Shown: positions 1-64,000 of the stretch, piece after piece
Layout of the letters: each line of letters begins with the position of its first letter
How positions within the stretch are numbered: the stretch's first letter is position 1
Program-made: the position numbers and the translations under genes
NCBI RefSeq assembly: GCF_900141815.1
Contig: NZ_FQYR01000009.1
Location: forward strand, 882-64,881
DNA: 64,000 nucleotides
Direction of reading: 5' to 3'
Source: Rubritalea squalenifaciens DSM 18772
GTDB lineage: Bacteria; Verrucomicrobiota; Verrucomicrobiia; Verrucomicrobiales; Akkermansiaceae
The notes under the pieces: model-generated
Databases searched by the model: none
What the model was told of the DNA's origin: nothing
Seen by the model: the letters and a program-made list of their open reading frames with translations, nothing else

Positions 1-70
1 GGGTGTGATGCGTTGGGTGTGATGCGTTGGGTGTGATGTGTTGGGTGTGATGCGTCGGGTGTGATGCGTT
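1..70. repeat. 14-bp tandem repeat, five copies
   Basis: Five head-to-tail copies of a 14-base unit (GGGTGTGATGCGTT) fill positions 1-70, with single-base changes in copies three (C to T) and four (T to C). The array runs off the left edge, so its true copy number is unknown. It directly abuts the palindromic repeat starting near 81. Confidence 0.95.
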
Positions 71-80
71 GCATCATGGG

Positions 81-186
81 AACCCCAACGGGGTTCTGGA
101 TTTTAGGCCGGGGTTGTGACCCGCAGGGGCGCTACCCCGGTATAGGTGACCCACCGCCTATACGACCCCAACGGGGTCGCGTAATA
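81..186. repeat. REP-like composite palindromic repeat, copy 1
   Basis: The element is built of three palindromic blocks: AACCCCAACGGGGTT at 81-95, a CCGGGG...CCCCGG block at about 109-140, and GACCCCAACGGGGTC at 164-178, closed by GCGTAATAA. A second, slightly diverged copy lies at 3211-3305. Extragenic position, palindromic structure and dispersal fit a REP/BIME-type element. No RAYT-type transposase gene is in the window. Confidence 0.8.
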
Positions 187-249
187 AGCGGTCAGGTAGA
201 GCTCGTCATAATACATCGTAGGCATGCCGCTGGGTGAACTGCCTGAATA

Positions 250-280
250 AAAAAAAGCCACAGGCGGCTGGCCTGTGGCT
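250..280 (-). terminator. Rho-independent terminator of the 307-1056 gene
   Basis: AGCCACAGG (256-264) pairs with CCTGTGGCT (272-280) around a 7-base loop. The run of A before it becomes a T tract on the minus strand, 27 bases past the stop of the minus-strand gene. Confidence 0.85.
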
Positions 281-306
281 GGTAAAGAGTTTGTTAGGCT
301 GGCGTC

Positions 307-1056
307 TTAGTAGCCTTCGTATTCATCCATCCTGGAGTCAAGTTTTTGGTCGGCCTCGTAGTCACAGAATTTCTTGATCCGTGAGGAATCCAGCTCGATA
401 GCTTTCTCGATCTTGGAGTAGTTGGTCTTGGTGAGGATGACGCTGCTTTCCTTGTCCATGACCACGAGCAGGTAGCCTACGTACTTGTAGCCGCCGATGT
501 TTCCGGTGCCTTTGTTGTCACTATCGTACTTGGTGAACACGGGCTTGGCTTCAAACTCCGCCCCTTTATGGTTAGGGGTGAGTTCAAATTTCTGGTTAGA
601 GAGGACGCTGAAGAGGTCTTCCTCTCTCTGGTCTTGGCCTACCAGGATAATGTGGCAGTCACAGGGTGGGCATCCACGGTTGAGGTCCGTGTTCTTGATG
701 GTAGTCTTACTCGTGATGTCCATCTTCTTCATGTAGTAGGACCCATTTGAGTAGTTGCGGCGCTTGCCGATCACGATGTCTGCCTCAAGCTTAGGGTAGC
801 TGTTAGCCAGTCTTTCCAGCTCTTTGAGCACCTTCTTTTTGGAGTCAGCATTCAGGCTGCTGAGCGGGATGGTGAATGACCTTCCGTCCTTGTTTCGCTT
901 GATGGTGACCTTGTCACCGTCTCGGCTGACTACTTCGGCCTGGATGGACTTTCCGCTGGTGTTCTGGATGAGGATTTCTTCCGCAGAGAGCAGGGAACTG
1001 GCAAGGAGAGCAAACGGAGCTACAACCTTGAACAGGTTTCGGGTAAGTATAAGCAT
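307..1056 (-). CDS. Secreted protein with SHD1-like N-terminal domain
   Basis: This 249-residue protein has an N-terminal signal peptide (hydrophobic FKVVAPFALLASSLLSA). Residues about 27-70 carry the pattern of an SLA1 homology domain 1 (SHD1): an opening beta strand, a charged 'RDGDKVTIKR' segment and the closing 'FTIPLSSLNADSKK'. SHD1-like domains are common in exported proteins of Planctomycetes and Verrucomicrobia and their role there is not established. The remainder has a CPPCDC cysteine cluster and matches nothing I recognise. I start at the internal ATG at 1056 because it places the signal peptide at the N terminus; the open frame extends 18 codons further upstream. A terminator follows at 250-280. 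Confidence 0.8.
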   Translation of the reverse strand: MLILTRNLFKVVAPFALLASSLLSAEEILIQNTSGKSIQAEVVSRDGDKVTIKRNKDGRSFTIPLSSLNADSKKKVLKELERLANSYPKLEADIVIGKRRNYSNGSYYMKKMDITSKTTIKNTDLNRGCPPCDCHIILVGQDQREEDLFSVLSNQKFELTPNHKGAEFEAKPVFTKYDSDNKGTGNIGGYKYVGYLLVVMDKESSVILTKTNYSKIEKAIELDSSRIKKFCDYEADQKLDSRMDEYEGY

Positions 1057-1205
1057 AGTTCTTCTAGTGGGGTAAACGGATAAACGACAGGGAATTGATA
1101 GGGATATCACGGGCTGCGATCAAGGACTAACCCTTAAAAAATACTTTCCTGTGTCATGAGCTAATCTTAAAGGGGCGCCGAGTGCTCCTGGAACTGGGCA
1201 GAAAT

Positions 1206-1233
1206 AAAGCCTCTCTGCGGACAGAGAGGCTTT
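1206..1233. terminator. Orphan terminator-like hairpin
   Basis: AAAGCCTCTCTG (1206-1217) and CAGAGAGGCTTT (1222-1233) form a perfect 12-bp stem with a CGGA tetraloop. It lies between two divergent genes, 150 bases upstream of the minus-strand gene start and 460 bases upstream of the plus-strand gene start, so it ends neither gene. The rest of 1057-1692 holds only an unconvincing 69-codon minus-strand frame (1297-1506) that stops 63 bases before the hairpin. Confidence 0.6.
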
Positions 1234-1692
1234 GTATTCGGGGGTGTCTGCAACCGGTGGTATTTGAGGGTGGCGGCAAGGGGTTTGGGGTGCCGCTCAG
1301 TGCACTGGGAGGCACTGTGGCCACCGGAGGTAGAGTTTAGAGAGTAGAGTCTGAGCTGATTTTTTGAGTAGATTGGTCTTGTTTATCCAGCAGGGGGCGC
1401 CAGAGGGGTTAGAAGCGCGTTGTGCGGCCCCCGTGTGCGCAGCGGCTGAGGGTCTAGATGGTGACACACATCTTCTGTTGCTTGAATTCCCTTGGTTATA
1501 CAGCAAGCTGAGTAGTGAACTAAGGAAAAAATAGGTACATCGAACTTATGGATCGATAGATCTGAGGTCGCATGGACTTGTGTTTCTGCGCAAAGAGTTA
1601 AGCTTTTAGAAAATTTGTTGTTCGTAAGTGTCTCATCCTCTATGAGATGGGGTGCTAGATTTCACTCTTCTGGCAACTTATACACAAGAACT

Positions 1693-2430
1693 ATGAATAA
1701 ACCTCTATTACCTCTACTCATGTTCGGGTTGAGCGCTTGCCCCACTCTGGCAGCGATCAGCTGGACCGGCGGTGGCGATGCCACGAACTTCTACGACGAT
1801 GCGAACTGGGACTTTACCGGCGGCGCGATCGGCTCCATGCCCACTCAGCCGGGGACAGATCCCATCCTGGATGATATGAATATCACCAGCACGACCATCA
1901 ATGAAGGCAGCGCTGGCTTCTCCAATATCGAGATCGGCAATGGCTTCTCGCTCAATCTGGATGCCGTCAGCTTCACCTTCACCCAGAGCAATGGATTCGT
2001 GGGCGTGGACGATGATACCGGGACTCCCAGCTCATCCGGCGTGACCACTTATGTGAATCTAACCAATGGCTCCTTGCTCAGCTGCCAGTTCATTTCTCTG
2101 GGGCTTACCGTGAATGTGGATTCCTCCAGCGAACTTTACATCCGTGGCGGCGGTGATGGCCTGAATTCCCAGTCGGAGCTCTCCGTGGTGAATCTGGCCA
2201 TTGGCGCTAAGTTTACCCTGCCGACTCTCGCAGAGTTCACCGAGCAGGCGGATACCCAGGGCGGCGCGATTTATGTCAATGGTCAGCAGGTCACTGCTGG
2301 CAACCTGAATGACCTGCTTAGCTTTGTGGATAACGGCGGCTCAGTCACGGCTACTGCAATTCCCGAGCCCAGCTCCACCGCCTTGTTAGGCCTTGCCGGT
2401 CTCGGGCTGGTGCTGCGACGCAGGAGGTGA
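1693..2430 (+). CDS. PEP-CTERM sorting domain protein
   Basis: The 245-residue product begins with a signal peptide (MNKPLLPLLMFGLSACPTLA) and a 'WTGGGDATNFYDDANWDF' opening typical of autotransporter-like or carbohydrate-layer repeats. It ends in a PEP-CTERM tail with IPEPSSTALLGLAGLG followed by LVLRRRR: motif, hydrophobic segment and basic tail. Such tails are recognised by exosortase, which exports and cleaves the protein, usually at the cell surface; no exosortase is encoded nearby. The middle is low in cysteine and rich in Thr/Ser/Asn/Gly. I start at the ATG at 1693 rather than an upstream TTG-type start (1615) because the signal peptide begins there. A strong terminator follows. Confidence 0.85.
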   Translation: MNKPLLPLLMFGLSACPTLAAISWTGGGDATNFYDDANWDFTGGAIGSMPTQPGTDPILDDMNITSTTINEGSAGFSNIEIGNGFSLNLDAVSFTFTQSNGFVGVDDDTGTPSSSGVTTYVNLTNGSLLSCQFISLGLTVNVDSSSELYIRGGGDGLNSQSELSVVNLAIGAKFTLPTLAEFTEQADTQGGAIYVNGQQVTAGNLNDLLSFVDNGGSVTATAIPEPSSTALLGLAGLGLVLRRRR

Positions 2431-2469
2431 TCTGAATCTCCCCAAGCATTTTGTTCCACTCTACTCACT

Positions 2470-2507
2470 ATGCCAGCCGCTCACCGCAGAGTGGCTGGCA
2501 TTTTTTT
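2470..2507 (+). terminator. Rho-independent terminator after PEP-CTERM gene
   Basis: ATGCCAGCC (2470-2478) pairs with GGCTGGCAT (2493-2501), followed by seven T. It ends the plus-strand PEP-CTERM gene stopping at 2430. Confidence 0.9.
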
Positions 2508-2524
2508 ATTTCCGCTCCGTGCTC

Positions 2525-2740
2525 TCAAACAGGCAGCAGAAGACCATGCCCATGGCCGAGAAAACCTATAAGGTCATCCGAGGCATCCGTGCGCTCGGGA
2601 TGATCCATCATCCATCCGCTACGCATTTCCAGCGGCTGATTGTGGAGCGCACACACCGTCTCTCGCACAGGCTCCAGCGTGACACAGCTGGCATGCAGAA
2701 GAACGGCGAGAGCGAGGAGGAGTTTGGTGATGGTGGGCAT
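2525..2740 (-). CDS. Small putative lipoprotein
   Basis: A 71-residue product with a hydrophobic leader ending in LLHASC, an acceptable lipobox, so it is probably a small lipoprotein with about 52 residues after the modified Cys. The mature part contains 'CALHNQPL', a short Cys/His motif seen in small verrucomicrobial secreted proteins. It starts six bases after the stop of the upstream minus-strand gene, suggesting an operon. No function is recognised, and a non-coding interpretation remains possible. Confidence 0.5.
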   Translation of the reverse strand: MPTITKLLLALAVLLHASCVTLEPVRETVCALHNQPLEMRSGWMMDHPERTDASDDLIGFLGHGHGLLLPV

Positions 2741-2746
2741 GGGGTG

Positions 2747-3124
2747 CTAGAATGAGACTTCAGTTTCTCCCTGTGGAGTGAATTTGCGGATGACCTGAAT
2801 GGGGCCTTGGATCTTTCCATTGAATTCATCGAGTTGCTCGGCAGGAATCCAGTACTCGCTGTGCTCTCTTCCACCCACGACTTCTACGGGGAATTGGGAA
2901 AGGTAGTCTGAGCAGACTTCGAAGCGGGTGACGTAGCCGACGCTGCCGTTAGTTTCATCCTTGGTATTCCAGTCGCGGGCGATCTGGACGGCGTAGTCTT
3001 CGTTGGTGACCGGATAGAAGATTGGCTGTTCTGGCAAGCGCGGTGGCCAGGCTGTGAAGCCGTTGTCTATGAGGAGATCGAGCTCCTTCTGGCCGACGGG
3101 TCTGTAGAGGGTGGTCGTTTGCAT
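2747..3124 (-). CDS. Conserved hypothetical protein, about 125 aa
   Basis: The 125-residue soluble protein opens with 'TTTLYRPVGQKELDLL', continues with 'WPPRLPEQPIFYPV' and 'YAVQIARDWNTKD', and has a 'YWIPAEQLDEFN' segment near the end. I recognise this as a widespread bacterial family of about this length without a characterised role; the fold could resemble ADP-ribosyltransferase-like domains, but no catalytic triad is evident to me. It has no signal peptide or membrane segment, so it is cytoplasmic. A small lipoprotein frame follows after 6 bases. The ATG at 3124 fits the family's usual N terminus. Confidence 0.8.
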   Translation of the reverse strand: MQTTTLYRPVGQKELDLLIDNGFTAWPPRLPEQPIFYPVTNEDYAVQIARDWNTKDETNGSVGYVTRFEVCSDYLSQFPVEVVGGREHSEYWIPAEQLDEFNGKIQGPIQVIRKFTPQGETEVSF

Positions 3125-3210
3125 GATCTATTTAAAAGCATGGATGGTACCCAAGGTGGAGAATTTTTTCCTGAATGTAACGATCTCTGAGGAGAGACAG
3201 CATCGCAGAG

Positions 3211-3305
3211 AACCCCAAAGGGGTTCCGGATATTAGGCCGGGGTTGCGCAGCTACCCCGGTATAGTTACCCCCACAGTGACGACCCCAACGGGGTCGCGT
3301 AATAA
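3211..3305. repeat. REP-like composite palindromic repeat, copy 2
   Basis: This copy has the same block order as that at 81-186: AACCCCAAAGGGGTT, a CCGGGG...CCCCGG block, and GACCCCAACGGGGTC with GCGTAATAA at the end. It is about 11 bases shorter, mainly because the middle block has lost bases. It lies between two divergent genes. Confidence 0.8.
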
Positions 3306-3341
3306 ACTGGCAGGATGGCGCTCGATAGTTTAGCAAGGCAT

Positions 3342-4607
3342 ATGCCCAATCCGTTTTGTCAGCGCAAGAGTCACGCGGTGTTCTCAGCGAGGAACTTTGT
3401 GAGGGTCCTGCTCGCCGTGACTCTGCTGGCCCAAGTAGCACGTGGGAAGGAATATGTGATACTTACGGTCTTCAAGGGAGATTATGATGGTCCCTGCCGG
3501 ATACTGTTAAGGATAGGCGGGGAGCCTATCACTTATGATTTTGGAGGTTTTAGATCTACCGTTTTTCTTCCTTGGGAGGAAGATCAGAAGATTCGTTTGG
3601 AGATCGATAGGATGAACCAAGCTTATCCCGTCACAGGTCTGGATTTTGCGGTCAAATGGTATTCCCTGTCTGATCCGGTGGAGCCGGATGATCTAACTGT
3701 ATTTTGGGGGCGAGTTAAAGATACCAAGACGCTTTGGGAGGAGAAGGGGATTAAAGTACCTGCGGGGGCAGTGATAGAGCGCACAGTAAAACTGAATCTA
3801 GATCATCACGAGGAGAATGCGCTGAGTGGTATGCAGGAGTTGACCAAAGAAGATGTCGAGGGGGTAAAGGAAGCTTATCTTAGCTATGTCAGGGCACTTG
3901 GAGAGAGTAGTCTGGATAAATATAAAAAGCACTTTGTGAACCCGGATGACATCGAAATGGATGAGCTGGATGCGGCATACAAGTTTCCAAAGGGTAAAGT
4001 CATTAACTTTGCTGGTAAACGTGAGGTGGATGTTGTACTGGGCAAAAAAGTAGCTCTGGTGAGGCTGAAGGAACAGCAGCTTGATGGTGAAGATGCGTTG
4101 GTATGGGATGTGGTGAAAATCCGCGGTGATGAAATAAGAGACGGCGATGGATATTATCGCTTCTCCAGAAGGCAAGACGGCAAGTGGGTCGTGTGGTATG
4201 GGGCTTGGGAGCCACATGTTCTGAAGGAGGTTGCCACCAAGGAGTCGGTGACAGGAGTACGGCCTCAGATTATCAGTAAGGTGTTAGGTCAAATCGGGCA
4301 GCTGAAGCAGGGCGATGGATGGGATGATTTCTGTAAGGCCGCTGGCTTGGATCGTAAGGATCTGGAAGTGGTCAAAGGCGTGGGCGCGCATGGGGTGGAT
4401 ACCTTTCTCTATCGCTTTGTTGAGCACGATGGCTGGCTGCTCCAGGTGCTCTACAAGACTCCTAAGGAGGGGCAGAAAGACGAGCTGTTACGCATCGGTG
4501 TCATCAAGAGTGATGTGGATCAGGCTAGGAAAGCGTGGCCGAACCTGAAACTTTCCATTTACCCCTACTACCAGAATGGCAAGGTCGTGAAGGAAGAGCA
4601 GAACTAA
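3342..4607 (+). CDS. Secreted protein of unknown function
   Basis: This 421-residue protein has an N-terminal hydrophobic segment (FVRVLLAVTLLAQVARG) consistent with a signal peptide after a rather long, basic n-region. The central part (about residues 165-300) has 'YLSYVRALGESSLDKYKKHF', the look of an NTF2/SnoaL-like or tetratricopeptide-free helical unit, but no catalytic motif can be named. The ATG at 3342 has a weak AAGG upstream; an ATG at 3315 and a GTG near 3378 are alternatives, and the latter would shorten the n-region. The ferredoxin gene starts three bases after the stop, so the two are probably co-transcribed. Confidence 0.75.
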   Translation: MPNPFCQRKSHAVFSARNFVRVLLAVTLLAQVARGKEYVILTVFKGDYDGPCRILLRIGGEPITYDFGGFRSTVFLPWEEDQKIRLEIDRMNQAYPVTGLDFAVKWYSLSDPVEPDDLTVFWGRVKDTKTLWEEKGIKVPAGAVIERTVKLNLDHHEENALSGMQELTKEDVEGVKEAYLSYVRALGESSLDKYKKHFVNPDDIEMDELDAAYKFPKGKVINFAGKREVDVVLGKKVALVRLKEQQLDGEDALVWDVVKIRGDEIRDGDGYYRFSRRQDGKWVVWYGAWEPHVLKEVATKESVTGVRPQIISKVLGQIGQLKQGDGWDDFCKAAGLDRKDLEVVKGVGAHGVDTFLYRFVEHDGWLLQVLYKTPKEGQKDELLRIGVIKSDVDQARKAWPNLKLSIYPYYQNGKVVKEEQN

Positions 4608-4610
4608 ACG

Positions 4611-4964
4611 ATGTCTAGAGAATCATTCGAACAGCGCCTGCCGTACAATGCTCGGGGAAAGTACTACGTGTGCGAGGATTGCCTGGACTGTGACCTTTGC
4701 CGGGAGACGGCCCCGACCATTTTTGGGAGGCAGGACGATGAGGGGGCAAGCTTCGTGAAGAAACAGCCGGAGACGGAGGAGGAATTGAGTCTTGTTAGGG
4801 AATCACTTGAGGGCTGTCCCTGTGAAGCGATCCATGATGACGGTGATGTCTTTGATTGGTCGCTACCACCTGCGACCAAGCGCCCTGCCTGGAGAGTCGG
4901 CTTGGCGGAAAAGCCTGCCTGCAAGCACTGCCAGCCGCGCCCCTGGTGGAAGTTCTGGGGCTGA
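4611..4964 (+). CDS. 4Fe-4S ferredoxin-like protein
   Basis: The 117-residue protein has Cys21, Cys24, Cys27 and Cys30 in 'CEDCLDCDLC', followed by 'ETAPTIF' and, at residues 69-71, 'CPCEAI'. This is the pattern of monocluster ferredoxins of the 'DCDLCRETAP...GCPxEAI' type that bind one [4Fe-4S] cluster and carry electrons in the cytoplasm. A basic, Trp-rich tail containing CKHCQPRPWWKFW follows and may bind a further metal or a partner. The extra Cys24 and Cys71 make the ligand set ambiguous. It starts three bases after the preceding stop and is convergent with the next gene, whose end lies one base away. Confidence 0.9.
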   Translation: MSRESFEQRLPYNARGKYYVCEDCLDCDLCRETAPTIFGRQDDEGASFVKKQPETEEELSLVRESLEGCPCEAIHDDGDVFDWSLPPATKRPAWRVGLAEKPACKHCQPRPWWKFWG

Positions 4965-4965
4965 G

Positions 4966-5715
4966 TTAGCGCTCTAGCGTGATGTGGAAGTCCTCGTCAC
5001 TGAGGGTGCCGCAGCAGCCAAAGACCATCTCTGTCTCGCTCAGCTGGATCGGGTAGCCGATGTCTTTGAGCCCGTTCTCCTCGCTGTAGGGGTAGGGGAA
5101 GACGATGCTGCCGGCTTCTTCGGGTAAGAGGCTGAAGGCGTAGTCTGCTTCATTTTGATCGTGGTAGATCACGCGCCCGCGGGAGTGCTGCTCGCGGCCA
5201 TCGTGGCTGCGGATGTGGAGGCTGAATTTTTCACCTATCAGAGTGAGCTTCCAGGAATCATCGTGCAGTACATCCGAGCCCAGCGCGTGGCTGCGGCCTG
5301 CGTAGATGCGGCCCGGGTGCTTGGGCTTGGGGAAGGTTTGTTCAAAGACCCGGTCGTCCTCACTCTCGATGCCGTCGCGACCTAGGCAGTGGATGACCAC
5401 CCGGGGAGGATCCTCATCGGGGAAGGCGGTGTATTGGTACGGGTTTCTCCAGGGGTCAGTGGGGACTTCCTTCAGCATGGAAAACCACGGGCGGTTCTTG
5501 GGCAGCTCTGCGGGGCGCTCTACCAGCGCTTGGAGTCCTTGCTCCGTCGTCGGAATCTCGCCAGTAAGTTGCTGATAATACATGATTCCCGCAAAGCTGG
5601 CTAGAGCGTGCTCGTTTGGGTAATCATGAGGTCCCGTAGGTTCACTGCAGCCAACCAGTAACAGCAAGGGCGGCAGCGGGAGCAGGTAGAGCAGGGTGAA
5701 GAAGCGACGGTACAT
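4966..5715 (-). CDS. Lipoprotein with GspG-like (pseudopilin) segment
   Basis: The 249-residue protein starts with a lipoprotein leader (LPLPPLLLLVGC). Residues about 55-130 follow the C-terminal pattern of type II secretion major pseudopilins: 'GEIPTTEQGLQALVERP' then 'VPTDPWRNPYQY' and 'LGRDGIESEDDR', where the last corresponds to the calcium-binding loop of GspG. Unlike true pseudopilins it has no prepilin peptidase site or long N-terminal helix, so it is a lipid-anchored protein that reuses the globular domain. The second half is unrecognised and has a CC pair near the end. Start ATG at 5715. Confidence 0.8.
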   Translation of the reverse strand: MYRRFFTLLYLLPLPPLLLLVGCSEPTGPHDYPNEHALASFAGIMYYQQLTGEIPTTEQGLQALVERPAELPKNRPWFSMLKEVPTDPWRNPYQYTAFPDEDPPRVVIHCLGRDGIESEDDRVFEQTFPKPKHPGRIYAGRSHALGSDVLHDDSWKLTLIGEKFSLHIRSHDGREQHSRGRVIYHDQNEADYAFSLLPEEAGSIVFPYPYSEENGLKDIGYPIQLSETEMVFGCCGTLSDEDFHITLER

Positions 5716-5833
5716 GGGCGGAAGTGTAGTGGTGGTGAGGCAGGGCGTCGAGCTGCAAATCGCTCACCGCATGGTGAAGCTGAGTCCACAATGTGCTGGC
5801 ATTGTGGCGCCAGTCGGGGCATGTCTGCTAGAC

Positions 5834-6151
5834 ATGGGGATAAAGGAATTTTTTGCAAATCCATGGGTGAAGCTGCTGCTGGATGTGCTGACAGTCGTGC
5901 TGGTGATGGCGCTTATCGCAGGAGCCTATGTGCTGGGTACTATCCATGCCGATGAAAAGTGGAGGAAGTTTGGCCAAGAGTACCTGCAGCTGTCCGAGGA
6001 TCTCAGTATGAAGCAGGAAATCACCGAGGAGAACATGCGTGGCTATCCCTATCCCGTAGCCGCTTTTGAGAAGGAGGCCATCTATGTCTACGTGGGCGCT
6101 ACACGAAAACCCTTCCCCATCGTCACAGACCGGAAGGTGAAGAAGAAATGA
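5834..6151 (+). CDS. Single-pass membrane protein
   Basis: The 105-residue product has one long hydrophobic segment (VKLLLDVLTVVLVMALIAGAYVL) after a short amphipathic start, then a charged C-terminal domain. I use the ATG at 5834 because the frame upstream has no coding character; an ATG at 5696 is possible but overlaps the divergent lipoprotein gene. The stop overlaps an ATG of the next gene (ATGA at 6148). No family recognised. Confidence 0.65.
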   Translation: MGIKEFFANPWVKLLLDVLTVVLVMALIAGAYVLGTIHADEKWRKFGQEYLQLSEDLSMKQEITEENMRGYPYPVAAFEKEAIYVYVGATRKPFPIVTDRKVKKK

Positions 6152-6189
6152 GTGGGCGGGGGTGTCGCGACTGTGTTAGCCCTGTGCTG

Positions 6190-6723
6190 ATGAAAACGAT
6201 TTGGATGCTGTGGATGAGCGTGCTGATGCTGGGTGTAGCTACAGCCGGAGAGCTGCCGGAGGTGTACAAGCCTTTTGAAAAAATACTGGGTACTTGGCAG
6301 GGAGAGAGTGTAAGCGAGGTAACTCTGGACGGAGAGAAGCAGGAAAATACGAAGATCTTGTGCCGTGAATCGTATCGCTACGACGAGAAATTGGGGGTGA
6401 TTGTGGGGGAACAGGAGGGTATTTCGGAGTTGAATGGGGAGAAGCAGATTTCGTTGTTTCGCTTTGTAGTAGCTTGGGATGAGAAAGATCAGGTTTTTAG
6501 AGGCATGATGTGGCTGTCGGAGAAGGTGGCTTCTCATTATGAAATCAAGTTTAAGGAGGGAGTGCTCCTTTCTAAGGGTGTTAGTGGAAAAGAGGGGGAT
6601 GAAGTGCATGTATCGACTGTTCTGGAAGCTGACGAAGTGCTTCGATCGAAAGGTATGCTCAAATTTCCTGCAGAGAAGGTTGAGGTGAAGTGGGTTTCTA
6701 CACTTAAAAAGGTGAAGCCCTAG
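6190..6723 (+). CDS. Secreted protein, DUF1579/nitrobindin-like start
   Basis: A 177-residue protein with a signal peptide (TIWMLWMSVLMLGVATAGE). The mature part begins 'FEKILGTWQGESVSEV', the typical first strand of the lipocalin-like DUF1579/THAP4 beta-barrel families in which 'GxWxG' packs at the barrel base. The later 'YRYDEKLG' and 'FRFVVAWDEKDQVFRGMMW' strands agree with that. The fold assignment is inference. The ATG at 6190 gives a good signal peptide; the frame is open from an ATG at 6148 that overlaps the previous stop. Confidence 0.7.
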   Translation: MKTIWMLWMSVLMLGVATAGELPEVYKPFEKILGTWQGESVSEVTLDGEKQENTKILCRESYRYDEKLGVIVGEQEGISELNGEKQISLFRFVVAWDEKDQVFRGMMWLSEKVASHYEIKFKEGVLLSKGVSGKEGDEVHVSTVLEADEVLRSKGMLKFPAEKVEVKWVSTLKKVKP

Positions 6724-6799
6724 GGCCTTTTCAAGGAATTGAGCGTCAGTTCGTGATGCGTTGACAGATAGCGGTGGCCGGGGCTGTAATAGGGAGATC

Positions 6800-8485
6800 A
6801 TGAAATGGATGCTCTCCCGAATCGTTCTCCTCGCGTCTGCTGGATGCGGGATGGTCTTGGCTGTTCCTGCGCTGGATCAGCAGAAGGTAGATCCCGTGTT
6901 GGTGGAGACGAAGGATCTGGCGGGCAAAGTCCATGCTGGCGAGACGGTGGCCTTTCCTGAGGGGAGTTTGCTCTATCTCCAGCATGCGCCGGGTGAGCGG
7001 CTGTATCTGAGTGTGGATGAATCTTTTGATAGCGGGCTGGATGCCAAAGTGATGCCGCTGCGTGAGGGTACGCCGGTCCAGGCAGCGCAGATGAATGGCA
7101 GCAAGAGCTTTGCTAGCCTGGGTGGATGGGGTGAGAAGTCCGAGGTGCGCTGGCACGTCTACCTGCCGCAGGCCGGCAAGGCCACGGTGAAGCTGGAATG
7201 CGCTGTAGCCGCACAGGACGAGCTGCCCAGCATGAAGCTCACTCTGGGATCCAAGACCTATGAACTCACTACTGACGGCAATGGCACGGAGGTGGCCTTC
7301 ACGGGGCCGGGTCTACATCAGCTCACACTAACAGCAGCTAGCTTGCCCGAGGGTACGCAGTTCAAGGCGATGGTGCTGGAGGGTGAGGCGCTCAAGGGAG
7401 CTGCGGTGGCGCGGGCACGCTGGCGCCCCGGAGCGGCTCATGGTCGCTTCCAGCTGCCGGATGAAAATGATTTCCAGCCAGAGATCTGGGTGGTGGAGCA
7501 GGAAGGGATGGCATCTACCGAGAGCTGCTACGCGCCTATCACCACACCCTTCGGCTACTTTGGTTCTAGCAGGACGCCGCAGGGCCACGCACGCGGCATG
7601 AATTTTTCTCTCTGGTCCTTCGGCCGCGGCCAGCAGGAACCGGAGCTGAAAACGCTTTCTCATCTGCTGGCGATCGGCAGTGCGAAGGGGAAATTCAGCG
7701 GCTTCTCCCACGAGGGCACCGGGGTCAAGGTGCGCGGCTGGGATCCCTTTGAAGGCAGTACTTCACGCGTGCAGCGCTATGCCGTGCGCAAGCAGGATGC
7801 CGGCGAGTACTGGATCTGGAGCGGGTATTTCTGGGATTTTGACCAGCAGGGCTGGCATCTCTTTGGCAAGGCCAAGCAGTGGAAGGGCCGCAAGAAGGGC
7901 GAGGGCTTCGGCGTGGGCACCTTCGTGGAAGTGCCAGGCCCGCCACACAGGCAGCGCAGTGGCGATGTGAAGCGCGAGTGCCGCTACCGTGCCTGGGCGA
8001 TCGATTCTAACAATAAAGTGCTCGCAGCCACGCATCTCGCCGGGGAAAAGGGACCGGCGAACCGCTGGCGCTACACCACGCAGGAGGGGCAAGTGGCCCT
8101 GGGCATGGGTGGTGTGCTGCATTACCCGGCTTTTGCCGCCGTGCAGATCCGCCCGCAGGAGAAGCTTCCCGCCTTCCTGCAGGAGAAGCATCTGGGCGAG
8201 CTGCGCCAGCAGCCATGCTCTGTATCGCTGGCTGGCAAGGCAGATCAGGGAGAAGTGACTTTCAAGCTCCAGGGGACGGGTGATGCCGTGCTCACCCTCT
8301 ACTACGGAGAGCAGGATGCCCTGAGCTTCGCCGAGCGCTGGAAGCACAGCAGCCGCCATGAGGTGAAGCTGGATGGAGCCAGCGAACTCAAGCTCCCCCT
8401 ACCAGCAGGTGCCAAGTTCTACCGAGCCTTGTTAGAGGCACCCGAAGGCAAAGCCTGGATGGAGGAGAGTGGTCAGCAGGAGTGA
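6800..8485 (+). CDS. Secreted DUF3472-like protein
   Basis: The 561-residue exported protein (signal peptide through AVPALDQ) has an N-terminal beta-rich module and a central region with 'WSFGRGQQEPE', 'GKFSGFSHEGTG' and 'YWIWSGYFWDF', then 'FGVGTFVEVPGPP'. The arrangement resembles the DUF5077-plus-DUF3472 proteins of Bacteroidetes and Verrucomicrobia, thought to act on or bind carbohydrates; the match is by memory and moderate. AGGGAG lies nine bases before the ATG at 6800 and decides the start over an earlier in-frame codon. It is a single gene flanked by a short gap on both sides. A dispersed CACGGAAG repeat follows the stop. Confidence 0.75.
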   Translation: MKWMLSRIVLLASAGCGMVLAVPALDQQKVDPVLVETKDLAGKVHAGETVAFPEGSLLYLQHAPGERLYLSVDESFDSGLDAKVMPLREGTPVQAAQMNGSKSFASLGGWGEKSEVRWHVYLPQAGKATVKLECAVAAQDELPSMKLTLGSKTYELTTDGNGTEVAFTGPGLHQLTLTAASLPEGTQFKAMVLEGEALKGAAVARARWRPGAAHGRFQLPDENDFQPEIWVVEQEGMASTESCYAPITTPFGYFGSSRTPQGHARGMNFSLWSFGRGQQEPELKTLSHLLAIGSAKGKFSGFSHEGTGVKVRGWDPFEGSTSRVQRYAVRKQDAGEYWIWSGYFWDFDQQGWHLFGKAKQWKGRKKGEGFGVGTFVEVPGPPHRQRSGDVKRECRYRAWAIDSNNKVLAATHLAGEKGPANRWRYTTQEGQVALGMGGVLHYPAFAAVQIRPQEKLPAFLQEKHLGELRQQPCSVSLAGKADQGEVTFKLQGTGDAVLTLYYGEQDALSFAERWKHSSRHEVKLDGASELKLPLPAGAKFYRALLEAPEGKAWMEESGQQE

Positions 8486-8495
8486 TTTTTTTCTG

Positions 8496-8528
8496 AACCA
8501 CGGAATACACGGAAGTAACGGAAGGTGT
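8496..8528. repeat. Dispersed ACACGGAAG repeat, copy 1
   Basis: ACCACGGAATACACGGAAGT followed by AACGGAAGG. Related copies lie near 13143, 13746 and (more diverged) 38644. All are just outside genes. Confidence 0.65.
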
Positions 8529-8545
8529 CTTGATTACTTGGTGGT

Positions 8546-8827
8546 CTAACGCGCGATGCGGCGAATGAGGGCATCGATCAGGAGGAAATTGATATAGACT
8601 GATGCCAGATAGATCAGGTAATGCCAGCTATCAATATAGCCAAACACGAAGCTGAGGAATCCAGACGGGAAACAGAGTAAGGTCTGTACGAGCACCCAAT
8701 AACTGGGGCTCATGAAGCCTTTTTTGAGGATGCCACAGAGCATCAAGATCTCGATGATCGTGTAGGTCACCATCAGGACTTTCGTGAGGCGATGCTGTGG
8801 AGTCAGCTTTTGAAGCGTAGTGGGCAT
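8546..8827 (-). CDS. Small membrane protein
   Basis: A 93-residue protein with three hydrophobic stretches (VLMVTYTIIEILMLCGIL, YWVLVQTLLCFPSGFLSFVF and YLIYLASVYINFLLI), so about three membrane spans. It begins two bases after the stop of the preceding minus-strand gene and forms an operon with it and with the membrane protein at 9196-9711. No family recognised. Confidence 0.7.
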   Translation of the reverse strand: MPTTLQKLTPQHRLTKVLMVTYTIIEILMLCGILKKGFMSPSYWVLVQTLLCFPSGFLSFVFGYIDSWHYLIYLASVYINFLLIDALIRRIAR

Positions 8828-8829
8828 GT

Positions 8830-9189
8830 CTAGTTCATCGCTAGAAGTCGGTTGACAATGACTTTGTCTTTCCGGATCAGAGCGTATCCGAGTCTTCCCA
8901 TCCCTTTGTTCCAGAGTCCATTGTCGTAATAGATGATCTTGTCTCCCTCCTCATAAGCTTCGATGATGCTTTTGAGAAGTTTCTCACTGGGTACAGCTGC
9001 TCGTGTGATTCCCTCTTTTTCTAACTTTGTGGCCTCTTGCTGCTCTTTGGCAATGTGCTTGATCAATTGTTCTTTGGTGAATTCCTGCTTTTTCCAACGA
9101 ATTGGGTAGGGGGGAGAACTGTCTGATGGAGTAGCACTGACAGTTGAAAACAGGCAGATGAAGAGGATGAGGTGTTTGGCAAGTTTCAT
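8830..9189 (-). CDS. Small secreted protein
   Basis: The 119-residue protein has a signal peptide (LAKHLILFICLFSTVSA) and a charged mature part with a long helical stretch 'KEQLIKHIAKEQQEATKLEKEG' split by basic residues and a C-terminal 'GYALIRKDKVIVNRLLAMN'. It lies between two membrane-protein genes, with gaps of six and two bases, so the three are one transcription unit. Function unknown. Confidence 0.7.
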   Translation of the reverse strand: MKLAKHLILFICLFSTVSATPSDSSPPYPIRWKKQEFTKEQLIKHIAKEQQEATKLEKEGITRAAVPSEKLLKSIIEAYEEGDKIIYYDNGLWNKGMGRLGYALIRKDKVIVNRLLAMN

Positions 9190-9195
9190 GGCTTG

Positions 9196-9711
9196 CTAGG
9201 CTTCGACGTGCAGTGTTGGATCTTGGCTGGTCAGTGCTTGCTTCAGGTCACGCTTTGCTTGGATGAATCTGGCTATGGCGCGGCAGAGAAAGGCGACGAA
9301 GGGGCTGAAGAGGATGGCGAACATGGGGTTTGTGTCGCCACTGTAGGCAAATTCGGCGGTGATGCCTTTGTCGCCCGGGAAGTCTGCGGGATCGAATGTC
9401 CACTGGGAGATACGTGTTCCCCAGTTCATGGTGGCGTAGGTGGCCAATAGACAGACAGTGAAGTAAGCTGGCCAACTGAGGGCGCGGAGATGTAGGCCTG
9501 TCTCTGGTGATTGTCTGACCTGCCAGCGCAGTGCGAGGCTGGTGCAAAGCGTGAAGAGTACGATAAAGGGGATGAAATGGAGCACCGGGCCGAGTGATTT
9601 GGGATCAGGGAGCAGACCGGCTTGATACATGATAGAGAGGAGCAGTGCGGCCAGGATCGTAAAAGCTCCTGCGAGCAGGAGGACGAGTTTTTTGCCGCTG
9701 TGGGATTTCAT
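9196..9711 (-). CDS. Membrane protein, first gene of a three-gene operon
   Basis: The 171-residue protein has about four hydrophobic helices (LVLLLAGAFTILAALLLSI, LHFIPFIVLFTLCTSLAL, WPAYFTVCLLATYATM and MFAILFSPFVAFLCRAIA) and a basic C terminus. The fourth helix is followed by an Arg/Lys-rich cytoplasmic tail. It is divergent from the gene at 9798. No family recognised. Confidence 0.7.
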   Translation of the reverse strand: MKSHSGKKLVLLLAGAFTILAALLLSIMYQAGLLPDPKSLGPVLHFIPFIVLFTLCTSLALRWQVRQSPETGLHLRALSWPAYFTVCLLATYATMNWGTRISQWTFDPADFPGDKGITAEFAYSGDTNPMFAILFSPFVAFLCRAIARFIQAKRDLKQALTSQDPTLHVEA

Positions 9712-9797
9712 AACGGCGACTGTAGAGGAGATTTGCGGCTAGGTGAAGCCGTAGTGTGTGCTTGTTTTGTGGCGATGGCACGGTATAGCATGAGGGG

Positions 9798-10865
9798 ATG
9801 AAATGTTTGCTGGTGTTATTGTTGTTCTCCACGGCTTTGTTAGGGCAGGAGGATTACCGGGAGATCGAGGTGCCTACCTTGATGAAGCAGCTGGGACTGA
9901 AGACGGAGGGCCTGAGTTTCCGGGATGATGCCACGGATGAGATCACGCTGATCACGCGCGGTGACAAACTAGTAGGTTACTATCGTCTGGAGACATCCTG
10001 GCAGCCGCAGAAGATGAAGGTACCTGAGGGGGTGACGAAGATCCTGTATGGGCTGGGCAAGGGGAAGGCGAATATGGTCATCGTGACGGAGGCGGATGAG
10101 TTGGCCATTTGGCTGGCGGCCTATCAGAACCATACAGAGCAGATGAAGGCCTCTCATGCCTTTGTCCCCACGAGCCCGGATGCAGGATTTCCGCTCAAGC
10201 GTCAGGAGATCGCGGTGGATGAATCCGAAGCCTACGAAATGAGTTTGTACTTTTACCGGGGAGAGGAGGAGGTGCTGGCCATGAAGGCGGGGCTGGAGAT
10301 GTATGAGGAAATGGGGGCCAACCTGCGCAATCCGGTGCTCTATGCGCTGCTGAATGATCAGATGCCGAGACCAGAGATCGCTCCCGTACCTCAAAACGAG
10401 TTCAAGAAGCCTGATGAATACAATGGCATGCCCTTCGAGGATAACGAGGGCCGGATCAAGGAATGGTTCAAAGGCTGGGTGCAGACCTTTAATGAGGATG
10501 ATCCCAAGAAGATGATGGCCTTCTACGATGACGGCGAGGACTCCGCGAATCTGGACATGCTGGTCTCCGTAGGGCGCTGGCATCATGGCCGCGAGGAGGC
10601 GCGCAAGGCCTATGAGGGAGACGCGGAGGTGCTGGACTACTACGACTCTCAGGCCGTGGACCTGAAGGTGCGCTATCTCGGCGGGAACTACGCACTCGTG
10701 TCCTTCCAGCACCACTTCAAGTATAAGGTGAAGGAGGACGGTAGGAAATTTCAGGTGAAGATCCGCACCACCATGACCCTCAAGTGGCTGAACGGAAACT
10801 GGAAGATCGTCCAGGAGCATTCCTCCCCCATGGAGAACGTGCCTTACGTGGTGGAGATTGAGTAG
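9798..10865 (+). CDS. Secreted protein with NTF2/SnoaL-like C-terminal domain
   Basis: A 355-residue exported protein (KCLLVLLLFSTALLG leader). Residues about 220-350 read as an NTF2/SnoaL-like fold: 'IKEWFKGWVQTFNEDDPKKMMAFYDD' as the opening helices and cone, 'VRYLGGNYALVSFQHHFKY' as central strands, and 'TMTLKWLNGNWKIVQEHSS' as the closing strand-turn-strand. Such domains often form small-molecule binding pockets or act as simple beta-cone scaffolds. The N-terminal 200 residues are unassigned. ATG at 9798 is the first Met and gives the leader directly. Confidence 0.75.
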   Translation: MKCLLVLLLFSTALLGQEDYREIEVPTLMKQLGLKTEGLSFRDDATDEITLITRGDKLVGYYRLETSWQPQKMKVPEGVTKILYGLGKGKANMVIVTEADELAIWLAAYQNHTEQMKASHAFVPTSPDAGFPLKRQEIAVDESEAYEMSLYFYRGEEEVLAMKAGLEMYEEMGANLRNPVLYALLNDQMPRPEIAPVPQNEFKKPDEYNGMPFEDNEGRIKEWFKGWVQTFNEDDPKKMMAFYDDGEDSANLDMLVSVGRWHHGREEARKAYEGDAEVLDYYDSQAVDLKVRYLGGNYALVSFQHHFKYKVKEDGRKFQVKIRTTMTLKWLNGNWKIVQEHSSPMENVPYVVEIE

Positions 10866-11070
10866 TCCCGCATTGAGCTGATTGACCCATCAGTTGATTT
10901 TCTGTTAGGTACAGATTTTCTAAATATCTGCATACCGGAAAATAGGCATGCGCTGTGGGTTGATGGATAGCGTGGAAGCTTTTATTGGTGGGGTGTGATC
11001 GTGATTTAAGCTGTTGGTGGCGAGTTGGATAGAATCGCTTGATTGTCTGATTTACTGGATTTTTTTCAGG

Positions 11071-11532
11071 ATGAAAGGTAAGCTGCGGGTTATGGTGAGA
11101 ATGTGTCATCTCGCTGTGTGTTCGTTTTCCCTAGGCTTGCTCACGCTGGTGCCGGTGGGGAACGTGTGCGCACAGGATAAGGCAGTCGTTGTGGCCGAGC
11201 CGTCGCGGCCATCGTGGATGGACGACTGGAATGAAATCGCCCCGGTGCTCAATGCGGAGCTGGTGAATGCGGACCTCACTACCGAGGACCTGACCAAGAC
11301 GCAGACGGATACCTTCCGGGCCAAATGGCTGGTGGATCAGTCGCGGGGAGTCTATTACTCGAACACCCTCTCCGTGAAGGTGGATCCACAGGGCCGGCTG
11401 GACGTGAAGTACTCCATCCTCTGGGAAGGTCGCCCCACCAACCTGACTTACTTCGTAAAGAAGGTCGGCGGCCGCTACCAGGTCGTCGAGCGCAAGGTCA
11501 CTGTCCTCATCAGGCGCTACAAGCAGCGCTAG
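11071..11532 (+). CDS. Small secreted protein
   Basis: About 153 residues with a signal peptide (HLAVCSFSLGLLTLVPVGNVCA) and a mature part ending in 'GRYQVVERKVTVLIRRYKQR'. The N-terminal half has the acidic 'WNEIAPVLNAELVNADLTTEDL'. The start is uncertain: ATG at 11071 or at 11092, the latter preceded by AGGTAAG at good spacing. The last 23 bases overlap the end of the convergent gene at 11510. No family recognised. Confidence 0.65.
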   Translation: MKGKLRVMVRMCHLAVCSFSLGLLTLVPVGNVCAQDKAVVVAEPSRPSWMDDWNEIAPVLNAELVNADLTTEDLTKTQTDTFRAKWLVDQSRGVYYSNTLSVKVDPQGRLDVKYSILWEGRPTNLTYFVKKVGGRYQVVERKVTVLIRRYKQR

Positions 11533-11758
11533 TAGTCTTCTGGAAGATATACTTGCTGCTGCGCCAGAAGAGCAAGGGGCTCTCCACGGTGAGCAGCTGC
11601 CAGCCTTCCTGGGCTTTGCGCGTGAGCGCGCGCGAAAGGATTTCGTTTGCTTGCTTGGGAGAGTAGATCCCATACGAGCTCTTTCCTTCCTCCAGCGAGA
11701 TTTGTTCGCAGAAAAGCTGACTGTGGCTGAGGACGATGACTTCGGTAGATGGATTCAT
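11510..11758 (-). CDS. Small DUF4177-like protein
   Basis: The 82-residue cytoplasmic protein contains 'ANEILSRALTRKAQEGWQLLTV', the core of small DUF4177-type proteins, in which an 'L...A.EGWxLvsv' helix-strand unit is conserved. No function is known for that family. It overlaps the upstream membrane-protein gene by four bases and the plus-strand gene end by 23 bases. Confidence 0.7.
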   Translation of the reverse strand: MNPSTEVIVLSHSQLFCEQISLEEGKSSYGIYSPKQANEILSRALTRKAQEGWQLLTVESPLLFWRSSKYIFQKTTSAACSA

Positions 11759-12075
11759 GCAGGCTTGGTCTGGTTGCGGCGTTTGACTTTGCTGAGGAAG
11801 CTTTTCAGGGAAAGACTGTTGGTGATGAGGGTTAATAGGAAGATAGCAGGATAGGCCAGTGGGTGATGCCCGCTTTCTTCCTGTAGTGCGCTGGCGAGTG
11901 TGGGATCCGGATAAAGCAGGATACTGCCGGTGATGGCACTCACGACCAGAAGTAGCATGCCAAACCTCGGGAATAAACAGGTAATGTAGGCCACAGGCAG
12001 GGCCAGCAGGAAGCCACAGAGCGCGGCATCAAGCAATGACGGAAATTTGTCGGCTATTTCAGCGAGGATGAGCAT
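11755..12075 (-). CDS. Membrane protein
   Basis: A 106-residue protein with about three hydrophobic segments (LLDAALCGFLLALPVAYITCLF, MLLLVVSAITGSILL and YPAIFLLTLITNSLSL) and a basic tail. It is seven bases downstream of the lipoprotein gene and overlaps the DUF4177-like gene by four bases, so three genes form an operon. Function unknown. Confidence 0.7.
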   Translation of the reverse strand: MLILAEIADKFPSLLDAALCGFLLALPVAYITCLFPRFGMLLLVVSAITGSILLYPDPTLASALQEESGHHPLAYPAIFLLTLITNSLSLKSFLSKVKRRNQTKPA

Positions 12076-12082
12076 AGCTATT

Positions 12083-12742
12083 CTATTTCTCAGGGAGGTG
12101 GTCTTTGATGTTCACCGCTTGCTCGCTGTTGCGGGTGATGAAGAGGAGGGAGTCTAACAAAGTATGATCGGCTCTGTCTGCACGCATGACGAGAACCTTT
12201 CTCTCCACTGAGAAAGTGGCGGTTTCGTTTTCCCCGTTAGGCCACGGAGAGCCGTCATCCAGATGGACGGGTTTGCCGTCGGCGTAGAGCCCTATTCGGT
12301 TGAGTTCCTGCTCTGTCATGAGGTGGCTTCTGGTGATAGATCCATCAGCATACTCGTCATGACTTGGTAGTGTATCAGTGATGATGTAGACCCCGTTCTC
12401 ATACCTGATGTGGAGTTGTAGACCTGTTCTCAGAAATTCTAGATAAGCTACGAATGGGAGTTTCAGCGGTTGATTGAGGGTGACCGACCTGGAAAGCGTG
12501 GACTCGTTCTGAATATCGATGCGAAGCTTTCCGCGGTAGTGTTTGTTCGCAAGTGTCTGACGGAGGAGGTCTGCCAGAATGACGCGCAGCTCAGTGTCTT
12601 TGTAGTCGCAGGTGACGATGAGACCTTCATCTTTGTTGGCTGTTTGTGTGGCTTCCTCTCTGGCTGTTGAGTCATCGCGGCTACAGCTGCTGACAGCTAG
12701 AGCTATCAAGGTGAGTGCGCAAAACAGGGAACGGTACAGCAT
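12083..12742 (-). CDS. Lipoprotein with secretin N-terminal-like (STN) segment
   Basis: The 219-residue product has a lipoprotein leader ending in LAVSSC. Residues about 45-125 show the pattern of a secretin/TonB short N-terminal (STN-like) domain: 'KDTELRVILADLLRQTL', 'LRIDIQN', 'VTLNQPLKLPFVAYLEFLRTGLQLHIRYENGVYII', here split by short loops. Such domains bind partner proteins in the periplasm; here it is on a lipid anchor without any secretin. The C-terminal part is unassigned. It leads a three-gene operon. Confidence 0.7.
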   Translation of the reverse strand: MLYRSLFCALTLIALAVSSCSRDDSTAREEATQTANKDEGLIVTCDYKDTELRVILADLLRQTLANKHYRGKLRIDIQNESTLSRSVTLNQPLKLPFVAYLEFLRTGLQLHIRYENGVYIITDTLPSHDEYADGSITRSHLMTEQELNRIGLYADGKPVHLDDGSPWPNGENETATFSVERKVLVMRADRADHTLLDSLLFITRNSEQAVNIKDHLPEK

Positions 12743-12862
12743 AGGAAGATAAAGCTAAGGGACAGCCATGCCTGATGTACAGGGGGAAGTGACGTGATTG
12801 CTTAAGGAAGCCTAAAAGTTAGGATTGGCAGGAGAAGGCTTAACTTGTACATTCTTTTGCAT

Positions 12863-13123
12863 ATGGTTCAGCGGGCAACATCGGATGACGCGGCGTACAT
12901 GGTGCTATTTGCACTGGTTTCGCTTTTGTTGTCGTTTTTCATCCTCGGGGTGAAGGTGTATAGTCACGTGCCCTTCAATGACATGTGGTGCAAGCTGATC
13001 TGCCTGACGGTGGTGGTAGGCTTCCCGCTCTACGCCTTCCTGCGCATTTCCAAAGCAGTTGGCGTGCTCGCGATCCTGATGATGCCTTTCGTCCAGCTGG
13101 CGCTGATGCCTGTGATCTGCTAG
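12863..13123 (+). CDS. Small membrane protein, source of a local duplication
   Basis: About 86 residues with three hydrophobic stretches (YMVLFALVSLLLSFFIL, LICLTVVVGFPLYAFL and VLAILMMPFVQLALMPVI). The ATG at 12863 is chosen; a TTG at 12845 is possible. The last 63 bases of this gene and 53 bases beyond it are repeated 600 bases downstream (13663-13778) as a remnant with three mismatches in 116. Confidence 0.65.
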   Translation: MVQRATSDDAAYMVLFALVSLLLSFFILGVKVYSHVPFNDMWCKLICLTVVVGFPLYAFLRISKAVGVLAILMMPFVQLALMPVIC

Positions 13124-13176
13124 AGGGGCGGCTTGTTAGTATCTACCACAGAATACACGGAAGTGACGGAAGGCTG
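13061..13176. repeat. 116-bp direct repeat, copy A
   Basis: Covers the last part of the small membrane-protein gene, its stop, and a dispersed ACACGGAAG element. Copy B is at 13663-13778; I count three substitutions and no gaps. Confidence 0.9.
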
Positions 13177-13219
13177 ACTTGATGGAGCGCTGGCATGGAG
13201 TCTGTCTGAGTCAATACGG

Positions 13220-13570
13220 TTATCGCCAGCAGTTGACGTAGGTGCTTGCGTGTTTGCCGTTGTGATAGCTCACGCTGTAGTGAGAGTGGTTCATGTAGAG
13301 ATGATAGTGCCCGGCAGAGATGTAGCGGTAGTTGACTGCCCATTGGGTGTGCTCGTCTTTATTTCTGACAAGGGTATCTATGGTTTTGTCAGCTTTGCAG
13401 AGCTGATCCATGTCTTTTGGGAAGTCTCCGTGTTTTTTGTAGAAGTTGTCTGCGGCTTTTTCGTATGGGGCCACGCGCTGGGAGGCGTAGAGGCGGGCGG
13501 CCGATTTAGGGAGGAAGGGGCAGCAGCTGGAGAAGGAGAGGGGGGTGAGGACTACGAGCAGGTGTTTCAT
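13220..13570 (-). CDS. Small lipoprotein
   Basis: The 116-residue protein has a leader ending in LSFSSC or the adjacent Cys, so it is lipid-anchored. The mature part contains 'ADNFYKKHGDFPKDMDQLCK', a short segment like those of pseudopilin-derived and type IV pilin-like secreted proteins (helix followed by 'G.FP.....L'), and 'YRYISAGHYHLYMNHSHYSVSYHNGKH', rich in His and Tyr, which might bind metal. It sits between the two copies of the 116-bp duplication. Confidence 0.7.
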   Translation of the reverse strand: MKHLLVVLTPLSFSSCCPFLPKSAARLYASQRVAPYEKAADNFYKKHGDFPKDMDQLCKADKTIDTLVRNKDEHTQWAVNYRYISAGHYHLYMNHSHYSVSYHNGKHASTYVNCWR

Positions 13571-13662
13571 GGCGGAGGAGTGTAGAGTGAAATGCTCCTC
13601 TCATCAAGTACGCTGCAGCAAGTCTTCCGCGCTCTGGAGGTTATGCGTGGCTCCGGGAGTGG

Positions 13663-13778
13663 GGCGTGCTCGCGATCCTGATGATGCTTTTCGTCCAGCT
13701 GGCGCTGATGCCAGTGATCTGCTAGAGGGGCGGATTGTTAGTATCTACCACAGAATACACGGAAGTGACGGAAGGCTG
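13663..13778 (+). pseudogene. Remnant of duplicated small membrane-protein gene (116-bp repeat, copy B)
   Basis: This stretch repeats 13061-13176. In the matching frame it still reads GVLAILMMLFVQLALMPVIC and a stop. The weak similarity runs a few codons further upstream (YAWLR versus YAFLR) and then fades, and no start codon is left. It is a 3' gene fragment left by a local duplication that spans the lipoprotein gene at 13220-13570. Confidence 0.8.
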
Positions 13779-13801
13779 CTTCACGCAGCTAAACGTTTGT
13801 G

Positions 13802-14236
13802 TCAGTCCTTAAGGGTGACGGCAGTGCCGGAGGCGCAGATCATCAGCATGCCTTGGTTGATGCTTTCGTAATCGATATCGATGCCCACGACGGCATCCGC
13901 GCCCATGGCCTTGGCTTCCTCCAGCATTTCCTGGATGGCGATCTCGCGGCCATTTTTCAGGCTGTTCTCGTAAGCGCCAGCACGGCCACCCACGATATTG
14001 CGGACACTGGCGGCGAAGTCGCGCACGATGTTCGCCCCCATGATGGCTTCCCCGAAGACCACGCCCTTGGTTTCGGAGATTTCCTTGCCGGGAATCTGCG
14101 GTGTGGTGGAACAGGGCATGGAGTAGCCTGACTCCTGAGAGCCGGGGAGATTGCCTAGGCGGTCGGCTTTACAGCACCAGCAGGCAGGATGGATATCGTC
14201 ATTCAGTACTTCGCAGTGTTTACAGGTCCAGCTCAT
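13802..14236 (-). CDS. YbjQ/UPF0145-like protein with N-terminal zinc finger
   Basis: A 144-residue cytoplasmic protein. Residues 3-25 have '[20 protein letters not shown]', a RanBP2-like zinc ribbon with Cys5, Cys8, Cys19 and Cys22. From about 55 on it follows the YbjQ/UPF0145 family (putative heavy-metal-binding domain): '[17 protein letters not shown]', '[19 protein letters not shown]' and '[19 protein letters not shown]'. The family forms pentameric beta-barrel-like assemblies; its substrate is not settled. Adding a zinc finger is a variant. I start at the ATG at 14236 because the sequence before the finger has no ribosome site; a GTG at 14257 is possible. Confidence 0.85.
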
Positions 14237-14309
14237 AGGGGGGAGTTTGATTTCCACCGAGGCTAGGGAGTCGTCCGTGAGCTGGCTAGGAAAAAGCTAG
14301 GCAGTGATC

Positions 14310-14615
14310 ATGAAGCTTGATCGGGCTGGCGACGAAACTAGGATGCTAGGCATGGGACTGGATGGAGTAGAGCTCATCATGGCCGTCGAAGAGGAGTTTG
14401 GTGTCTCCCTAGATGATGCCGAAGTAGCCAGTTTGCGCACGCCAAGAGACCTGACCGCGGTCGTCTGGAAAAAGCTGGAGGCTTGCCATGACAGAGAGGG
14501 TGAATGGACGCAGGAGCGTGTCCGTCAGGTGATAAGGCAGATCATCCGCGAGCAGCTCGGGGTGAAAGACTTTTCCGATGATGCGGAGTTTGTAAGGGAC
14601 TTAGGAGTGGACTAG
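14310..14615 (+). CDS. Acyl-carrier-like protein with the two halves in swapped order
   Basis: This 101-residue protein reads as a carrier protein cut and rejoined. Residues about 14-55 ('LDGVELIMAVEEEF' onward to 'TPRDLTAVVW') correspond to the second half of acyl carrier protein, helices II-IV, while residues about 65-101 ('ERVRQVIRQIIREQLGV' to 'FVRDLGVD' and stop) correspond to the first half, helix I and the loop up to the serine. The modifiable Ser of the DSL motif is absent at both junctions: the C-terminal end stops at DLGVD and the N-terminal part begins LDG. The fold could be that of a circularly permuted carrier, or the protein may pair two monomers. I know of similar bacterial proteins but not of a function. 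ATG at 14310; convergent with the next gene by four bases. Confidence 0.8.
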   Translation: MKLDRAGDETRMLGMGLDGVELIMAVEEEFGVSLDDAEVASLRTPRDLTAVVWKKLEACHDREGEWTQERVRQVIRQIIREQLGVKDFSDDAEFVRDLGVD

Positions 14616-15235
14616 TCTGTGGAAGCTCGCTGCAGAAACTCTTCGGCTCTCTTGGCTGACTCACGGATCTCCTCATTCGGGTCGTTGAGGAGTTTTTCTA
14701 ACAATGCTGGTGCGTGCTCACGGTGCAAATTCATGATGCCGCTGAGGCAGGCGATGCGGGTAAGGTGAAAGAGGCGTTGGTCTAGGGCTCCTTTGGTGAG
14801 GTAGTCCTGTGTATTCGGATTGGAAAGATTGGAAAGGATGTCTCCGGATTTCCATGAAATCTCTCCACCGCCAGTATGCAAGAGCCAGTCGCCAAGGCGG
14901 TGGACAAGAGTATCTTCTGCTGGATAAGCCTCCTCGCGTTCGTCGAGCAGCATCACGAGAGCGTAGAGATAATCCGCCAGCCATGGTGCTTTTTCCAGCT
15001 TTGCCGTGGAGACTTTATCAATCAAGGGTTGGATGAAGGCCGGGTCTTCAGTCTCTTCAATGAGGGAGGCAAAGCGGTTGGTGTTCTCAATGCTCTCAGG
15101 CTGGGCAATGATCTCCATAAGCTTCTCGCAAATCGTCTGGTCGATCAGTTCAGGGTTTTCAGAGAGCATGGCCAATGCTGCGTTGCGGGTGTCGAGGGAG
15201 TCGAGTTTGGCGAGGAGTTCTGTGTTCAAATTCAC
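14612..15235 (-). CDS. HEAT-repeat-like protein
   Basis: A 207-residue soluble, acidic, almost wholly helical protein. Several helix pairs are visible, for example 'ELLAKLDSLDTRNAALAMLSENPELI' at the start and 'EKLLNDPNEEIRESAKRAEEFL' at the end, typical of HEAT/armadillo-like repeats (PxxRxxA). Such repeats mediate protein binding. It overlaps the upstream membrane gene by four bases (translational coupling) and the plus-strand carrier gene by four bases. It has a distant partner at 40695-41057. Confidence 0.75.
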   Translation of the reverse strand: MNLNTELLAKLDSLDTRNAALAMLSENPELIDQTICEKLMEIIAQPESIENTNRFASLIEETEDPAFIQPLIDKVSTAKLEKAPWLADYLYALVMLLDEREEAYPAEDTLVHRLGDWLLHTGGGEISWKSGDILSNLSNPNTQDYLTKGALDQRLFHLTRIACLSGIMNLHREHAPALLEKLLNDPNEEIRESAKRAEEFLQRASTD

Positions 15236-15525
15236 TGAGTTGTCTGTTTACTGCGGATTTCCATCTGGCGGCGGTTGAAGTGACGGATGCCCAGAGGCAG
15301 GAAGATGGCGTAGGGGGTCCATGCGAGAGGGCCGTAGTTGCCGGGGAGGGTGAAGAGCAGGGTCAGGAAAATGCTGATGCCCAGCCAGAAGTTAAGGGTG
15401 GCTTTGATCATGAAGCGTCGCTCCACCGCACTCTGGGTATTGCGGATACTGAAGTAGCTGCCAGCAATGCCGCCGAGCAGGCCGATGCCGCTGCCTATGA
15501 TAGCGCCGAGTGTTCCTGAATCCAT
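15232..15525 (-). CDS. Small membrane protein
   Basis: A 97-residue protein opening with a Gly-rich hydrophobic helix (LGAIIGSGIGLLGGIAGSYF) and two further helices (FWLGISIFLTLLFTL and WTPYAIFLPLGI), ending in a basic tail. The first helix followed by 'SIRNTQSAVERRFMIK' resembles small bacterial membrane proteins of unknown role. Its stop overlaps the start of the HEAT-like gene by four bases. Confidence 0.7.
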   Translation of the reverse strand: MDSGTLGAIIGSGIGLLGGIAGSYFSIRNTQSAVERRFMIKATLNFWLGISIFLTLLFTLPGNYGPLAWTPYAIFLPLGIRHFNRRQMEIRSKQTTQ

Positions 15526-15596
15526 GGTAAGGGGTGTTAGCTAGATGAGGTGAAGTGTAGCAGATGGAGGGATCTTGTCTGCACAGAAAAGGAGAA

Positions 15597-15736
15597 TCAC
15601 TTGGCCAACTCCTTCTTGAGTCTATTGATGCGTTCAAGGATGAGGGCTTCCATGTGCGAGGCTGATTCCATGTGACCCAGAAAAAGGGTGACGCGGCAGG
15701 CGTGATGCGGTATGAATCTGAGTTGAACTTCTGTGT
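15597..15736 (-). pseudogene. Possible 5'-truncated gene fragment
   Basis: In one minus-strand frame this stretch reads without interruption and looks coding (VQLRFIPHHACRVTLF, then a helix with MESASHMEALILERINRL) up to a TGA at 15597-15599. The only ATG codons lie late (15671 and further on), leaving just a 24-residue frame. Upstream a stop comes before any usable start codon. It may be the tail of a decayed gene or a very small protein. Low certainty. Confidence 0.35.
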
Positions 15737-15745
15737 GCGCTCGTG

Positions 15746-16156
15746 ATGATCAATACTTTAATGCAACTCCCCAGAACCAAGCTCTCCTATGAGGAGGGCA
15801 TGTTAGTGAAGCGTGGTGAGGGTGATGGTGTGGTGGCTACCTTTCCTCTGAAAGAGATTACCCGGATCGAGGTGGAGGTGCGGCGTGAGTACGCTACGCC
15901 GATCGTGCTGATGGCGGGGATGCTGGGGCTGGCCTGGGTGAGCCTGAGATTCATCCCGAATGAAGGCTGGTCCTGGGCGGCTTGCATCGTCTGTGTGGTC
16001 TTCGCGATGATGTGCCTGTTAGGCGTGGAGACGCGGCACATTACCCTGCACACGGACAATGGCGTGGTGAGCTACCTGATCAATGACGACTACGGCGAGG
16101 CCGAGGGATTCATTGTTTCCCTGCGGACGGCGGTGTGTGCGAGCCGTGGACTTTGA
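15746..16156 (+). CDS. Membrane protein, PH-like layout
   Basis: The 136-residue product has a soluble N-terminal part ('FPLKEITRIEVEVRREY', strand-like), two hydrophobic segments (PIVLMAGMLGLAWVSLRF and WAACIVCVVFAMMCLLGV), then 'RHITLHTDNGVVSYLI'. Two membrane helices inserted between beta strands are common in bacterial PH-like membrane proteins; the assignment is tentative. ATG at 15746 is used; GTG at 15743 directly precedes it. Confidence 0.65.
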   Translation: MINTLMQLPRTKLSYEEGMLVKRGEGDGVVATFPLKEITRIEVEVRREYATPIVLMAGMLGLAWVSLRFIPNEGWSWAACIVCVVFAMMCLLGVETRHITLHTDNGVVSYLINDDYGEAEGFIVSLRTAVCASRGL

Positions 16157-16199
16157 GCGCATTTGGATGTATCTTTCCTGTAGTAAGGATGACCCCGGA

Positions 16200-16511
16200 A
16201 TGAAGCGCGTCTTGACCTTCACATTCATGTTTATGCTGAGCCTGCTCTTGATGGCGGGTGTGTGGGGCTATTGTGTGAATGGGGTGGTCTATCATTGTAC
16301 GGACGGATTATGGCTGGATTTCTTTTCCCCCGGGCAGTGGGTGCATGAGCCTGTGGAGCGGGTGATCGCGGTGGATCGCGCCGCCGGCATGGGGGAGGCA
16401 GACAGCATGCTCTATGGCTGGTCGGTAGGCCGCCTTTGGTTGCTCTGGGGAGGCATGGTGGCGATGTGTCTCTCGCTCAGCGGGATTGTGACTTGTTGCC
16501 GGGATCTCTAG
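16200..16511 (+). CDS. Two-span membrane protein, paralogue of 39838-40206
   Basis: The 103-residue protein has an N-terminal helix (VLTFTFMFMLSLLLMAGVWGY) and a C-terminal helix (LWLLWGGMVAMCLSLSGIV) with a 60-residue external loop containing 'LDFFSPGQWVHEPVERV'. The protein at 39838-40206 shares the same design: first helix, 'LEFLNPGYWVTADYEL' and 'LLVLWWGMVLASIFGALGL'. Start ATG 16200 places the first helix at the N terminus; the frame is open further upstream without coding character. Confidence 0.7.
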   Translation: MKRVLTFTFMFMLSLLLMAGVWGYCVNGVVYHCTDGLWLDFFSPGQWVHEPVERVIAVDRAAGMGEADSMLYGWSVGRLWLLWGGMVAMCLSLSGIVTCCRDL

Positions 16512-16530
16512 CGCCTATGCATCTCGGGAA

Positions 16531-16938
16531 ATGACGATGAAGAAGCAAGTGTGCAGCCAATGCGGTGGTGAGGAATGGATCAAGAAACTCCGTGTGGTGG
16601 ACCGTGGCGAGGACAATGCCCGCTATGACCTGGCGCTGGAAATGGAGATGAATCCGCAGGCCATCCTTTTCAAGGAGCGCGTTAATGCCCCGCTACACGC
16701 CGATGTCTGCGCGGGCTGCGGTCTGGTGCTCTTCCAGGTGTCCCCGGTCTCCCTGCAGATGCTGAAGGCTGGCAAGCAGCTGACCGAAGAGCGCGAGAGC
16801 GCGGATGCGAAAAGCGGAGATTTCCGCAATCACCCACGTTATCAAGAATTTCTCGCCGAAGATGCCGCCTACAAGTTCATGGAAGGCAGCGAGGTGATGC
16901 TCGCCTTCGCCCAGTGGCTGGCACGCAAGGAGAGATAA
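16531..16938 (+). CDS. Zinc-ribbon protein
   Basis: A 135-residue cytoplasmic protein with two Cys pairs, Cys8/Cys11 (CSQCGG) and Cys60/Cys63 (CAGCG), spaced as in a split zinc ribbon. Between them lies 'LRVVDRGEDNARYDLALEME'. The C-terminal 60 residues are helical and end basic. The layout resembles small bacterial zinc-ribbon proteins of unknown function. Confidence 0.7.
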   Translation: MTMKKQVCSQCGGEEWIKKLRVVDRGEDNARYDLALEMEMNPQAILFKERVNAPLHADVCAGCGLVLFQVSPVSLQMLKAGKQLTEERESADAKSGDFRNHPRYQEFLAEDAAYKFMEGSEVMLAFAQWLARKER

Positions 16939-17129
16939 GAGGAGTAGCGGTAAGCTTCTTGATGGATTCCTTGGGAGATGAACTCGATTCTTTGTCTAAC
17001 AGTTTTGATTTTCTGTTGGCTTGTTACGCAAAGTGTATTGACGCAAATGGTAGCTATGTTTTGAGGGGGCAATGGGCGTAGCTGGTTGTTACTACTCGAG
17101 ATTGGGGTAGATTAACGGAAGTTCCAGAT

Positions 17130-18038
17130 ATGTCATTGAAGATTACAAGCGCGGTTCTGATTGCAGTGCTCATCACTCCGCTGAGTTTGAGCGCTGGCAA
17201 TGGTGAGCAGCTCTACAAGATGAACTGTGCCGCCTGCCATCAGGTGGAGAACCGCCAGCAGCCAGTGGTGGGGCCTAGTCTGGTGGAGGTGAACCATCTC
17301 TACGCCAAGAAGCCTAAGAAGTACCTGGAATGGTGTAAGGAACCCGGCAAGAAGCGCAAGGATGCCATCCAGATGCCCTCCATGGCGCATATCCCGGATG
17401 AGGATCTGCTGGACATTCTGGAATACATCAAGACCGCGACCAAGGGCAAGAAGTTCAAGCCGGAGAAGGGCGTGAAGCCGGACCCATACAAGCTGACAGG
17501 AGAGGCGGCCAAGAAGCCACGCATGCAGCGGATTTTTATGAAGGACACCAGCCCGGCCTCCATTGCGGTGACGATAGACGGGCAGCAGTCGCTCTGCTGG
17601 GACACGGTGAGTTGCCGCATGCGCTACGCCTGGAGCGGTGGCTTTATCGATGGCTATGCCTACTGGAAGGGCAATGGCAATGACCTGGCGACACCAGTCG
17701 GGGAGATTTACTACCGGGCGCCTGGGGAGCTTCGTGCTGGTTTGGTGATTGCAGGAACTGAGACGGCCCCGAAATACCAAGGCTATTCTGTAGCCGGTGG
17801 CTTGCCGACCTTTCTCTATCAGCTCGGCCCAGCCAAAGTGAAGGAAACTATTCTCAGCAAGGACGGCAAGCTGGCGATCCGCATCCAGGTGGAGGGAAGC
17901 TCTGCAGAAGTGCGCTATCCGCTGGGTGATCTGGCCAAGACGGATGTCACCCACAGCGCAGGCAAGCTAGATAAAGGTATGCTGGTGCTCACCGCCAGCG
18001 AAGCCAAGGATTTCACCCTCACATTCAACGCGAAGTAA
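17130..18038 (+). CDS. Periplasmic cytochrome c with C-terminal beta-rich domain
   Basis: A 302-residue exported protein (leader VLIAVLITPLSLSA). The class I cytochrome c part has the haem site CAACH at residues 33-37 and Met82/Met85 in 'QMPSMAHIPDEDLLDI' as the likely distal ligand. From about residue 130 there is a beta-rich module with 'PASIAVTIDGQQSLCWDTVSCRMRYAWSG' and 'YRAPGELRAGLVI', corresponding to the domain found fused to cytochromes next to sugar-dehydrogenase-like propellers in Planctomycetes and Verrucomicrobia (I recall it as DUF6797). It would pass electrons from the propeller enzyme toward the respiratory chain. The propeller gene starts two bases after its stop. Confidence 0.85.
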   Translation: MSLKITSAVLIAVLITPLSLSAGNGEQLYKMNCAACHQVENRQQPVVGPSLVEVNHLYAKKPKKYLEWCKEPGKKRKDAIQMPSMAHIPDEDLLDILEYIKTATKGKKFKPEKGVKPDPYKLTGEAAKKPRMQRIFMKDTSPASIAVTIDGQQSLCWDTVSCRMRYAWSGGFIDGYAYWKGNGNDLATPVGEIYYRAPGELRAGLVIAGTETAPKYQGYSVAGGLPTFLYQLGPAKVKETILSKDGKLAIRIQVEGSSAEVRYPLGDLAKTDVTHSAGKLDKGMLVLTASEAKDFTLTFNAK

Positions 18039-18040
18039 GC

Positions 18041-19543
18041 ATGAAGAAGACACACAAATTACTCGGGATGGCGAGTTTGGTACTCGCGGCTCAGTTGTCA
18101 GCAGCGGAATGGAAAGATCTCTGCACGCTGGAGAAGATCAAGTTACCCAAGGGACTGGACCCTCAGATCGGAGCGATCGGGCGCCTGCCCAGTGGGGGCA
18201 TCATTGCCGCCTTCCACCGTGGTGAGGTTATGAAGCTGGTGGATGGCAAGTGGACTCTCTGGGCCTCAGGCCTGCAGGAGCCACTGGGGATGCACGTGGT
18301 GGACGAGCATACCATCGTGGTGGTGCAGCGTGCTGAGCTGACCAAGATTTCTGATAGTGACCAGGACGGCACGGCGGATTCCTATCTGGCCCTGACGACC
18401 GACTGGGGCATGAGTGGGAACTATCATGAGTTCGCTTTTGGAGCAGCCTTCGGTCCAGACGGTCACTACTACGTGTCACTCGGTACAGCCTCCCACAATG
18501 GCGGGATCAGGCCGGAGATCCGCGGTGAGTGGAATGATGCCGGTGGCATCACCGTGGAGAAGGCTCAGCCTAGCTGGCAGAGTGTGAAGCGCCACCAGCT
18601 GCCGCGCATGTATGCACGCGTGCCCTACCGCGGATGGGTGATCAAGGTGAACCCGGAGACGGGCAAGGTGACTCCCATCGCCAGTGGACTGCGTACCCCG
18701 CACGGCGTGCACGTGACTCCCAAGGGTGATCTTTACGTCAATGACAACCAGGGCGACTGGCTAGGCAGCAGCAAGCTTTACAAGATCGAAGCGGGCAAGT
18801 TCTACGGTCACCCGGATAGTCTGATCTGGACCAAGGGCTGGGACCGTGGGGTGCCCGCAGATCTGCCTCCTTCCGAGCTGGATAAGCTGCGTGAGAAGTG
18901 CGTGAGCTTTCTTCCTCAAGGGGAGCTGGCCAATTCACCGACTCAGATTCTCACACTTCCGGAGGGGCAATTCGGTCCCTACGGCGGCAGCTTGATCATG
19001 GGAGACATGAACCAAGACCAACTCGTGCGCTACCTGCCGGATGTGGTCAATGGCCAGCAGCAGGGGGCGGTGATGAAATTTCTCGCGCATCCTCAGCTAG
19101 GCAGAGGCAATGCCAAGATGGCTCTTTCTAACAAAAACGAACTAGTGATCGGGAAAACGCATCTCTCCTGGGCAGGGGCCGAGGGGATCACGCGCCTGAA
19201 GTATCTCGATAAGCCACACCTCACCATCACTGGCATAGAAATGACCAAGGAGGGCTTCCGTATTTCCCTGAATGGAGATGTCAGTGCGGAAGGAGTCAAG
19301 GTCTCTGGGAATTACTACGGCCTGCACTACCACAAGCAGTACGGCTCTCCAAAGGTCGACCCTCAGCCTATCAAGGCCAGCAAGATCCGCTGCGAGGGCA
19401 ATGTGATCGAGCTGGTGCTGGAGCGGAAGCTCGTGACTGGAAAGATCTATGACATCAGCCTGCAGGGTGTCACCTCCTCCAAGCTGGGGGGGCTGGTAGA
19501 GGGCCGCATCTTCTATACGGCGCATGAAGTGCCTGCAAAGTAG
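18041..19543 (+). CDS. Secreted beta-propeller, sugar-dehydrogenase-like
   Basis: A 500-residue exported protein (leader LLGMASLVLAAQLSAA). It follows the six-bladed soluble aldose sugar dehydrogenase-like fold: 'AIGRLPSGGIIAAFHRGEV', 'LQEPLGMHV', 'FAFGAAFGPDGHYYVSLG', 'GLRTPHGVHVTPKGDLYVNDNQGDW', then 'PEGQFGPYGGSLIMGDMNQ'. The usual PQQ-binding residues cannot be confirmed by eye, so dehydrogenase activity is inferred. The C-terminal 110 residues form an extra domain. The coupling to the cytochrome gene (two-base gap) supports electron transfer between them. A terminator at 19563-19590 separates it from the convergent gene. Confidence 0.8.
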   Translation: MKKTHKLLGMASLVLAAQLSAAEWKDLCTLEKIKLPKGLDPQIGAIGRLPSGGIIAAFHRGEVMKLVDGKWTLWASGLQEPLGMHVVDEHTIVVVQRAELTKISDSDQDGTADSYLALTTDWGMSGNYHEFAFGAAFGPDGHYYVSLGTASHNGGIRPEIRGEWNDAGGITVEKAQPSWQSVKRHQLPRMYARVPYRGWVIKVNPETGKVTPIASGLRTPHGVHVTPKGDLYVNDNQGDWLGSSKLYKIEAGKFYGHPDSLIWTKGWDRGVPADLPPSELDKLREKCVSFLPQGELANSPTQILTLPEGQFGPYGGSLIMGDMNQDQLVRYLPDVVNGQQQGAVMKFLAHPQLGRGNAKMALSNKNELVIGKTHLSWAGAEGITRLKYLDKPHLTITGIEMTKEGFRISLNGDVSAEGVKVSGNYYGLHYHKQYGSPKVDPQPIKASKIRCEGNVIELVLERKLVTGKIYDISLQGVTSSKLGGLVEGRIFYTAHEVPAK

Positions 19544-19562
19544 CCAGTCTATCAGAAAAGAA

Positions 19563-19590
19563 AAACCCACTTCCTTGCGGAAGTGGGCCA
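19563..19590 (-). terminator. Bidirectional terminator between convergent genes
   Basis: CCCACTTCC (19566-19574) pairs with GGAAGTGGG (19579-19587). The T tract is on the minus strand (five A at 19561-19565), so it mainly serves the minus-strand PEP-CTERM gene ending at 19638. Confidence 0.85.
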
Positions 19591-19637
19591 CAATACACGA
19601 CAATGAATATTGTCTATTCACATAAAAAGAGAACTAC

Positions 19638-20414
19638 CTATCGGCGGCGGCGTAGGATGAATCCCAGGCCTGCGAGACCGATAAGTGCTGTGCTGGATGG
19701 CTCGGGTACTGCGGTGACTTCGATGTCAGTCAGTGCCCAGCCGCCCTGGGTGGCGAGTCCGTCTGAAGTGTCAGTTGCCAAGGTCAGGGTGTCGCCAGCA
19801 TTCAGGATGAGGCTGTCGTAGCCATCGAGACCGAAGCGAACGGTGTTGGTGAAGTTGTTTGCACCCGGGCTTTGGATGTTGAAGGTGCCAGTCCCTGATT
19901 CGTAACCCCACTCAGAAACGGTGGTGCCAGTCTGGCTGGTGAAGGTGCCACCAGTCGCATCGTAGTTCAGGCCAGTGAAGGAACTGGCAGACAAGACGGC
20001 GATTTCCGTGCCTGTGTTCGTACTAATCAAGTTGTTGAAATTGATCAGATCGATCCGGACGGTGGTGTCGAAGCTCAGGGTCAGATACTGTGTGGTGCCG
20101 ATACGTCCTGCCTGGTTGTCGTTACCGTTGGTTTCATCGGTGCTGGTGTTGAAGACACCCACGCCGTTGAAGTCAAAGCGGCGAAGCTGGAGTCCATCCG
20201 CGTCCGCATTGGAGTCGAAGCCTTGCAGGGTAGCGGTAATCCCATCGACGGACTGAGTCACCATGGCGGTTTGTGTATCAGAGGAGCCGGAGGCTGTGGT
20301 GGTTGCCGGGCTACCAGCGCCGAGGCCGGCCCAGCCGCCGCTCACGAAAGTGGCTGCCGTGGCTGGTAGTGCCACAGCCATACCGAGTGAGGTAAGGAGG
20401 AGTGTTTTTTTCAT
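19638..20414 (-). CDS. PEP-CTERM sorting domain protein
   Basis: A 258-residue exported protein with the leader TLLLTSLGMAVALPATA. The mature part is Thr/Ser/Asn/Gly-rich with 'FNNLISTNTGTEIAVL' and 'DSLILNAGDTLTLATDTS', the pattern of a jelly-roll beta sandwich. The tail is VPEPSSTALIGLAGLGF followed by ILRRRR. Export to the surface through exosortase is expected. A terminator lies at 19563-19590. Confidence 0.85.
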   Translation of the reverse strand: MKKTLLLTSLGMAVALPATAATFVSGGWAGLGAGSPATTTASGSSDTQTAMVTQSVDGITATLQGFDSNADADGLQLRRFDFNGVGVFNTSTDETNGNDNQAGRIGTTQYLTLSFDTTVRIDLINFNNLISTNTGTEIAVLSASSFTGLNYDATGGTFTSQTGTTVSEWGYESGTGTFNIQSPGANNFTNTVRFGLDGYDSLILNAGDTLTLATDTSDGLATQGGWALTDIEVTAVPEPSSTALIGLAGLGFILRRRR

Positions 20415-20607
20415 GTTTACGTTTGTTTGTGCTTAGTTCAGTTAGGGGGCGCGAAATGCGTGAGTACTGCGCCTTAGTGAGTAAGCATATTTTTGAGGCT
20501 CCTAGCGGACAAGTTACGAAAATTGTTTCAGGGTGGGCTGAAAATAGGGTCAGATGGAGGTGAATGAGTGCTGGCCAAGACCTGCCCGACCCGCCTAGTC
20601 TACGAGG

Positions 20608-21306
20608 ATGATGAAAAAGCTGATCTGTCTTGCGCTGCTGGCGATAGCCCCCTGGGGAATGGGGGAGGAAGAGGTGGAGCTTAAGATGGTGGACTCTGAT
20701 GGCATGGAGTATTCGGGGGAGGATATGGATCCTAACGTGCTAAGGGCGACCGATTCCTACTTCTCTGAGATGAGGGCAGTGAAAGCGAACTATCGCAAGC
20801 GCTTTGCCGAAGTGCTCCGCATGGCAGAAAAGGTGGAGGTCTTCCTGGTGGATTTTGACGGAAGCGTGCCTCTTGACAAGTTGGCCGATGATCGTTTTGG
20901 AGAAGTCGTGGACCAAGAGTATCATTTGGGGAAGGTCAGCGACTATGTGGAGCTGTATTCGCGAGAGGGCTATTACACGAAAATTCTGAAACGAACCGAA
21001 TTAGAAGAGAATGACCGGAAGAAGCTACTCATGGTTCTGGGCGAAGGGATGTCGAAGGTAGAGCTGTCAGTGGGGCCGATGTGCCATTTTCCGATTCACG
21101 GCATTCGGGTGCACCGTCAGGGCAAGGTGATCTATGAGACCACCTTCTGCTGGCAGTGCAGCAACTACGGCTTCTACTACCCTATTCGTGACTCCGCCTG
21201 GCTAGGAACCACCGAGGACATGGAAGCGCTTTTCAAAAAGCTCATGCCCATCCCTCAAAGCGAAATCGACCGCTTTGAAAAGAAGTATCCAAGTGAGAAG
21301 AAATGA
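20608..21306 (+). CDS. Secreted protein of unknown function
   Basis: A 232-residue protein with a short leader (KLICLALLAIAPWGMG). A central stretch 'AEKVEVFLVDFDG' is followed by a C-terminal 'MCHFPIHGIRVHRQGKVIYETTFCWQCSNYGF', with a CWQC pair and upstream Cys, a pattern I have seen in other verrucomicrobial secreted proteins. The Cys pair could be redox active or a metal site. Function unknown. Confidence 0.7.
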   Translation: MMKKLICLALLAIAPWGMGEEEVELKMVDSDGMEYSGEDMDPNVLRATDSYFSEMRAVKANYRKRFAEVLRMAEKVEVFLVDFDGSVPLDKLADDRFGEVVDQEYHLGKVSDYVELYSREGYYTKILKRTELEENDRKKLLMVLGEGMSKVELSVGPMCHFPIHGIRVHRQGKVIYETTFCWQCSNYGFYYPIRDSAWLGTTEDMEALFKKLMPIPQSEIDRFEKKYPSEKK

Positions 21307-21356
21307 TGAGATCTACCTTACTCTAAGTAATAGCCGGCCTCGCCCGTTACTTCCTT

Positions 21357-21749
21357 ATGGGAGTGAAGTTGAAGAAAGGTCTGCTGAAGCGATGTCTGTT
21401 AGGCTTGCTGGTCGTTTACCTGGGCTGGTGTCTGATGCCGGTCAGTGATGCGGTGAGGGTGGAGGACCAGGCTGGGCTCTCTGAGGTGCAGAAGAGGGAG
21501 CTGGTGAAGTGTGCGCGGGAGCTGGATGCCTTTGATGCTAGTATGAAGTGGAAGCTCTGGCGGGAATCATTCTTCACTCCATGGAGAAAGGGTTGTTTTG
21601 TAATATTTGTCAGGGGGACGCCAGAGCAGGTGACTGCCGATGCAGGTTTCTACGGTGGTCCGCTCTACGCAGGCGGGATTTCCTTCACGGCAAGGTGGGT
21701 GGATGGAAAATGGATAGCGCGGCGTGAAAATGCCATGTGGATCAGTTAA
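21357..21749 (+). CDS. Membrane-anchored small protein
   Basis: The 130-residue protein has one N-terminal membrane helix (RCLLGLLVVYLGWCLMPVSD) that anchors it; the rest is probably extracytoplasmic with 'GCFVIFVRGTPEQVTADAGFYGGPLYAGGI' and a closing 'ARWVDGKWIARRENAMWIS'. No family recognised. It sits 50 bases after the previous gene. Confidence 0.65.
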   Translation: MGVKLKKGLLKRCLLGLLVVYLGWCLMPVSDAVRVEDQAGLSEVQKRELVKCARELDAFDASMKWKLWRESFFTPWRKGCFVIFVRGTPEQVTADAGFYGGPLYAGGISFTARWVDGKWIARRENAMWIS

Positions 21750-21797
21750 AGAATAAAATAATGTCCCCGTGGCGCAAATCCTGCTAGGTGTGCGTGC

Positions 21798-22496
21798 ATG
21801 AAAGTTCTATTCAATGTGTTGGTGTTGTTAGTGGTGGTTTCACTTGGCGCGCATGCGGGTGAGGTTCTGGATAAGGCCAAGGCGGCATATCAGCAGGCGG
21901 AGAAGCAGCACACGACCGTTTACCTAGGCCTGAAAAAGTCACTGAAGGACTGGCAGTTCAAGATGCTGCAGACTGAGCAACGTGAGTGGATTGAGTATCG
22001 CGATCACAATGTGAGTCTTCCGGAGGGTGCCAGCGAAGAAGAGAGCCTGGACTATTATCAGGGAATGACAGCCATGGTGGAGACTCGGATCAAGGTCCTG
22101 AACGAATGGAAGAAGGATCGCTACACAAAGCAGGATGAGCCCTGGACAGGCTATTACACCAATAATGCTGGAGCGGATTTGAAGATCGTGGAAAAAGGTG
22201 GGAAGGTGAAATTTCTCCTGACCTCATTCGGTTATGCAGGCAATGATCACGATGAGATCTCTGGGGAGTTTCAGGTCAACGGGCGCATGGCACGCTACTC
22301 GCTGAATGACAATGGTGATCTGCTCTGGATCAATCTGGACCGCCTTTCAGATCCCATGGGGCGTATCACCTTGGTTGTAGAGGGTTTCCTGGGACGGGTT
22401 AGTTTTGATGGAGTCTATAGCCGCACCGGCTCCCTGAGTAGCGATGACCTCAAGGCGGTTGAGGCCGGTACGGGCGTGATTCCAGACGAAGAATAA
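21798..22496 (+). CDS. LprI-like secreted protein
   Basis: A 232-residue exported protein (leader VLFNVLVLLVVVSLGAHA). Residues about 30-90 follow the LprI/DUF1311 pattern, in which a helical pair carries 'LKDWQFKMLQTEQREWIEYRDHN'; in other bacteria this domain is found in lysozyme inhibitors. The usual Cys residues of LprI are missing here. The C-terminal part ('LKIVEKGGKVKFLLTSFGYA') is a beta-rich domain that could be lipocalin-like. The combination suggests a cell-surface protective role, but that is inference. Confidence 0.7.
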   Translation: MKVLFNVLVLLVVVSLGAHAGEVLDKAKAAYQQAEKQHTTVYLGLKKSLKDWQFKMLQTEQREWIEYRDHNVSLPEGASEEESLDYYQGMTAMVETRIKVLNEWKKDRYTKQDEPWTGYYTNNAGADLKIVEKGGKVKFLLTSFGYAGNDHDEISGEFQVNGRMARYSLNDNGDLLWINLDRLSDPMGRITLVVEGFLGRVSFDGVYSRTGSLSSDDLKAVEAGTGVIPDEE

Positions 22497-22506
22497 GTCC
22501 GTTAGT

Positions 22507-22896
22507 CTAGGAGGCTGTTTCAGCCTCTGCTTTGTTGGGGGCGGAGCTGTGCGGGATACCACGAGCTACACGGACGGGAGCGGGCTGGGCCAGTAGCTCG
22601 AAAATGCCGCGGTAGGTGAAGATGATGGCGAGCCAGCTCAGTACCGTGAAGGTGCTGACCAGGGTGAGGATGGTGGTTGCTTTTCCTCTAGGGTCGGTGA
22701 TGAGGTCACCTGCCTGCATGGTGGGGATAATACATTCTGCTAGAAGCATCGGTATGACGTGCAGCAGGATGCAGAGGCCAAAGCACATGCGGGTGACCAC
22801 AAAGTTTCCCGTGCGGACCAAATGAGGGCGACGGTAGCCGATGAAGATGAGAGAGCCTAGACCGAGAGTAAGCAGAATGACATACAGTGTGTTCAT
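22507..22896 (-). CDS. Membrane protein
   Basis: A 129-residue protein with three predicted membrane helices (LYVILLTLGLGSLIFIGY, MCFGLCILLHVIPMLLAECII and ILTLVSTFTVLSWLAIIFTY) and a hydrophilic tail. The end is 10 bases from the end of the convergent secreted protein gene. No family recognised. Confidence 0.65.
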   Translation of the reverse strand: MNTLYVILLTLGLGSLIFIGYRRPHLVRTGNFVVTRMCFGLCILLHVIPMLLAECIIPTMQAGDLITDPRGKATTILTLVSTFTVLSWLAIIFTYRGIFELLAQPAPVRVARGIPHSSAPNKAEAETAS

Positions 22897-22978
22897 GGCC
22901 GTGGTTCTAACACGGCTGCCAATCGGGCTGCGATGGTAATGTGCGCCAATTTTTATAAGCTAAAGCGGCGCGTATGAT

Positions 22979-23425
22979 CTACTCCGCCGGCGCTGTGCTA
23001 CGACTGTTAATGAGAGAGATGATGTCTAGCAGGGTGTCACACCTTCTTCTGTCTTCGTAAGAAATGGGGAAGTCATAGTCGATGGATAAATCATCGAGCA
23101 AGTTGGCTATTTCACCAGGGCTGACACGAATGTCTGAGCTGAGTGATTGTCCAAGCTGAGCAGGAGCGATATCATACTTTGCCTGAGCCTCCTGGGTGAC
23201 GATCTGAAAGACTTCTTTCTCAGTATAGTGCTGTTGGGGTGGTGCACTTTCTCTATTGCGGATAGCAATGAGCAGAGCAATAGTAGATGAAAGAAGCGCT
23301 CCGAAAACGCCAGAGAAACATGAGGTAATAAGGATGAGTGCACCAAGGAGTATCCGAATAATCTTGATGAGAACCTGCGATATGGACTGTCTAGAGGAGG
23401 TGACTGTTGTTTGCTGCTGGTCCAT
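22979..23425 (-). CDS. Membrane-anchored acyl-carrier-like protein
   Basis: The 148-residue product has one or two N-terminal membrane helices (IIRILLGALILITSCF and ALLSSTIALLIAI), then from residue 68 a domain matching acyl carrier proteins: 'TEKEVFQIVTQEAQAKYDIAP' as helix I, 'SSDIRVSPGEIANLLDDLSID' as the region following the DSL motif, and 'DTLLDIISLIN' as helix IV. The phosphopantetheine Ser is replaced: the motif reads VSPG where DSL would be. It is therefore probably unmodified and perhaps structural. It lies just downstream of a secreted protein gene, transcribed in the same direction with a five-base gap. Confidence 0.6.
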   Translation of the reverse strand: MDQQQTTVTSSRQSISQVLIKIIRILLGALILITSCFSGVFGALLSSTIALLIAIRNRESAPPQQHYTEKEVFQIVTQEAQAKYDIAPAQLGQSLSSDIRVSPGEIANLLDDLSIDYDFPISYEDRRRCDTLLDIISLINSRSTAPAE

Positions 23426-23430
23426 GGTGC

Positions 23431-24141
23431 TTACTCGGGAAGCTTCTTACCAGTCCAGGGGCAGTATTTCCAGCTGATGTGTGCATCTTTTCCGTTAGGG
23501 CACTTGCGGGGGATGTAGAGGGAATTGAGAGGCATGTCTATCTTGTCCTTGATGATGGCCTTGTCCTTGCGCTTGGCGACCTGGAAATGGATGCTGCCTT
23601 TCTGATAGGGGTCGATGATCTTCTTGTCATCGCCATCGGTGTTTTTGAGGACAAAGAAATGCATGCTGGACCCCATGTTGCCCATCATCTGGGCGAGCAT
23701 GGGCTTGAAAATATTGAGCAGCACATTCAGCTCAGGGGAGATGTTTTGCTCCTGAAAGATCTCGGTGGCGGGACCTTTCTCCGGCTGGTAGGTGATCTTG
23801 AGGTTCTTGTTCACCTCCTCACGGGAGTAGAACTTCATGGTGCCCAGGGTGGTGAAGTCCCCCTGCACGATGGCCACGAGGCTGTAGTCCTCCAGCGTCT
23901 CCAGGAATTCCTTTTTCTCGAGATCGGTGAGAGTGTTGTCCTGGGAGATGGTGGACTGCCAGAACTCGAAGGGCATCCACCAGATGAAGAGCATGTGGTC
24001 CTCGCCCACGTTCTGGCCGTAGACCTGGGTCTCGGTGGTCAGGCTGTCAGTGTTCACCTTGGCGATTTCCATACGCTCGACAGCCTGGCAAAGCGGCGCG
24101 CCGATCAAGGTGAGGAGTAGGGGGAGTAGCGATGTTTTCAT
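23431..24141 (-). CDS. Secreted protein with Cys-containing C terminus
   Basis: A 236-residue exported protein (leader LLPLLLTLIGAPLCQA). The end has 'RKCPNGKDAHISWKYCPWTGKKLPE', the motif of a short zinc-ribbon-like tail (CP...YCPWTGKKL) found in small rubredoxin-like sequences. The rest is unassigned, with alternating charged helices. It lies five bases before the carrier-like gene, so the two are probably one operon. Confidence 0.7.
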   Translation of the reverse strand: MKTSLLPLLLTLIGAPLCQAVERMEIAKVNTDSLTTETQVYGQNVGEDHMLFIWWMPFEFWQSTISQDNTLTDLEKKEFLETLEDYSLVAIVQGDFTTLGTMKFYSREEVNKNLKITYQPEKGPATEIFQEQNISPELNVLLNIFKPMLAQMMGNMGSSMHFFVLKNTDGDDKKIIDPYQKGSIHFQVAKRKDKAIIKDKIDMPLNSLYIPRKCPNGKDAHISWKYCPWTGKKLPE

Positions 24142-24274
24142 CTGAAATGCTGGTTAGAATGCAAAAGAGACATCTACCATACTACTACGATGAGGGGTGG
24201 AGTAAAGCTCTGAGTGTCAGTGCCTAGGTTCTCCAGTTGGTTAGGGGGGCGGGCTGGCCCAAGGCCAGAGTGGG

Positions 24275-24826
24275 CTATTGCGCCGCACTTTTCTCCTCTT
24301 GCACGGCGCTGAAGGAATCGCGTATCAGGTCGAAGCCGGGGGAAACCCTTTCCCAGGAAGAGTCCGTGGTCTGGAAGTAGACGAGCAGGGTGTCTCCTCC
24401 GGCGGTCTTGCATCCGTAGTGGACGGTGAAGTTGAGCTTCAGCCCGTCGCTGTCCAGGGTGTATTTCTCTTCGGCCCAGGAGTAGCCGTGGGCGTCGTCC
24501 ATGGGGGTGAGGGTGGACTTGGCCACAGTCACCTTGTCGCCTAGGTCGTCCCCGGTGTTTTGCCGCAGTACGTTGGCGAGATCCATGCAGGAGAATTCCT
24601 CGTCCTTGATCACGCGGACACTCACGGTGGTCATCAGGCCTGATTCTAACTGGACGATGTGTTCCTCGCCGTCATCTTCATCTGAAGTGATTTTCCAGTC
24701 TCCAGGGTACTGGAAGGTGAAGTTGCTGGAGTGGTAGCTCTTCGGGGAGCTGAGATCAGGTTTGCCTGAGTTGCAGGAGCAGAACAGGAGGATCGGGAGT
24801 AGAAGGGCAAAACGAACAAGTTGCAT
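24275..24826 (-). CDS. Lipoprotein, PsbP/DUF1795-like
   Basis: The 183-residue protein has a lipobox LLFCSC. The mature part reads as a PsbP-like fold: 'SSNFTFQYPGDWKIT' as the opening strands, 'VQLESGLMTTVSVRVI' and 'DTLLVYFQTTDSSWERVSPGFDLIRDSF' as the end. Bacterial members are small extracytoplasmic lipoproteins without a defined role. The fold is assigned by pattern. Confidence 0.7.
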   Translation of the reverse strand: MQLVRFALLLPILLFCSCNSGKPDLSSPKSYHSSNFTFQYPGDWKITSDEDDGEEHIVQLESGLMTTVSVRVIKDEEFSCMDLANVLRQNTGDDLGDKVTVAKSTLTPMDDAHGYSWAEEKYTLDSDGLKLNFTVHYGCKTAGGDTLLVYFQTTDSSWERVSPGFDLIRDSFSAVQEEKSAAQ

Positions 24827-24923
24827 GATTGCGGCATTGTGTTGTGCAACTCCTTCGGGGTCAATCTTTGCTTTTCTGGAGCGCCATTGAACAAAGAAGG
24901 GGGCTGCCTGTCTGTAGCTAGTG

Positions 24924-25412
24924 ATGAGAGTGATGTGCGTGCTGCTGATGAGTGTCTTGCTAGCAGGGGCGGATGGCTTTGTGCTGAAAGTTAGTCCTGG
25001 CAGCTATTCCCGGGAGGAGGGGCTGCTGCTGCGTGCGGATACAGAACAGGGATCGAAGTATCTGCGGGCAAGTGCGTCCAGCTATGTGCGGCGGGAGAAT
25101 CCCGAAGTGATCCAGAAAATCATGAAGCAGCTGCGCGAGATTGGCCTAACAGACGAGGATGCCAAGCTGATGGACCGGCTCTCCCAGTCGATAGGACCGG
25201 TGCAGTACGAGCTGAGCTATCAGGTGAAGGGAAAGGAGAAAGTCTACCGATTCGAGAAGCGCATGGGCGAGGATGGCTACATGGAATATTTCAGGAAGGC
25301 TTCCCAGATTGGCGGTCCCTACTATGGGGTTGACGAGCAAAAGGTCCGGCTCATGGTGGAGAAGCTCAGGAAGGTGAATGAATGGTTAGATCCCTTGGTG
25401 CGGGGGAGATGA
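24924..25412 (+). CDS. Small secreted protein
   Basis: About 162 residues with a short leader (VMCVLLMSVLLAGADG). The mature part includes 'EVIQKIMKQLREIGLTDEDAKLMDRLSQS' (helical) and 'QYELSYQVKGKEKVYRFEKR' (paired strands). I use the ATG at 24924; a GTG at 24921 directly precedes it. No family recognised. Confidence 0.65.
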   Translation: MRVMCVLLMSVLLAGADGFVLKVSPGSYSREEGLLLRADTEQGSKYLRASASSYVRRENPEVIQKIMKQLREIGLTDEDAKLMDRLSQSIGPVQYELSYQVKGKEKVYRFEKRMGEDGYMEYFRKASQIGGPYYGVDEQKVRLMVEKLRKVNEWLDPLVRGR

Positions 25413-25508
25413 GGGGAGGATAGTTGATGACAAGCGGTCACCTTTCGGTTAATCACCTTGGTGGTTCAGCAGATTCGTGCTGTGCCGTGTGTAAATGTAA
25501 GCGAATTC

Positions 25509-25952
25509 ATGATGAAAAAAATAATGATCTCCATGTTGTCCCTTGCCCTGATGGGTGGCGTAGTCTGTGCTAAAGGTGATGAAGTGAAAAAGCTGGCAGC
25601 CATCGAAAAGACGGCCAAGCACCCCAAGGGCGTGAATCTGAAACTGATGTCCGAAGATGCGGACTACGGCTACTCTGATAAAAAGCCCATCCGTGTGGGG
25701 AGCAAGGAGGAGTTTGGCGGGCCACAGGCAGAACGGGAATATTTTGCCACTCTACTGGATGCCGCAGGCAAGCCGGTTAAAGTACAGAGGCTCTTCAGTG
25801 GTGGGAATGATCCTGAGGGTCATGTCTTGGATTGCTATGAGGTAGAGACCTCTACTGGTGACAAAGTAAGGCTCTGGATCAGCATGTACCATCCCAAGAA
25901 TAAGCCTGAGAAACAGCCGGCTCCCGTGGGCTTCTACAAGAAGAGGGGCTAG
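25509..25952 (+). CDS. Small secreted protein
   Basis: The 147-residue product has a clear leader (KKIMISMLSLALMGGVVCA) starting at the ATG at 25509. The mature part contains 'GGPQAEREYFATLLDAAGKPVKVQRLFSG' and 'DCYEVETSTGDKVRLWISMYHP', typical of a small beta-rich secreted domain. Function unknown. Confidence 0.7.
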   Translation: MMKKIMISMLSLALMGGVVCAKGDEVKKLAAIEKTAKHPKGVNLKLMSEDADYGYSDKKPIRVGSKEEFGGPQAEREYFATLLDAAGKPVKVQRLFSGGNDPEGHVLDCYEVETSTGDKVRLWISMYHPKNKPEKQPAPVGFYKKRG

Positions 25953-26019
25953 ACTGTGCTGTGTTTAAGCGAAGTTCCCGTGGCTGCGCTGGGAGTTTTT
26001 CTAACATGGTTCGCAGCAC

Positions 26020-26517
26020 TTAGTTTCTTTTCCAGACGGAGAGGGTCTCGCCCTTCTGGCTGTAAAGGGTGAGCGTGTCCTGGCTGATGGTGTAGAGCAG
26101 CGTTTGTTTATTGTCTGCTTCATCCGTGATCGTGATGGAGCGGTTGCCGTCCACATTCCCCAGCGTATAGGTCTGGAGAGAAATGTCTCCGGGGCTGCCG
26201 TCGGCCTCGCGGGCCAGGATGGTGATGTCGCCATTGCCGAATTCGTAGCTGAAGACGGATTCTGCCTGTTTGCCGGTAGGGTGCCATTCGCCTTTCAGGG
26301 AGCTGACGCTCTTGGCAGGCTTCTTGGAAGTGGCGGGTGTGGCGGCGGTCTCCTTAGGCGTGGCAGTGGTATCGCCGGAGTCTAGCTGCTCTGCGGGGCT
26401 TTCAGTCTGGGCAGGTTCCTGAGATGGGCTCTCCGGAGTGCTGGCCGTGCTTGTCTTGTTGTCACAGGCGCAGAGGAGAAGGGCGATCGTAAAGGAGGCG
26501 AGTACAGTTGGTTTCAT
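26020..26517 (-). CDS. Lipoprotein with Ser/Thr/Pro linker
   Basis: The 165-residue product has a leader ending in LLCAC, then a linker rich in Thr/Ser/Glu/Pro of about 60 residues, and a small beta-rich domain ('SLKGEWHPTGKQAESVFSYEF' through 'QTLLYTISQDTLTLYSQKG'). The final domain has the pattern of lipocalin-like domains ('LxGxWxxt ... l.Y.i..d.Ltl'). The ATG at 26517 is chosen; an upstream ATG at 26565 would push the leader inside. Confidence 0.7.
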   Translation of the reverse strand: MKPTVLASFTIALLLCACDNKTSTASTPESPSQEPAQTESPAEQLDSGDTTATPKETAATPATSKKPAKSVSSLKGEWHPTGKQAESVFSYEFGNGDITILAREADGSPGDISLQTYTLGNVDGNRSITITDEADNKQTLLYTISQDTLTLYSQKGETLSVWKRN

Positions 26518-26565
26518 GAAGTCAGGTAGGATTTTGGGTTCTTTTGGGGAGTACTCGGGAGCCAT

Positions 26566-27055
26566 CCTTAGCAGCAGGCGTTATTCAGGGCAATACTGCG
26601 TTGATTGGTCCTGCATAAAACAGCCGCTGAATGAGCTGAGGATGGCGGCTAAGGTTTTGTCAGCGCAAAAAGTCAATAAGAGTGCTTTTGGTGAACTAGA
26701 GTGGAGGTGATGTGGAAAAAACGCAGGATATTGTGTGTAATCTAGATAAGGTTTTTAAGTAGACCGAAATATCGGTGGATTTTGTCGCGATATGGAAAAA
26801 GGAAGGTCGCATTATTACATGGAAAAACTTGTGCACTATGGCATTAATAATCGCGGTAGAGGGAAGCGCATATGTTTATGCATGAGTAGCTTCCATCTAC
26901 TAGTGAGTAGTGAGTGTTTCGGTTGTGTTTGGCCGGAACATTCATGTGAGTGTAACAAACACATTAGAGTGGAGTTCCCCACCTTAGAGTGATCTATGGT
27001 GGGGAATTTTCTTTTGCGGGGGAGAGCTGAGGTCCCGCATATAAGGGGGTGAAGA
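26566..27055. other. Gene-poor stretch with an orphan terminator
   Basis: Nothing convincing is coded here. A plus-strand frame of 66 codons (26792-26992), rich in Cys, could be shortened to an ATG at 26819, and its stop falls inside the terminator stem at 26975-27006. No clear promoter was seen. A small RNA ending at that terminator is possible. Confidence 0.4.
26975..27011 (+). terminator. Terminator with no obvious gene
   Basis: TTCCCCACC (26975-26983) pairs with GGTGGGGAA (26998-27006), followed by TTTTCTTTT. It is on the plus strand while the flanking genes are on the minus strand. Confidence 0.8.
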
Positions 27056-27313
27056 TTATTCCAGCCCTAGTTCACTGCGGTGCTTCCTGATACTGGGGGC
27101 TAGTGTGAGGCTGCCACACTCCACGCAGTAGAGAGCTTTGGCATTGCGACTGGGAGTCATGAAGGTCATCCATCGTCTTTTGCTGGAGCGGATTTGCAGT
27201 TCAGAGCTTCCGAGCCCGAAGAAGAGGGCGTTAATCAAGCCTCGGTTGAGGGCGGCCTCAGTCTCGACAAGTAGGCTCTGGCAGATGCTGCAGTAGTGGG
27301 AGTCAGTGTTCAT
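27056..27313 (-). CDS. Small zinc-ribbon protein
   Basis: An 85-residue protein with Cys8/Cys11 (CSIC) and Cys63/Cys66 (CVEC), a split zinc ribbon, and 'GLINALFFGLGSSELQIRSSKRRW' between them. It overlaps the upstream small membrane gene by four bases and is likely translationally coupled. Family not recognised. Confidence 0.65.
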   Translation of the reverse strand: MNTDSHYCSICQSLLVETEAALNRGLINALFFGLGSSELQIRSSKRRWMTFMTPSRNAKALYCVECGSLTLAPSIRKHRSELGLE

Positions 27314-27510
27314 CTTCCGAGCAGTTTATGACCAAGAAGGCTAATGAGGCGGACGGTGACGTAGCAGACGGTGATGAGGATGGCGATGCGGAGGTAGATA
27401 CGGTGGTCATTCCACGTGTAGTCTTCTCTGCTGATGAGGATACCCAGGGTGCATGCCATAGCGAGGCCGAGGTCTGATAGACGCTGTCTGTTGGTGGTTG
27501 AGAGGGACAT
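27310..27510 (-). CDS. Very small membrane protein
   Basis: A 66-residue protein with two hydrophobic segments (LGLAMACTLGILIS and RIAILITVCYVTVRLISLL) separated by a short charged loop. Its stop overlaps the next gene's start by four bases. Eight bases separate it from the end of the interrupted gene upstream. Confidence 0.6.
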   Translation of the reverse strand: MSLSTTNRQRLSDLGLAMACTLGILISREDYTWNDHRIYLRIAILITVCYVTVRLISLLGHKLLGR

Positions 27511-27518
27511 GGGATAGT

Positions 27519-28037
27519 TTATGGTTTACCTTTTTCTTTGAGTACGACGAGTTTGGGGCGGAAGTGAAGCTCTTGTGTAGCGATGGGGCTAATACCTAAT
27601 TGGGTAAATGCTTCGGTAGGGTAGCCAGCAGTCTCAATGGTTTCATAAACATAGAATCGGTAGATGTCCCCATGTTTGGGTGTCCTGTTGTCAGGAAGTT
27701 GAGGCATGTACATGTAACGTTTCTTGGAAAGGGCTTTACCCCCAACTGTAAGAATTTGAATGCCGAGCCGGCCTTAATCGGCTTTACCTCCCGTGAAACT
27801 CATATCTGTAACTTTGCATACGATGAGTTGGATGGTATGGAGTGGAGTGCCGAGAATGCCCGTAATACTGTTTGGGTCTAGAGTCTCGCTGGTGAGGGTT
27901 TTGTCGTCGACGATTAGCTTGTTAGTCTTTGTGGAGGGGGGTACCACTTTGGCTTGTTCACTCTGACTTGGAGTAATCGATTCTTCAGCGTGTGAGATAG
28001 AGTAAAGTAGGCTGATGGCAAGGATGAGAGTTTTCAT
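27519..28037 (-). pseudogene. Secreted-protein gene interrupted by one in-frame stop
   Basis: From the ATG at 28037 the frame encodes a signal peptide (TLILAISLLYSISHA) and 87 residues ending ...SFTGGKAD, then a TAA at 27774-27776. The same frame continues at once with fluent coding sequence (GRLGIQILTVGGKALSKKRY, then PQLPDNRTPKHGDIYRFYVY) to a second stop at 27519, giving 172 codons in total. A single nonsense change (for example CAA or GAA to TAA) explains it. Either the gene is dead, or the stop is read through, or the sequence has a local error. Confidence 0.7.
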
Positions 28038-28460
28038 GGTAGTCAACGAATAGAGGAAATCTAGATGGGAACACTGTAGCAGGATAGATTGCACACAGAC
28101 AGAGGACTATTGATTCAGATGGCTGCTCTCTAGCAGTGAACGACGCATGCCCAGTTTAAAGCAAGCTTGGGCGGGAGTGTAAAGCGGGAATGGGAGAGGT
28201 TGTTCTGATAGATTATTTCTCAGAGGCGGGCGGCGTAGGGCTTCATTCTCTGGTTTCAAAGAGTGACGATATGGAGAGCTGTCGCTTTTTCTCTAAACTG
28301 GTCTGAGGTGTTCATGATGAATTTATTCCTGGGTTTATTGTGACAAAAATTACACGAAATAAATGTCATCTATTCTTTGACAAGTCACGGTGTCAGGTCG
28401 ATAGGTCCCTTGGATACGATGAAGGAGGTGTGCGTAAGAAATAAGCACACGATCTCATCC
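28038..28460. other. Intergenic region with promoter-like and leader elements
   Basis: This stretch lies between the broken gene and the baeRF gene. Two items stand out on the plus strand: TTGACA at 28377-28382 with ATAGGT 18 bases later, resembling a promoter; and AAGGAGG at 28422-28428 followed by a short hairpin (GTGTGC/GCACAC at 28428-28450). The rest shows nothing recognisable. Confidence 0.5.
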
Positions 28461-28499
28461 ATGAAACACGCATTGAAACCAGAATATTTAAAGCTATGA
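28461..28499 (+). CDS. 12-codon upstream ORF coupled to the baeRF gene
   Basis: ATG at 28461 starts a 12-residue frame (MKHALKPEYLKL) whose TGA overlaps the ATG of the next gene (ATGA at 28496). No ribosome site directly precedes the main ATG, so translation of the short frame could bring ribosomes to it. Whether it is translated is not shown; no good ribosome site is adjacent to it either, the nearest being AAGGAGG 33 bases upstream. Confidence 0.4.
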   Translation: MKHALKPEYLKL

Positions 28500-29548
28500 A
28501 ACACACTCAACTCAGAAAGCACATCATCCGTTTGTCGCAGTTAGCGAACACGGATACCCCGATGATTAGCGCATTTTTTAATCTAAAGGGGGAACGGACC
28601 AAAGCCATGAACGACTTCGACTTGTGGCTTAAGGCGAGCAGCCAAAAACTGGAAGGAGAGCAGGCGGATCAGCTAGCGCAGGCTGGAGAGAGCGTACTCA
28701 GATTCCTCCGTGCTGCGGAGGGGGCCAGTGCGTCTTGTCACGTCAGGCTGGGCGATCATCCTTTTGAATCCTTCCAGGCCTATCACGCGGAGATGGAGAC
28801 GAGCTACCATGTAGAGTCGTATCCAGTGATTTATCCCTTGGTGGAGCTGAAAGATAAGTTCAAGCGCTTCGTTCTCGTCACGACGACACTCGATAAGGCT
28901 AGTATCATTGAGATTAGTCTGGGTTCCGCATCTGTACAAGCTATCGCTGAGCGTGAGGATCCGCCGCGCAAGTACGGCAAGGAGTGGACTCGAGAGCACT
29001 ACCGTAGTGGGCTGCACGAGCGCCGCAAGATCTTCATCAAGGAGAAGGTGGAAGTGCTCAAGCAGATCTGCCATCAGCGCAGTCACGATGCCATCATCTT
29101 GGCGGGCGAGCCGCGTATCGTGAACCGTTTGAAAGAGGCTCTTCCGAAGCACCTGCAGAAGCTGGTGGTGGATGAGATAAAGACCGGAATCAGCGATGCT
29201 CGTTATCGCATTGTTCTCAGCCAGGCGGTGCAGTCCTACTTGAAAGCTGAGCACGAGGAGTCACTGACTTCTGTGAGCGAGCTTTACCACCTTCATAACA
29301 CTTCAGGTCTGGCCGCTGTGGGAGTGACTCAGATCTATGAAGCGCTTCAAGAAGGGCGTGCAGAGAAGCTCATTGTTGCCTCAGAGCTTCCGAGTAAGAT
29401 CCGGGAGTTGCTGGTTAAGCAGGCCATACAGCAGGATCTACTGATAGAGACCGTAACAGGCTCGTCTATTCTAGACGATATTGGTGGAGCGGGTGCGATC
29501 TTGCGCTACAAGAAAACGCCGGAAATGATCAACCATTACGCAGCCTAA
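28496..29548 (+). CDS. baeRF-type eRF1/Vms1-like protein
   Basis: A 350-residue cytoplasmic protein. I assign it to the bacterial eRF1-like (baeRF) group related to Vms1/ANKZF1: a middle domain 'RFVLVTTTLDKASIIEISLGSASV', then the loop-and-helix 'WTREHYRSGLHERRKIFIKEKVEVLKQI', and an eRF1 domain-3-like end 'LAAVGVTQIYEALQEGRAEKLIVA' with 'GGAGAILRYK'. No GGQ or Vms1-type GxxQ motif is visible. In eukaryotes Vms1 cleaves stalled peptidyl-tRNA; bacterial roles in ribosome-linked stress are proposed from comparative genomics. The start at 28496 overlaps a short upstream frame. A terminator follows. Confidence 0.75.
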   Translation: MKHTQLRKHIIRLSQLANTDTPMISAFFNLKGERTKAMNDFDLWLKASSQKLEGEQADQLAQAGESVLRFLRAAEGASASCHVRLGDHPFESFQAYHAEMETSYHVESYPVIYPLVELKDKFKRFVLVTTTLDKASIIEISLGSASVQAIAEREDPPRKYGKEWTREHYRSGLHERRKIFIKEKVEVLKQICHQRSHDAIILAGEPRIVNRLKEALPKHLQKLVVDEIKTGISDARYRIVLSQAVQSYLKAEHEESLTSVSELYHLHNTSGLAAVGVTQIYEALQEGRAEKLIVASELPSKIRELLVKQAIQQDLLIETVTGSSILDDIGGAGAILRYKKTPEMINHYAA

Positions 29549-29710
29549 CAGGAAAATGCTTTTTGTTTCAGTCTCCATCCTTTCCGTCTTTTTTCACCGG
29601 GACAAATCCAAGCCCGGAGAAGTCAATGACATGAAGGTACCGCAGGTCTCTTCCCCATGTCATGTCAAGGTGAGAAAGAAATGATGTAGTGCGGATTAAC
29701 CATGATAGCA

Positions 29711-29747
29711 GGGGAGTTCTGGCTAGGAGCCAGGACTCCTCTTTTTT
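29711..29747 (+). terminator. Terminator downstream of baeRF gene
   Basis: GGAGTTCTGGCT pairs with AGCCAGGACTCC around a short loop, followed by a run of six T. Confidence 0.9.
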
Positions 29748-29769
29748 GAGAACTGCATAGGGCTGATAA

Positions 29770-29806
29770 TAGAAAGGGAGACCAGCACAGGCTGATCTCC
29801 CTTCTA
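29770..29806 (-). terminator. Terminator of the dabB-dabA operon
   Basis: AGAAAGGGAGACCAGC and GCTGATCTCCCTTCT pair over a long stem with a few mismatches. It lies 26 bases past the dabA stop on the minus strand. Confidence 0.75.
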
Positions 29807-29831
29807 TGATTTGCTTCAGAGAAACTTGTAT

Positions 29832-32246
29832 TTAGATCTTCACCCAGCCGCCGCAGAGGTCAGCGGCGTAGAGGTGTAGCCAATGGTTTTCCACCAGTTC
29901 CTTGGCGGAAGGCTGGGCGGCGAGTGCCAAGCGGACCTTGTCCACCGGGGCATCTACGAAGACTTTCAGGGTCAGTGGCTCGTGAACCCAGTTGGTTCCG
30001 TCGTGGATGGACTGGAGCGGGAGGCCGCTTCTGAGGTCTCCGCCATTGCCGAGTTGGACGCCGTGGGTGCCGTTGATGTTGTGCAGTACTTTGTTCCCGC
30101 TGCCGAAGATGGCGTGGTTGGCGGTGGAGGCGTAGTACTGCAGGTTGATCCAGGAGCCTACGACCATAGGGCCGGCCAGGATGGCTTGCAGGACTTCTCC
30201 TTTCGGGTCTCTGTTAGACTCGTAGTGGTGGAGGAAGGCGCGGCCTTCGAGATCGTGGTCTTTGGTGGTGTCACGGTGGGCGATGATGAAGGCGGCGTTG
30301 CCTGTCAGTCCCCATTCCGGACGCACCTGGGACCAGTCGCAGCTGCGCTCGCTGATTTCCTTGCAGACCTTTTGTTCGTTTTGCTGGCTGATGCCGAGCT
30401 TGGGTGCACGGGCTAGCTGGGCAGTGTGGCAAGCGCTTGCCAGCGTTTGCTTCAGTTGCTCGTAGTCTCCGCGATGGCTGCTAGGGATCAGTTCAGGGTC
30501 GAAGAGGGTGATGGTGTCTGTGGTGGTGTCGTGACGTCCGGCCACGAAGAAGGTGTCCTTTGGCAGGGCCATGCCTTCTGCGGCGAGTGCGGCGTGGACC
30601 TCCGGCTGGTTCATGATCTGGGCAGCGAGTCTGGCGTTGAAGTCACCGGAGTGGCCGCCACAGGCACCGCACTGAAGTCCGGAATCATAGGGATTGTTCT
30701 TGGTGCTGGCACCGTGACCACAGAGTACGACGAGGCGTCCTGCGCGCTGGTGGAGGTTGAGCGCGCGTACCAAGCCTTTGGCGAGTGCCGGCTGTTCATC
30801 CTTGGGGATGCCGCAGGAGTCGTGGTCGAGGTCGGCTCTCGGTACCAGCTGCTTCTCCTGCTTCTGACCTTTGCGCAGAAAGCTGTCGCGGACGAGTGGC
30901 CAGGTATAGTTGAGGCCATTGGCTTCCACGAAGCTGAAGCTGGAGACGGCGGAGTCTTTGAAGGACTTGAAGATGGCGCTGAGTGAGCGGCGATTGTGTA
31001 CCTTGGCGAGTGTCTCGGGCACGTCTCTCTCAGGCGCCTCGCTGACTTCGTATGGTGGTTTCAGGATGACCGGGCAGTGAGGCACACCGTGTGCGGCACC
31101 GAAGGCTCTCTTGGCGATAGGCATGCCGAAGAATCCAGCGTAGCCCATGGTCTCGATACTTGGGTCCTGCTGCTCAATGGAGCGTCTCATCGGCTCCGAG
31201 CGGACGTCGATACAGAAGACAAGCTGGGAGCTCGGTCTGTCTCCCGGTACTCGCTGGATGCCGCTGGTGGAGACGAGGTTACTGAGCAGAGTCTGGGCGT
31301 GTGCATGCTCCAGGGCTTCTTGCCAGATCCTGTGGAGCAGCAGTCTGCGGTCTGCCTGGGCATCACGCACGAGCACCTGCTTGCGCCAGTAGGCTCTCAG
31401 GCTCGGAGCATCGTACTGCTTCAGCAGAGCTACATCGTAAGCCAAGCGGATGGCGAGCAGGGAGACGGCGCCCTCCTGGCTGATGCCTTCGCGCTTTCTG
31501 TATTCGAGGCAGGATGCCCAGCCGCCGATGCTGAGAAGCTCACGGTGGAACCAGTCCTCGGCACCTTCTACCTTGGTATCGGCCATTTCACCGAGCATGG
31601 AGATGGCTGCCAGGGGCTCGTTAGGGAGTTCCTGGACAAACTTGCGGAATTTCCTAAGCCCGGCGATTTCCGGGTTGCGGTCGATGCTGGCAGCTTCGTG
31701 CCAGGCGCTGAAGAGGTCCTGGCCTTTCCAGGGCTGGGTCCAGATCGCTTGTCCTTCATCGAGGTAGGCGCCCATCCAGCGGGAGATTTCCTCGATGATG
31801 GCCGCGGCCCAGCGGGTCTGGTGCAGGCGGTCGATGGTATCTGCGAAGGTGCCGATGTGCGGGCAGGAAGTTTCGCTAGAGTGAAGCCAGGCTTTGAGTT
31901 CGGAGATGGTAGGGAGCTCCTCCTCTTCTTCCAGGAAGAGCTGGCCAGTCTTTTCCAGGGAGATCATGGCCTGCTTCAGGTCGTGGTCGCTGATCTGGTT
32001 CTGGCTGTACTTGTCCTGGTAGAATGAGCGCTCGATGAGCATGCCGCCGGGGACGGCCTTGGCCATTCTCGCAGCCACTTCAGCGAAGCTCTCGCTGGTC
32101 ATGTTCAGGAAGGGATTGACGGCGACGAAATGCTTGAGTGGCCAGAGAGGTGGAATGCGCTTGGCGGCGGTAGTGGCGGCATCTGCCCACTTGGTGGTGG
32201 TCTGGGTCTGAGGCTTACTCTGGGGGATGGTTTCTTGTGCGTTCAT
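29832..32246 (-). CDS. dabA: DabA, inorganic carbon transporter subunit (DUF2309)
   Basis: The 804-residue protein is the carbonic-anhydrase-like cytoplasmic subunit of the DAB bicarbonate accumulation complex. The zinc site follows the known pattern: Cys345 and Asp347 in 'QLVFCIDVRSEPMRRSIE', His511 in 'VVLCGHGASTKNNPY' and Cys526 in 'GLQCGACGGHSGDFNARL'. Near the end stands 'GSWINLQYYASTANHAIFGSG', typical of the family. With DabB it turns CO2 into bicarbonate using membrane energy, in a one-way reaction (established for sulphur-oxidising autotrophs). The gene begins 30 bases after dabB. It would supply bicarbonate for anaplerotic carboxylation in a heterotroph; that part is inference. Confidence 0.95.
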   Translation of the reverse strand: MNAQETIPQSKPQTQTTTKWADAATTAAKRIPPLWPLKHFVAVNPFLNMTSESFAEVAARMAKAVPGGMLIERSFYQDKYSQNQISDHDLKQAMISLEKTGQLFLEEEEELPTISELKAWLHSSETSCPHIGTFADTIDRLHQTRWAAAIIEEISRWMGAYLDEGQAIWTQPWKGQDLFSAWHEAASIDRNPEIAGLRKFRKFVQELPNEPLAAISMLGEMADTKVEGAEDWFHRELLSIGGWASCLEYRKREGISQEGAVSLLAIRLAYDVALLKQYDAPSLRAYWRKQVLVRDAQADRRLLLHRIWQEALEHAHAQTLLSNLVSTSGIQRVPGDRPSSQLVFCIDVRSEPMRRSIEQQDPSIETMGYAGFFGMPIAKRAFGAAHGVPHCPVILKPPYEVSEAPERDVPETLAKVHNRRSLSAIFKSFKDSAVSSFSFVEANGLNYTWPLVRDSFLRKGQKQEKQLVPRADLDHDSCGIPKDEQPALAKGLVRALNLHQRAGRLVVLCGHGASTKNNPYDSGLQCGACGGHSGDFNARLAAQIMNQPEVHAALAAEGMALPKDTFFVAGRHDTTTDTITLFDPELIPSSHRGDYEQLKQTLASACHTAQLARAPKLGISQQNEQKVCKEISERSCDWSQVRPEWGLTGNAAFIIAHRDTTKDHDLEGRAFLHHYESNRDPKGEVLQAILAGPMVVGSWINLQYYASTANHAIFGSGNKVLHNINGTHGVQLGNGGDLRSGLPLQSIHDGTNWVHEPLTLKVFVDAPVDKVRLALAAQPSAKELVENHWLHLYAADLCGGWVKI

Positions 32247-32276
32247 GGCTGGAAAATGGTTTGGGTTAAAAGGGGT

Positions 32277-33845
32277 TTAGTTCGATGAGGCGTTGGTTCT
32301 CGGGCGGCTGATCGGGCGGGCCAGGCGGGCAAACAGCGTGCCTAGGTAGAACCCGTTAGAGGCGTGGATATAGAGACGCTTGAGTCCGGTGGACTGGGTG
32401 CCGGATTGTAGCTGGGTCTGGATGAGCAGGATGCCGAAGAGGAGGACCGGGATGAGCAGCAGTAGAGTCCATTCCACGATGCCCTGAGGGGCTCCGATGG
32501 CTGGGTAGATCTCGTCGTAGAGTGTGTGGACTCCCTGGTGAAGCAGATAGACCATGAGGGCTACCAGCATGCTCAGGCCTATGCCCCAGATCCTGGCGTG
32601 CTTCGCGAGTGGTGCGGTCCAGGCGCTGGTCATCAGCTGGGCGAGTCCCAGCCAGAGGATGGAGAAGAGAATGTACTGGCTCGCGCTGACTGCGGTGAAT
32701 CCATAGTCGGCTAAGATCAGGGCTGCGACCACGAGGGCGGAGCAGGCGAGAGCCACCAGCCAGGTAGTCTTGGCCGGGGTGGCGTGCTTGATCTTGCGCT
32801 TTCTGGCACGCTCGACCACACCTCCGGTGGAGAGGAAGGAGTGCGCCTTGTAGAGTGAGTGGGCTACCAGGTGCAGCGTGGCCAGGCCGAAGGCTCCGAG
32901 TCCGCACTGCAGAATCAGGAAGCCCATCTGGGCGATGGTGGACCAGGCGAGTGAGCGCTTGATGCTCGGCTGGGTGACCATGACCAGTGAGCCGATGACT
33001 GCCGTGAGGCCGCCAACCAGGGCCATGCTATTCATGGCGATGTCTGAGCTGACGATCAGCGGGCTGAGCCTGAGCACGAGGAAGGCCCCGGCATTGATCA
33101 CTCCGGCATGCATGAGAGCGGAGACCGGTGTGGGGGATTCCATGGTTTCCGGCAGCCAGCTGTGGAAGGGGAGCTGAGCGGACTTCATCAGACCACCGAG
33201 GACCAGCAGGATAGGTGTCCAGGTGCTGACTGGTGTGCTGTCCTGTAGATCGATCAGGGTGAGAATATCCCAGGTGCCGTATTGCTGCCACAGGGTGATC
33301 AGGGCTCCGACTAGGCAGAGGTCGCCCATGCGGCTGATGAAGAATTTCTTACGTGCCGCCAGCTGGGCCCCTTCTTGATCCGGGTAGAAGGTAAGCAGGC
33401 GGTGCAGGGAGAAGCTGGTGGCGGCCCAGGCCAGGGTGAAGAGCAGCAGGTTGCCAGAGACGCAGAGTAGCTGGACGGCGGCAATCGTCTGCAGCAGGTG
33501 GCGGGTGAAGACATCTTGGCGGGAGTCTCCGGCCAGATGGTTGACGCTGTAGCGGGTGATTACCAGGGCGAGGAAGCCCACCATGGCGAGGATCGTGACC
33601 GAGAGGCGGTCCAGATAGACACTCAGGCCGAGCGGCTCATAGATGGACCAGGAGACTGGGCCGAAACAAAAGACTGTCGCGGCCACTAGCCAGGAGATGA
33701 TGGCTCCGCAGAGGGTCAGCTTGGCTGCGCGCTGGGCGACTTTTTTCCCCTCTCCTCGCAGGACTGGGGTGAGGCTGCAAATCAGGTAGAGCAGGGCGGG
33801 TACGAGGCCTGTCGCGGCCGTAAGGACTGTCTCGGTCGGATTCAT
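32277..33845 (-). CDS. dabB: DabB, proton-conducting membrane subunit (NuoL-like)
   Basis: A 522-residue protein with about 14 membrane helices, related to NADH dehydrogenase subunit L. The antiporter-type signature 'LGGLMKSAQLPFHSWLPE' includes Lys221 and Glu233, and 'SPTPVSALMHAGVI' follows. DabB passes cations inward to drive CO2 hydration by DabA. The ATG at 33845 is 81 bases from the divergent LysR gene start, so a shared control region lies between. It leads the dabB-dabA operon; other known systems have the same order. Confidence 0.93.
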   Translation of the reverse strand: MNPTETVLTAATGLVPALLYLICSLTPVLRGEGKKVAQRAAKLTLCGAIISWLVAATVFCFGPVSWSIYEPLGLSVYLDRLSVTILAMVGFLALVITRYSVNHLAGDSRQDVFTRHLLQTIAAVQLLCVSGNLLLFTLAWAATSFSLHRLLTFYPDQEGAQLAARKKFFISRMGDLCLVGALITLWQQYGTWDILTLIDLQDSTPVSTWTPILLVLGGLMKSAQLPFHSWLPETMESPTPVSALMHAGVINAGAFLVLRLSPLIVSSDIAMNSMALVGGLTAVIGSLVMVTQPSIKRSLAWSTIAQMGFLILQCGLGAFGLATLHLVAHSLYKAHSFLSTGGVVERARKRKIKHATPAKTTWLVALACSALVVAALILADYGFTAVSASQYILFSILWLGLAQLMTSAWTAPLAKHARIWGIGLSMLVALMVYLLHQGVHTLYDEIYPAIGAPQGIVEWTLLLLIPVLLFGILLIQTQLQSGTQSTGLKRLYIHASNGFYLGTLFARLARPISRPRTNASSN

Positions 33846-33898
33846 GACATCGGTTATATGAAATTTGTGTCCTGTTTTATAATAGATAGTTCTTTAAA

Positions 33899-33923
33899 TA
33901 TCGTTCACTTTTTGAGAACGATA
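33899..33923. promoter_or_regulatory. Inverted repeat, candidate LysR operator
   Basis: TATCGTTC (33899-33906) and GAACGATA (33916-33923) are perfect 8-base inverted arms with a 9-base spacer, containing the T-N11-A pattern of LysR binding sites. It lies in the control region shared by dabB (start 33845) and the LysR gene, three bases upstream of the latter's ATG, and could repress that gene or act on dabB. Confidence 0.65.
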
Positions 33924-33926
33924 GGC

Positions 33927-34853
33927 ATGGACCAGCTGAACTACCACCACCTGAGATATTTCTATGCCATTGCCAGGGAGGGGAATCTGACCCGTGCGGC
34001 GGAGAAGCTGATGGTTTCCCAGTCAGCCCTGAGCTCGCAGCTGCGTAAGCTGGAGGATAGTCTGGGCGAAGCACTCTTCGAGCGAGAGAACAAGCGGCTG
34101 ATGCTCACTGAGGCGGGGAAAATAGCGCTGGACTATGCGGACACCATCTTCAAGGCCGGCGATGAACTGCAGGCCACGCTGGAGCAGGGCACGCGGCGCA
34201 AGCTGCAAGTCTTAAGAATCGGGGCGGTGGCCACTTTGTCGCGGAATTTCCAGCTGGCCTTTGTGGAGCCCCTGATCGACAAGTCAGGCGTGGAGATTGT
34301 GATCCGCTCCGGCAGCCTGGGCGAGCTGCTCAAAGGTCTGAAGCACCACACGCTGGACGTGGTGCTGGCTAACCAGGAGGTGACGCGGGATGCTGAAAAT
34401 ACCTGGCATTCCCACCTGCTAGATGACCAAGGCGTGAGTCTGGTGGCGGCTCCTAGCGAAAAGCGCAAGGAGTTCCAGTTCCCGCAGGATCTGCACGGCC
34501 TGCCCGTGATCCTGCCCACGGTGGAGAGCAAGATCCGCCAGAGTTTTGACCTGGTGATGCGCCGCGAGGGGCTGCAGCCGCAGGTGGTGGCGGAGATCGA
34601 TGACATGGCCATGCTGCGTCTGATGGCCAGGGAGTCCCGCTCCCACTGTCTGGTGCCGCGCGTAGTGGTGCAGGACGAGCTGGAATCCGGAGAGCTGGAG
34701 GAATGGCACCGCCTGACCGATATTCGCGAGGGTTTCTACGCGATCACGACCGACCGCCGCTACCCCAACGAACTAGTGAGAATCCTGATCGAGTCCATGT
34801 TAGAAACGCGCAAGAAAAAGCTGGCCGAGAGGGCGAAGCGGAAGGGCTCCTAG
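33927..34853 (+). CDS. LysR-type transcription regulator
   Basis: The 308-residue protein has a LysR winged-helix domain: 'YHHLRYFYAIAREGNLTRAAEKL' followed by 'SQSALSSQLRKLEDSLGEALF' at residues 5-60. The substrate-binding part begins near residue 90 ('VLRIGAVATLSRNFQLAF', 'LDVVLANQEVT'). It resembles the NhaR branch, which regulates cation/proton exchangers, apt since DabB is an antiporter-like protein. The start at 33927 is chosen because it gives the family's usual N terminus; the frame continues upstream through the divergent promoter without coding character. It probably controls dabBA. Confidence 0.9.
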   Translation: MDQLNYHHLRYFYAIAREGNLTRAAEKLMVSQSALSSQLRKLEDSLGEALFERENKRLMLTEAGKIALDYADTIFKAGDELQATLEQGTRRKLQVLRIGAVATLSRNFQLAFVEPLIDKSGVEIVIRSGSLGELLKGLKHHTLDVVLANQEVTRDAENTWHSHLLDDQGVSLVAAPSEKRKEFQFPQDLHGLPVILPTVESKIRQSFDLVMRREGLQPQVVAEIDDMAMLRLMARESRSHCLVPRVVVQDELESGELEEWHRLTDIREGFYAITTDRRYPNELVRILIESMLETRKKKLAERAKRKGS

Positions 34854-34939
34854 CTAGACCGCGTCTTTACCATTGCATTCATAGCGGGAGGAAATAATCT
34901 TATTATTAGCAGCCGCTATCACAATCACTACCGCTATCC

Positions 34940-35233
34940 ATGTCGACTAACAGAAATGATGAAAAACTAGGGTGGACGTTCCTCTCGAACCATTTCCACG
35001 TACTCGTCGTCTTGTCGAGAGATCCGGCTGCGCGCATCCGTGACATAGCGGATGAGGTGAACATCACCCAGCGCACCGTCCAGCGCATCCTCAATGAAAT
35101 GGTGGAGGAGGGTGTCCTCAGCGTGGAGAAATCAGGCCGCCGCAACAGCTACCTGATCAACCGCAACTACTCCCTTCGCCACCCGCTGGAGAGCAAGCAC
35201 AAGATAGGCGAGTTGCTGGATCTGCTCTCGTAG
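34940..35233 (+). CDS. Winged-helix transcription regulator
   Basis: A 97-residue protein with one helix-turn-helix: 'SNHFHVLVVLSRDPAARIRDIADEVNITQRTVQRILNEMVEEGVLS', here broken into consecutive pieces, then a wing 'VEKSGRRNSYLINRNY' and a C-terminal helix. The layout is MarR/ArsR-like without metal or ligand motifs. It follows the LysR gene by 86 bases in the same direction. Related small regulators are common in bacteria; its target may be local. Confidence 0.8.
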   Translation: MSTNRNDEKLGWTFLSNHFHVLVVLSRDPAARIRDIADEVNITQRTVQRILNEMVEEGVLSVEKSGRRNSYLINRNYSLRHPLESKHKIGELLDLLS

Positions 35234-35304
35234 GAATCCTGGCGGGTTGTCATGGGGCGCGGTCAGAAGTGATTGGGCCTTGATTGATGGAGCTTTGGGG
35301 TACG

Positions 35305-35332
35305 AAAAAGCCGCACTTGTGGGTGCGGCTTG
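35305..35332 (-). terminator. Terminator of the giant secreted-protein gene
   Basis: GCCGCAC (35311-35317) pairs with GTGCGGC (35324-35330); the A run before it is a T tract on the minus strand. Confidence 0.85.
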
Positions 35333-35361
35333 TGGATGATGTTAGGAATTTTTTGAGCGAC

Positions 35362-38300
35362 CTAGTGCAGAGTCGATGTGTCTACGGCTTTGAGGCGGTA
35401 GAAGCGCTGGGTTTCGGTGATGGGGATGGTGAGTTCCACGCGCTGGTAGCCGTCGCCTAGGTCTGTGGTGGTGGCGCCTGAGGTGTTGAGGGTTTTCCAG
35501 CTGGAGAGGTCGTCGGAATAGTAGAGCCATAGCCGGTAGGCGGATGCGTTGTCGATCGGGCGGACGAAGGTATAGGTGATGCTGTCCGAGCCACTGCCGC
35601 TGATGGCGGGCAGGCGGGTGGCATCTACGGTGATGTTGTTAGGGTCACCGAGGCCGTGGAGGTAGTAGAAGATATTGGCGATGTCGTTGCCGGACATGTC
35701 GCTGTTGTCTTCCGAGCTGTTGCTGGCCAGTCCGTAACGGTCGCGGAAGTACTCGAGGGTGGTTTCGTCGATGTCGGTCACGGTGATGGTGTAGGCGGTG
35801 GCTTGGGTGAAGTCGTCGCTGGTGGTGGCGGTGACGATGACGTGGTAGGTGTTGTTGCCGTCGTCGTCCAGCGGGCTTTCGTAGTCTGGCTCGTCGGAGA
35901 AGGAGAGCTCTCCAGTGTCGGGGTCGATGGTGAAGAAGGCTTTGTCGTCTCCTCCGGTGACATCGTAGGTGACGGTGTCTCCGTCTTCATCCACGGCGGT
36001 GACGGTGCCGATGCTGGTGTTGTTTTCTACGATAGAGTTGTTAGAAATGTTCATGCTGGTGATGCCTTCATCCTGGTTGGTGACGGTGACTTGCAATGTC
36101 TTGAGAACGCTTGTGGCGTTATCTGTAACGCGCACGACCACTTCGTAGACGTTGTCCCCGTCTGCATCTATTGGGTTCTCGTAGTCCGGGGCGGACTTGA
36201 AGGCTAGCACGCCCGTGGTGTAGCCGAGGGTGAAGCGGGAGGAATCGTCGCCAGAGATGGTGAAGTTGAGCGTGCCGCCTTCCGGATCGGTAGCAGTGAC
36301 GGTGCCGACAGTGGTTGTGTTCTCCTGGACTTCGTCTACGCTGAGTGCGATGCTCTCTGGTCCCTCGTTCTTGTTGGTGACAGAGATGGAGTAGGAGCGT
36401 GACTCGCTGCCGCCGGAACTGGTGGCGGTGATGGTGATGATGTAGAGGTTGGAGCCTAATTGATCCTGTGGGTCTTCGTAGTCAGGTGCGGTTTTGAAGC
36501 TGAGGGCGCCGGTGTCTTCATCAATGGTGAAGAGTGTTGGGTCAAAACCTCCAGTAATAGCGTAGGTGACGTCGTCCCCATCTTCATCCGTTGCGGTGAT
36601 GGTGCCTACGCTGGTGGTGTTTTCCACGATGGTGTCGTTAGAGATAACCATGGAGTTGATTCCCTCGTCTTCATTGGTGACGGAGATGGTGAAGGTCTGT
36701 GAGGCGGAGCCGTCGGTGCCGGTAGCGGTGACGGTGACTTGATAGGTGTTGTCGCTATTGCTGTCTGCCGGGCTCTCATAATCCGGGGCGGTTTTGAATG
36801 CGAGTGCGCCTGTGCCGCTGACGATGGAGAAGAGGCTGCTGTCCGCCCCGCCAGTGATAGCGTAGCTGAGTGAGCCACCGAAGGGCTCGGTGGCGGACAC
36901 TGTGCCGACGGAGGTGATGTTCTCCACGATGCTGCTGTTGGATAGGGTGACGTTGGTCGGGTTGTCTGCGAGGGAATTGATGGTGATGGTGAATGTTTTT
37001 GTTTCGGAGTCCGCGTAATCGGTGAATTCCGTATCATCGGAGGCGTAGACGCTGACGGTGGTCGTGCCGTAGGCATTGGTCTTCGGGGTGAAGGTGAGCC
37101 TGCCGCTGTTATTGATGGAGGGTTGGGTAGAGAAGAGGGAGTTGTTATTGTTGGAAACGGTATAGCCATCGAAGGAATCCTGGGCATCATTGGCGTTGAA
37201 ATCGTAGGCGAAGTTGTTCTGGGTGTAAGCGCCGGAGTCCTCGTTGACACTGACGTTGCCAGTGATGGAAAAGGTGGGTGGGTTGGGGGCTTCGATGATG
37301 ACGGTGCGAATGGCGAGGGAGCCATTGCCGAATTGATCGATTGCCCAATAGTGGTTCTGGTGTGTGCCAGGGACGCCGTTAGTGACGTTGGTATTGGCGC
37401 TTGCGCTGAAGTTGGTGACGGCGTTTCCGTAGAGGTCGACCGCGCTGTATCCGGGCTCGGTGTAGTTTTCCCCGTAGGCTAGGGTGATACTGCTGGATCC
37501 TGATAGAGTGATGGTAGGGCCGGAGAGGCTGCCGTTGTTTGTGTTGAGTGGTGCGGTGAATGCCACGTTGCCGCTGTTGCGGTCGCTGTTGCGGGTGTAG
37601 ATGGTTCGGTTGTGGCTGTAGGAGGAGGTTACGTAGCTGCCACCGCCTCCGCCCGGGCCGTCGCTGGTGCCGTTGTTGCCGCCCGCGCCTCCGCCGGAGT
37701 AGCCACCGCCACCGCCGCCTTTGGCTGTGTGAGCGGTACTGCCGCTGGGGTTTACGTAGCCACCGCCTCCGCTGCCGCAGCCGAAGCCACCGTAGGAGCC
37801 GTTGCCTGAGGCTTGGCCGCCATCGCCACCGCTGCTTTTGCCCATCCTGCCGCTGAATGACCATAGTGATCCGTTGTTGTCTCTGGAGTGCTCTGTGTAG
37901 CTGCCGCCGCCGCCGGAGTCTCCCTGGGTGCTGGTGCCGGCACTGCCGTTGGTGCCGCCGCTGCGGCCACTGCCACCGCCGTCGTCTCCATCGGTGGTGT
38001 CATTGGCGTTCTTGCCGTCAGAGGAGAAGGTGTCGCTGTACACGGTGCTGGCTGCCCCTCCTCCTCCGCCGCCTGCGATGGCGAGGATCTCCCACTCGGC
38101 GTCGTCCGTCGGTGCCTTGTAGAGCACGCCTGTGCCGCCTCCTCCGCCGGAGCCTGCGGCATTGCCGCGGGTCTTGTTCTCTCCCCTGCTGCCGATGATG
38201 AAGCGCAATTGGCCACCAGGGCGCAGGCAGCCGGGCTCAGTAGGGTGGATGTAGAATTCCGCGATGATCTTCGCGCCGCCACCGCCTTCCGCTGATTTGT

Positions 38301-38547
38301 CGGAACCCACCGTAGCCGTTGCCTTCGCGCGGCCACCATCTCCGCCGCGGATGGAGGTGAAGTTGATCTTGTTCGGCCAGTTTTCAATCGGGATGTTGTA
38401 GGTCTCCACGGTGCCATTGGTGCGGGTGGTGATGCCAGTGACATCGTAGGTTTCTGGGATGTCGCTCTGGTTGTTGTTATATGATTCAGCGAACGCGATG
38501 ACGCCGGTGATTGCCAGGGCTGTGGCTGAAAGGAGGCTGATTTTCAT
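35362..38547 (-). CDS. Giant secreted protein, Gly-rich plus cadherin-like repeats
   Basis: The 1061-residue exported protein has (1) a leader (ISLLSATALAITGVIAFA); (2) a Gly-rich region at about 90-330 with repeated GGGGG runs, like the glycine-rich domain of ALK-type receptors; (3) a short DUF5011-like Ig module ('YTEPGYSAVDLYGN'); (4) another beta domain to about 525; (5) four cadherin-like repeats of about 98 residues, each with 'VENxTSVGTVxATDxDG', 'SLFxIDxxTGxLxFKTAPDYExP' and a closing 'VTVTNxDEG', with acidic calcium sites; and (6) a terminal module ending 'TQRFYRLKAVDTSTLH'. It has no PEP-CTERM tail. Likely an adhesin or matrix protein. Confidence 0.85.
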   Translation of the reverse strand: MKISLLSATALAITGVIAFAESYNNNQSDIPETYDVTGITTRTNGTVETYNIPIENWPNKINFTSIRGGDGGRAKATATVGSDKSAEGGGGAKIIAEFYIHPTEPGCLRPGGQLRFIIGSRGENKTRGNAAGSGGGGGTGVLYKAPTDDAEWEILAIAGGGGGGAASTVYSDTFSSDGKNANDTTDGDDGGGSGRSGGTNGSAGTSTQGDSGGGGSYTEHSRDNNGSLWSFSGRMGKSSGGDGGQASGNGSYGGFGCGSGGGGYVNPSGSTAHTAKGGGGGGYSGGGAGGNNGTSDGPGGGGGSYVTSSYSHNRTIYTRNSDRNSGNVAFTAPLNTNNGSLSGPTITLSGSSSITLAYGENYTEPGYSAVDLYGNAVTNFSASANTNVTNGVPGTHQNHYWAIDQFGNGSLAIRTVIIEAPNPPTFSITGNVSVNEDSGAYTQNNFAYDFNANDAQDSFDGYTVSNNNNSLFSTQPSINNSGRLTFTPKTNAYGTTTVSVYASDDTEFTDYADSETKTFTITINSLADNPTNVTLSNSSIVENITSVGTVSATEPFGGSLSYAITGGADSSLFSIVSGTGALAFKTAPDYESPADSNSDNTYQVTVTATGTDGSASQTFTISVTNEDEGINSMVISNDTIVENTTSVGTITATDEDGDDVTYAITGGFDPTLFTIDEDTGALSFKTAPDYEDPQDQLGSNLYIITITATSSGGSESRSYSISVTNKNEGPESIALSVDEVQENTTTVGTVTATDPEGGTLNFTISGDDSSRFTLGYTTGVLAFKSAPDYENPIDADGDNVYEVVVRVTDNATSVLKTLQVTVTNQDEGITSMNISNNSIVENNTSIGTVTAVDEDGDTVTYDVTGGDDKAFFTIDPDTGELSFSDEPDYESPLDDDGNNTYHVIVTATTSDDFTQATAYTITVTDIDETTLEYFRDRYGLASNSSEDNSDMSGNDIANIFYYLHGLGDPNNITVDATRLPAISGSGSDSITYTFVRPIDNASAYRLWLYYSDDLSSWKTLNTSGATTTDLGDGYQRVELTIPITETQRFYRLKAVDTSTLH

Positions 38548-38643
38548 GACGGGTAGCGGGTGATCGTCACGGGGTATAGCACGGCGAACCTTAAACTGAG
38601 ATTAATGGGGGCTAAACTTCTGGAAAGCTATGGAAGAATAGGT

Positions 38644-38670
38644 TAACCACAGAATTGACGGAAGGCACAG
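38644..38670. repeat. Dispersed ACACGGAAG repeat, diverged copy
   Basis: ACCACAGAATTGACGGAAGG resembles the elements near 8496, 13143 and 13746. Confidence 0.45.
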
Positions 38671-38682
38671 AATGCCTGCTAG

Positions 38683-39759
38683 ATGCGTATGAAGAAGTTC
38701 GATGTGATGAATATGTGGCGATGCCTGTTGGCCGCCGGAGCATTGCTCGGCCCAGTGGGGTGCGAGGGTGAGGGGCAGAACACGACTGCTGAAGCGCAGG
38801 CGAAGAGGGAGCATTTTATTTTGGAGATCAAGCGCTTGCAGGCTGGTGTGAAGGGGAGGCCGGGAGTGAAGCGGGAGTTTGCAGCAGTGGAGCCTGAGGA
38901 GCTGAGGAACTATGTGCGTTTTAATCGTTTTCTTTTCTTAATGCCGAAGACGATTAGTTTGGGAGAGACAGAGTATAAGATGGAGACCCTGAAAGTGGAG
39001 GGGAGTGAAATGTGGTTCAAGGCTGGTATCCGCACGGAGCTGGATGAGGAGGGTGTTCAGGTGCAGCAGACGATGAAGGCTCTGGAAGAGGTGTTTAGCA
39101 CGCGTGAGTTGGGTGAGATGAACTTGGAGGAACTGGAGAAGAGCTATGAGCAAACCGTGATGAAGAGGTTTCTACTGCTTGGAGATGAGAGTTCTTATGA
39201 GATTTATGCGTGCTCTAACGGAAATGTGGCCTGTGTGTTGAAAGGGTTGTTTGATGACGTCGATAATGCGAATGTGTATATCGATGGAGCGTGGGTTCCG
39301 GGGCATATTCCGAAGGCTAGCCAGGCAGAGAGAGAGGTGTTTTTCAAAATGTTACTGGAGAGTTCGAGTTGCCTGAAAGAGGCGACATGGAGCGAGGATG
39401 AATATTGGGAAGTCTTCATCGAGAAGAAGAAAGCGGATCCAAATTATAAGCCAAAGTCTAATGAGGAGCATTTGAAGGATCTACTCAGTGGCCGTGAATA
39501 CTGGAAGGGTTTGCTAGGTGATGATGTGTCCGAGTATTCGGAGATGGATCGTGAGCGGATGAAGAATTTTGATGACGCGATCCAGATGATAAGGAGGGTA
39601 TTGGAGAAAGAGCGTAAGGATGATGTGGGGCCTTCCATCGTGCCCGGTGGTTTGCGGAGCGGTGACTACACTATTAGCGATGAGGATGTAGATGAGTTTT
39701 TGAGAGAGAGTAGTCAGCAAGCTCCTGAGACGGTGAAGCCGTTGCCAGATGGGAAGTAA
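38683..39759 (+). CDS. Large lipoprotein of unknown function
   Basis: The 358-residue product has a lipobox LGPVGC after a hydrophobic stretch (WRCLLAAGALLGPVG). The mature part is highly charged and helical, with 'EFAAVEPEELRNYVRFNRFLF', 'MNLEELEKSYEQTVMKRFL' and 'EVFFKMLLESSSCLKEATWSEDEYWEVFIE'. Codon use looks A/T-richer than the flanking genes and could mark a transferred gene. No family recognised. ATG at 38683 or 38689. Confidence 0.7.
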   Translation: MRMKKFDVMNMWRCLLAAGALLGPVGCEGEGQNTTAEAQAKREHFILEIKRLQAGVKGRPGVKREFAAVEPEELRNYVRFNRFLFLMPKTISLGETEYKMETLKVEGSEMWFKAGIRTELDEEGVQVQQTMKALEEVFSTRELGEMNLEELEKSYEQTVMKRFLLLGDESSYEIYACSNGNVACVLKGLFDDVDNANVYIDGAWVPGHIPKASQAEREVFFKMLLESSSCLKEATWSEDEYWEVFIEKKKADPNYKPKSNEEHLKDLLSGREYWKGLLGDDVSEYSEMDRERMKNFDDAIQMIRRVLEKERKDDVGPSIVPGGLRSGDYTISDEDVDEFLRESSQQAPETVKPLPDGK

Positions 39760-39837
39760 GTGGTGAGTGCGTTGAGATTGAGGTGTTTGATACATCTAAT
39801 AAACCGTAGGGTGGTAGCGTTCTAAAATGAGACACCG

Positions 39838-40206
39838 ATGCAACTCGTCCTAAAAAATAGCCTGAGGTACTTCTTACTCATAACCGGAGCCTTGTTTCTG
39901 ATGACGGTTTTGAATGTGGTCTTATGGGATTGGGCTGTGGATGGGCGCTTATACCATACAACCGGTCTTTTCCGGGCAGAACTGGAGTTTTTAAATCCGG
40001 GATACTGGGTGACCGCAGACTACGAGCTGGTGGCGGAACTGGGTCTGGAGCGTTCCTTCAAGGACCCGGGCAAGGATCAGGTGCTACAGGGGTGGAGTGA
40101 TACGAAGCTGCTTGTGCTCTGGTGGGGAATGGTGCTGGCTTCCATATTCGGTGCGCTGGGTCTGGCATGGTGGCTGGGGCCACGCGGGAGAAAAAGGTCA
40201 GCTTAA
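39838..40206 (+). CDS. Two-span membrane protein, paralogue of 16200-16511
   Basis: The 122-residue product has a first helix (YFLLITGALFLMTVLNVVLW), an external loop containing 'LEFLNPGYWVTADYELVAELGLERSFKD' and a second helix (LLVLWWGMVLASIFGALGLAW), ending basic. The same design is found at 16200-16511 ('FFSPGQWV' and 'LWLLWGGMV'). Function unknown. Confidence 0.7.
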   Translation: MQLVLKNSLRYFLLITGALFLMTVLNVVLWDWAVDGRLYHTTGLFRAELEFLNPGYWVTADYELVAELGLERSFKDPGKDQVLQGWSDTKLLVLWWGMVLASIFGALGLAWWLGPRGRKRSA

Positions 40207-40276
40207 ACACTAGGGTGGAAGTGCCGTTTGACGATAGATATTGATCCTCTGTGGCTGGGAGTTGTAGTCTCCGGCA

Positions 40277-40690
40277 ATGAATGAGGTTTTCTGGTACTCG
40301 ATCTATAGCTACGTTGCCCTGCTGCTAACGCAGGGGGCTTTGTGTCTGGTGAGGAAGAAAAGCGATTTCTGGGCCCGGGCTTATGTGAAGACGGCGCAGC
40401 TAACGCATGCGGTTTTCTGGGTGTTGGTGGCCGCGTACATGGCCTGGACCTTGCGGGGTGCCTACACAGACCTCATGACCGCGATTGAAAAAGGTAACGT
40501 GGTTCTGGCCAAGGCAGAGCTGAAGGAATTTCTCATGGTCACAGGATTTGCCTTCGTGCTGGCCTTCGGGATGTCGATGGTGCTGCAGTCCCATCTGCGC
40601 GACCTGTTCAACCGCAAGCGCCGCACAAGTGGAGCCCCAAGGGGACAGGAACTCCTGGAGGAAGACACGCTCTACGATACTCCTTGTTAG
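40277..40690 (+). CDS. Membrane protein
   Basis: A 137-residue protein with four hydrophobic helices (SIYSYVALLLTQGALCLV, LTHAVFWVLVAAYMAW, FLMVTGFAFVLAFGMSM) and a basic C terminus with 'RKRRTSGAPRG'. It is 70 bases after the paralogue above. No family recognised. Confidence 0.65.
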   Translation: MNEVFWYSIYSYVALLLTQGALCLVRKKSDFWARAYVKTAQLTHAVFWVLVAAYMAWTLRGAYTDLMTAIEKGNVVLAKAELKEFLMVTGFAFVLAFGMSMVLQSHLRDLFNRKRRTSGAPRGQELLEEDTLYDTPC

Positions 40691-40694
40691 GTAT

Positions 40695-41057
40695 TCATCG
40701 TTGAAATGGATCCAGGGCTTTGTTGAAGCGGGAGGATTCGTAGAAGCGGGTGGTGATGAGCTGGAGGGCTTCTTTCTGGTGGGGGAGGAGATTGGTATTG
40801 GCGGCTTGCTGGAGGATGCTCTCTGCCTGATCTAACTGATCTTGGGTAGGGTGGACGTTTTGTTCATCGATGGCGCACATGGCTTCCATGCATGCCTCGT
40901 AGCCGTGGCTGACGGAGATCTCCACGAGCTGCGGGAAATAGGCTGAGCAGTCGAACTTGCCGAGCGCGTAGACGAGGGTGCCGTTGAAGTTGATGTTTTC
41001 GGGCTTGGTCGCGGCGGCAAGCAGCTGGGGGACGAGCTCGCTGAGCTTGCCATCCAT
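40695..41057 (-). CDS. HEAT-repeat-like protein with unclear start
   Basis: At least 120 residues, helical, with HEAT-like pairs ('LVPQLLAAATKPENINFNGTLVYALGKFD', 'YFPQLVEISVSHGYEACMEAMCAI'). Coding character continues upstream of the first ATG at 41057 without a break, reading 'LSTEQLRQDLISDDPLVRNRAALKI', a perfect further HEAT helix pair, up to a TAA at 41148-41150. No ATG, GTG or TTG occurs in that stretch, so the gene is either 5'-truncated or starts at an unusual codon. Confidence 0.6.
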   Translation of the reverse strand: MDGKLSELVPQLLAAATKPENINFNGTLVYALGKFDCSAYFPQLVEISVSHGYEACMEAMCAIDEQNVHPTQDQLDQAESILQQAANTNLLPHQKEALQLITTRFYESSRFNKALDPFQR

Positions 41058-41203
41058 GATCTTGAGAGCGGCACGGTTGCGGACGAGAGGATCGTCCGAG
41101 ATGAGGTCTTGGCGGAGTTGTTCTGTAGAGAGTTCGATGATTGAGACTTAGAGGTATGGATCAATCTTGTCTAGAAAGAGTTTTTGTTAGGTGGCGGGAT
41201 AGT

Positions 41204-41233
41204 AAAAACGCCTTCCGTTTCGGGAAGGCGTTT
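41204..41233 (-). terminator. Terminator of the glycosidase gene
   Basis: AACGCCTTCC (41207-41216) pairs with GGAAGGCGTT (41223-41232); five A upstream give the minus-strand T tract. Confidence 0.9.
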
Positions 41234-41259
41234 GAGAGAGAGTAGGGTCTGGCTTTCTA

Positions 41260-43770
41260 TTACTTTGCCGGGATGAGCTCCAGGACGAGGACTTCGAAGG
41301 GCTGGAGGGTGAAGGCTTGTTCGCCGCTGATCCAGTCTTCAGGGAAGTTTTGGTCTGGATAAGCGTTCTTGGCCTTGAAGGTGGTCGCGAATCCTTGCGG
41401 GATTTCGAGTTCTTTGGTTAGGTCGAATACCTTGGTGACTTCTTTGTCCGAGGAATTGCGCAGGGTGATGATGCTTTTCTCCGGTGACCAGGATGCCCAG
41501 CCGTAGATGGTTAGGTCGAGCGGGTTGCCGCCTACCCAGTGGGTGTCCGCGAGGATGCTTTCGTTCTTCTTGGCCCACTTGGCGGCCTCCGCCACCTGGT
41601 CCCAGGCTCTTTCGGTCATCATATCCGGGGTCAGGTAGAGCTCGAGCAAGTTGGCGCCGGTGCCGAAGTAGGAACGTGCGGCGTTCTTGAACTCGCTGCC
41701 CGCCTTGGACACTTTGGCTGCCTGGAAGTGGCGGCCGTGTACTAGCCCGTGGTGCATGACGGAGTTCAGCGGATAGAGTGGGGCGGGCTTAACGAATTTC
41801 TCGTAGCAGCCCCAGTCGCGGAAAGTGAGCCATTGCTCGCGCTCATCGCCGACACCCATCCAGGCGACGTCACCTGTACCAGTGCGCCAGGTGCAGTCGA
41901 TGTGATTGAGCCAGAACGGGGATGGCCAGGTGCCTACAGTGACATTGATAAAGAGTTTCGGGTCGTGCTCTTTCAGCTCACTGCCGCAGCGGATGAGTGA
42001 CATGAAGTGCGGGCTGACACCGGAGCCGGCTTTGTCCCACTTGTAGTAGTTTACGCCGTGGTCCTTCATAGAGCCGAGGCATTTCTCGTAGAACCACTGG
42101 TAGTAGCCAGGCTGGGAAAGGTCCATGGTGTCCTGGATGAGGCCCATTTTCTTGGCGTGCGCGGTGCGCTCATTGGCACCGGAGTAGCCGCCGAGTGGGG
42201 AGATCCAGACGCCGAGCTTGCTGTCGGCCTTGCGCGCCGCGGCGGAGACTTCGTCGAAGCCGTTCGGAAATTTCTTACGGTTGTATTCCCAGAGTCCGGC
42301 ATAGAAGTCATCCCAGCCGTCATCCATGACGAAGGAGTCCACGGTCACGCCGCGTTCTTTGGTGAGTTCGCGGTGGTAGTCTTCGATGACTTTGGTGAAG
42401 GTCTCACGGGTAGGGTTCAGGCCCAGGTCGTACCAGCAGTTGTAGTGCAGCAGCTGGTGGTAGGGGGTGGAGCGCTCACGCTCCATGTAGTAGAGGAAGG
42501 CGCGGCGCAGCTGGTCCTCCGGGTAGGTGCCGGTGACGGCGGTGAAGGTGTAGCGGGAATCCTTGTCCATCGGCAGGGTGCAGGGGAAGCCGCTACGGAA
42601 GGTGTCATCGCTAAAGTAGTTTGCGGTGAAAGGCATTTCCACGCCGAAGAAAAGGGAGTTGGAGGCCACCGGGCTACCCGGCACGGATCCTACCTGACTG
42701 GCACCGCTAGCGGTGCCGCTGGTGAACTGGAGGCCGTGGATGGTGAGGGGCTTGGTGGTAGCCAGGGTGTGGCTCTGGCGGATGTAGTTGGAGCCATCAC
42801 GCAGTTCGGCCATCCAGCGGACATGCAGGCCTGAGGCTTCGTGCTTGAGGGTGGCGGTCAGGGTCTGGCCGTCCTTGCTGGTGCTGGCCTTTACCGGGCC
42901 GGTGAGGGTGAACTCTGAGGAGCTGAGATTGCAGTCCAGTGCGGGGCGCGGAGTCTTGTTGATGAGTTGCTCACCTTTGGTGCTGCGGATCGTGAACTGG
43001 CCTTTGCTGCGGATATTGACGATGGCGGTGGTGTTGTCCTTGAAAACGAGAGTGATACCTGGGCCCCAGCTGAGACCTTTGTCCGTACCTTTTTTGATCT
43101 GGCAGGAAATGATCGACCAGTCCTTGGTGGACGCGGGGTATTCCGCGAAGGCAAAACTGTTGGCTGCGGCGGTGATGGTGAGCTGCTCGTTGGCGATTTC
43201 CAGTTCGGTTCCCGGGCGCTTGGATTTGAGGATTTCCTCCGGTTTGGAGGTGATGTCGCTGATGTTTCCGTCCTTGGAAAGGATGCGGACTTGCTGGATC
43301 TCACAGATGCCAGTCTCTCCGGCGTCCACATAGTCCTGGTTCTGTCCTTGGCTACTGGTCTTGCCGATGCGGATGGTGGCCAGCTGGGCAGGGTATTCCG
43401 CGAGAGAGATGGAAGTCAGTGTTTCCCAGTTTTTGCCGTCGTTGGAAATGGAGGGGAGGAGATGGGTACCTGACTTGCGGATAGCCAGGTAGATGCGCTC
43501 CGGGTCCTGCTGTTGCGGCTGGGTGGCGATGGCGAAGAGTTCTCCCTGGGGAGAGAAAGTTTCCCCGCTTTGCTTGTTGGTGAAAGTGGCGCCTGTCAGT
43601 GTGCCGTCCTTGGTTGTCCAGGTGGCGCTGAGAACATCGTTCTGCAGGGTATGCTTGTCCCCACTATTTTGGGTAGTGGCCTTGCCGGGGCGCGTCTTGC
43701 CCGGGTACGTGGCGGCAAACGCCGGCAGTGCCAGGGCGCTGGTGAGTATGAGTGCTGTGATTGTGTTCAT
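41260..43770 (-). CDS. Clan-D (GH36-like) glycoside hydrolase
   Basis: The 836-residue exported enzyme (leader ITALILTSALALPAFA) has an N-terminal beta-rich half and a TIM-barrel half. In the barrel, 'VDSFVMDDGWDDFYAGLW' (about 478-495) and 'GVNYYKWDKAGSG' (nucleophile candidate Asp579) are the marks of clan D alpha-galactosidase-type enzymes; 'KLGVWISPLGGYSG' and 'LLHYNCWYDLGLNPTRETF' agree. It belongs to the branch that some databases call 'enterotoxin', with unclear substrate. A 'SWINL'-like DabA motif is not related. The ATG at 43770 starts the signal peptide; the frame is open 49 codons further upstream through a terminator-like hairpin (43801-43835), which argues for a leader RNA rather than coding sequence. 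Confidence 0.85.
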   Translation of the reverse strand: MNTITALILTSALALPAFAATYPGKTRPGKATTQNSGDKHTLQNDVLSATWTTKDGTLTGATFTNKQSGETFSPQGELFAIATQPQQQDPERIYLAIRKSGTHLLPSISNDGKNWETLTSISLAEYPAQLATIRIGKTSSQGQNQDYVDAGETGICEIQQVRILSKDGNISDITSKPEEILKSKRPGTELEIANEQLTITAAANSFAFAEYPASTKDWSIISCQIKKGTDKGLSWGPGITLVFKDNTTAIVNIRSKGQFTIRSTKGEQLINKTPRPALDCNLSSSEFTLTGPVKASTSKDGQTLTATLKHEASGLHVRWMAELRDGSNYIRQSHTLATTKPLTIHGLQFTSGTASGASQVGSVPGSPVASNSLFFGVEMPFTANYFSDDTFRSGFPCTLPMDKDSRYTFTAVTGTYPEDQLRRAFLYYMERERSTPYHQLLHYNCWYDLGLNPTRETFTKVIEDYHRELTKERGVTVDSFVMDDGWDDFYAGLWEYNRKKFPNGFDEVSAAARKADSKLGVWISPLGGYSGANERTAHAKKMGLIQDTMDLSQPGYYQWFYEKCLGSMKDHGVNYYKWDKAGSGVSPHFMSLIRCGSELKEHDPKLFINVTVGTWPSPFWLNHIDCTWRTGTGDVAWMGVGDEREQWLTFRDWGCYEKFVKPAPLYPLNSVMHHGLVHGRHFQAAKVSKAGSEFKNAARSYFGTGANLLELYLTPDMMTERAWDQVAEAAKWAKKNESILADTHWVGGNPLDLTIYGWASWSPEKSIITLRNSSDKEVTKVFDLTKELEIPQGFATTFKAKNAYPDQNFPEDWISGEQAFTLQPFEVLVLELIPAK

Positions 43771-43800
43771 GGTCTTAGGTGCTCTTGCTGATGCGTGCGC

Positions 43801-43835
43801 AAAAATCCCACCTTGGAATGTTAGGTGGGATTTCG
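43801..43835 (-). promoter_or_regulatory. Terminator-like hairpin in the leader of the glycosidase gene
   Basis: On the minus strand AAATCCCACCT pairs with AGGTGGGATTT and is followed by T residues, 30 bases before the ATG. A second strong stem (CAGCTTC/GAAGCTG near 43876-43893) lies upstream. Together they look like an attenuator. The upstream PEP-CTERM gene has its own terminator at 44040-44067. Confidence 0.6.
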
Positions 43836-44039
43836 GCTTGTGCTGTGTGTGATGCTTCAGTGCTGATACGAAGCAGCTTCCGGAGAAGCTGGCTGCGCGG
43901 TTGGTTTTCAGGTCCATTTGCGTGAGGTGGACTTGATCACGGCTGCATTGAGAGAGCGAGAGACATCAAAAATACCGGGCATCGCCCAAAACTGACAAAA
44001 AGTGTGTGGTTTTCCGGAGGTGAAGGGGCTGGGTATTAC

Positions 44040-44067
44040 GAAAACGCCTTCCTGTGTGGAAGGCGTA
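44040..44067 (-). terminator. Terminator of the 44097-44837 gene
   Basis: ACGCCTTCC (44044-44052) pairs with GGAAGGCGT (44058-44066), with the T tract on the minus strand. Confidence 0.9.
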
Positions 44068-44096
44068 TGGGGAGGCAGGGGCTTATCAGATAAGGT

Positions 44097-44837
44097 TTAT
44101 CTTTTCCGTCTGAGAATCAGTGACAGGCCTGCTAGGCCTAGTAAGGAGGTGCTGGAGGGCTCAGGAATGGTGTCTATGGTAAAGCCGCCGGTGATATAGG
44201 CGTAACGCATGGCCCCGGTATTGCCCTCAACAGTGAAGGAATCCTCAGTACCCGTGAAGGTGTAGATATTCGCCGCGCCCTCGTCCGGGTCGTTCGGGAG
44301 AGGTGCTGCTTCAAAGTTGGTCACGTCATTCGAGTTGGTGTTCGCAATGTTGAATGTTTCACCCGCTCCTACATTGAGGGCGGCGAAGCCAGTGAACCCA
44401 TCGAAGTTGATCTCTGCGGTTTCAAAGGCACCCGCTCCCAGGTTGACGCTGGCGGCGGTGATGGAAAAGGAAAGAGCTTCGTCCGGGTCGACGAGTGAGG
44501 CGGTGCCCGTGCCATCCTCCACTCCCCAGGCTCCAAAGGCTGCTCCAATGCCTGTGACCGCGCCAGAAGTCGAAGTGGCGACAATGCCCATGGTGATCAC
44601 CACTTCATCATCACCGCTACCCACGGAGTCGAGAGTCAGGCCAGTGATCGTGTAGGTAATCGTCTGGCTGGCGGGGCCAGGGTTACCGGCGTTGAACGTG
44701 GTAATGCCCACGGTGCCGAGATTGGCTTCTGATCGGGGGGCTTCGGTCCGGCTGAGCTGGACATCAAGCAGCGTCGTAGCCGCTTGGGCGCTGCCGAGGG
44801 TGCATGCTAAGAGCGGGAGTAGATGAGGATATTTCAT
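44097..44837 (-). CDS. PEP-CTERM sorting domain protein
   Basis: A 246-residue exported protein (leader HLLPLLACTLGSAQA) with a Thr/Ser/Gly-rich beta-sandwich-like body ('ITYTITGLTLDSVGSGDDEVV', 'FTGTEDSFTVEGNTGAMRYAY' are strand-rich). The tail is IPEPSSTSLLGLAGLSL then ILRRKR. It is the most downstream of five consecutive minus-strand PEP-CTERM genes. Confidence 0.85.
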   Translation of the reverse strand: MKYPHLLPLLACTLGSAQAATTLLDVQLSRTEAPRSEANLGTVGITTFNAGNPGPASQTITYTITGLTLDSVGSGDDEVVITMGIVATSTSGAVTGIGAAFGAWGVEDGTGTASLVDPDEALSFSITAASVNLGAGAFETAEINFDGFTGFAALNVGAGETFNIANTNSNDVTNFEAAPLPNDPDEGAANIYTFTGTEDSFTVEGNTGAMRYAYITGGFTIDTIPEPSSTSLLGLAGLSLILRRKR

Positions 44838-45003
44838 GGGGTCAAAAAATCAAAATGCACCCTGAAGTATAAAGAGTTGTGAGATGTAGGCAAGATGAAA
44901 TGAGTAGCTGATGCTGAGCAGCTGGGAAGCTCATTCAGGGAATAGACCGCCACGTCTGGAGACCTAGTCGGACACAGGAAGTGCAGGCTTAGGTCAGACG
45001 AGA

Positions 45004-45645
45004 TTACTTCCTGCGGCGCAGGATCAGCGACAAGCCTGCGAGCCCTAGTAGTGCGGTGCTGGAGGGCTCAGGGATGGGGACGACATCGAGGTCGAGGCCG
45101 CTGATATAGGCCAGGTTGGCATTGCCCTGTTCCAGGACTCTGAGCTCGTAGGTTTCCCCTGCTGTGATGTTGATGGGAGAACCAGTGGAGACACTAGTTC
45201 CGCGGAAGGCATTGTCAGCGATGAGGTCCAAGGTTTCTCCCTGCACACCGAAGAGCACATCCTGAGGCAGGTTGAACCCTGAGTTGTAATCGAAGTAGGC
45301 GGTTAAATCCAGCGTGCCGTCAGGAAGTCCCGTGATCAGGATGCTGATGTAGTTGCCTCCAACGCCGTTGAAGGTGGTGGCGGCGTAATCGTAGTTGAGG
45401 TCCTGAGGAGCTGCGGCACCGGCAAGCGATTTGTTGCTGGCCACGATGTCCGTGTCTCTGGACTGCAGGGTAAAGGTGTAGCCGCTGATGGTATCCATGG
45501 CACCTTCACTGGCGACGAACTGGCTGTAGCCAGATTCCACGTTGGTGGCACCAGTGCCGAAATCAAGTTTCACGATGACCGCCTGCGCGCTGGAGGTGGC
45601 GAATGCTCCCAGAGTCAGGCTGAGTAGTAGGCATTTACGATACAT
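45004..45645 (-). CDS. PEP-CTERM sorting domain protein
   Basis: A 213-residue exported protein (leader LLLSLTLGAFATSSAQA) opening 'VIVKLDFGTGATNVESGY'. The tail is IPEPSSTALLGLAGLSL then ILRRRK. The body has 'NYISILITGLPDGTLDLTAYF' and 'GETYELRVLEQGNANLAYISGLDL', a pattern of carbohydrate-binding-like beta sandwiches. A clear terminator was not seen after it. Confidence 0.85.
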   Translation of the reverse strand: MYRKCLLLSLTLGAFATSSAQAVIVKLDFGTGATNVESGYSQFVASEGAMDTISGYTFTLQSRDTDIVASNKSLAGAAAPQDLNYDYAATTFNGVGGNYISILITGLPDGTLDLTAYFDYNSGFNLPQDVLFGVQGETLDLIADNAFRGTSVSTGSPINITAGETYELRVLEQGNANLAYISGLDLDVVPIPEPSSTALLGLAGLSLILRRRK

Positions 45646-45698
45646 GGGTAGATGGGGGGTAACATGTAAAGATAACCCACTCAGTGAGTAGGGTAAAT

Positions 45699-45731
45699 GA
45701 AAAACCGCCTTCCGAAGCCGGAAGGCGGTTG
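45699..45731 (-). terminator. Terminator of the 45766-46389 gene
   Basis: AACCGCCTTCC (45703-45713) pairs with GGAAGGCGGTT (45720-45730); A run at its left. Confidence 0.9.
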
Positions 45732-45765
45732 CTTGAAAATGTCTTTCTGAAAAGAGCTAAAATGA

Positions 45766-46389
45766 TCAGGCGCGTTTGCGGCGCAGGATGAAGCCTAATC
45801 CAGCCAGGCCAATGAGAGCGGTGCTGGACGGCTCAGGGACTGCAGCCACACGAATATTATCTAAACCCATATCTGTAGAGGAGCCGTTGGTAGAAGCATC
45901 TAGGAAGGTAAGTGTCGTGGAGGAATTCGAAGCGGTGAAGGTGAAAATCTGGTCCACGGTGTCCTCGTAGGTGGGGCTCATTGCTGTCGAAGAGGTGTAA
46001 GTTGAGCCAGTGGTGTCTGTGTAGGTTTGGATGGTGCCGGCTAGGTTGTCTACAGAGACTTGGAGTACGGCGTCCTGTCCAGCTGTTGGTCCATACTTGC
46101 CAAAGTCAAAGGTCACTTCGTAAGTCATTCCAATGATGGTATCGAAGGTCTGGGCAATCGAGCCGCCAGTGCTGCCAGCCTGGCCGAATTGTACATATCT
46201 GGTGCCGCTACTCGGACCGGCGTTGTAGGCGTTGATGGAGCTCTTTACGGCGACTTGATTACTTGTGCCGGTTCGTACCCAGCCAGAGGCGTCAGGATTT
46301 GTGCCGAGCTCAAAGTCTCCATTAGTGAAAAGGGCGGCTTGAGCAGGCAGAGCTGCCAACATACATGTGAGAGATAAGAGGTGTTTCAT
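45766..46389 (-). CDS. PEP-CTERM sorting domain protein
   Basis: A 207-residue exported protein (leader LLSLTCMLAALPAQA) opening with 'FTNGDFELGTNPDASGW', a motif of a secreted galactose-binding-like fold (DUF642-like), also seen in the FecR-like protein at 48315-49718. The body ends with 'TLTFLDASTNGSSTDMGLDNIRV'. The tail is VPEPSSTALIGLAGLGF then ILRRKRA. The ATG at 46389 is used because the leader begins there. Confidence 0.85.
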   Translation of the reverse strand: MKHLLSLTCMLAALPAQAALFTNGDFELGTNPDASGWVRTGTSNQVAVKSSINAYNAGPSSGTRYVQFGQAGSTGGSIAQTFDTIIGMTYEVTFDFGKYGPTAGQDAVLQVSVDNLAGTIQTYTDTTGSTYTSSTAMSPTYEDTVDQIFTFTASNSSTTLTFLDASTNGSSTDMGLDNIRVAAVPEPSSTALIGLAGLGFILRRKRA

Positions 46390-46492
46390 GAGTGTTCTAT
46401 TATGAGACACTTTTTTATAAGACGTGAGCTGGAGTATTTCGAGTATCTGTGTGATAGACTTTCTGCCCCAGATAGGGGTGTAGTCTAGGTGC

Positions 46493-46525
46493 TAAAAAAG
46501 CCACTCCTCTGTAGAGAAGTGGCTG
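46493..46525 (-). terminator. Terminator of the 46552-47358 gene
   Basis: AGCCACT (46499-46505) pairs with AGTGGCT (46518-46524) with an A run at the left. The stem is shorter than for its neighbours. Confidence 0.7.
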
Positions 46526-46551
46526 ATGAAAATAGGCTTGAAAAATGTGCC

Positions 46552-47358
46552 CTACCTGCGGCGGCGCAGGATAAAGCCAAGTCCAGCCAGGCCAATGAGA
46601 GCGGTGCTGGACGGCTCAGGCACAGCGGCGAACACGGTATTCTCCACGTCTGAAAGCTGATCACTGCCGGAGAAGGACCAGACTTTCATGTCGTCGATGT
46701 CGCCCTTGAATTCTGAGGTTCCCCCTGGCTGGATGGCGAGGTGCGCCTGTGTGGTGTCGGACCAAGTGATGTTGCCACCATTGGTGCCGTCTTGTGCCAC
46801 TCCGTTGATGTAAAAGCGGGAGGTACCATTGCTGCGGATCACGGTGAGCCGTGTCCATTCATCGGCATTGGCAGTCTGGCCTGTCCCTGTCGTGGCACCG
46901 ATCCAGCCGACGGCGTGGTTGGTGGCCATCCATTCACCGGATGCGTTGATGCCGAGCTTGAGGGAGCCGGAGTTGTTCCCGTTGGAAAGGAAAACGAATT
47001 TGTTCTGGTTAAGATCTGCGGACTGGACACGCACCCAGATGTCGAAGGCGAAGTTCTGGATGTCAGATGGAGCCATGCCCGGAGCATTGTAGGCGCCATT
47101 GTTGCCTGTCTGGGTGGTGGTGAGATAGGCTGTGGAGCCGGATGCTGCTGTATCGCCGGAGACGGTCTGAAGGCCACCGGATACAGCGTTGCCGAAGTCT
47201 GCTGAGCCCACGGAGTCAGTGGGTACGCCGCCGGACATAGTGCCGACTTCGCCCATTTCGTAGTGGTGCTCCAGCACGATGGCGGCATTGCCCAATGCGG
47301 TGCAGGCGATCATGCCTGCTACCACCATGGAGGGTGTGGAAATAACTTTATTGGTCAT
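46552..47358 (-). CDS. PEP-CTERM protein with LamG-like domain
   Basis: A 268-residue exported protein (leader VVAGMIACTALGNAAIV). The body is a LamG/concanavalin-A-like jelly roll: 'FAFDIWVRVQSADLNQNKFVFLS', 'DEWTRLTVIRSNGTSRFYINGVAQDG', 'GDIDDMKVWSF', typical of domain families that bind sugars or matrix. The tail is VPEPSSTALIGLAGLGF then ILRRRR. Two related LamG proteins lie at 54555 and 55439. Confidence 0.88.
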   Translation of the reverse strand: MTNKVISTPSMVVAGMIACTALGNAAIVLEHHYEMGEVGTMSGGVPTDSVGSADFGNAVSGGLQTVSGDTAASGSTAYLTTTQTGNNGAYNAPGMAPSDIQNFAFDIWVRVQSADLNQNKFVFLSNGNNSGSLKLGINASGEWMATNHAVGWIGATTGTGQTANADEWTRLTVIRSNGTSRFYINGVAQDGTNGGNITWSDTTQAHLAIQPGGTSEFKGDIDDMKVWSFSGSDQLSDVENTVFAAVPEPSSTALIGLAGLGFILRRRR

Positions 47359-47464
47359 TTGAGTTTAAGTGTTTAGTGAGGTCAGATTGTGATGAGAGCT
47401 GACGAATACACACGTGAGGGGGCACGCAGACCTTAACAGGAATTTGAACTTTTTTGCAGGGGAC

Positions 47465-47497
47465 GAAAAAGCCGCCCCCTGCTTTCAAGGGGCGGCC
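47465..47497 (-). terminator. Terminator of the 47525-48190 gene
   Basis: GCCGCCCC (47471-47478) pairs with GGGGCGGC (47489-47496), with five A before it. Confidence 0.9.
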
Positions 47498-47524
47498 TGC
47501 AACACATGTTACCGAATGAAAAAA

Positions 47525-48190
47525 TTATCTGCGGCGGCGTAGCAGAAGGCCAAGTCCTGCCAGACCGACAAAAGCAGTACTGGTTGGCTCAGGAATCGCC
47601 GTGGTGTTGTGGACCAAGAGGGCATTAAGCTGGCCGCCTACAGAGGAGGCGCCATCAAAAGCTTCGATGGTGAAGTCCTGGTCTGTGGCGTCTGCAGTGA
47701 AGGTTCCGGTCACGAGAAGGCCGTCGCCCCAAGTGACTCCGGATACCCCATTGGCGTATTGGCCTTGGTCGATTCCGTCAAAGGAGACGGTGCGGCCAGT
47801 GATGCCAGCGGAGCCACGACCGTCAAAAACCAGGGCCTGGATGCGGTAGGTCTGGCCGATGGTGAGACCTGAAAGGGAGATGGTGTCTGCGCCAGAGCTG
47901 CCGTAGCGGCCGCTGTCAGAAAGGTCGGAGGAGCTCGCGTGGAAGGTGTTCGCAATCGCAGAGCCAAAGAGGCCGGAGTCTGCGGTGAAGTCGATTCCAT
48001 CGAAGGTGGTGGCTGCGCCGCCAACGTTTTCCACTAGGAACTCGGTGCCTGTTGTCAGGAAGAGGCCGGTGTCGAGATTCTGGCCTGCGGAACCGTTTGT
48101 TGTGTACGCGGTGGAGGACCAGGAGATAGTGGCGGCGCTAGCGCTGCCGGCAAGAGCTGCCAAGGTGGCGGCGATGATCGTGTTTTTCAT
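47525..48190 (-). CDS. PEP-CTERM sorting domain protein
   Basis: A 221-residue exported protein (leader TIIAATLAALAGSASA) opening 'ATISWSSTAYTTNGSAGQN'. The tail is IPEPTSTAFVGLAGLGL then LLRRRR, a slightly changed version. The start ATG at 48190 is chosen because the leader begins there; the frame is open upstream. It is the first PEP-CTERM gene downstream of the sigma/FecR-like pair. Confidence 0.85.
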   Translation of the reverse strand: MKNTIIAATLAALAGSASAATISWSSTAYTTNGSAGQNLDTGLFLTTGTEFLVENVGGAATTFDGIDFTADSGLFGSAIANTFHASSSDLSDSGRYGSSGADTISLSGLTIGQTYRIQALVFDGRGSAGITGRTVSFDGIDQGQYANGVSGVTWGDGLLVTGTFTADATDQDFTIEAFDGASSVGGQLNALLVHNTTAIPEPTSTAFVGLAGLGLLLRRRR

Positions 48191-48314
48191 GTTATTGAGT
48201 GTATTGTGTGATATTCGAGTAGAGTCGGTTCGTTGAGAACTGACGAAATACACACGTGCTCAAGGCGGCTCAGCTTAACAAAAAAATGAAGGAAAGGCTG
48301 AACGAGAGGACTTA

Positions 48315-49718
48315 CTACTGACTCTTGCTCTTGTTGACGCGGACATTGTCCAGGCAGAGGTCAGCGGATTCCGAATTGTTACTGGTCTCGGTGAAGACGA
48401 GGGTAGCACTGGTGGAAGCCGCTGTGAAGGTGAAGCTGGTGGGTGGATTATAGCCGCTGCCATCTTCTGCATTCCTCCGCTGCGTATGGGTGCCGAGCAG
48501 GGTGCCTGTGGCGCTGTTGTGGTCTGCTCCGTCATAGACGGCTGCAAAGAGCTCTAGGGAAGTGTTGCTAAATAGGTTGGCTCCCATTTCAAAGCTGACG
48601 GTGTAGCGCTGGCCGGGAACGGTGGCAAAGGTCTGGCGGATGGTGGCGTCAGCGGGATCCGGGCGGTTTCTCGGGTTGACGTTGAAGGCGAGTTGGGTGT
48701 CCCTGGTCGAGGAATGGATGTTACGTCGCCCGTTGCCAAAGCCGGGTTTTCCATTGGCTGAGCGTGATGCCACCGTGATTCCCGGGCTCCAGGTCCAGCC
48801 GGGCAAAAGCGCTGCATTGGCAGTTTCACCCCAGTCTTTGTCTGCGGGAGGGTTACCCAGCTCGAAGTTTCCATTGATGAGGAGATTTTGAGAGCTTTCC
48901 TCAGGAAGCTTGGTGAGGAAAGAGGAGCTGGAGGAGGGGATTTCGCTGAGCTTCCCTTTGGGGCTGCAGATGCGTGCCTGCCCGGCAATGAGGGTTGCTT
49001 CATCGGGAGATTGGGCGCTCGTGCGCACCATGACACTTCCTTGGAAAAGGTGGACTTGGTCAGATTCCTTGGGGTGAGCGATCACCCCAAATTCCGTGCC
49101 CAGGTCAGTGACGGTGAACTGATGGGTGATGACCTGAAAACCGTGTGCTTCCTTTTCTACATGAAACCATGCGGTGCCTCGGTACAGGTAGAGGCGTTTC
49201 TCATCGATGAGTTCGAAGGAGGCGGGGGCAAGGATGATGCTGCGCACCCCCTTGTCGAGTGTGATTTCGAGAGTGCCTTGGGTGAGTTCCACGGTGCTGC
49301 CGGGAGCGAGTTCTGCTCCGTTTACGTCTTCCCCATTTTGCAAGTGATGCTGGATGCTAAACTGGCTACCTCTGGAACTTTCCAGGCTGGCGATCGTGGT
49401 AGGTGGGGAGACGAAGATGAACTGCAGGGAGATCGCAATGGCGATAAGGGCCGCTGCGGCTGCGCCCAGAGCCAGCTTCACATTCCGGCGCTGTTGCTGG
49501 TGGTGGTGGATTTCTGCGATGCTCGGGCGTTTCTTGGCTGCCTGGGTGGCCTGTGAGTAGCGGAATAGAAAGCTCTGCTGAAGCTCGGCGTGCTGGCGGT
49601 AAAGGTCCCGGGCGGCGCGGTCACGCTTGAGCGTGTCCTGCAGCTGGCGGCATTCCAGTTCATCGAGCGTGCCGTCGAAGTAGCTCATGATGGCTTTCTC
49701 CAGCTTCGGGCCTTTCAT
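48315..49718 (-). CDS. FecR-like anti-sigma protein fused to a secreted-type beta-sandwich
   Basis: A 467-residue membrane protein. Residues 1-80 form a cytoplasmic part with 'IMSYFDGTLDELECRQLQDTL', the usual anti-sigma type helices. A membrane helix spans about 83-103. Residues 110-250 are FecR-like: 'LAPGSTVELTQGTLEITL', 'YRGTAWFHVEKEAHGFQVITHQFTVTDLGTEFGV' (with the 'DLGTEF' hallmark) and 'VHLFQGSVMV'. Residues 278-467 are an extra beta sandwich ('NLLINGNFELGNPP' to 'ESADLCLDNVRVN') like those of the adjacent PEP-CTERM proteins but without the sorting tail. It probably senses an outside ligand and holds the sigma factor. Its ATG overlaps the sigma gene's TGA (ATGA), with GGGAGG before it. 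Confidence 0.88.
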   Translation of the reverse strand: MKGPKLEKAIMSYFDGTLDELECRQLQDTLKRDRAARDLYRQHAELQQSFLFRYSQATQAAKKRPSIAEIHHHQQQRRNVKLALGAAAAALIAIAISLQFIFVSPPTTIASLESSRGSQFSIQHHLQNGEDVNGAELAPGSTVELTQGTLEITLDKGVRSIILAPASFELIDEKRLYLYRGTAWFHVEKEAHGFQVITHQFTVTDLGTEFGVIAHPKESDQVHLFQGSVMVRTSAQSPDEATLIAGQARICSPKGKLSEIPSSSSSFLTKLPEESSQNLLINGNFELGNPPADKDWGETANAALLPGWTWSPGITVASRSANGKPGFGNGRRNIHSSTRDTQLAFNVNPRNRPDPADATIRQTFATVPGQRYTVSFEMGANLFSNTSLELFAAVYDGADHNSATGTLLGTHTQRRNAEDGSGYNPPTSFTFTAASTSATLVFTETSNNSESADLCLDNVRVNKSKSQ

Positions 49719-50257
49719 GCTTTCCTCCCTTCTAGAGCTAGACGGGACTGGATGCACTTGCGGATGCCGGCACGCAGGCGGTGCAGGGTGACGGAGAGTG
49801 AGGCGCCGCTGCGGCCGTCAAACTCAGAGAGCGGACGGTTGGTGGCGTAGCGGTGGTAGAGCAGGGCGCGCTCGTCTGCCTTGAGTCGCTCCATGCAGAT
49901 TTCCAGCGCTTCGGATCGCTCGCTGGCCGTCGGAGTGGAAGCTACTTCCTCAGTCGCCTCCTTCGCTAGCAGGTCGAGCAGTTCGGTGTCCAGTGGGATC
50001 ACGCGGCTGTGCTTCGCCGCTCTCAGGTGCGCGAGAACCTCAAGCCGGGCGATGGAGAAGACCCAGGCGCGGAAGTTGGTGCCGATCTCAAACTGCTCCT
50101 GCTTCTTCCAGAGGATGACATTGACCTTCTGGATGACGTCCTGCACGTCCGGATGACCCGGCATCAGGGAAATGGTGTAGGCCCACAGATCCGGCTGGAA
50201 TTCGGTCAGGAGATTGACGAATTCTGCGGAAGGCGGCGTTGGTGTCTGGTCATCCAC
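49715..50257 (-). CDS. ECF sigma factor (planctomycete/verrucomicrobial type)
   Basis: The 180-residue protein has sigma-70 region 2 ('LTEFQPDLWAYTISLMPGHPDVQDVIQKVNVILWKK', split here as consecutive pieces, with 'NFRAWVFSIARLEVL') and region 4 ('CMERLKADERALLYHRYATNRPLSEF', 'SGASLSVTLHRLRAGIRKC'). It fits the Rhodopirellula/Verrucomicrobium family of ECF factors. It overlaps the FecR-like gene by four bases, so sigma and its putative regulator are made together. Targets are not known; the nearby PEP-CTERM genes are candidates by position only. Confidence 0.9.
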   Translation of the reverse strand: MDDQTPTPPSAEFVNLLTEFQPDLWAYTISLMPGHPDVQDVIQKVNVILWKKQEQFEIGTNFRAWVFSIARLEVLAHLRAAKHSRVIPLDTELLDLLAKEATEEVASTPTASERSEALEICMERLKADERALLYHRYATNRPLSEFDGRSGASLSVTLHRLRAGIRKCIQSRLALEGRKA

Positions 50258-50417
50258 TGTTTAGAGACGGCATCTAAGTGGCCTGACCTTAACAAAAAAA
50301 TGTGGGAAAACAATTTAAGACGGGACTGAGTGGGATCAGTCCCACTGCGAGTGTGGGGTCTAAGTGTGGTTAGGTTCTCCTTATTAAAATTCCATGGGCG
50401 GATTGACTGCCAGCAGT

Positions 50418-51125
50418 CTAGCGCTTGGCCTCGGACAGCCATTTCCGCACGAGGAAAGGCACCTGGACGGTGGCGTCTCCACGGATGAACTCGTAGCCAT
50501 AGGGCACGCTTTCCACCTCGTGGCTAACAATGATTTTTTCGGCATGGAAACTGGCCTTGTTCAGTAGGCCTGCTGCGGGATAGACGGCGAGTGAGGTGCC
50601 GACGACGAGGATTTTCCCGGCATCTGAAATGGCTTCGATCGCTTCCTCGCAGTGCAGGATCTGCTCGCCAAAGAGCACGGTGTTCGGGCGGAAGGGGCGG
50701 CCATAGGGATCTTTCTCCTCCAGGCTGAGCGGTTCATAGCCGCGGTAGACAGCGCGTTCCCGGCATCCGTCTGGAAAGACCTCGGTCACGATACCGTGAA
50801 GATGAAGAATCCTGCTAGAGCCTGCACGCTCATGCAGGTCGTCCACATTCTGGGTGACCACGATCACCTCGTACTTTTCCTCCAGATCTCTGAGTGCCAG
50901 ATGGGCGGCGTTCGGCTGGGCCTTTTCTATCGTGGCAAGCCGGGCGTTATGGAAGTCGATCAATGCCTGCGGATTGCTGTCCCAAGCCTCGGTGGAAACC
51001 ACCTTCATCGGGTCCATTTTGGCCCAATGACCATCCTTGTCCCGGAAGGTCATAATGCCACTCTCCGCACTGATGCCTGCACCAGTGAAGATTACTATCT
51101 TGTTAGGATTGATTGGGCGGGACAT
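50418..51125 (-). CDS. Sir2-family NAD-dependent deacylase, zinc cysteines missing
   Basis: A 235-residue cytoplasmic sirtuin with 'FTGAGISAESGIMTFR' (residues 13-28) for NAD binding, 'VVTQNVDDLHERAGS' (89-103) and the catalytic His110 in 'LHLHGIV'. Between His110 and 'PNTVLFGE' most sirtuins have four zinc-binding Cys; here only Cys121 is found and the loop is short. So the zinc module seems lost or much reduced. The Tyr/Arg pair of CobB-type desuccinylases is not visible. It would remove acyl groups from lysines using NAD. Confidence 0.88.
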   Translation of the reverse strand: MSRPINPNKIVIFTGAGISAESGIMTFRDKDGHWAKMDPMKVVSTEAWDSNPQALIDFHNARLATIEKAQPNAAHLALRDLEEKYEVIVVTQNVDDLHERAGSSRILHLHGIVTEVFPDGCRERAVYRGYEPLSLEEKDPYGRPFRPNTVLFGEQILHCEEAIEAISDAGKILVVGTSLAVYPAAGLLNKASFHAEKIIVSHEVESVPYGYEFIRGDATVQVPFLVRKWLSEAKR

Positions 51126-51137
51126 GGATTAGAGCGA

Positions 51138-53894
51138 TTAGTATCCAGTAGCTTTCAGGCGTATGAAGGCGCTGTCTCCAGAGCCGCTGGTGCGATAGGT
51201 GTAGATCGTGTGTCCGTCCCCTGTATCCAGGGTGTACATCAGGACGGCGCTGGACCAGTTGACCATGTCAGAGGATTGTTCGCCAGAGATATTAGCTCCA
51301 GTCACACCGTTGCGTAAGCGTATTTGTATAGTGGCTTGTTCAGATCCATCAATCTCTACGGAGCCTGTGGAGAACATGGCGGTGCCGGCAACAGCTTCGG
51401 TAGAGTCAATGCCCATGAGGTAGCGGAAGATATTGGGGATTCCATCAATGCTGTTAGATTTTACAGGGTCTCCGTCACCAGTGCTATCTGTAGGCAGGTT
51501 TTCCACCGCCAGCCAGCTGGTGTAGCTGCTAGGCTCGATGATAATCGTGATGGTAGGAGAGGCTGTGGAACCGTAGTCATTAGTCGCCTGTACCCAGTAG
51601 TGAAAGGTGCCGGCAGTATTCACAGGAGGGTTGTAACTACGGCTGATGGATTCTTGGACAAGTTGGGAAGTGTCCCCGCTCTCTCCCTTGTACCACTGGT
51701 AGTTAGTGGTGGATGGAGAATACTTCATATCAAGCGTAAGAGTCTGGGAGCCCCCTTGTCTTGTTGTGAAGCCTTGAGGCGGAGTATTGAATACAGGCTT
51801 CTGTCCAATGACTTCCACAGTGACCGTGCGGCTGTCTACAGAGCCTGCTGCATTGGATATTCTAGCCCAGTAGGTGGTGGTTTTAGCGGTGCTGGTATCT
51901 ACGTAATGGAATCGATAGCTGCCTGAACGAGGCTTGCTGGTGTCCCCGCTGTTACCCTCATACCATTGATAGGTGAGGCCTGGGCCGGTGGCTCTCAGCT
52001 CCAGAGAGCTGGAGTTTCCTGTATAAGTGATGAGATCCTGAGGCTCTTCAGTAATCTCCGGGTAGATGGCATTGACCGTGACTTGGATTGTCGTGCTGTC
52101 CGTGTAGTCTGCATCGTTGGATATTCTGACCCAATAGTAGAAGGTGCCGGGTTCATTCATGCTGTGATACATCCGGTTCTCTGTTTTGTTTGCTAAAGGT
52201 TTGGAGGTGTCGCCATTGAATCCTTCATACCATTGATAGGAGAGGTTGGCTCCCTGAGCTTTGACTTCGTGGTAGATGAAAGCACCCATGTCGACAGTGC
52301 GGCTGACGGGTTGCTCAGTGATGACAGGTTTCTCCTGCATGATCAGTGCTGTGGTGTAGGAATCGTCACTGCCGAGTGAGTTGCTTACCCTGACCCAGTA
52401 CGAGCTGCTTTGGTTTAGCTGGGGAGTTTGGTAGCTGCTAGAAGTGGCGCCAGTGATGGGCTGGCTGGTGTCACCCGTCTCTCCCTCGTACCATTGATAG
52501 ACAAGTGTCGCATCGCCGATGGCTTCTACCTCCAAGAGAACGCTTTGTTCCGGTAGAATAAACTGCTGTCCAGTGCTGCTCACAATCTCCGGATAACCTG
52601 GTAGGGAGAAGGTGGATGCGAGTAGCTTGTCACCAGTACTGGCGATGAAGCGACTGTCGTCAGCAACGATGTTCTGGATAGCGTGTTCTGATTGGTAGCG
52701 CTTACCCCAAAGGATTCCGTCCTTGGAGGCATAGATCCCACCCTCTTCGGTGCCGGCAACGATGTAGCCGTTTCCTGAACTTAGTTCTGTAATGGTGCCG
52801 GATAGGCCGCTTGTGTTGACCCATTCCCAGGAGTAGCCGTTGGTTGAACGGTAAAGTATGTTGTTCTCCCCTCCGGCAAACCACTCGCTGCCGGTATAGG
52901 TGACGGCGGAGACTTCATCTCTGGATGGCAAAAGGCTGATATTCCAGTTTGAGCCATCACTCGAAGTATAGATGCATCTTGTATTTGGATCGCCCATGTA
53001 TCCTGGGGCGACGAAAAGGTTGTTTGCAAAGGTGAGGTCATTGACGCTGCTGGACTCAGGGATTTGCGAGCTGGAGATAGCGTCGAAATTATAGATGAGA
53101 TTATTATTATTGGGTAAGGGGTTTTGCAAATCGTCCGCATAAAAAGTACCGTAATCGAAAAGTTGAATAGCCGCTACGTAGACGCCATTCCCATAGACCA
53201 GACCAGAAAGCTCTGTGTTGGCGTAGCCGGTTGAAATATCATTCCTGTTGTAGGGGTTGTACGTACCAGGAGCATCGATCTGGTAGAATCTCGGATTGCT
53301 ATAGCTAGTACCGTCTGAACCCCATAGAACGGTGTAGCCTTGGTGGTCGATATCTAACCCACCTAGGTTAAACCGGTCATCATAGACCGATTCCTGATCT
53401 ATATCGACCTTCGCCTGCAGAGTTGCAGTGACGTCTGCTGAATCACCGGATCCATTGTTGTAGTGGCATGTGGCAGAGAGAATTTTTACTTCATAGGATC
53501 CGTCTGGAGGGGCGATCATTGCATGACCTGAGGTATAGGGGATAAAGACATAGCCGCCGTATGGGTAGACTGCCCGGTACGTTCCAGAGCTCAGCTTGTA
53601 TTGGATTTCCAAAGTTGAACTCTGAGGGATGGACCTCATGACAAAGTTATAGTCAAACCGGCCTGACAAATATTGTCCATTCTGAGGTGCTTTGGTCTGA
53701 AGGGTCGCCGTCCTGATGTAGTACCCGTCCTCAAAGGCATAGCGAAACTCTCCATTCCCATAAGTAAGGTAAGTCTTTGGGGTGCTTAAGCCGCTTTCCC
53801 GGTCGAGCACAACTTGCCATTGGTTCTGGGCATGCAGGCCTTGGATCGAGAGAATGAAGGCGAAAAAGAAGAGAGTGAGCTGAGAGAATTTCAT
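51138..53894 (-). CDS. Secreted protein with propeller-like part and Ig repeats
   Basis: A 918-residue exported protein (leader QLTLFFFAFILSIQGLHA). Residues about 200-470 contain short repeats such as 'LVYGNGVYVAA', 'AVTYTGSEWFAGGENNILYRS' and 'GNGYIVAGTEEGGIYASKDG', like BNR/sortilin propellers. Residues 480-820 are four Ig-like repeats, each with 'LxYQWYEGxxGDTSxP' and 'YWVRISNxxG'. The final part has the 'GDGDPVKSNSIDGIPNIFRYLMG' module common at the end of verrucomicrobial secreted proteins and 'DSAFIRLKATGY'. No PEP-CTERM tail. Matrix-binding or surface role is inferred. Start at 53894 gives the leader. Confidence 0.82.
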   Translation of the reverse strand: MKFSQLTLFFFAFILSIQGLHAQNQWQVVLDRESGLSTPKTYLTYGNGEFRYAFEDGYYIRTATLQTKAPQNGQYLSGRFDYNFVMRSIPQSSTLEIQYKLSSGTYRAVYPYGGYVFIPYTSGHAMIAPPDGSYEVKILSATCHYNNGSGDSADVTATLQAKVDIDQESVYDDRFNLGGLDIDHQGYTVLWGSDGTSYSNPRFYQIDAPGTYNPYNRNDISTGYANTELSGLVYGNGVYVAAIQLFDYGTFYADDLQNPLPNNNNLIYNFDAISSSQIPESSSVNDLTFANNLFVAPGYMGDPNTRCIYTSSDGSNWNISLLPSRDEVSAVTYTGSEWFAGGENNILYRSTNGYSWEWVNTSGLSGTITELSSGNGYIVAGTEEGGIYASKDGILWGKRYQSEHAIQNIVADDSRFIASTGDKLLASTFSLPGYPEIVSSTGQQFILPEQSVLLEVEAIGDATLVYQWYEGETGDTSQPITGATSSSYQTPQLNQSSSYWVRVSNSLGSDDSYTTALIMQEKPVITEQPVSRTVDMGAFIYHEVKAQGANLSYQWYEGFNGDTSKPLANKTENRMYHSMNEPGTFYYWVRISNDADYTDSTTIQVTVNAIYPEITEEPQDLITYTGNSSSLELRATGPGLTYQWYEGNSGDTSKPRSGSYRFHYVDTSTAKTTTYWARISNAAGSVDSRTVTVEVIGQKPVFNTPPQGFTTRQGGSQTLTLDMKYSPSTTNYQWYKGESGDTSQLVQESISRSYNPPVNTAGTFHYWVQATNDYGSTASPTITIIIEPSSYTSWLAVENLPTDSTGDGDPVKSNSIDGIPNIFRYLMGIDSTEAVAGTAMFSTGSVEIDGSEQATIQIRLRNGVTGANISGEQSSDMVNWSSAVLMYTLDTGDGHTIYTYRTSGSGDSAFIRLKATGY

Positions 53895-53967
53895 GAAACG
53901 ACGGGAAAGATCATTCACAGGCTAGAAATAAGCTCTGCGCTGTCAAGGTAGGAGGTGTGTAAGTCCA

Positions 53968-54408
53968 TCAGTCTCTGATCGCCTTGGGAGTGCAGCTGGA
54001 GCAGCTCTCGATCGGTTTGTTAGGTGGTGCAGGGTTAGGGCGTAGTAGCCAGGCGGAGAAGCCTGAGATCGGACCGTAGAGGAGAGTGAATAGTATGACT
54101 TGGGGGAGGAGTTGGAAACCTGGCTCGAGTATTGTGGTAATGAGCAACAGGAGTAAAAAGGCCAGTAAGGTACCCCAGGATAGAGCATAAGGCAGGCGCC
54201 AGATCCTGTGTGCTGGCCGGTCATAGTACATGATGAAAACGAAGAAGCCGATGACGAGGTAGCTGACTCCATGAACTGTGGCTGAAGTCAGGGCGATTAA
54301 GGGGCCCCATTCTTGGCCTAAGACCAGCATGATCAGAGCCGGAGGAATGACGGCTACCAAAGTGCTAAGCAAGAGCGCAGCTCCAGCTGGTGGAAAACGA
54401 CGGGGCAT
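53968..54408 (-). CDS. Membrane protein
   Basis: A 146-residue protein with four hydrophobic helices (AALLLSTLVAVIPPALIMLV, VSYLVIGFFVFIMYY, WGTLLAFLLLLLITTIL and VILFTLLYGPISGFSAWLL) and a Pro-rich cytoplasmic end containing CSSC. It precedes the Ig-repeat gene by 73 bases. No family recognised. Confidence 0.65.
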   Translation of the reverse strand: MPRRFPPAGAALLLSTLVAVIPPALIMLVLGQEWGPLIALTSATVHGVSYLVIGFFVFIMYYDRPAHRIWRLPYALSWGTLLAFLLLLLITTILEPGFQLLPQVILFTLLYGPISGFSAWLLRPNPAPPNKPIESCSSCTPKAIRD

Positions 54409-54554
54409 GCCTTCCTATAGCAATCAATGAGCCTTGAAGAAAGCGGGAAGCGGTTTGCGATTTTGACAATAATTATTGCAGTGTGGCCATTGTCTGAAAC
54501 AGCCAGAGTGAGTTATGAAGAAGACTCCGATAACATTCATACTCAAAGTATATT

Positions 54555-55337
54555 ATGAAAAACACGCAAAAACTCCTCCCTGCCGCCATGGCGGCAGCGT
54601 GCTCCCTGATACTTGCTCCAGCAGCCTCTGCGGCTATGGTCGGTCTATGGGAGTTCAATAATTCCTCAGATCTTACTGAGGCAACCGTAGGTTCTGCAGC
54701 TACGCTAAATGGCTCGATCACTTCTGGTACTGGAACCACGGCTGGTGATGGTGCTGCCATCGTGAATGTGGGTGATTACATCACCTTCAATAACTCGATT
54801 GGGGCTAACGGTGGTGGAACTAACACTAATGTTTATTCCATCGTGATTGATTTCAAAATGCCTACCCTAGCGGGTTGGGCAGCGATACTCGAGCTGGATA
54901 ACGGTAACACAGGTGATGGCGATTATTTCTATTCAAGTTCTCGTGGTCTTGGTGTTTCCTCTGAAGGCTATGTGGATGACAATGATCCTCCACTCTCGGT
55001 CCTAGCAGATACCTGGCACCGTATGGTGCTGACAGTGGATAATGGTAATGTCCGCAGCACTTATGTTGATGGAGTGAACCTTGGAGATCATGCTGCAGGT
55101 AGTGTCGATGGCCGCTGGAGCTTGAGCAGCACCTTTGACATTTTCAGTGATAATGGTGGCGGTGAAGAAGTGATTTCCCACATCACCAACCTTGGGCTTT
55201 ACGATACCGCTCTGACAGAAGGTGAGATCACTGCTCTTGGCGCCGCTGGTACTGCTCTAGCCGTTCCTGAGCCATCTTCTACCGCTCTGATCGGTCTTGC
55301 AGGCGTTGGTCTGCTGCTGCGCCGCAGAAGAGACTAA
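54555..55337 (+). CDS. PEP-CTERM protein with LamG-like domain
   Basis: A 260-residue exported protein (leader AAMAAACSLILAPAASA). The body is LamG-like ('MVGLWEFNNSSDLTEATVGS', 'TWHRMVLTVDNGNVRSTYVDGV', 'HITNLGLYDTALTEGEITAL'). The tail is VPEPSSTALIGLAGVGL then LLRRRRD, ending in an unusual acidic residue. No ribosome site is evident before its ATG. Confidence 0.87.
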   Translation: MKNTQKLLPAAMAAACSLILAPAASAAMVGLWEFNNSSDLTEATVGSAATLNGSITSGTGTTAGDGAAIVNVGDYITFNNSIGANGGGTNTNVYSIVIDFKMPTLAGWAAILELDNGNTGDGDYFYSSSRGLGVSSEGYVDDNDPPLSVLADTWHRMVLTVDNGNVRSTYVDGVNLGDHAAGSVDGRWSLSSTFDIFSDNGGGEEVISHITNLGLYDTALTEGEITALGAAGTALAVPEPSSTALIGLAGVGLLLRRRRD

Positions 55338-55365
55338 ACTTAACTATTCATTGTTTGTTATAGTG

Positions 55366-55406
55366 AGAGGCTGTCCTGGCAAGTGAGGCTGGGGCAGCCA
55401 TTTTTA
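55366..55406 (+). terminator. Terminator after the first plus-strand LamG gene
   Basis: GGCTGTCC and GGGCAGCC pair around a longer loop, followed by five T. Confidence 0.65.
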
Positions 55407-55438
55407 TGGGTGGGGGTTGATTTGACTTGCATAGAGTC

Positions 55439-56287
55439 ATGATATTTAAGATATTATGCTGTATGTACCCTCACATCCTATCCATGGTAGGTGCTTCCTT
55501 GTTGGCATTCAGCAGCGCTCAGGCCTCGTTGGTGGCTTACTGGAACATGGACGATGTCTCGGGCAATCTAGCGGATTCCTCGGGCAATAACCTGACCGCG
55601 ACCCCTTCCGGCACAGGCTTGACCTATGGTCAGGCATCGGTGAGCAGCGGGACCTATGGGAATATTACTTTGAGTGGCGCCCAGGCAGCTTCTTTCGGAA
55701 CGGCGATCGAATTTGACCGTAGCCAGAGTGGTTATGCTACCCTCTCAGGGCAACCCGCGATCATTGAAACCCTTGCTGAGGTGGGGCCTACGGGCAGCTT
55801 CACCGTGATGGCCTGGGTGAATCCGGAGAGTTTGCCATCCAATACGACCTACCGGATCTTTGCCACTGGTGCGACAGGTGGCTGGGGACTTGGGGTGGCG
55901 AATGTAGACCGGGTGCGATTCACGACATTTGGCGTGCAGGATTTTACGAGTACAGGAACCCCGGTAGCGAGCGGGACCTGGCAGCATGTGGCGGCGACCT
56001 TCGCCGATGGCGTGGTGAGTATGTACCATAACGGCCAGTTGATCGGTAGTAACCCGGCGAGCTCTGGCTTTGTGGATGAGAATGGAGCGAATAATTTTGT
56101 AATCGGAGGAAACTCCAACCTGACGGCAGACCTCTTCAATGGTTTGATGGATGAGGTGCGGATTTACGATACCGCATTGACTGAGCAAGAGATCATCGAT
56201 GCCGCTACGGTGCCCGAGCCAGGTGCCACGGCTTTGCTCGGTTTGGCGGGAGTAGCCTTGCTGCTTCGCCGGAGAAAAGACGGATAA
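55439..56287 (+). CDS. PEP-CTERM protein with LamG-like domain
   Basis: The 282-residue exported protein opens after the leader with 'SLVAYWNMDDVSGNLADSSGN', a LamG opening, and contains 'TVMAWVNPESLPSNTTYRIF', 'GTWQHVAATFADGVVSMYHNG' and 'GLMDEVRIYDTALTEQEI'. The tail is VPEPGATALLGLAGVAL then LLRRRKDG. ATG at 55439 or the internal ATG at 55463; a TTG at 55427 is less likely. It follows the related gene at 54555. Confidence 0.85.
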   Translation: MIFKILCCMYPHILSMVGASLLAFSSAQASLVAYWNMDDVSGNLADSSGNNLTATPSGTGLTYGQASVSSGTYGNITLSGAQAASFGTAIEFDRSQSGYATLSGQPAIIETLAEVGPTGSFTVMAWVNPESLPSNTTYRIFATGATGGWGLGVANVDRVRFTTFGVQDFTSTGTPVASGTWQHVAATFADGVVSMYHNGQLIGSNPASSGFVDENGANNFVIGGNSNLTADLFNGLMDEVRIYDTALTEQEIIDAATVPEPGATALLGLAGVALLLRRRKDG

Positions 56288-56357
56288 CTTTGTGTTGTGA
56301 TGCCAAGTGATGGGCCCGGCCGTGAGGGGTCGGGCCCGCACCCCCTCAACCTCCCAA

Positions 56358-56393
56358 GAAAAAGCCCCGCCCAGCGGGAGCTGAACGGGGCTA
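56358..56393 (-). terminator. Terminator of the 56425-57117 gene
   Basis: AGCCCCG (56363-56369) pairs with CGGGGCT (56386-56392), and five A at the left give the T tract. Confidence 0.85.
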
Positions 56394-56424
56394 GCATTAT
56401 TGTCTGTTTATGAGTGGAGTGAGA

Positions 56425-57117
56425 TTATCGTCTGCGGCGCAGGATAAATGCCAGACCAGCCAGACCGATGAGTCCTGTTGTGGATGGTTCTGGAACCGCG
56501 GTGCCGACGAAGCGAAGTTCAGCCAGACCCACACGGTCACCACCTGCAGGACCGTTACCGAAGTGGTTGTCGGTGACGTTGATGCGGATACGGTCAGCCT
56601 GGATCGTGGAACCGATTGCGCTGGTGATTGCCGCACCTGGTGAGTCCGCAAGGGCTACGCTAATCGCGCCGGTGGAGTTGTCAAAATTGCCCACACCGTA
56701 GTCGAGGACGACTTCGCTGATGTCATTGGCATTATTGGCTCCGAAGTGGTAGCCCCAGGTGACGAGGTCCGTGATGTCATAGGCCTGGTCGAAAATGACT
56801 TCGAAGCTGACGGTCGTTCCACCATTGTCAGCGAAGAAATCGCCGCCGGCAGGACCTGTGTCTGTGGTCGCCCAGACCACGCCGGGTGCATCAAAGTTGG
56901 CTGCGATGTGAGTGATGGTGGTGTAGTCACCGATGGTAGGCGTTCCGGAGAGGCCGTTGCCGTTGATCAGGTTGTTTTCATCATCCAGATTGATGCCTGT
57001 TTGTTCAGCGGCAGTACCTGTGTATGTGATGGTGGTCGGGTTGATGATTACGGCTGCCTGAGAGCTGAGGCTCATCAAAGCAGCAGTCATGCTGGTGAGT
57101 ATGAGTGTGTTTTTCAT
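56425..57117 (-). CDS. PEP-CTERM sorting domain protein
   Basis: A 230-residue exported protein (leader TSMTAALMSLSSQAAV) with a beta-rich body ('AYDITDLVTWGYHFGANNAND', 'ISEVVLDYGVGNFDNST'). The tail is VPEPSTTGLIGLAGLAF then ILRRRR. The pattern of the middle, with 'IQADRIRINVTDNHFGNGPAGGDRVGLAELRF', is like discoidin/F5-8-type folds in other secreted proteins. Confidence 0.85.
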   Translation of the reverse strand: MKNTLILTSMTAALMSLSSQAAVIINPTTITYTGTAAEQTGINLDDENNLINGNGLSGTPTIGDYTTITHIAANFDAPGVVWATTDTGPAGGDFFADNGGTTVSFEVIFDQAYDITDLVTWGYHFGANNANDISEVVLDYGVGNFDNSTGAISVALADSPGAAITSAIGSTIQADRIRINVTDNHFGNGPAGGDRVGLAELRFVGTAVPEPSTTGLIGLAGLAFILRRRR

Positions 57118-57304
57118 TCAAGTATACTTGGTTAAAAAACCCGAATTAGAGAGCGGGTTTGTAACAATACCGGGGATCCTGAAAAACTGACTAAAATCGT
57201 CATTTTTTTATCATGAAGTGTCAGAATGGGCTCGGGAAGGGGGCTTGACGTAGCGGGAAGCGGTTGATAGTTGATCAAGCCTACTTACCCCAAATTGTTA
57301 GAAG

Positions 57305-59110
57305 ATGCTGATTCATGATGTCGTTTTTATAGCGAATTTTAGTTCTCTGGTTGATGTGAAGATCGTTCTTGCCGTTCTGGCGGCGAGCGTGATTCTGAAG
57401 TTTGCTGCCAAGCGTGTAGGAGCTGGGACCCGGCGCAAATTGTTTAGCCAAGACTTTGACTTTCAGGAGGCACGTCTGCTGGATTACCCGAAGCTCGATC
57501 GTAAATACTACGCCCGCAGGCTGGAAGAGGCCGAGGCTCTGGGGATGTGGCATGTCACGGATTTTACCAATATGGCGGCTCCGGCAGGCGCAGGGATTCG
57601 GGAGACTTTGGTTCGGGTCATGGCCAGTCCGCAGGGGGAGGTGACGGCATTTGTCTACGATAGCCGGAGTCTGGGGACGATGGGAGTCATGGGTGAATCG
57701 CTGAGTGGCGGTCGCAGAAAAAGATCCACTCATGTTCAGACTGCCTTTGATAATGGGGAATGTCTGGTGACCACTGATGCCAAGGTGTTGCTGATTGAGG
57801 GGATGGAGTGGCAGAATGTCCAGCTGGTGGCTGAGGGCGCGAGCCTCGAGCATCTAATCGGCTGGCACCGGGTGAGACTGAAGGAGTACTTGGCCAAGCA
57901 TCCTGGCGTGAGAGTACTTCCTGTCAGCAATGTCGGTGAATTTTATGAGCGCGAGAAATCCCTCTGGGCGCGCAAGGCGGAGATCTGGCAAGCCAAGGAC
58001 TGGAAGCTCAAGAAGGCCGACCTCAAACAGTGGGATGATGGCGAGAAGCGTTTGATCATTTCTGAGGATATGCTGGCAGGCCAGCCAGCCGGTTTCGAAA
58101 AATCCTACGGCGCAGCAGTCGTCGCAGCCTCAGCCAAGGCTTCTGCTCCAGCATCTGCGATCGGCACGGCTACAGCCGTGGCTGAACCCGCTGCTGAGAC
58201 TCAGCAGGAGGCGGCGGAGTCTGAGCTTAGAGACTCAGAGGCCCAGACGGATGCGATGGAGTCAGTCCCAGACAGCCTGCCCAAGGAATGGTATTTTTCC
58301 CAGCACGGTCAGAACCACGGTCCGATGACCAAGGTGGATCTGCAAGAGCGGGTTTGGAAGCCCGGGGTGAACTACCGCAGTATCTTGGTCTGGAACCCGA
58401 ACATGCCAGAATGGAAGTCCCTGGTAGATGTACCGGAGTTGAGGCTGGAAAAGCCAGCGTCATCTGGTCCCGTGAAGCCACTCTCGCCTGCAGTGGGCAA
58501 TGCGAGTCCTGTAGCGGAGACTGCCGCAACTCCAGAGATTTCCCGCCCGGCAAATCCTTATGAGACACCGAGTGCCAAAGGGGTGGAGCTGGGGCAGGTC
58601 CTGGCTTCTCACCACCGTCTCAAGTACAGCGGCATGGGGCGTAAGGATTTTGCCATCTGGATGCTGATGGTGCTGCCCTGCATTTACTGGTTCCAGAACT
58701 ACCTGACCACTGGACCCTTGATGGATACGGGCTACGATATGATTGTCAGCCGGATCGCCTACATCGTCTTTATTTTGGTAGCCTATTCCCGGGTCAAGAA
58801 CCTGGGCATGAGCTGGTACTGGCTGTTCGGCGTGAATGTGCCTTTCCTAAATGCCTGGATCTTCTGGCGGGCGTATTGCTGTCCCGAGGGCTACGCCGAT
58901 CATACCACCATGGATGGTACTGGGAAGACTCTGAGTATCATCTACTGGATCTTGACTGGGATCCTCTATCTCGCAGCGATTGCGGTGATCGTGGCGGCGG
59001 CCTTCTGGTTGCCAGACCTGCTGGATGGCCTGATGGGGGACGGCGCTTACGAGGATACCTACGAGCAGGAGTACTGGGAGGAATACGAGGATATTCTCCC
59101 GGCGGAATAG
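57305..59110 (+). CDS. GYF-domain membrane protein
   Basis: A 601-residue protein. An N-terminal hydrophobic stretch (IVLAVLAASVILKFAA) anchors it. Residues 40-260 form an uncharacterised soluble domain. An Ala/Glu-rich linker follows. Residues about 328-375 are a GYF_2 domain ('EWYFSQHGQNHGPMTKVDL', 'NPNMPEWKSL'), which usually binds partner peptides. The end has three or four membrane helices ('FAIWMLMVLPCIYWFQNYL', 'IAYIVFILVAYSRV', 'GILYLAAIAVIVAAAFW') and an acidic tail, like DUF805-type GYF fusions. The ATG at 57305 is followed by good coding sequence. A terminator follows. Confidence 0.8.
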   Translation: MLIHDVVFIANFSSLVDVKIVLAVLAASVILKFAAKRVGAGTRRKLFSQDFDFQEARLLDYPKLDRKYYARRLEEAEALGMWHVTDFTNMAAPAGAGIRETLVRVMASPQGEVTAFVYDSRSLGTMGVMGESLSGGRRKRSTHVQTAFDNGECLVTTDAKVLLIEGMEWQNVQLVAEGASLEHLIGWHRVRLKEYLAKHPGVRVLPVSNVGEFYEREKSLWARKAEIWQAKDWKLKKADLKQWDDGEKRLIISEDMLAGQPAGFEKSYGAAVVAASAKASAPASAIGTATAVAEPAAETQQEAAESELRDSEAQTDAMESVPDSLPKEWYFSQHGQNHGPMTKVDLQERVWKPGVNYRSILVWNPNMPEWKSLVDVPELRLEKPASSGPVKPLSPAVGNASPVAETAATPEISRPANPYETPSAKGVELGQVLASHHRLKYSGMGRKDFAIWMLMVLPCIYWFQNYLTTGPLMDTGYDMIVSRIAYIVFILVAYSRVKNLGMSWYWLFGVNVPFLNAWIFWRAYCCPEGYADHTTMDGTGKTLSIIYWILTGILYLAAIAVIVAAAFWLPDLLDGLMGDGAYEDTYEQEYWEEYEDILPAE

Positions 59111-59135
59111 CCAACTCCAGAATTCTAGAAACAAT

Positions 59136-59168
59136 AAAGCCCGGCCTACCTCAGCCGGGCTTTATCGT
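59136..59168 (+). terminator. Bidirectional terminator
   Basis: AAAGCCCGGC (59136-59145) pairs with GCCGGGCTTT (59154-59163). It can serve both the GYF gene (plus) and the convergent gene ending at 59220 (minus). Confidence 0.85.
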
Positions 59169-59219
59169 TTCGCTATGATGTGTGGTGTTTTTGCGCTTAG
59201 TGTGTGTGGTAAAAAGGGA

Positions 59220-59627
59220 TCAGATGTTCACCGGGCGTTTGATAAGCTTGGCTTCGAACATGATGCCGTTGCCGATGTGCCTTTCCTTGGCCAAGTCGAT
59301 CAAGGTGCCTTGGTCTCCAAGCGGAAGCCAGGCGATGGTGTTCTCCTTGTCCTGGAACTTGCGCTCTTGGGCTTCGGTCACGTCCTGCAGGATGCGCTCG
59401 CTGCCGTCAGGCAGAACAATCTTGATGTATCTGGAGCCGCTGCTGGTGAGTGGCTCATATTCTTTGACAAGAAATGTTTTTCCCAGATCCGTCTTATAGA
59501 CATAGACGCTCTGCTTGTAGGCAGCTGGAGTCATTTCCTGACCTCGCAGGAGATGGCTGGAGCTGGCGGCATTCGTCGTGAATGGCAGCAGGGCGAGTAT
59601 GGGGAGGAGTATAAGGGACTTGTTCAT
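59220..59627 (-). CDS. Small secreted protein
   Basis: A 135-residue exported protein (leader LILLPILALLPFTTNA). The mature part contains 'YVYKTDLGKTFLVKEYEPL' and 'RYIKIVLPDGSERILQDVTEAQERKFQDKE'. No family recognised. Confidence 0.65.
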   Translation of the reverse strand: MNKSLILLPILALLPFTTNAASSSHLLRGQEMTPAAYKQSVYVYKTDLGKTFLVKEYEPLTSSGSRYIKIVLPDGSERILQDVTEAQERKFQDKENTIAWLPLGDQGTLIDLAKERHIGNGIMFEAKLIKRPVNI

Positions 59628-59933
59628 TCAGGATCTGGAGTCGGTATTTCGGGGCGGGGTTTGTCGTGTTGCAAGTAATACATAGTCAGGGGTTTACATC
59701 TTTCAAGGGAATATGTAAAAAAGATGACCTAATTGTCATTAAGCGACTCGGATCTTGCTGTGGAGCGTCGGCCAGAGTCATGGCAGAACAATGGAATGCT
59801 GGCTTTTGCATGGCTGGGAGGGGATTTGGAGCCTTTGAGCAAAAAATCAGATAAATTAGTCAGAGGGAGCCGCTTAAGAGAAAACTTCCAATCCGGGGAT
59901 ACAAGTCCCTGATAACACTGACAATAAACCAAA
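59628..59933. other. Intergenic region, nothing convincing
   Basis: Between the divergent genes at 59220-59627 and 59934-60857 only a 62-codon frame (59666-59854) is open on the plus strand. It lacks a coding look, so I leave it uncalled. Confidence 0.4.
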
Positions 59934-60857
59934 ATGAAATTTAAACAATTACTGACAACCGCTCTGGCGGCTACCCTGACCATTGGCGGTGCCCTCGCAG
60001 GAGGCGAAGGCTGGAGCGATGATTTTGCAGCTTCCAAGAAGCAGGCAGCAGAGCAGAAGAAAGACCTGCTCATCGACTTTACAGGATCTGACTGGTGCGG
60101 ATGGTGCATCAGACTGAGCAATGAGGTCTTCAAGCATGATGCCTTCAACGAAGGCGTGAAAGACAGCTTTGTACTCGTGGAACTGGATTACCCGCGTGAC
60201 AAGTCCAAGCTCAGTGAGGAAACCCAAGAGCAGAACGCCAAGCTACAGCAGCAGTATGGTATCACTGGCTTCCCGACGATTCTTCTCTGTGATGCTGAGG
60301 GTAAACCCTATGCTAAGACGGGTTACAAGCCCGGTGGCCCCGAAAAGTACGTGACACACTTGGACGAACTTCGTGCGAAGCGTACTGCCAGAGACGAAGC
60401 CTTTGCCAAGGCGGCAGAAGCTACAGGACCTGAGCAGGCCAAGCTTTACCTCGCAGCGCTTCAATCCCTTGGTTTGAGCGATAAGGTCATTGGCTCCACT
60501 TATGAAGACATCATCGAAAAGATCAAAGCCGCGGATCCTGAGGACTCCACAGGCTTTATCAAAAAGCAGGAGGAAGCTGCCCGCCAGGAAGAGCTCAACG
60601 CCAAGCTGAGAGGTATGAAGAAAGATGAGGTGATTACCTTCCTGGACAAGAGCTTGAAGGAAGACTGGCCGGTAGAAGGCAAGCAGCACATCATGGGCGT
60701 AAAAGCATCCTACTTGCTTCAGGATAAGAAAGTGGACGAATGCCTCAAGCTGTTGGACGAAGCTGTTAGCCTCTCTCCAGACAGCGAGACGGCCACAAAG
60801 CTGAAGCGGTTTCATGGCATGGTAGAGAAGAACAAGGAAAAGATTCTCAGCCAGTAA
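59934..60857 (+). CDS. Secreted thioredoxin-fold protein
   Basis: The 307-residue exported protein (leader LLTTALAATLTIGGALA) has a thioredoxin-like domain at about 27-135: 'KKDLLIDFTGSDWCGWCIRL' with the redox pair Cys55/Cys58 and the cis-proline Pro114 in 'GITGFPTILL'. This is the form found in thioredoxin-like proteins of Bacteroidetes, Planctomycetes and Verrucomicrobia that probably reduce or oxidise periplasmic disulfides. The C-terminal 165 residues are helical with charged pairs. A terminator follows. Confidence 0.88.
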   Translation: MKFKQLLTTALAATLTIGGALAGGEGWSDDFAASKKQAAEQKKDLLIDFTGSDWCGWCIRLSNEVFKHDAFNEGVKDSFVLVELDYPRDKSKLSEETQEQNAKLQQQYGITGFPTILLCDAEGKPYAKTGYKPGGPEKYVTHLDELRAKRTARDEAFAKAAEATGPEQAKLYLAALQSLGLSDKVIGSTYEDIIEKIKAADPEDSTGFIKKQEEAARQEELNAKLRGMKKDEVITFLDKSLKEDWPVEGKQHIMGVKASYLLQDKKVDECLKLLDEAVSLSPDSETATKLKRFHGMVEKNKEKILSQ

Positions 60858-60882
60858 GCGGATCACCGTAAATTCTTGAGCC

Positions 60883-60913
60883 AGCCGCACAGCAAGCCTG
60901 TGCGGCTTTTTTG
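60883..60913 (+). terminator. Terminator of the thioredoxin-like gene
   Basis: AGCCGCACAG (60883-60892) pairs with CTGTGCGGCT (60898-60907), followed by six T. Confidence 0.9.
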
Positions 60914-60977
60914 TGTTCAAGAGACGTCTATATAATCAGTCATTGTGGCTTCAAATAAGGGTGATTAGCATGCAGGT

Positions 60978-61346
60978 ATGCGAATAGTCCTAGCCATGAT
61001 GTTATCCGCTCTGCCCTTGGTGGCGGAGATCCCCAAGGAGCACTTGCAGACCTTTTATCGCGTCTCGGTGGAATGCCAGAATGGCAGGTATAAGATACAG
61101 CATTTAAGGCCTGGAATGAATATTGATCCCAGTCAGGTTGAGCCTTTTGTGAAGCGGATTGATGAGTTGTTAGGAGAGCTGGTGGAGAAGAAGGCGCTCA
61201 AGCAGGAAGTCATCGAATTGAAGAATCCCAATGAGATGGAACGGGAGGAGCAGGGCAAGATGTTCAAGATGGTCATGGATGCGGTGGGAAATCTGGGAGA
61301 GGAGTATGGATTTTATGTGGCTGCCGAAATGGTGGATATGGCCTGA
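60978..61346 (+). CDS. Small secreted protein
   Basis: A 122-residue exported protein (leader IVLAMMLSALPLVA). The mature part is helical with 'QVEPFVKRIDELLGELVEKK'. It begins a run of five genes in the same direction. No family recognised. Confidence 0.65.
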   Translation: MRIVLAMMLSALPLVAEIPKEHLQTFYRVSVECQNGRYKIQHLRPGMNIDPSQVEPFVKRIDELLGELVEKKALKQEVIELKNPNEMEREEQGKMFKMVMDAVGNLGEEYGFYVAAEMVDMA

Positions 61347-61357
61347 GAAGAGAGGTG

Positions 61358-61462
61358 ATGACAGTCCAGAAAGAGGATGCCGTTACCTTTACTCTGCGCA
61401 TGCCGGAGAAGGAATTGCTGGCCTTGAAGAAGCAATTAACGGACGCGGGTTTCATGAAATAG
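61358..61462 (+). CDS. 34-residue small protein
   Basis: ATG at 61358 starts a 34-residue frame, MTVQKEDAVTFTLRMPEKEL onward, ending 'LTDAGFMK'. AGAGAGG directly upstream is a usable ribosome site. The peptide is charged and probably helical at the end. It follows the previous stop by 11 bases in the same direction. Short length makes it uncertain. Confidence 0.45.
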   Translation: MTVQKEDAVTFTLRMPEKELLALKKQLTDAGFMK

Positions 61463-61507
61463 AGAGAAGTGCCTAAGCTGAGGACCGGCTGGTACGTTTC
61501 TATCTCT

Positions 61508-61930
61508 ATGAGGTGGTTTTATTTACTGCTGGGAGTAGTCTTGTTCAGTGCCTGTTCTGATAAAAAGGATACCATGGCCGAGTGGCGCGCGCGGGCAGTC
61601 CTCGGGCATGGTCCGGATGGGGTACTCTTGCATTGCGAGGATACTCACAAGGTCCAAGGGGCAAGCTTTAGTGTGATTGGAGATCGAGATGAAATCATGG
61701 AATGGGTGCATGGCAAGATGCCGGATAAGCCCTATGGTACCGATGGCGTAGAGGATTTTAAGCGAGATACCTGGAGGTTGGTCTCAGTCAGGAAAACACT
61801 TATGCTCAGCCTGGGAGATAGATGCTATGTGAGTGATGAGGGAACTAATACCTACAGAGTGGAGGCGGTTCTTCATTATCTCTCTACACGTGAAATAAAG
61901 TGTGAGGTGAATGTGCTCTGGTTGTATTGA
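61508..61930 (+). CDS. Small lipoprotein
   Basis: The 140-residue product has the lipobox LFSAC after a hydrophobic leader (WFYLLLGVVLFSA), starting at the ATG at 61508. The mature part has 'GHGPDGVLLHCEDTHKVQGASFSVIG' and a C-terminal 'YLSTREIKCEVNVLWLY'. Function unknown. Confidence 0.65.
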   Translation: MRWFYLLLGVVLFSACSDKKDTMAEWRARAVLGHGPDGVLLHCEDTHKVQGASFSVIGDRDEIMEWVHGKMPDKPYGTDGVEDFKRDTWRLVSVRKTLMLSLGDRCYVSDEGTNTYRVEAVLHYLSTREIKCEVNVLWLY

Positions 61931-61964
61931 AAAAGAGACCGATCCGGAAGCGTAGATTTAGGTG

Positions 61965-62240
61965 ATGAATCTCATCATAAAATTCAAGCTGGCCGTGATA
62001 TTGCTGTTCGCTGCGGTGGCGCTCGTGGTAACTGCGCTGTTTGGATGGCGGTACGTGTTCCCGCTCGACTGGTGGCGAGTGAATGAAGGGATGGAGCGTA
62101 GTGAGGTAGAAGCGCTGCTCGGTGAGCCCGATGTTGATATGCAGTCTCTCAAGGGCTTTTGCATATGGGGAGACAGTGAGGTAAGGCTTTTTATTTACAT
62201 GAATGAGTGCGGGGTAGTGGAGAGCGTGCATCGGGAATGA
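61965..62240 (+). CDS. Small BamE/SmpA-like membrane protein
   Basis: A 91-residue protein with one membrane helix (LAVILLFAAVALVVTALFGW). The outside part 'DWWRVNEGMERSEVEALLGEPD' follows the SmpA/OmlA/BamE pattern ('i..Gmt..eV..lLG.P'), a small domain that stabilises outer-membrane assembly complexes. It has no lipobox, unlike BamE. ATG at 61965 or GTG at 61962. Confidence 0.7.
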   Translation: MNLIIKFKLAVILLFAAVALVVTALFGWRYVFPLDWWRVNEGMERSEVEALLGEPDVDMQSLKGFCIWGDSEVRLFIYMNECGVVESVHRE

Positions 62241-62309
62241 TGGGCTTTGACTGTTTGCTATGGCATGAGGGCTGAGCTATCCTAATGAGTAAACCAACAA
62301 GGAGTGTGT

Positions 62310-62675
62310 ATGTTGATCATTGAACGTGTAAATGAGAAGTGTCTGGACATTCAGATGAGCGGGAAGCTGGATACTGAGGGAATGCGCAAGGCTCTGGATG
62401 AGATGGTGGAGAAGTCCCAGGGGATAGAGGACGGCCAGATGCTGTTTGATATCGTGGAGTACCACCTGCCTTCGGTCGGGGCGATCGGACTGGAGCTTTC
62501 CCGCCTGTTCCCCCTACTGAAGTGGATGCGTCAGTTCAAGCGCTGCGCGGTGCTGGCAGACAAGACCTGGCTGAAGAAGGTCAGCGAAATCGAGGTCGCT
62601 CTCATCCCTGGTATCGAGATCAAAGGCTTTGACCGTGACCAGCGCGCCGCCGCGGAGGCCTGGCTTGCGGGCTAA
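62310..62675 (+). CDS. SpoIIAA-like (STAS-type) protein
   Basis: A 121-residue cytoplasmic protein. It follows the SpoIIAA-like family, a variant of STAS domains: 'LIIERVNEKCLDIQMSGKLDTEGMRKALDEMV', 'GQMLFDIVEYHLPSVGAIGLEL', 'KRCAVLADKTWLKKVSEIE' and 'IPGIEIKGFDRDQRAAAEAWL', here consecutive pieces. AAGGAG five bases before the ATG at 62310 sets the start. Members bind lipids or partner proteins; no role known here. Confidence 0.82.
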   Translation: MLIIERVNEKCLDIQMSGKLDTEGMRKALDEMVEKSQGIEDGQMLFDIVEYHLPSVGAIGLELSRLFPLLKWMRQFKRCAVLADKTWLKKVSEIEVALIPGIEIKGFDRDQRAAAEAWLAG

Positions 62676-62911
62676 GCCAGAGGTCCACATAGCTGCATGA
62701 GGTAGGTCGCGATTCCTGCAAGCTGCGCAATCAGGATGATCAACGCTGGATCCTCAAGCTTCCGAGACTTCTTCCAGAAGGTCACGATCCCTGCCAGCAG
62801 GATGAGCAAACCGAAATACGTGAATACATTCACATTTCCTCCGCTGAAGGCTAACAGAAGAAAGACGCCGATGCTGTAGAGCAGAATGAGAATGTAATTC
62901 AAGCTGGCCAT
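62672..62911 (-). CDS. Small membrane protein
   Basis: A 79-residue protein with three hydrophobic segments (ILILLYSIGVFLLLAFSG, YFGLLILLAGIVTFW and ALIILIAQLAGIATYLM). It is adjacent to the next minus-strand gene with a shared base and is convergent with the SpoIIAA-like gene by four bases. Function unknown. Confidence 0.65.
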   Translation of the reverse strand: MASLNYILILLYSIGVFLLLAFSGGNVNVFTYFGLLILLAGIVTFWKKSRKLEDPALIILIAQLAGIATYLMQLCGPLA

Positions 62912-63339
62912 TATTGAGGCAAGCGGGAGGGTCGGATCACTTTATAATGGAGGACAATGCCTGCGATAAAGGGGGGCGCTGAAACGAACGCTAACGGCGA
63001 TCTGACAAGGAATAAGGCAATGGGAACAAAGATGCCGACAAACATCATGACGTAGGCTGAAAAAATGAGAGGGAACTGTGAACGCATCAGTTTTCTCCTG
63101 GCGCAGTCAAAGATGTCGTAGGAGATTGCCTTGGCGTTATCGTGACTCATGCCCTGACTGCGCAGGTAGTTGATGACTGCAATGTGTCCCTGGCCAGAAC
63201 CTAAGATGATTTCAGCCTGGTGAATCCATTCCTGACGTTGCTGCTCATACTCCTCCTTCATGGTACAAATTGACTTCATAAAGTCATAGAGCAGAGGACT
63301 CCGATCCAGCGAGGCTAAAATGGGCGATCCATCATTCAC
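62911..63339 (-). CDS. Membrane protein
   Basis: A 142-residue protein with a helical, charged N-terminal part ('EEYEQQRQEWIHQAEIILGSGQGH') and two membrane helices (FSAYVMMFVGIFVPIALFLV and APPFIAGIVLHY). A GTG at 63339 overlaps the preceding gene's stop (GTGA), with GAGGGA upstream; a GTG at 63342 is an alternative. No family recognised. Confidence 0.65.
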   Translation of the reverse strand: MNDGSPILASLDRSPLLYDFMKSICTMKEEYEQQRQEWIHQAEIILGSGQGHIAVINYLRSQGMSHDNAKAISYDIFDCARRKLMRSQFPLIFSAYVMMFVGIFVPIALFLVRSPLAFVSAPPFIAGIVLHYKVIRPSRLPQ

Positions 63340-63680
63340 CACTCCCTCGGAGAAATGAGTTCCTCGGGATCGGCATTGGGATAGCCGTAGGCTTTCGCGA
63401 TGGTGAGGAGATCCGAGAGGATGTTTTCACGGGCGGTGGAGTCTATCTCACAGCCTTGTTCTTCAAAGTCCTCCTCCAGATCATTGAATTCCAGGGTGGC
63501 GGCATGCGTGCGCTTGTAGAATTCCTGGAGATCGGCTGGCGGGTTGGTTTCCAGTTGCAGGCAGAGTCGATCTAGAATGGCTTTGGCACGGCAGACGAGT
63601 GGCTTCGGGTAGGACTCATCGATATACAGGTTACTGAGGAAGGCGTAGTCTTCGAGTTTGCCGTTGGTGATCGTGCTCAT
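63336..63680 (-). CDS. DUF5713-like protein
   Basis: A 114-residue acidic protein. It follows the DUF5713 pattern: 'YAFLSNLYIDESYPKPLVCRA', 'ILDRLCLQLETNPPADLQEFYKRTHAATLEFNDLEEDF' split here as consecutive pieces, 'EIDSTARENI' and 'IAKAYGYPNADPEELISPREW' as end. The family is cytoplasmic and of unknown function. ATG at 63680 fits family length. Confidence 0.8.
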   Translation of the reverse strand: MSTITNGKLEDYAFLSNLYIDESYPKPLVCRAKAILDRLCLQLETNPPADLQEFYKRTHAATLEFNDLEEDFEEQGCEIDSTARENILSDLLTIAKAYGYPNADPEELISPREW

Positions 63681-64000
63681 GGCGCTGCTCCTTTCTGTCG
63701 GGGTTTCCCGTCTTTTTGGGTACCCATCAGTATACACTAGATGAGCCTTTGGAACAAGGGGTAGAGTGTTTTGTCTTGGAGGGGAGATCGAGCGGATGCC
63801 GTTCACCCTATTGGCAACCTTTGCTGGGGATGCGAGCTTGGAGGTTTGTGACTTAATTTGGATCAGTAGCGATAATGCAGTGTTAAAATCTTTACGCTAG
63901 TATCTGTTAGTGTAGTCTACAAGCCTCCTCCCCAAGGAGCGGGACTGTGTGTTGTAGTCCGGCGATGGTATTGATTAAACCAAATATAGAATAATGTTAG
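63681..64000. other. Intergenic end of the window, nothing recognised
   Basis: The last 320 bases contain no open frame with a coding look. They may hold the upstream region of a gene beyond the right edge. Confidence 0.4.

Follow-up and report, generated by a model that had tools for sequence, protein, structure and literature searches.

A patchily distributed family of permuted, serine-less acyl carrier protein-like proteins, with a short member in Rubritalea squalenifaciens

A short gene of Rubritalea squalenifaciens is, by its sequence, a member of a widespread, patchy family in which the second half of the acyl carrier protein (ACP) fold precedes the first half, and in which the serine that anchors phosphopantetheine is absent. 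The ACP fold family itself is already known; the permuted, serine-less variant appears to be undescribed. We consider it very probable that the window protein (the window being the whole stretch of 64,000 nucleotides analysed here) is a permuted ACP fold and not a carrier. Our explanation as a whole, a permuted, serine-less family of ACP-fold proteins with a role in docking or decoying, has in our estimate a probability of about 0.45.

Results and Discussion

Gene and order of the two halves

The open reading frame spans positions 14304 to 14615 on the forward strand. The original prediction placed the gene at 14310-14615; the frame is real, but this start is off by 42 nucleotides. The third in-frame ATG, at 14352, is the likely start, since the ACP-like part of the relatives begins at the corresponding Met-Gly and the sequence upstream is not shared. 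By eye, the relatives have no sequence in common upstream of Met-Gly, which directly follows a stop codon in the relatives L073 and L094 and lies one codon after a stop in several others. With this start the gene occupies 14352-14615 (forward strand, stop codon included), encodes 87 amino acids and has a coding-like GC content over the three codon positions (0.69/0.34/0.63); a possible ribosome-binding site, AGGA at 14340-14343, can be read 8 nucleotides before the ATG. The in-frame upstream extension at 14310-14351, with alternative starts at 14304, 14310 and 14343, is probably untranslated. The host genome carries, as far as found, a single permuted copy and one ordinary ACP.

The original prediction also held that the second half of ACP comes first in this chain and the first half last. 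Compared with a hidden Markov model (HMM) built from 25 ordinary ACPs (75 positions), residues 3-41 match HMM positions 35-73 (31.3 bits) and residues 59-87 match positions 3-33 (13.6 bits); once the halves are re-ordered, a single match of 55.3 bits covers positions 3-73 of the 75, which bears the claim out. In its native order the whole protein scores 45.6 bits with the same HMM, versus 13.7 bits for the best of 2000 shuffled sequences. The Pfam PP-binding model PF00550 matches in two stretches (39.3 bits, above its curated cut-off of 20.8; E = 1.1e-9), and the NCBIfam ACP models likewise match in two stretches, with scores for the 87-residue protein below their cut-offs (TIGR00517, 42.3 vs 70.45 bits; NF002148, 46.1 vs 71 bits). 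The helix order I-II-III-IV of PF00550 is absent, the halves being crossed, and the same crossing is seen with three PDB ACP chains among the matches listed with an alignment. A profile search aligning the halves to unrelated domains had been named as a possible refutation; both halves match ACPs. The correspondence to E. coli AcpP, described earlier as almost residue by residue, is correct in register but overstated in identity, which amounts to 15 of 42 aligned residues in the N-terminal half and 15 of 33 in the C-terminal half.

By these matches the N-terminal half (residues 1-43; 14352-14480, forward strand) corresponds to ACP helices II, III and IV, and the C-terminal half (residues 54-87; 14511-14612) to helix I and the loop up to Asp35. 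The linker between them (14481-14510) is the site at which, according to the alignment and the model of a relative, most relatives carry a whole inserted ACP-like fold.

The break point and the phosphopantetheine site

In the N-terminal half, residue n corresponds to AcpP residue n+34, so that Gly2 takes the place of Ser36, and the last residue, Asp87, corresponds to AcpP Asp35, one before the phosphopantetheine serine. The invariant DSL serine of PF00550 ahead of helix II is missing and Gly2 stands there. The modifiable serine is absent at both junctions, as first noted, and judged by its sequence the window protein cannot take up phosphopantetheine at the canonical site. The description of the protein as a circularly permuted carrier is therefore kept for the permutation, with none of the 84 proteins of the set described below in ACP order, and given up for the carrier, with glycine at the serine position. 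The earlier reading of the sequence is right, and stronger than it was stated, once the word 'carrier' is dropped.

The same ends recur in the family. Gly2 is found in 84 of 84 members, a count biased by the pattern used in the scan, and the exact terminus DLG-x-D in 44 of 84, with close variants in most of the others; no conserved replacement for the attachment serine was found in the set. Among 36 members (window protein included) identified by profile or protein searches that imposed no N-terminal pattern, 28 start with Met-Gly and 8 do not, a sample in which some bias remains from queries that began with MG. Acidic ACP positions are kept at the equivalents of Asp38 (83/84), Glu41 (84/84) and Glu47 (84/84), the first two being partly forced by the pattern. 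Five of the eight members without Met-Gly form a sister group in Bacteroidota (L155-L159) that keeps the order of the halves, although its two ends are remodelled and, by eye, much of the acidic face is lost. In this group the MGLD start and the DLGxD end are lost, and the chain stops soon after the loop that precedes the latter motif. One of its members, L158, has a serine at the Ser36 position in a hand alignment, within a different motif.

Membership and distribution of the family

Across 84,980 species genomes, scanning yielded 105 matches to a pattern and, with them, 85 relatives, of which 80 were kept; most of the set was retrieved with the pattern MGLD[GS]VEL[VI], which fixes the first nine residues. 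From the 80 loci we dropped two that run off the contig (L080, L127) and three with short or broken frames (L076, L125, L130), and added nine others, the window protein among them, to give a set of 84, that is, the window protein and 83 relatives with near-copies retained. L009, whose frame runs beyond the usual end, and L013, L015 and L043, which lack a second half, are excluded, and L168, L170-L173, L177 and L179-L183 stand outside the counts. The relatives come from about ten phyla: Verrucomicrobiota, Lentisphaerota, Kiritimatiellota, Planctomycetota, Bacteroidota, Pseudomonadota, Thermodesulfobacteriota, Acidobacteriota, Gemmatimonadota, Cyanobacteriota/Melainabacteria, Sumerlaeota and Riflebacteria.

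With the HMM of ordinary ACPs, the second half of ACP is found at the N-terminus in 84 of 84 members, and the first half at the C-terminus passes a domain E of 0.01 in 67 and fails in 17. No member (0/84) has the halves in ACP order by this HMM, for which diverged inserts are too weak to score, so that the order is fixed in the set, a point on which a homologue search had originally been proposed. The best score rises on re-ordering in every member (84/84; median 58.7 vs 34.7 bits native), and a profile of the re-ordered halves aligns with ordinary ACPs over 74 columns at 36% identity (probability 99.85, one-pair E = 1.6e-30). The window protein itself opens with the second half, closes with the first and has no serine at the junction. 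The expectation that a similar family might exist in databases is borne out by the genomes but not by Pfam or NCBIfam, where the scanned members have only partial ACP matches; in Pfam, NCBIfam and PADLOC we found no family that describes the window protein beyond such matches. Among the open-access papers listed in literature searches, none describes a permuted or serine-less ACP family.

Within phyla the distribution is sparse. In the Verrucomicrobiota sample 22 of 387 genomes match at 1e-10, of which 10 carry the family (one without a second half) and 12 were set aside as ordinary-ACP-like, four loci having been checked by sequence. The other samples were searched with a long-form profile at 1e-15; each count includes the centre genome, and matches confined to the initial part of the profile were set aside. 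This profile under-counts short forms, the phyla of the sample centres are inferred, and the matches set aside were partly unread. On this basis the family is present in 7 of 246 genomes for Planctomycetota, 8 of 296 for Bacteroidota (sister group included), 3 of 299 for Pseudomonadota, 2 of 149 for Acidobacteriota (one match unread), 3 of 148 for Thermodesulfobacteriota (one being the short form L176) and 1 of 194 for Cyanobacteriota.

Several loci show unusual arrangements. A Burkholderiaceae genome (G432, near L063) has a tandem pair of full-length members separated by 63 bases (C162:18267-19700), and two copies also occur in genomes G431 and G434. One member (L056/L108) lies on a contig filed as viral and has zero branch length among Planctomycetota members; the contig may be bacterial and misfiled, or the gene may have been transferred recently. 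A search with a 229-residue form gave no plasmid match, and one with a 197-residue form matched a Persicobacter plasmid (two pieces, 52.8% identity) and, over part of its length, one from Sphingobium, a match whose sequence was left unread. Four phage records match part of a 232-residue form; in the two inspected, the matching stretch coincides with a gene labelled 'acyl carrier protein', and these were taken, with their sequences unread, for ordinary ACPs.

The insert and its loss

Most members would carry, between the two halves, a basic, serine-less ACP-like fold, a conclusion drawn from sequence profiles and a model. Of the 84 members, 39 have about 170-200 residues and no hydrophobic segment, and 34 have about 210-245 residues with two (24), one (9) or no (1) hydrophobic segments by a simple hydropathy rule; these are probably membrane segments. 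Two members, L120 and L136, reach 426-427 residues with four and five hydrophobic segments, and contain a second, weaker match to the insert (14.4 and 9.8 bits in L120, 7.3 bits in L136).

The AlphaFold model of a 178-residue relative (L111; pLDDT 91.4, pTM 0.81) places a fold of ordinary order between the halves: residues ~49-138 match carrier proteins with Z of 9.1 to 6.0 over the best 50 rows, nearly all of which are carrier proteins by title, and the insert aligns with the ACP of T. thermophilus over 77 residues at 2.8 A. Middling Z scores are common for helical proteins, and for this reason the independent match of the insert profile matters. Inserts without hydrophobic segments match the ACP profile in ordinary order over 66 columns (one-pair E = 1.5e-6), inserts of the forms with hydrophobic segments match it poorly (28 columns, probability 27.6, one-pair E = 6.5e-4), and all inserts pooled match over 51 columns (one-pair E = 4e-6). 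No insert of the set of 84 passes the HMM of ordinary ACPs, and in the alignment no DSL serine stands out in the insert. As means over 51 members, the first two parts of the insert have charges of +2.3 and +3.0, versus -6.3 for residues 1-27 of the permuted domain, and 46 of these 51 have a cysteine at the start of the insert.

Short forms like the window protein make up 9 of the 82 rows in a tree built from only the two halves (81 columns; L120 and L136 left out), in which the deep forks are without resolution. Their placement requires 7 changes, and well supported branches force at least 3 of these; a single clade of short forms is rejected (AU test, p = 0.00016). The short form of Azonexus stands beside a 222-residue form of Desulfobulbus (support 100/86), and the window protein stands among Akkermansiaceae-type forms of 170-190 residues (support 86/93, not starred); across the halves it is most similar to long forms, with 61% identity to L005, a protein from its own genus, and 62% to L061. 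The short form L176 of Thermodesulfobacteriota, whose halves are closest to the 241-residue form L082, apparently retains the first residues of the insert ahead of its C-terminal half. We infer that the insert was lost repeatedly while the permuted core was kept, which implies that the two halves make up an independent unit.

Predicted fold

Structure prediction of the monomer had been suggested as a check of the original prediction, and AlphaFold, from an alignment of 34 rows of which 28 were separate halves, returned a confident four-helix monomer for the 87-residue protein (pLDDT 86, pTM 0.76), with helices at residues 5-16, 22-26, 31-45 and 54-69 and coil at residues 46-53. Foldseek aligned the N-terminal half with ACPs (best 44 columns, 36% identity, 2.3 A), with no match at E <= 0.001. 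By VIA-align the ACP chains score Z 4-5.4, the best at 5.4 lying below an unrelated top row at 5.8; these ACP rows have 6-15% identity, which means that they are probably not in the permuted register, and we set them aside as support for the fold. The window protein is predicted to be a permuted ACP-like four-helix bundle, in which the chain would start at the phosphopantetheine site with helix II, pass through helices III and IV to helix I, end just before the site, and close as a single bundle.

The strongest alternative, which we regard as unlikely, is a domain-swapped oligomer, in which the linker is too short for the chain to reach its own helix I and two chains complete each other; such an oligomer may still dock. 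The short linker, predicted as coil over residues 46-53, speaks for a swap, as does the topology of ACP, which may place the ends of helices IV and I on opposite sides of the bundle along its length. However, the model closes as a single chain at the confidence given above, and long relatives keep the same halves although these are separated by some 100 or more residues.

Genomic neighbourhood

Clustering of 956 neighbouring open reading frames from the 80 loci gave no conserved operon partner, a candidate that we rejected: the largest cluster covers only 6 loci at 0.9-4.2 kb from the gene, and clusters near the gene in every member come from closely related contigs or from pairs of loci. Pfam scans of unsystematic picks agree, with 108 families and none in more than three of 123 Bacteroidota neighbours (148 listed), and 136 families and none in more than two of 100 other neighbours (140 listed). 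Among the neighbours clustered or scanned with Pfam, no ACP-pathway partner is conserved beyond close relatives. Two local associations were observed. Three Obscuribacterales-type loci share a gene 6 nucleotides upstream (L092:7294-7995, L095:208-666, L097:7288-7989), probably a PhyH-type dioxygenase according to two PhyH Pfam matches. Two alphaproteobacterial short forms lie 12 and 7 nucleotides from genes that are 52.8% identical to each other (L123:1798-2556 and L134:7236-7994), stand on different sides of the family gene and are probably family-2 glycosyltransferases.

In the window, 8 of the 10 neighbouring reading frames at 11755-16935 have no Pfam match at E 0.01, and none of the other 11 genomes examined from the genus has a match to the next gene (14612-15235, reverse strand, 207 residues); this is perhaps a lineage-specific orphan region. 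A direct repeat of 116 nucleotides (13061-13176 and 13663-13778, 97% identical, 602 nucleotides apart) lies close upstream of the permuted gene, within a run of small orphan genes.

Such patchy genes without a fixed partner, among neighbours that lack Pfam families and beside a gene unmatched in the genus, would also suit an orphan of the immunity or anti-toxin type, that is, an ACP-like bundle that neutralises a toxin or an effector that uses ACP, and colicin E immunity proteins do belong to the ACP-like fold class. The neighbourhoods and database searches make this improbable, more so than the domain swap. PADLOC-DB gave no convincing match, the best having E = 0.015 for the window protein, and nothing at E <= 0.1 for four relatives. 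No immunity family is present among the 25 commonest families of the 123 Bacteroidota neighbours, where only two RhuM 'virulence' proteins appear, or among the 25 listed for the 100 other neighbours, with only two Uma2 'putative restriction endonuclease' proteins. The ten window neighbours scanned with Pfam include no nuclease family.

Proposed function

As a working proposal for the permuted, serine-less fold, the acidic face retained on helix II would dock, or act as a decoy for, proteins that normally bind ACP. One study describes contacts between acidic residues that follow the ACP serine in the chain and electropositive docking surfaces on AcpS and AasS (PMC13159022). Together with the absence of the serine, the ACP-like acidic helix II and the basic fold in the long forms, these contacts suggest a docking or decoy module. 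In the long relatives the permuted core would be joined to the basic, serine-less ACP-like fold, often with hydrophobic segments. We hold this ACP-mimic function tentatively, with the odds somewhat against it. The acidic face may instead be inherited structure and not a docking site, and decoying would not be general in the family, since the sister group L155-L159 lost MGLD and, by eye, much of this face.

A more speculative reading, which we think quite improbable, gives the break point itself a function: the termini replace the serine, the exposed N-terminal glycine is a new functional group that may be modified or sensed by partners, and the basic insert is a built-in partner, often at the membrane. 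Slightly less credible still is an active carrier with another nucleophile, either the amine of the N-terminal glycine, exposed by removal of Met at the place of Ser36, or a cysteine. The Met-Gly start of 28 of the 36 members found without the pattern and the cysteine at the start of 46 of 51 inserts could be read in this way, but Met-Gly is missing from 8 of the 36, the cysteine is part of the insert and absent from short forms, and no conserved neighbour suggests an enzyme for such a reaction. That two broken ACP fragments were fused by assembly or decay, as a single such gene in its genome and a tested neighbour unmatched in the genus might suggest, is refuted by the existence of the family, with the same break point recurring over the set of 84 in cultured and uncultured genomes.

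Relation to known systems

The window protein resembles AcpP, the type II ACP (TIGR00517, NF002148, PF00550), in the register of helices II-IV and of helix I with its loop, in the acidic helix II and in the predicted four-helix bundle; it differs in its swapped halves, in termini that lie at the phosphopantetheine site and in the absent serine. Colicin E immunity proteins are likewise small helical bundles for binding and not for carrying, but the halves of the window protein match ACPs, and no colicin E immunity family is found among its Pfam matches at E up to 10.

The long relatives are comparable to tandem ACP doublets and arrays in having several ACP folds per chain, and the prodigiosin ACP doublet (PDB 5y08) is row 39 among the L111 fold matches listed. 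Unlike in tandem ACPs, the repeats are half a unit out of phase, and the end halves close a fold around the insert. In our reading, each long chain is a series of ACP folds offset by half a unit, with the first and last halves closing one fold, much as the blades of beta-propellers close first to last. A genome of the Acidobacteriota sample (L174) has two ordinary ACP genes in tandem, and an array of this kind could be the source of a half-shifted repeat.

Conclusions

The ACP is among the best-studied folds, and we found no report of its natural circular permutation in the open-access literature. A permutation located at the attachment point, spread over some ten phyla, with the serine gone and a second ACP-like fold nested inside, amounts to a natural experiment on the roles of this fold beyond carrying acyl groups. 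For annotation, the consequence is that proteins flagged by a PP-binding match alone may be unable to act as carriers.
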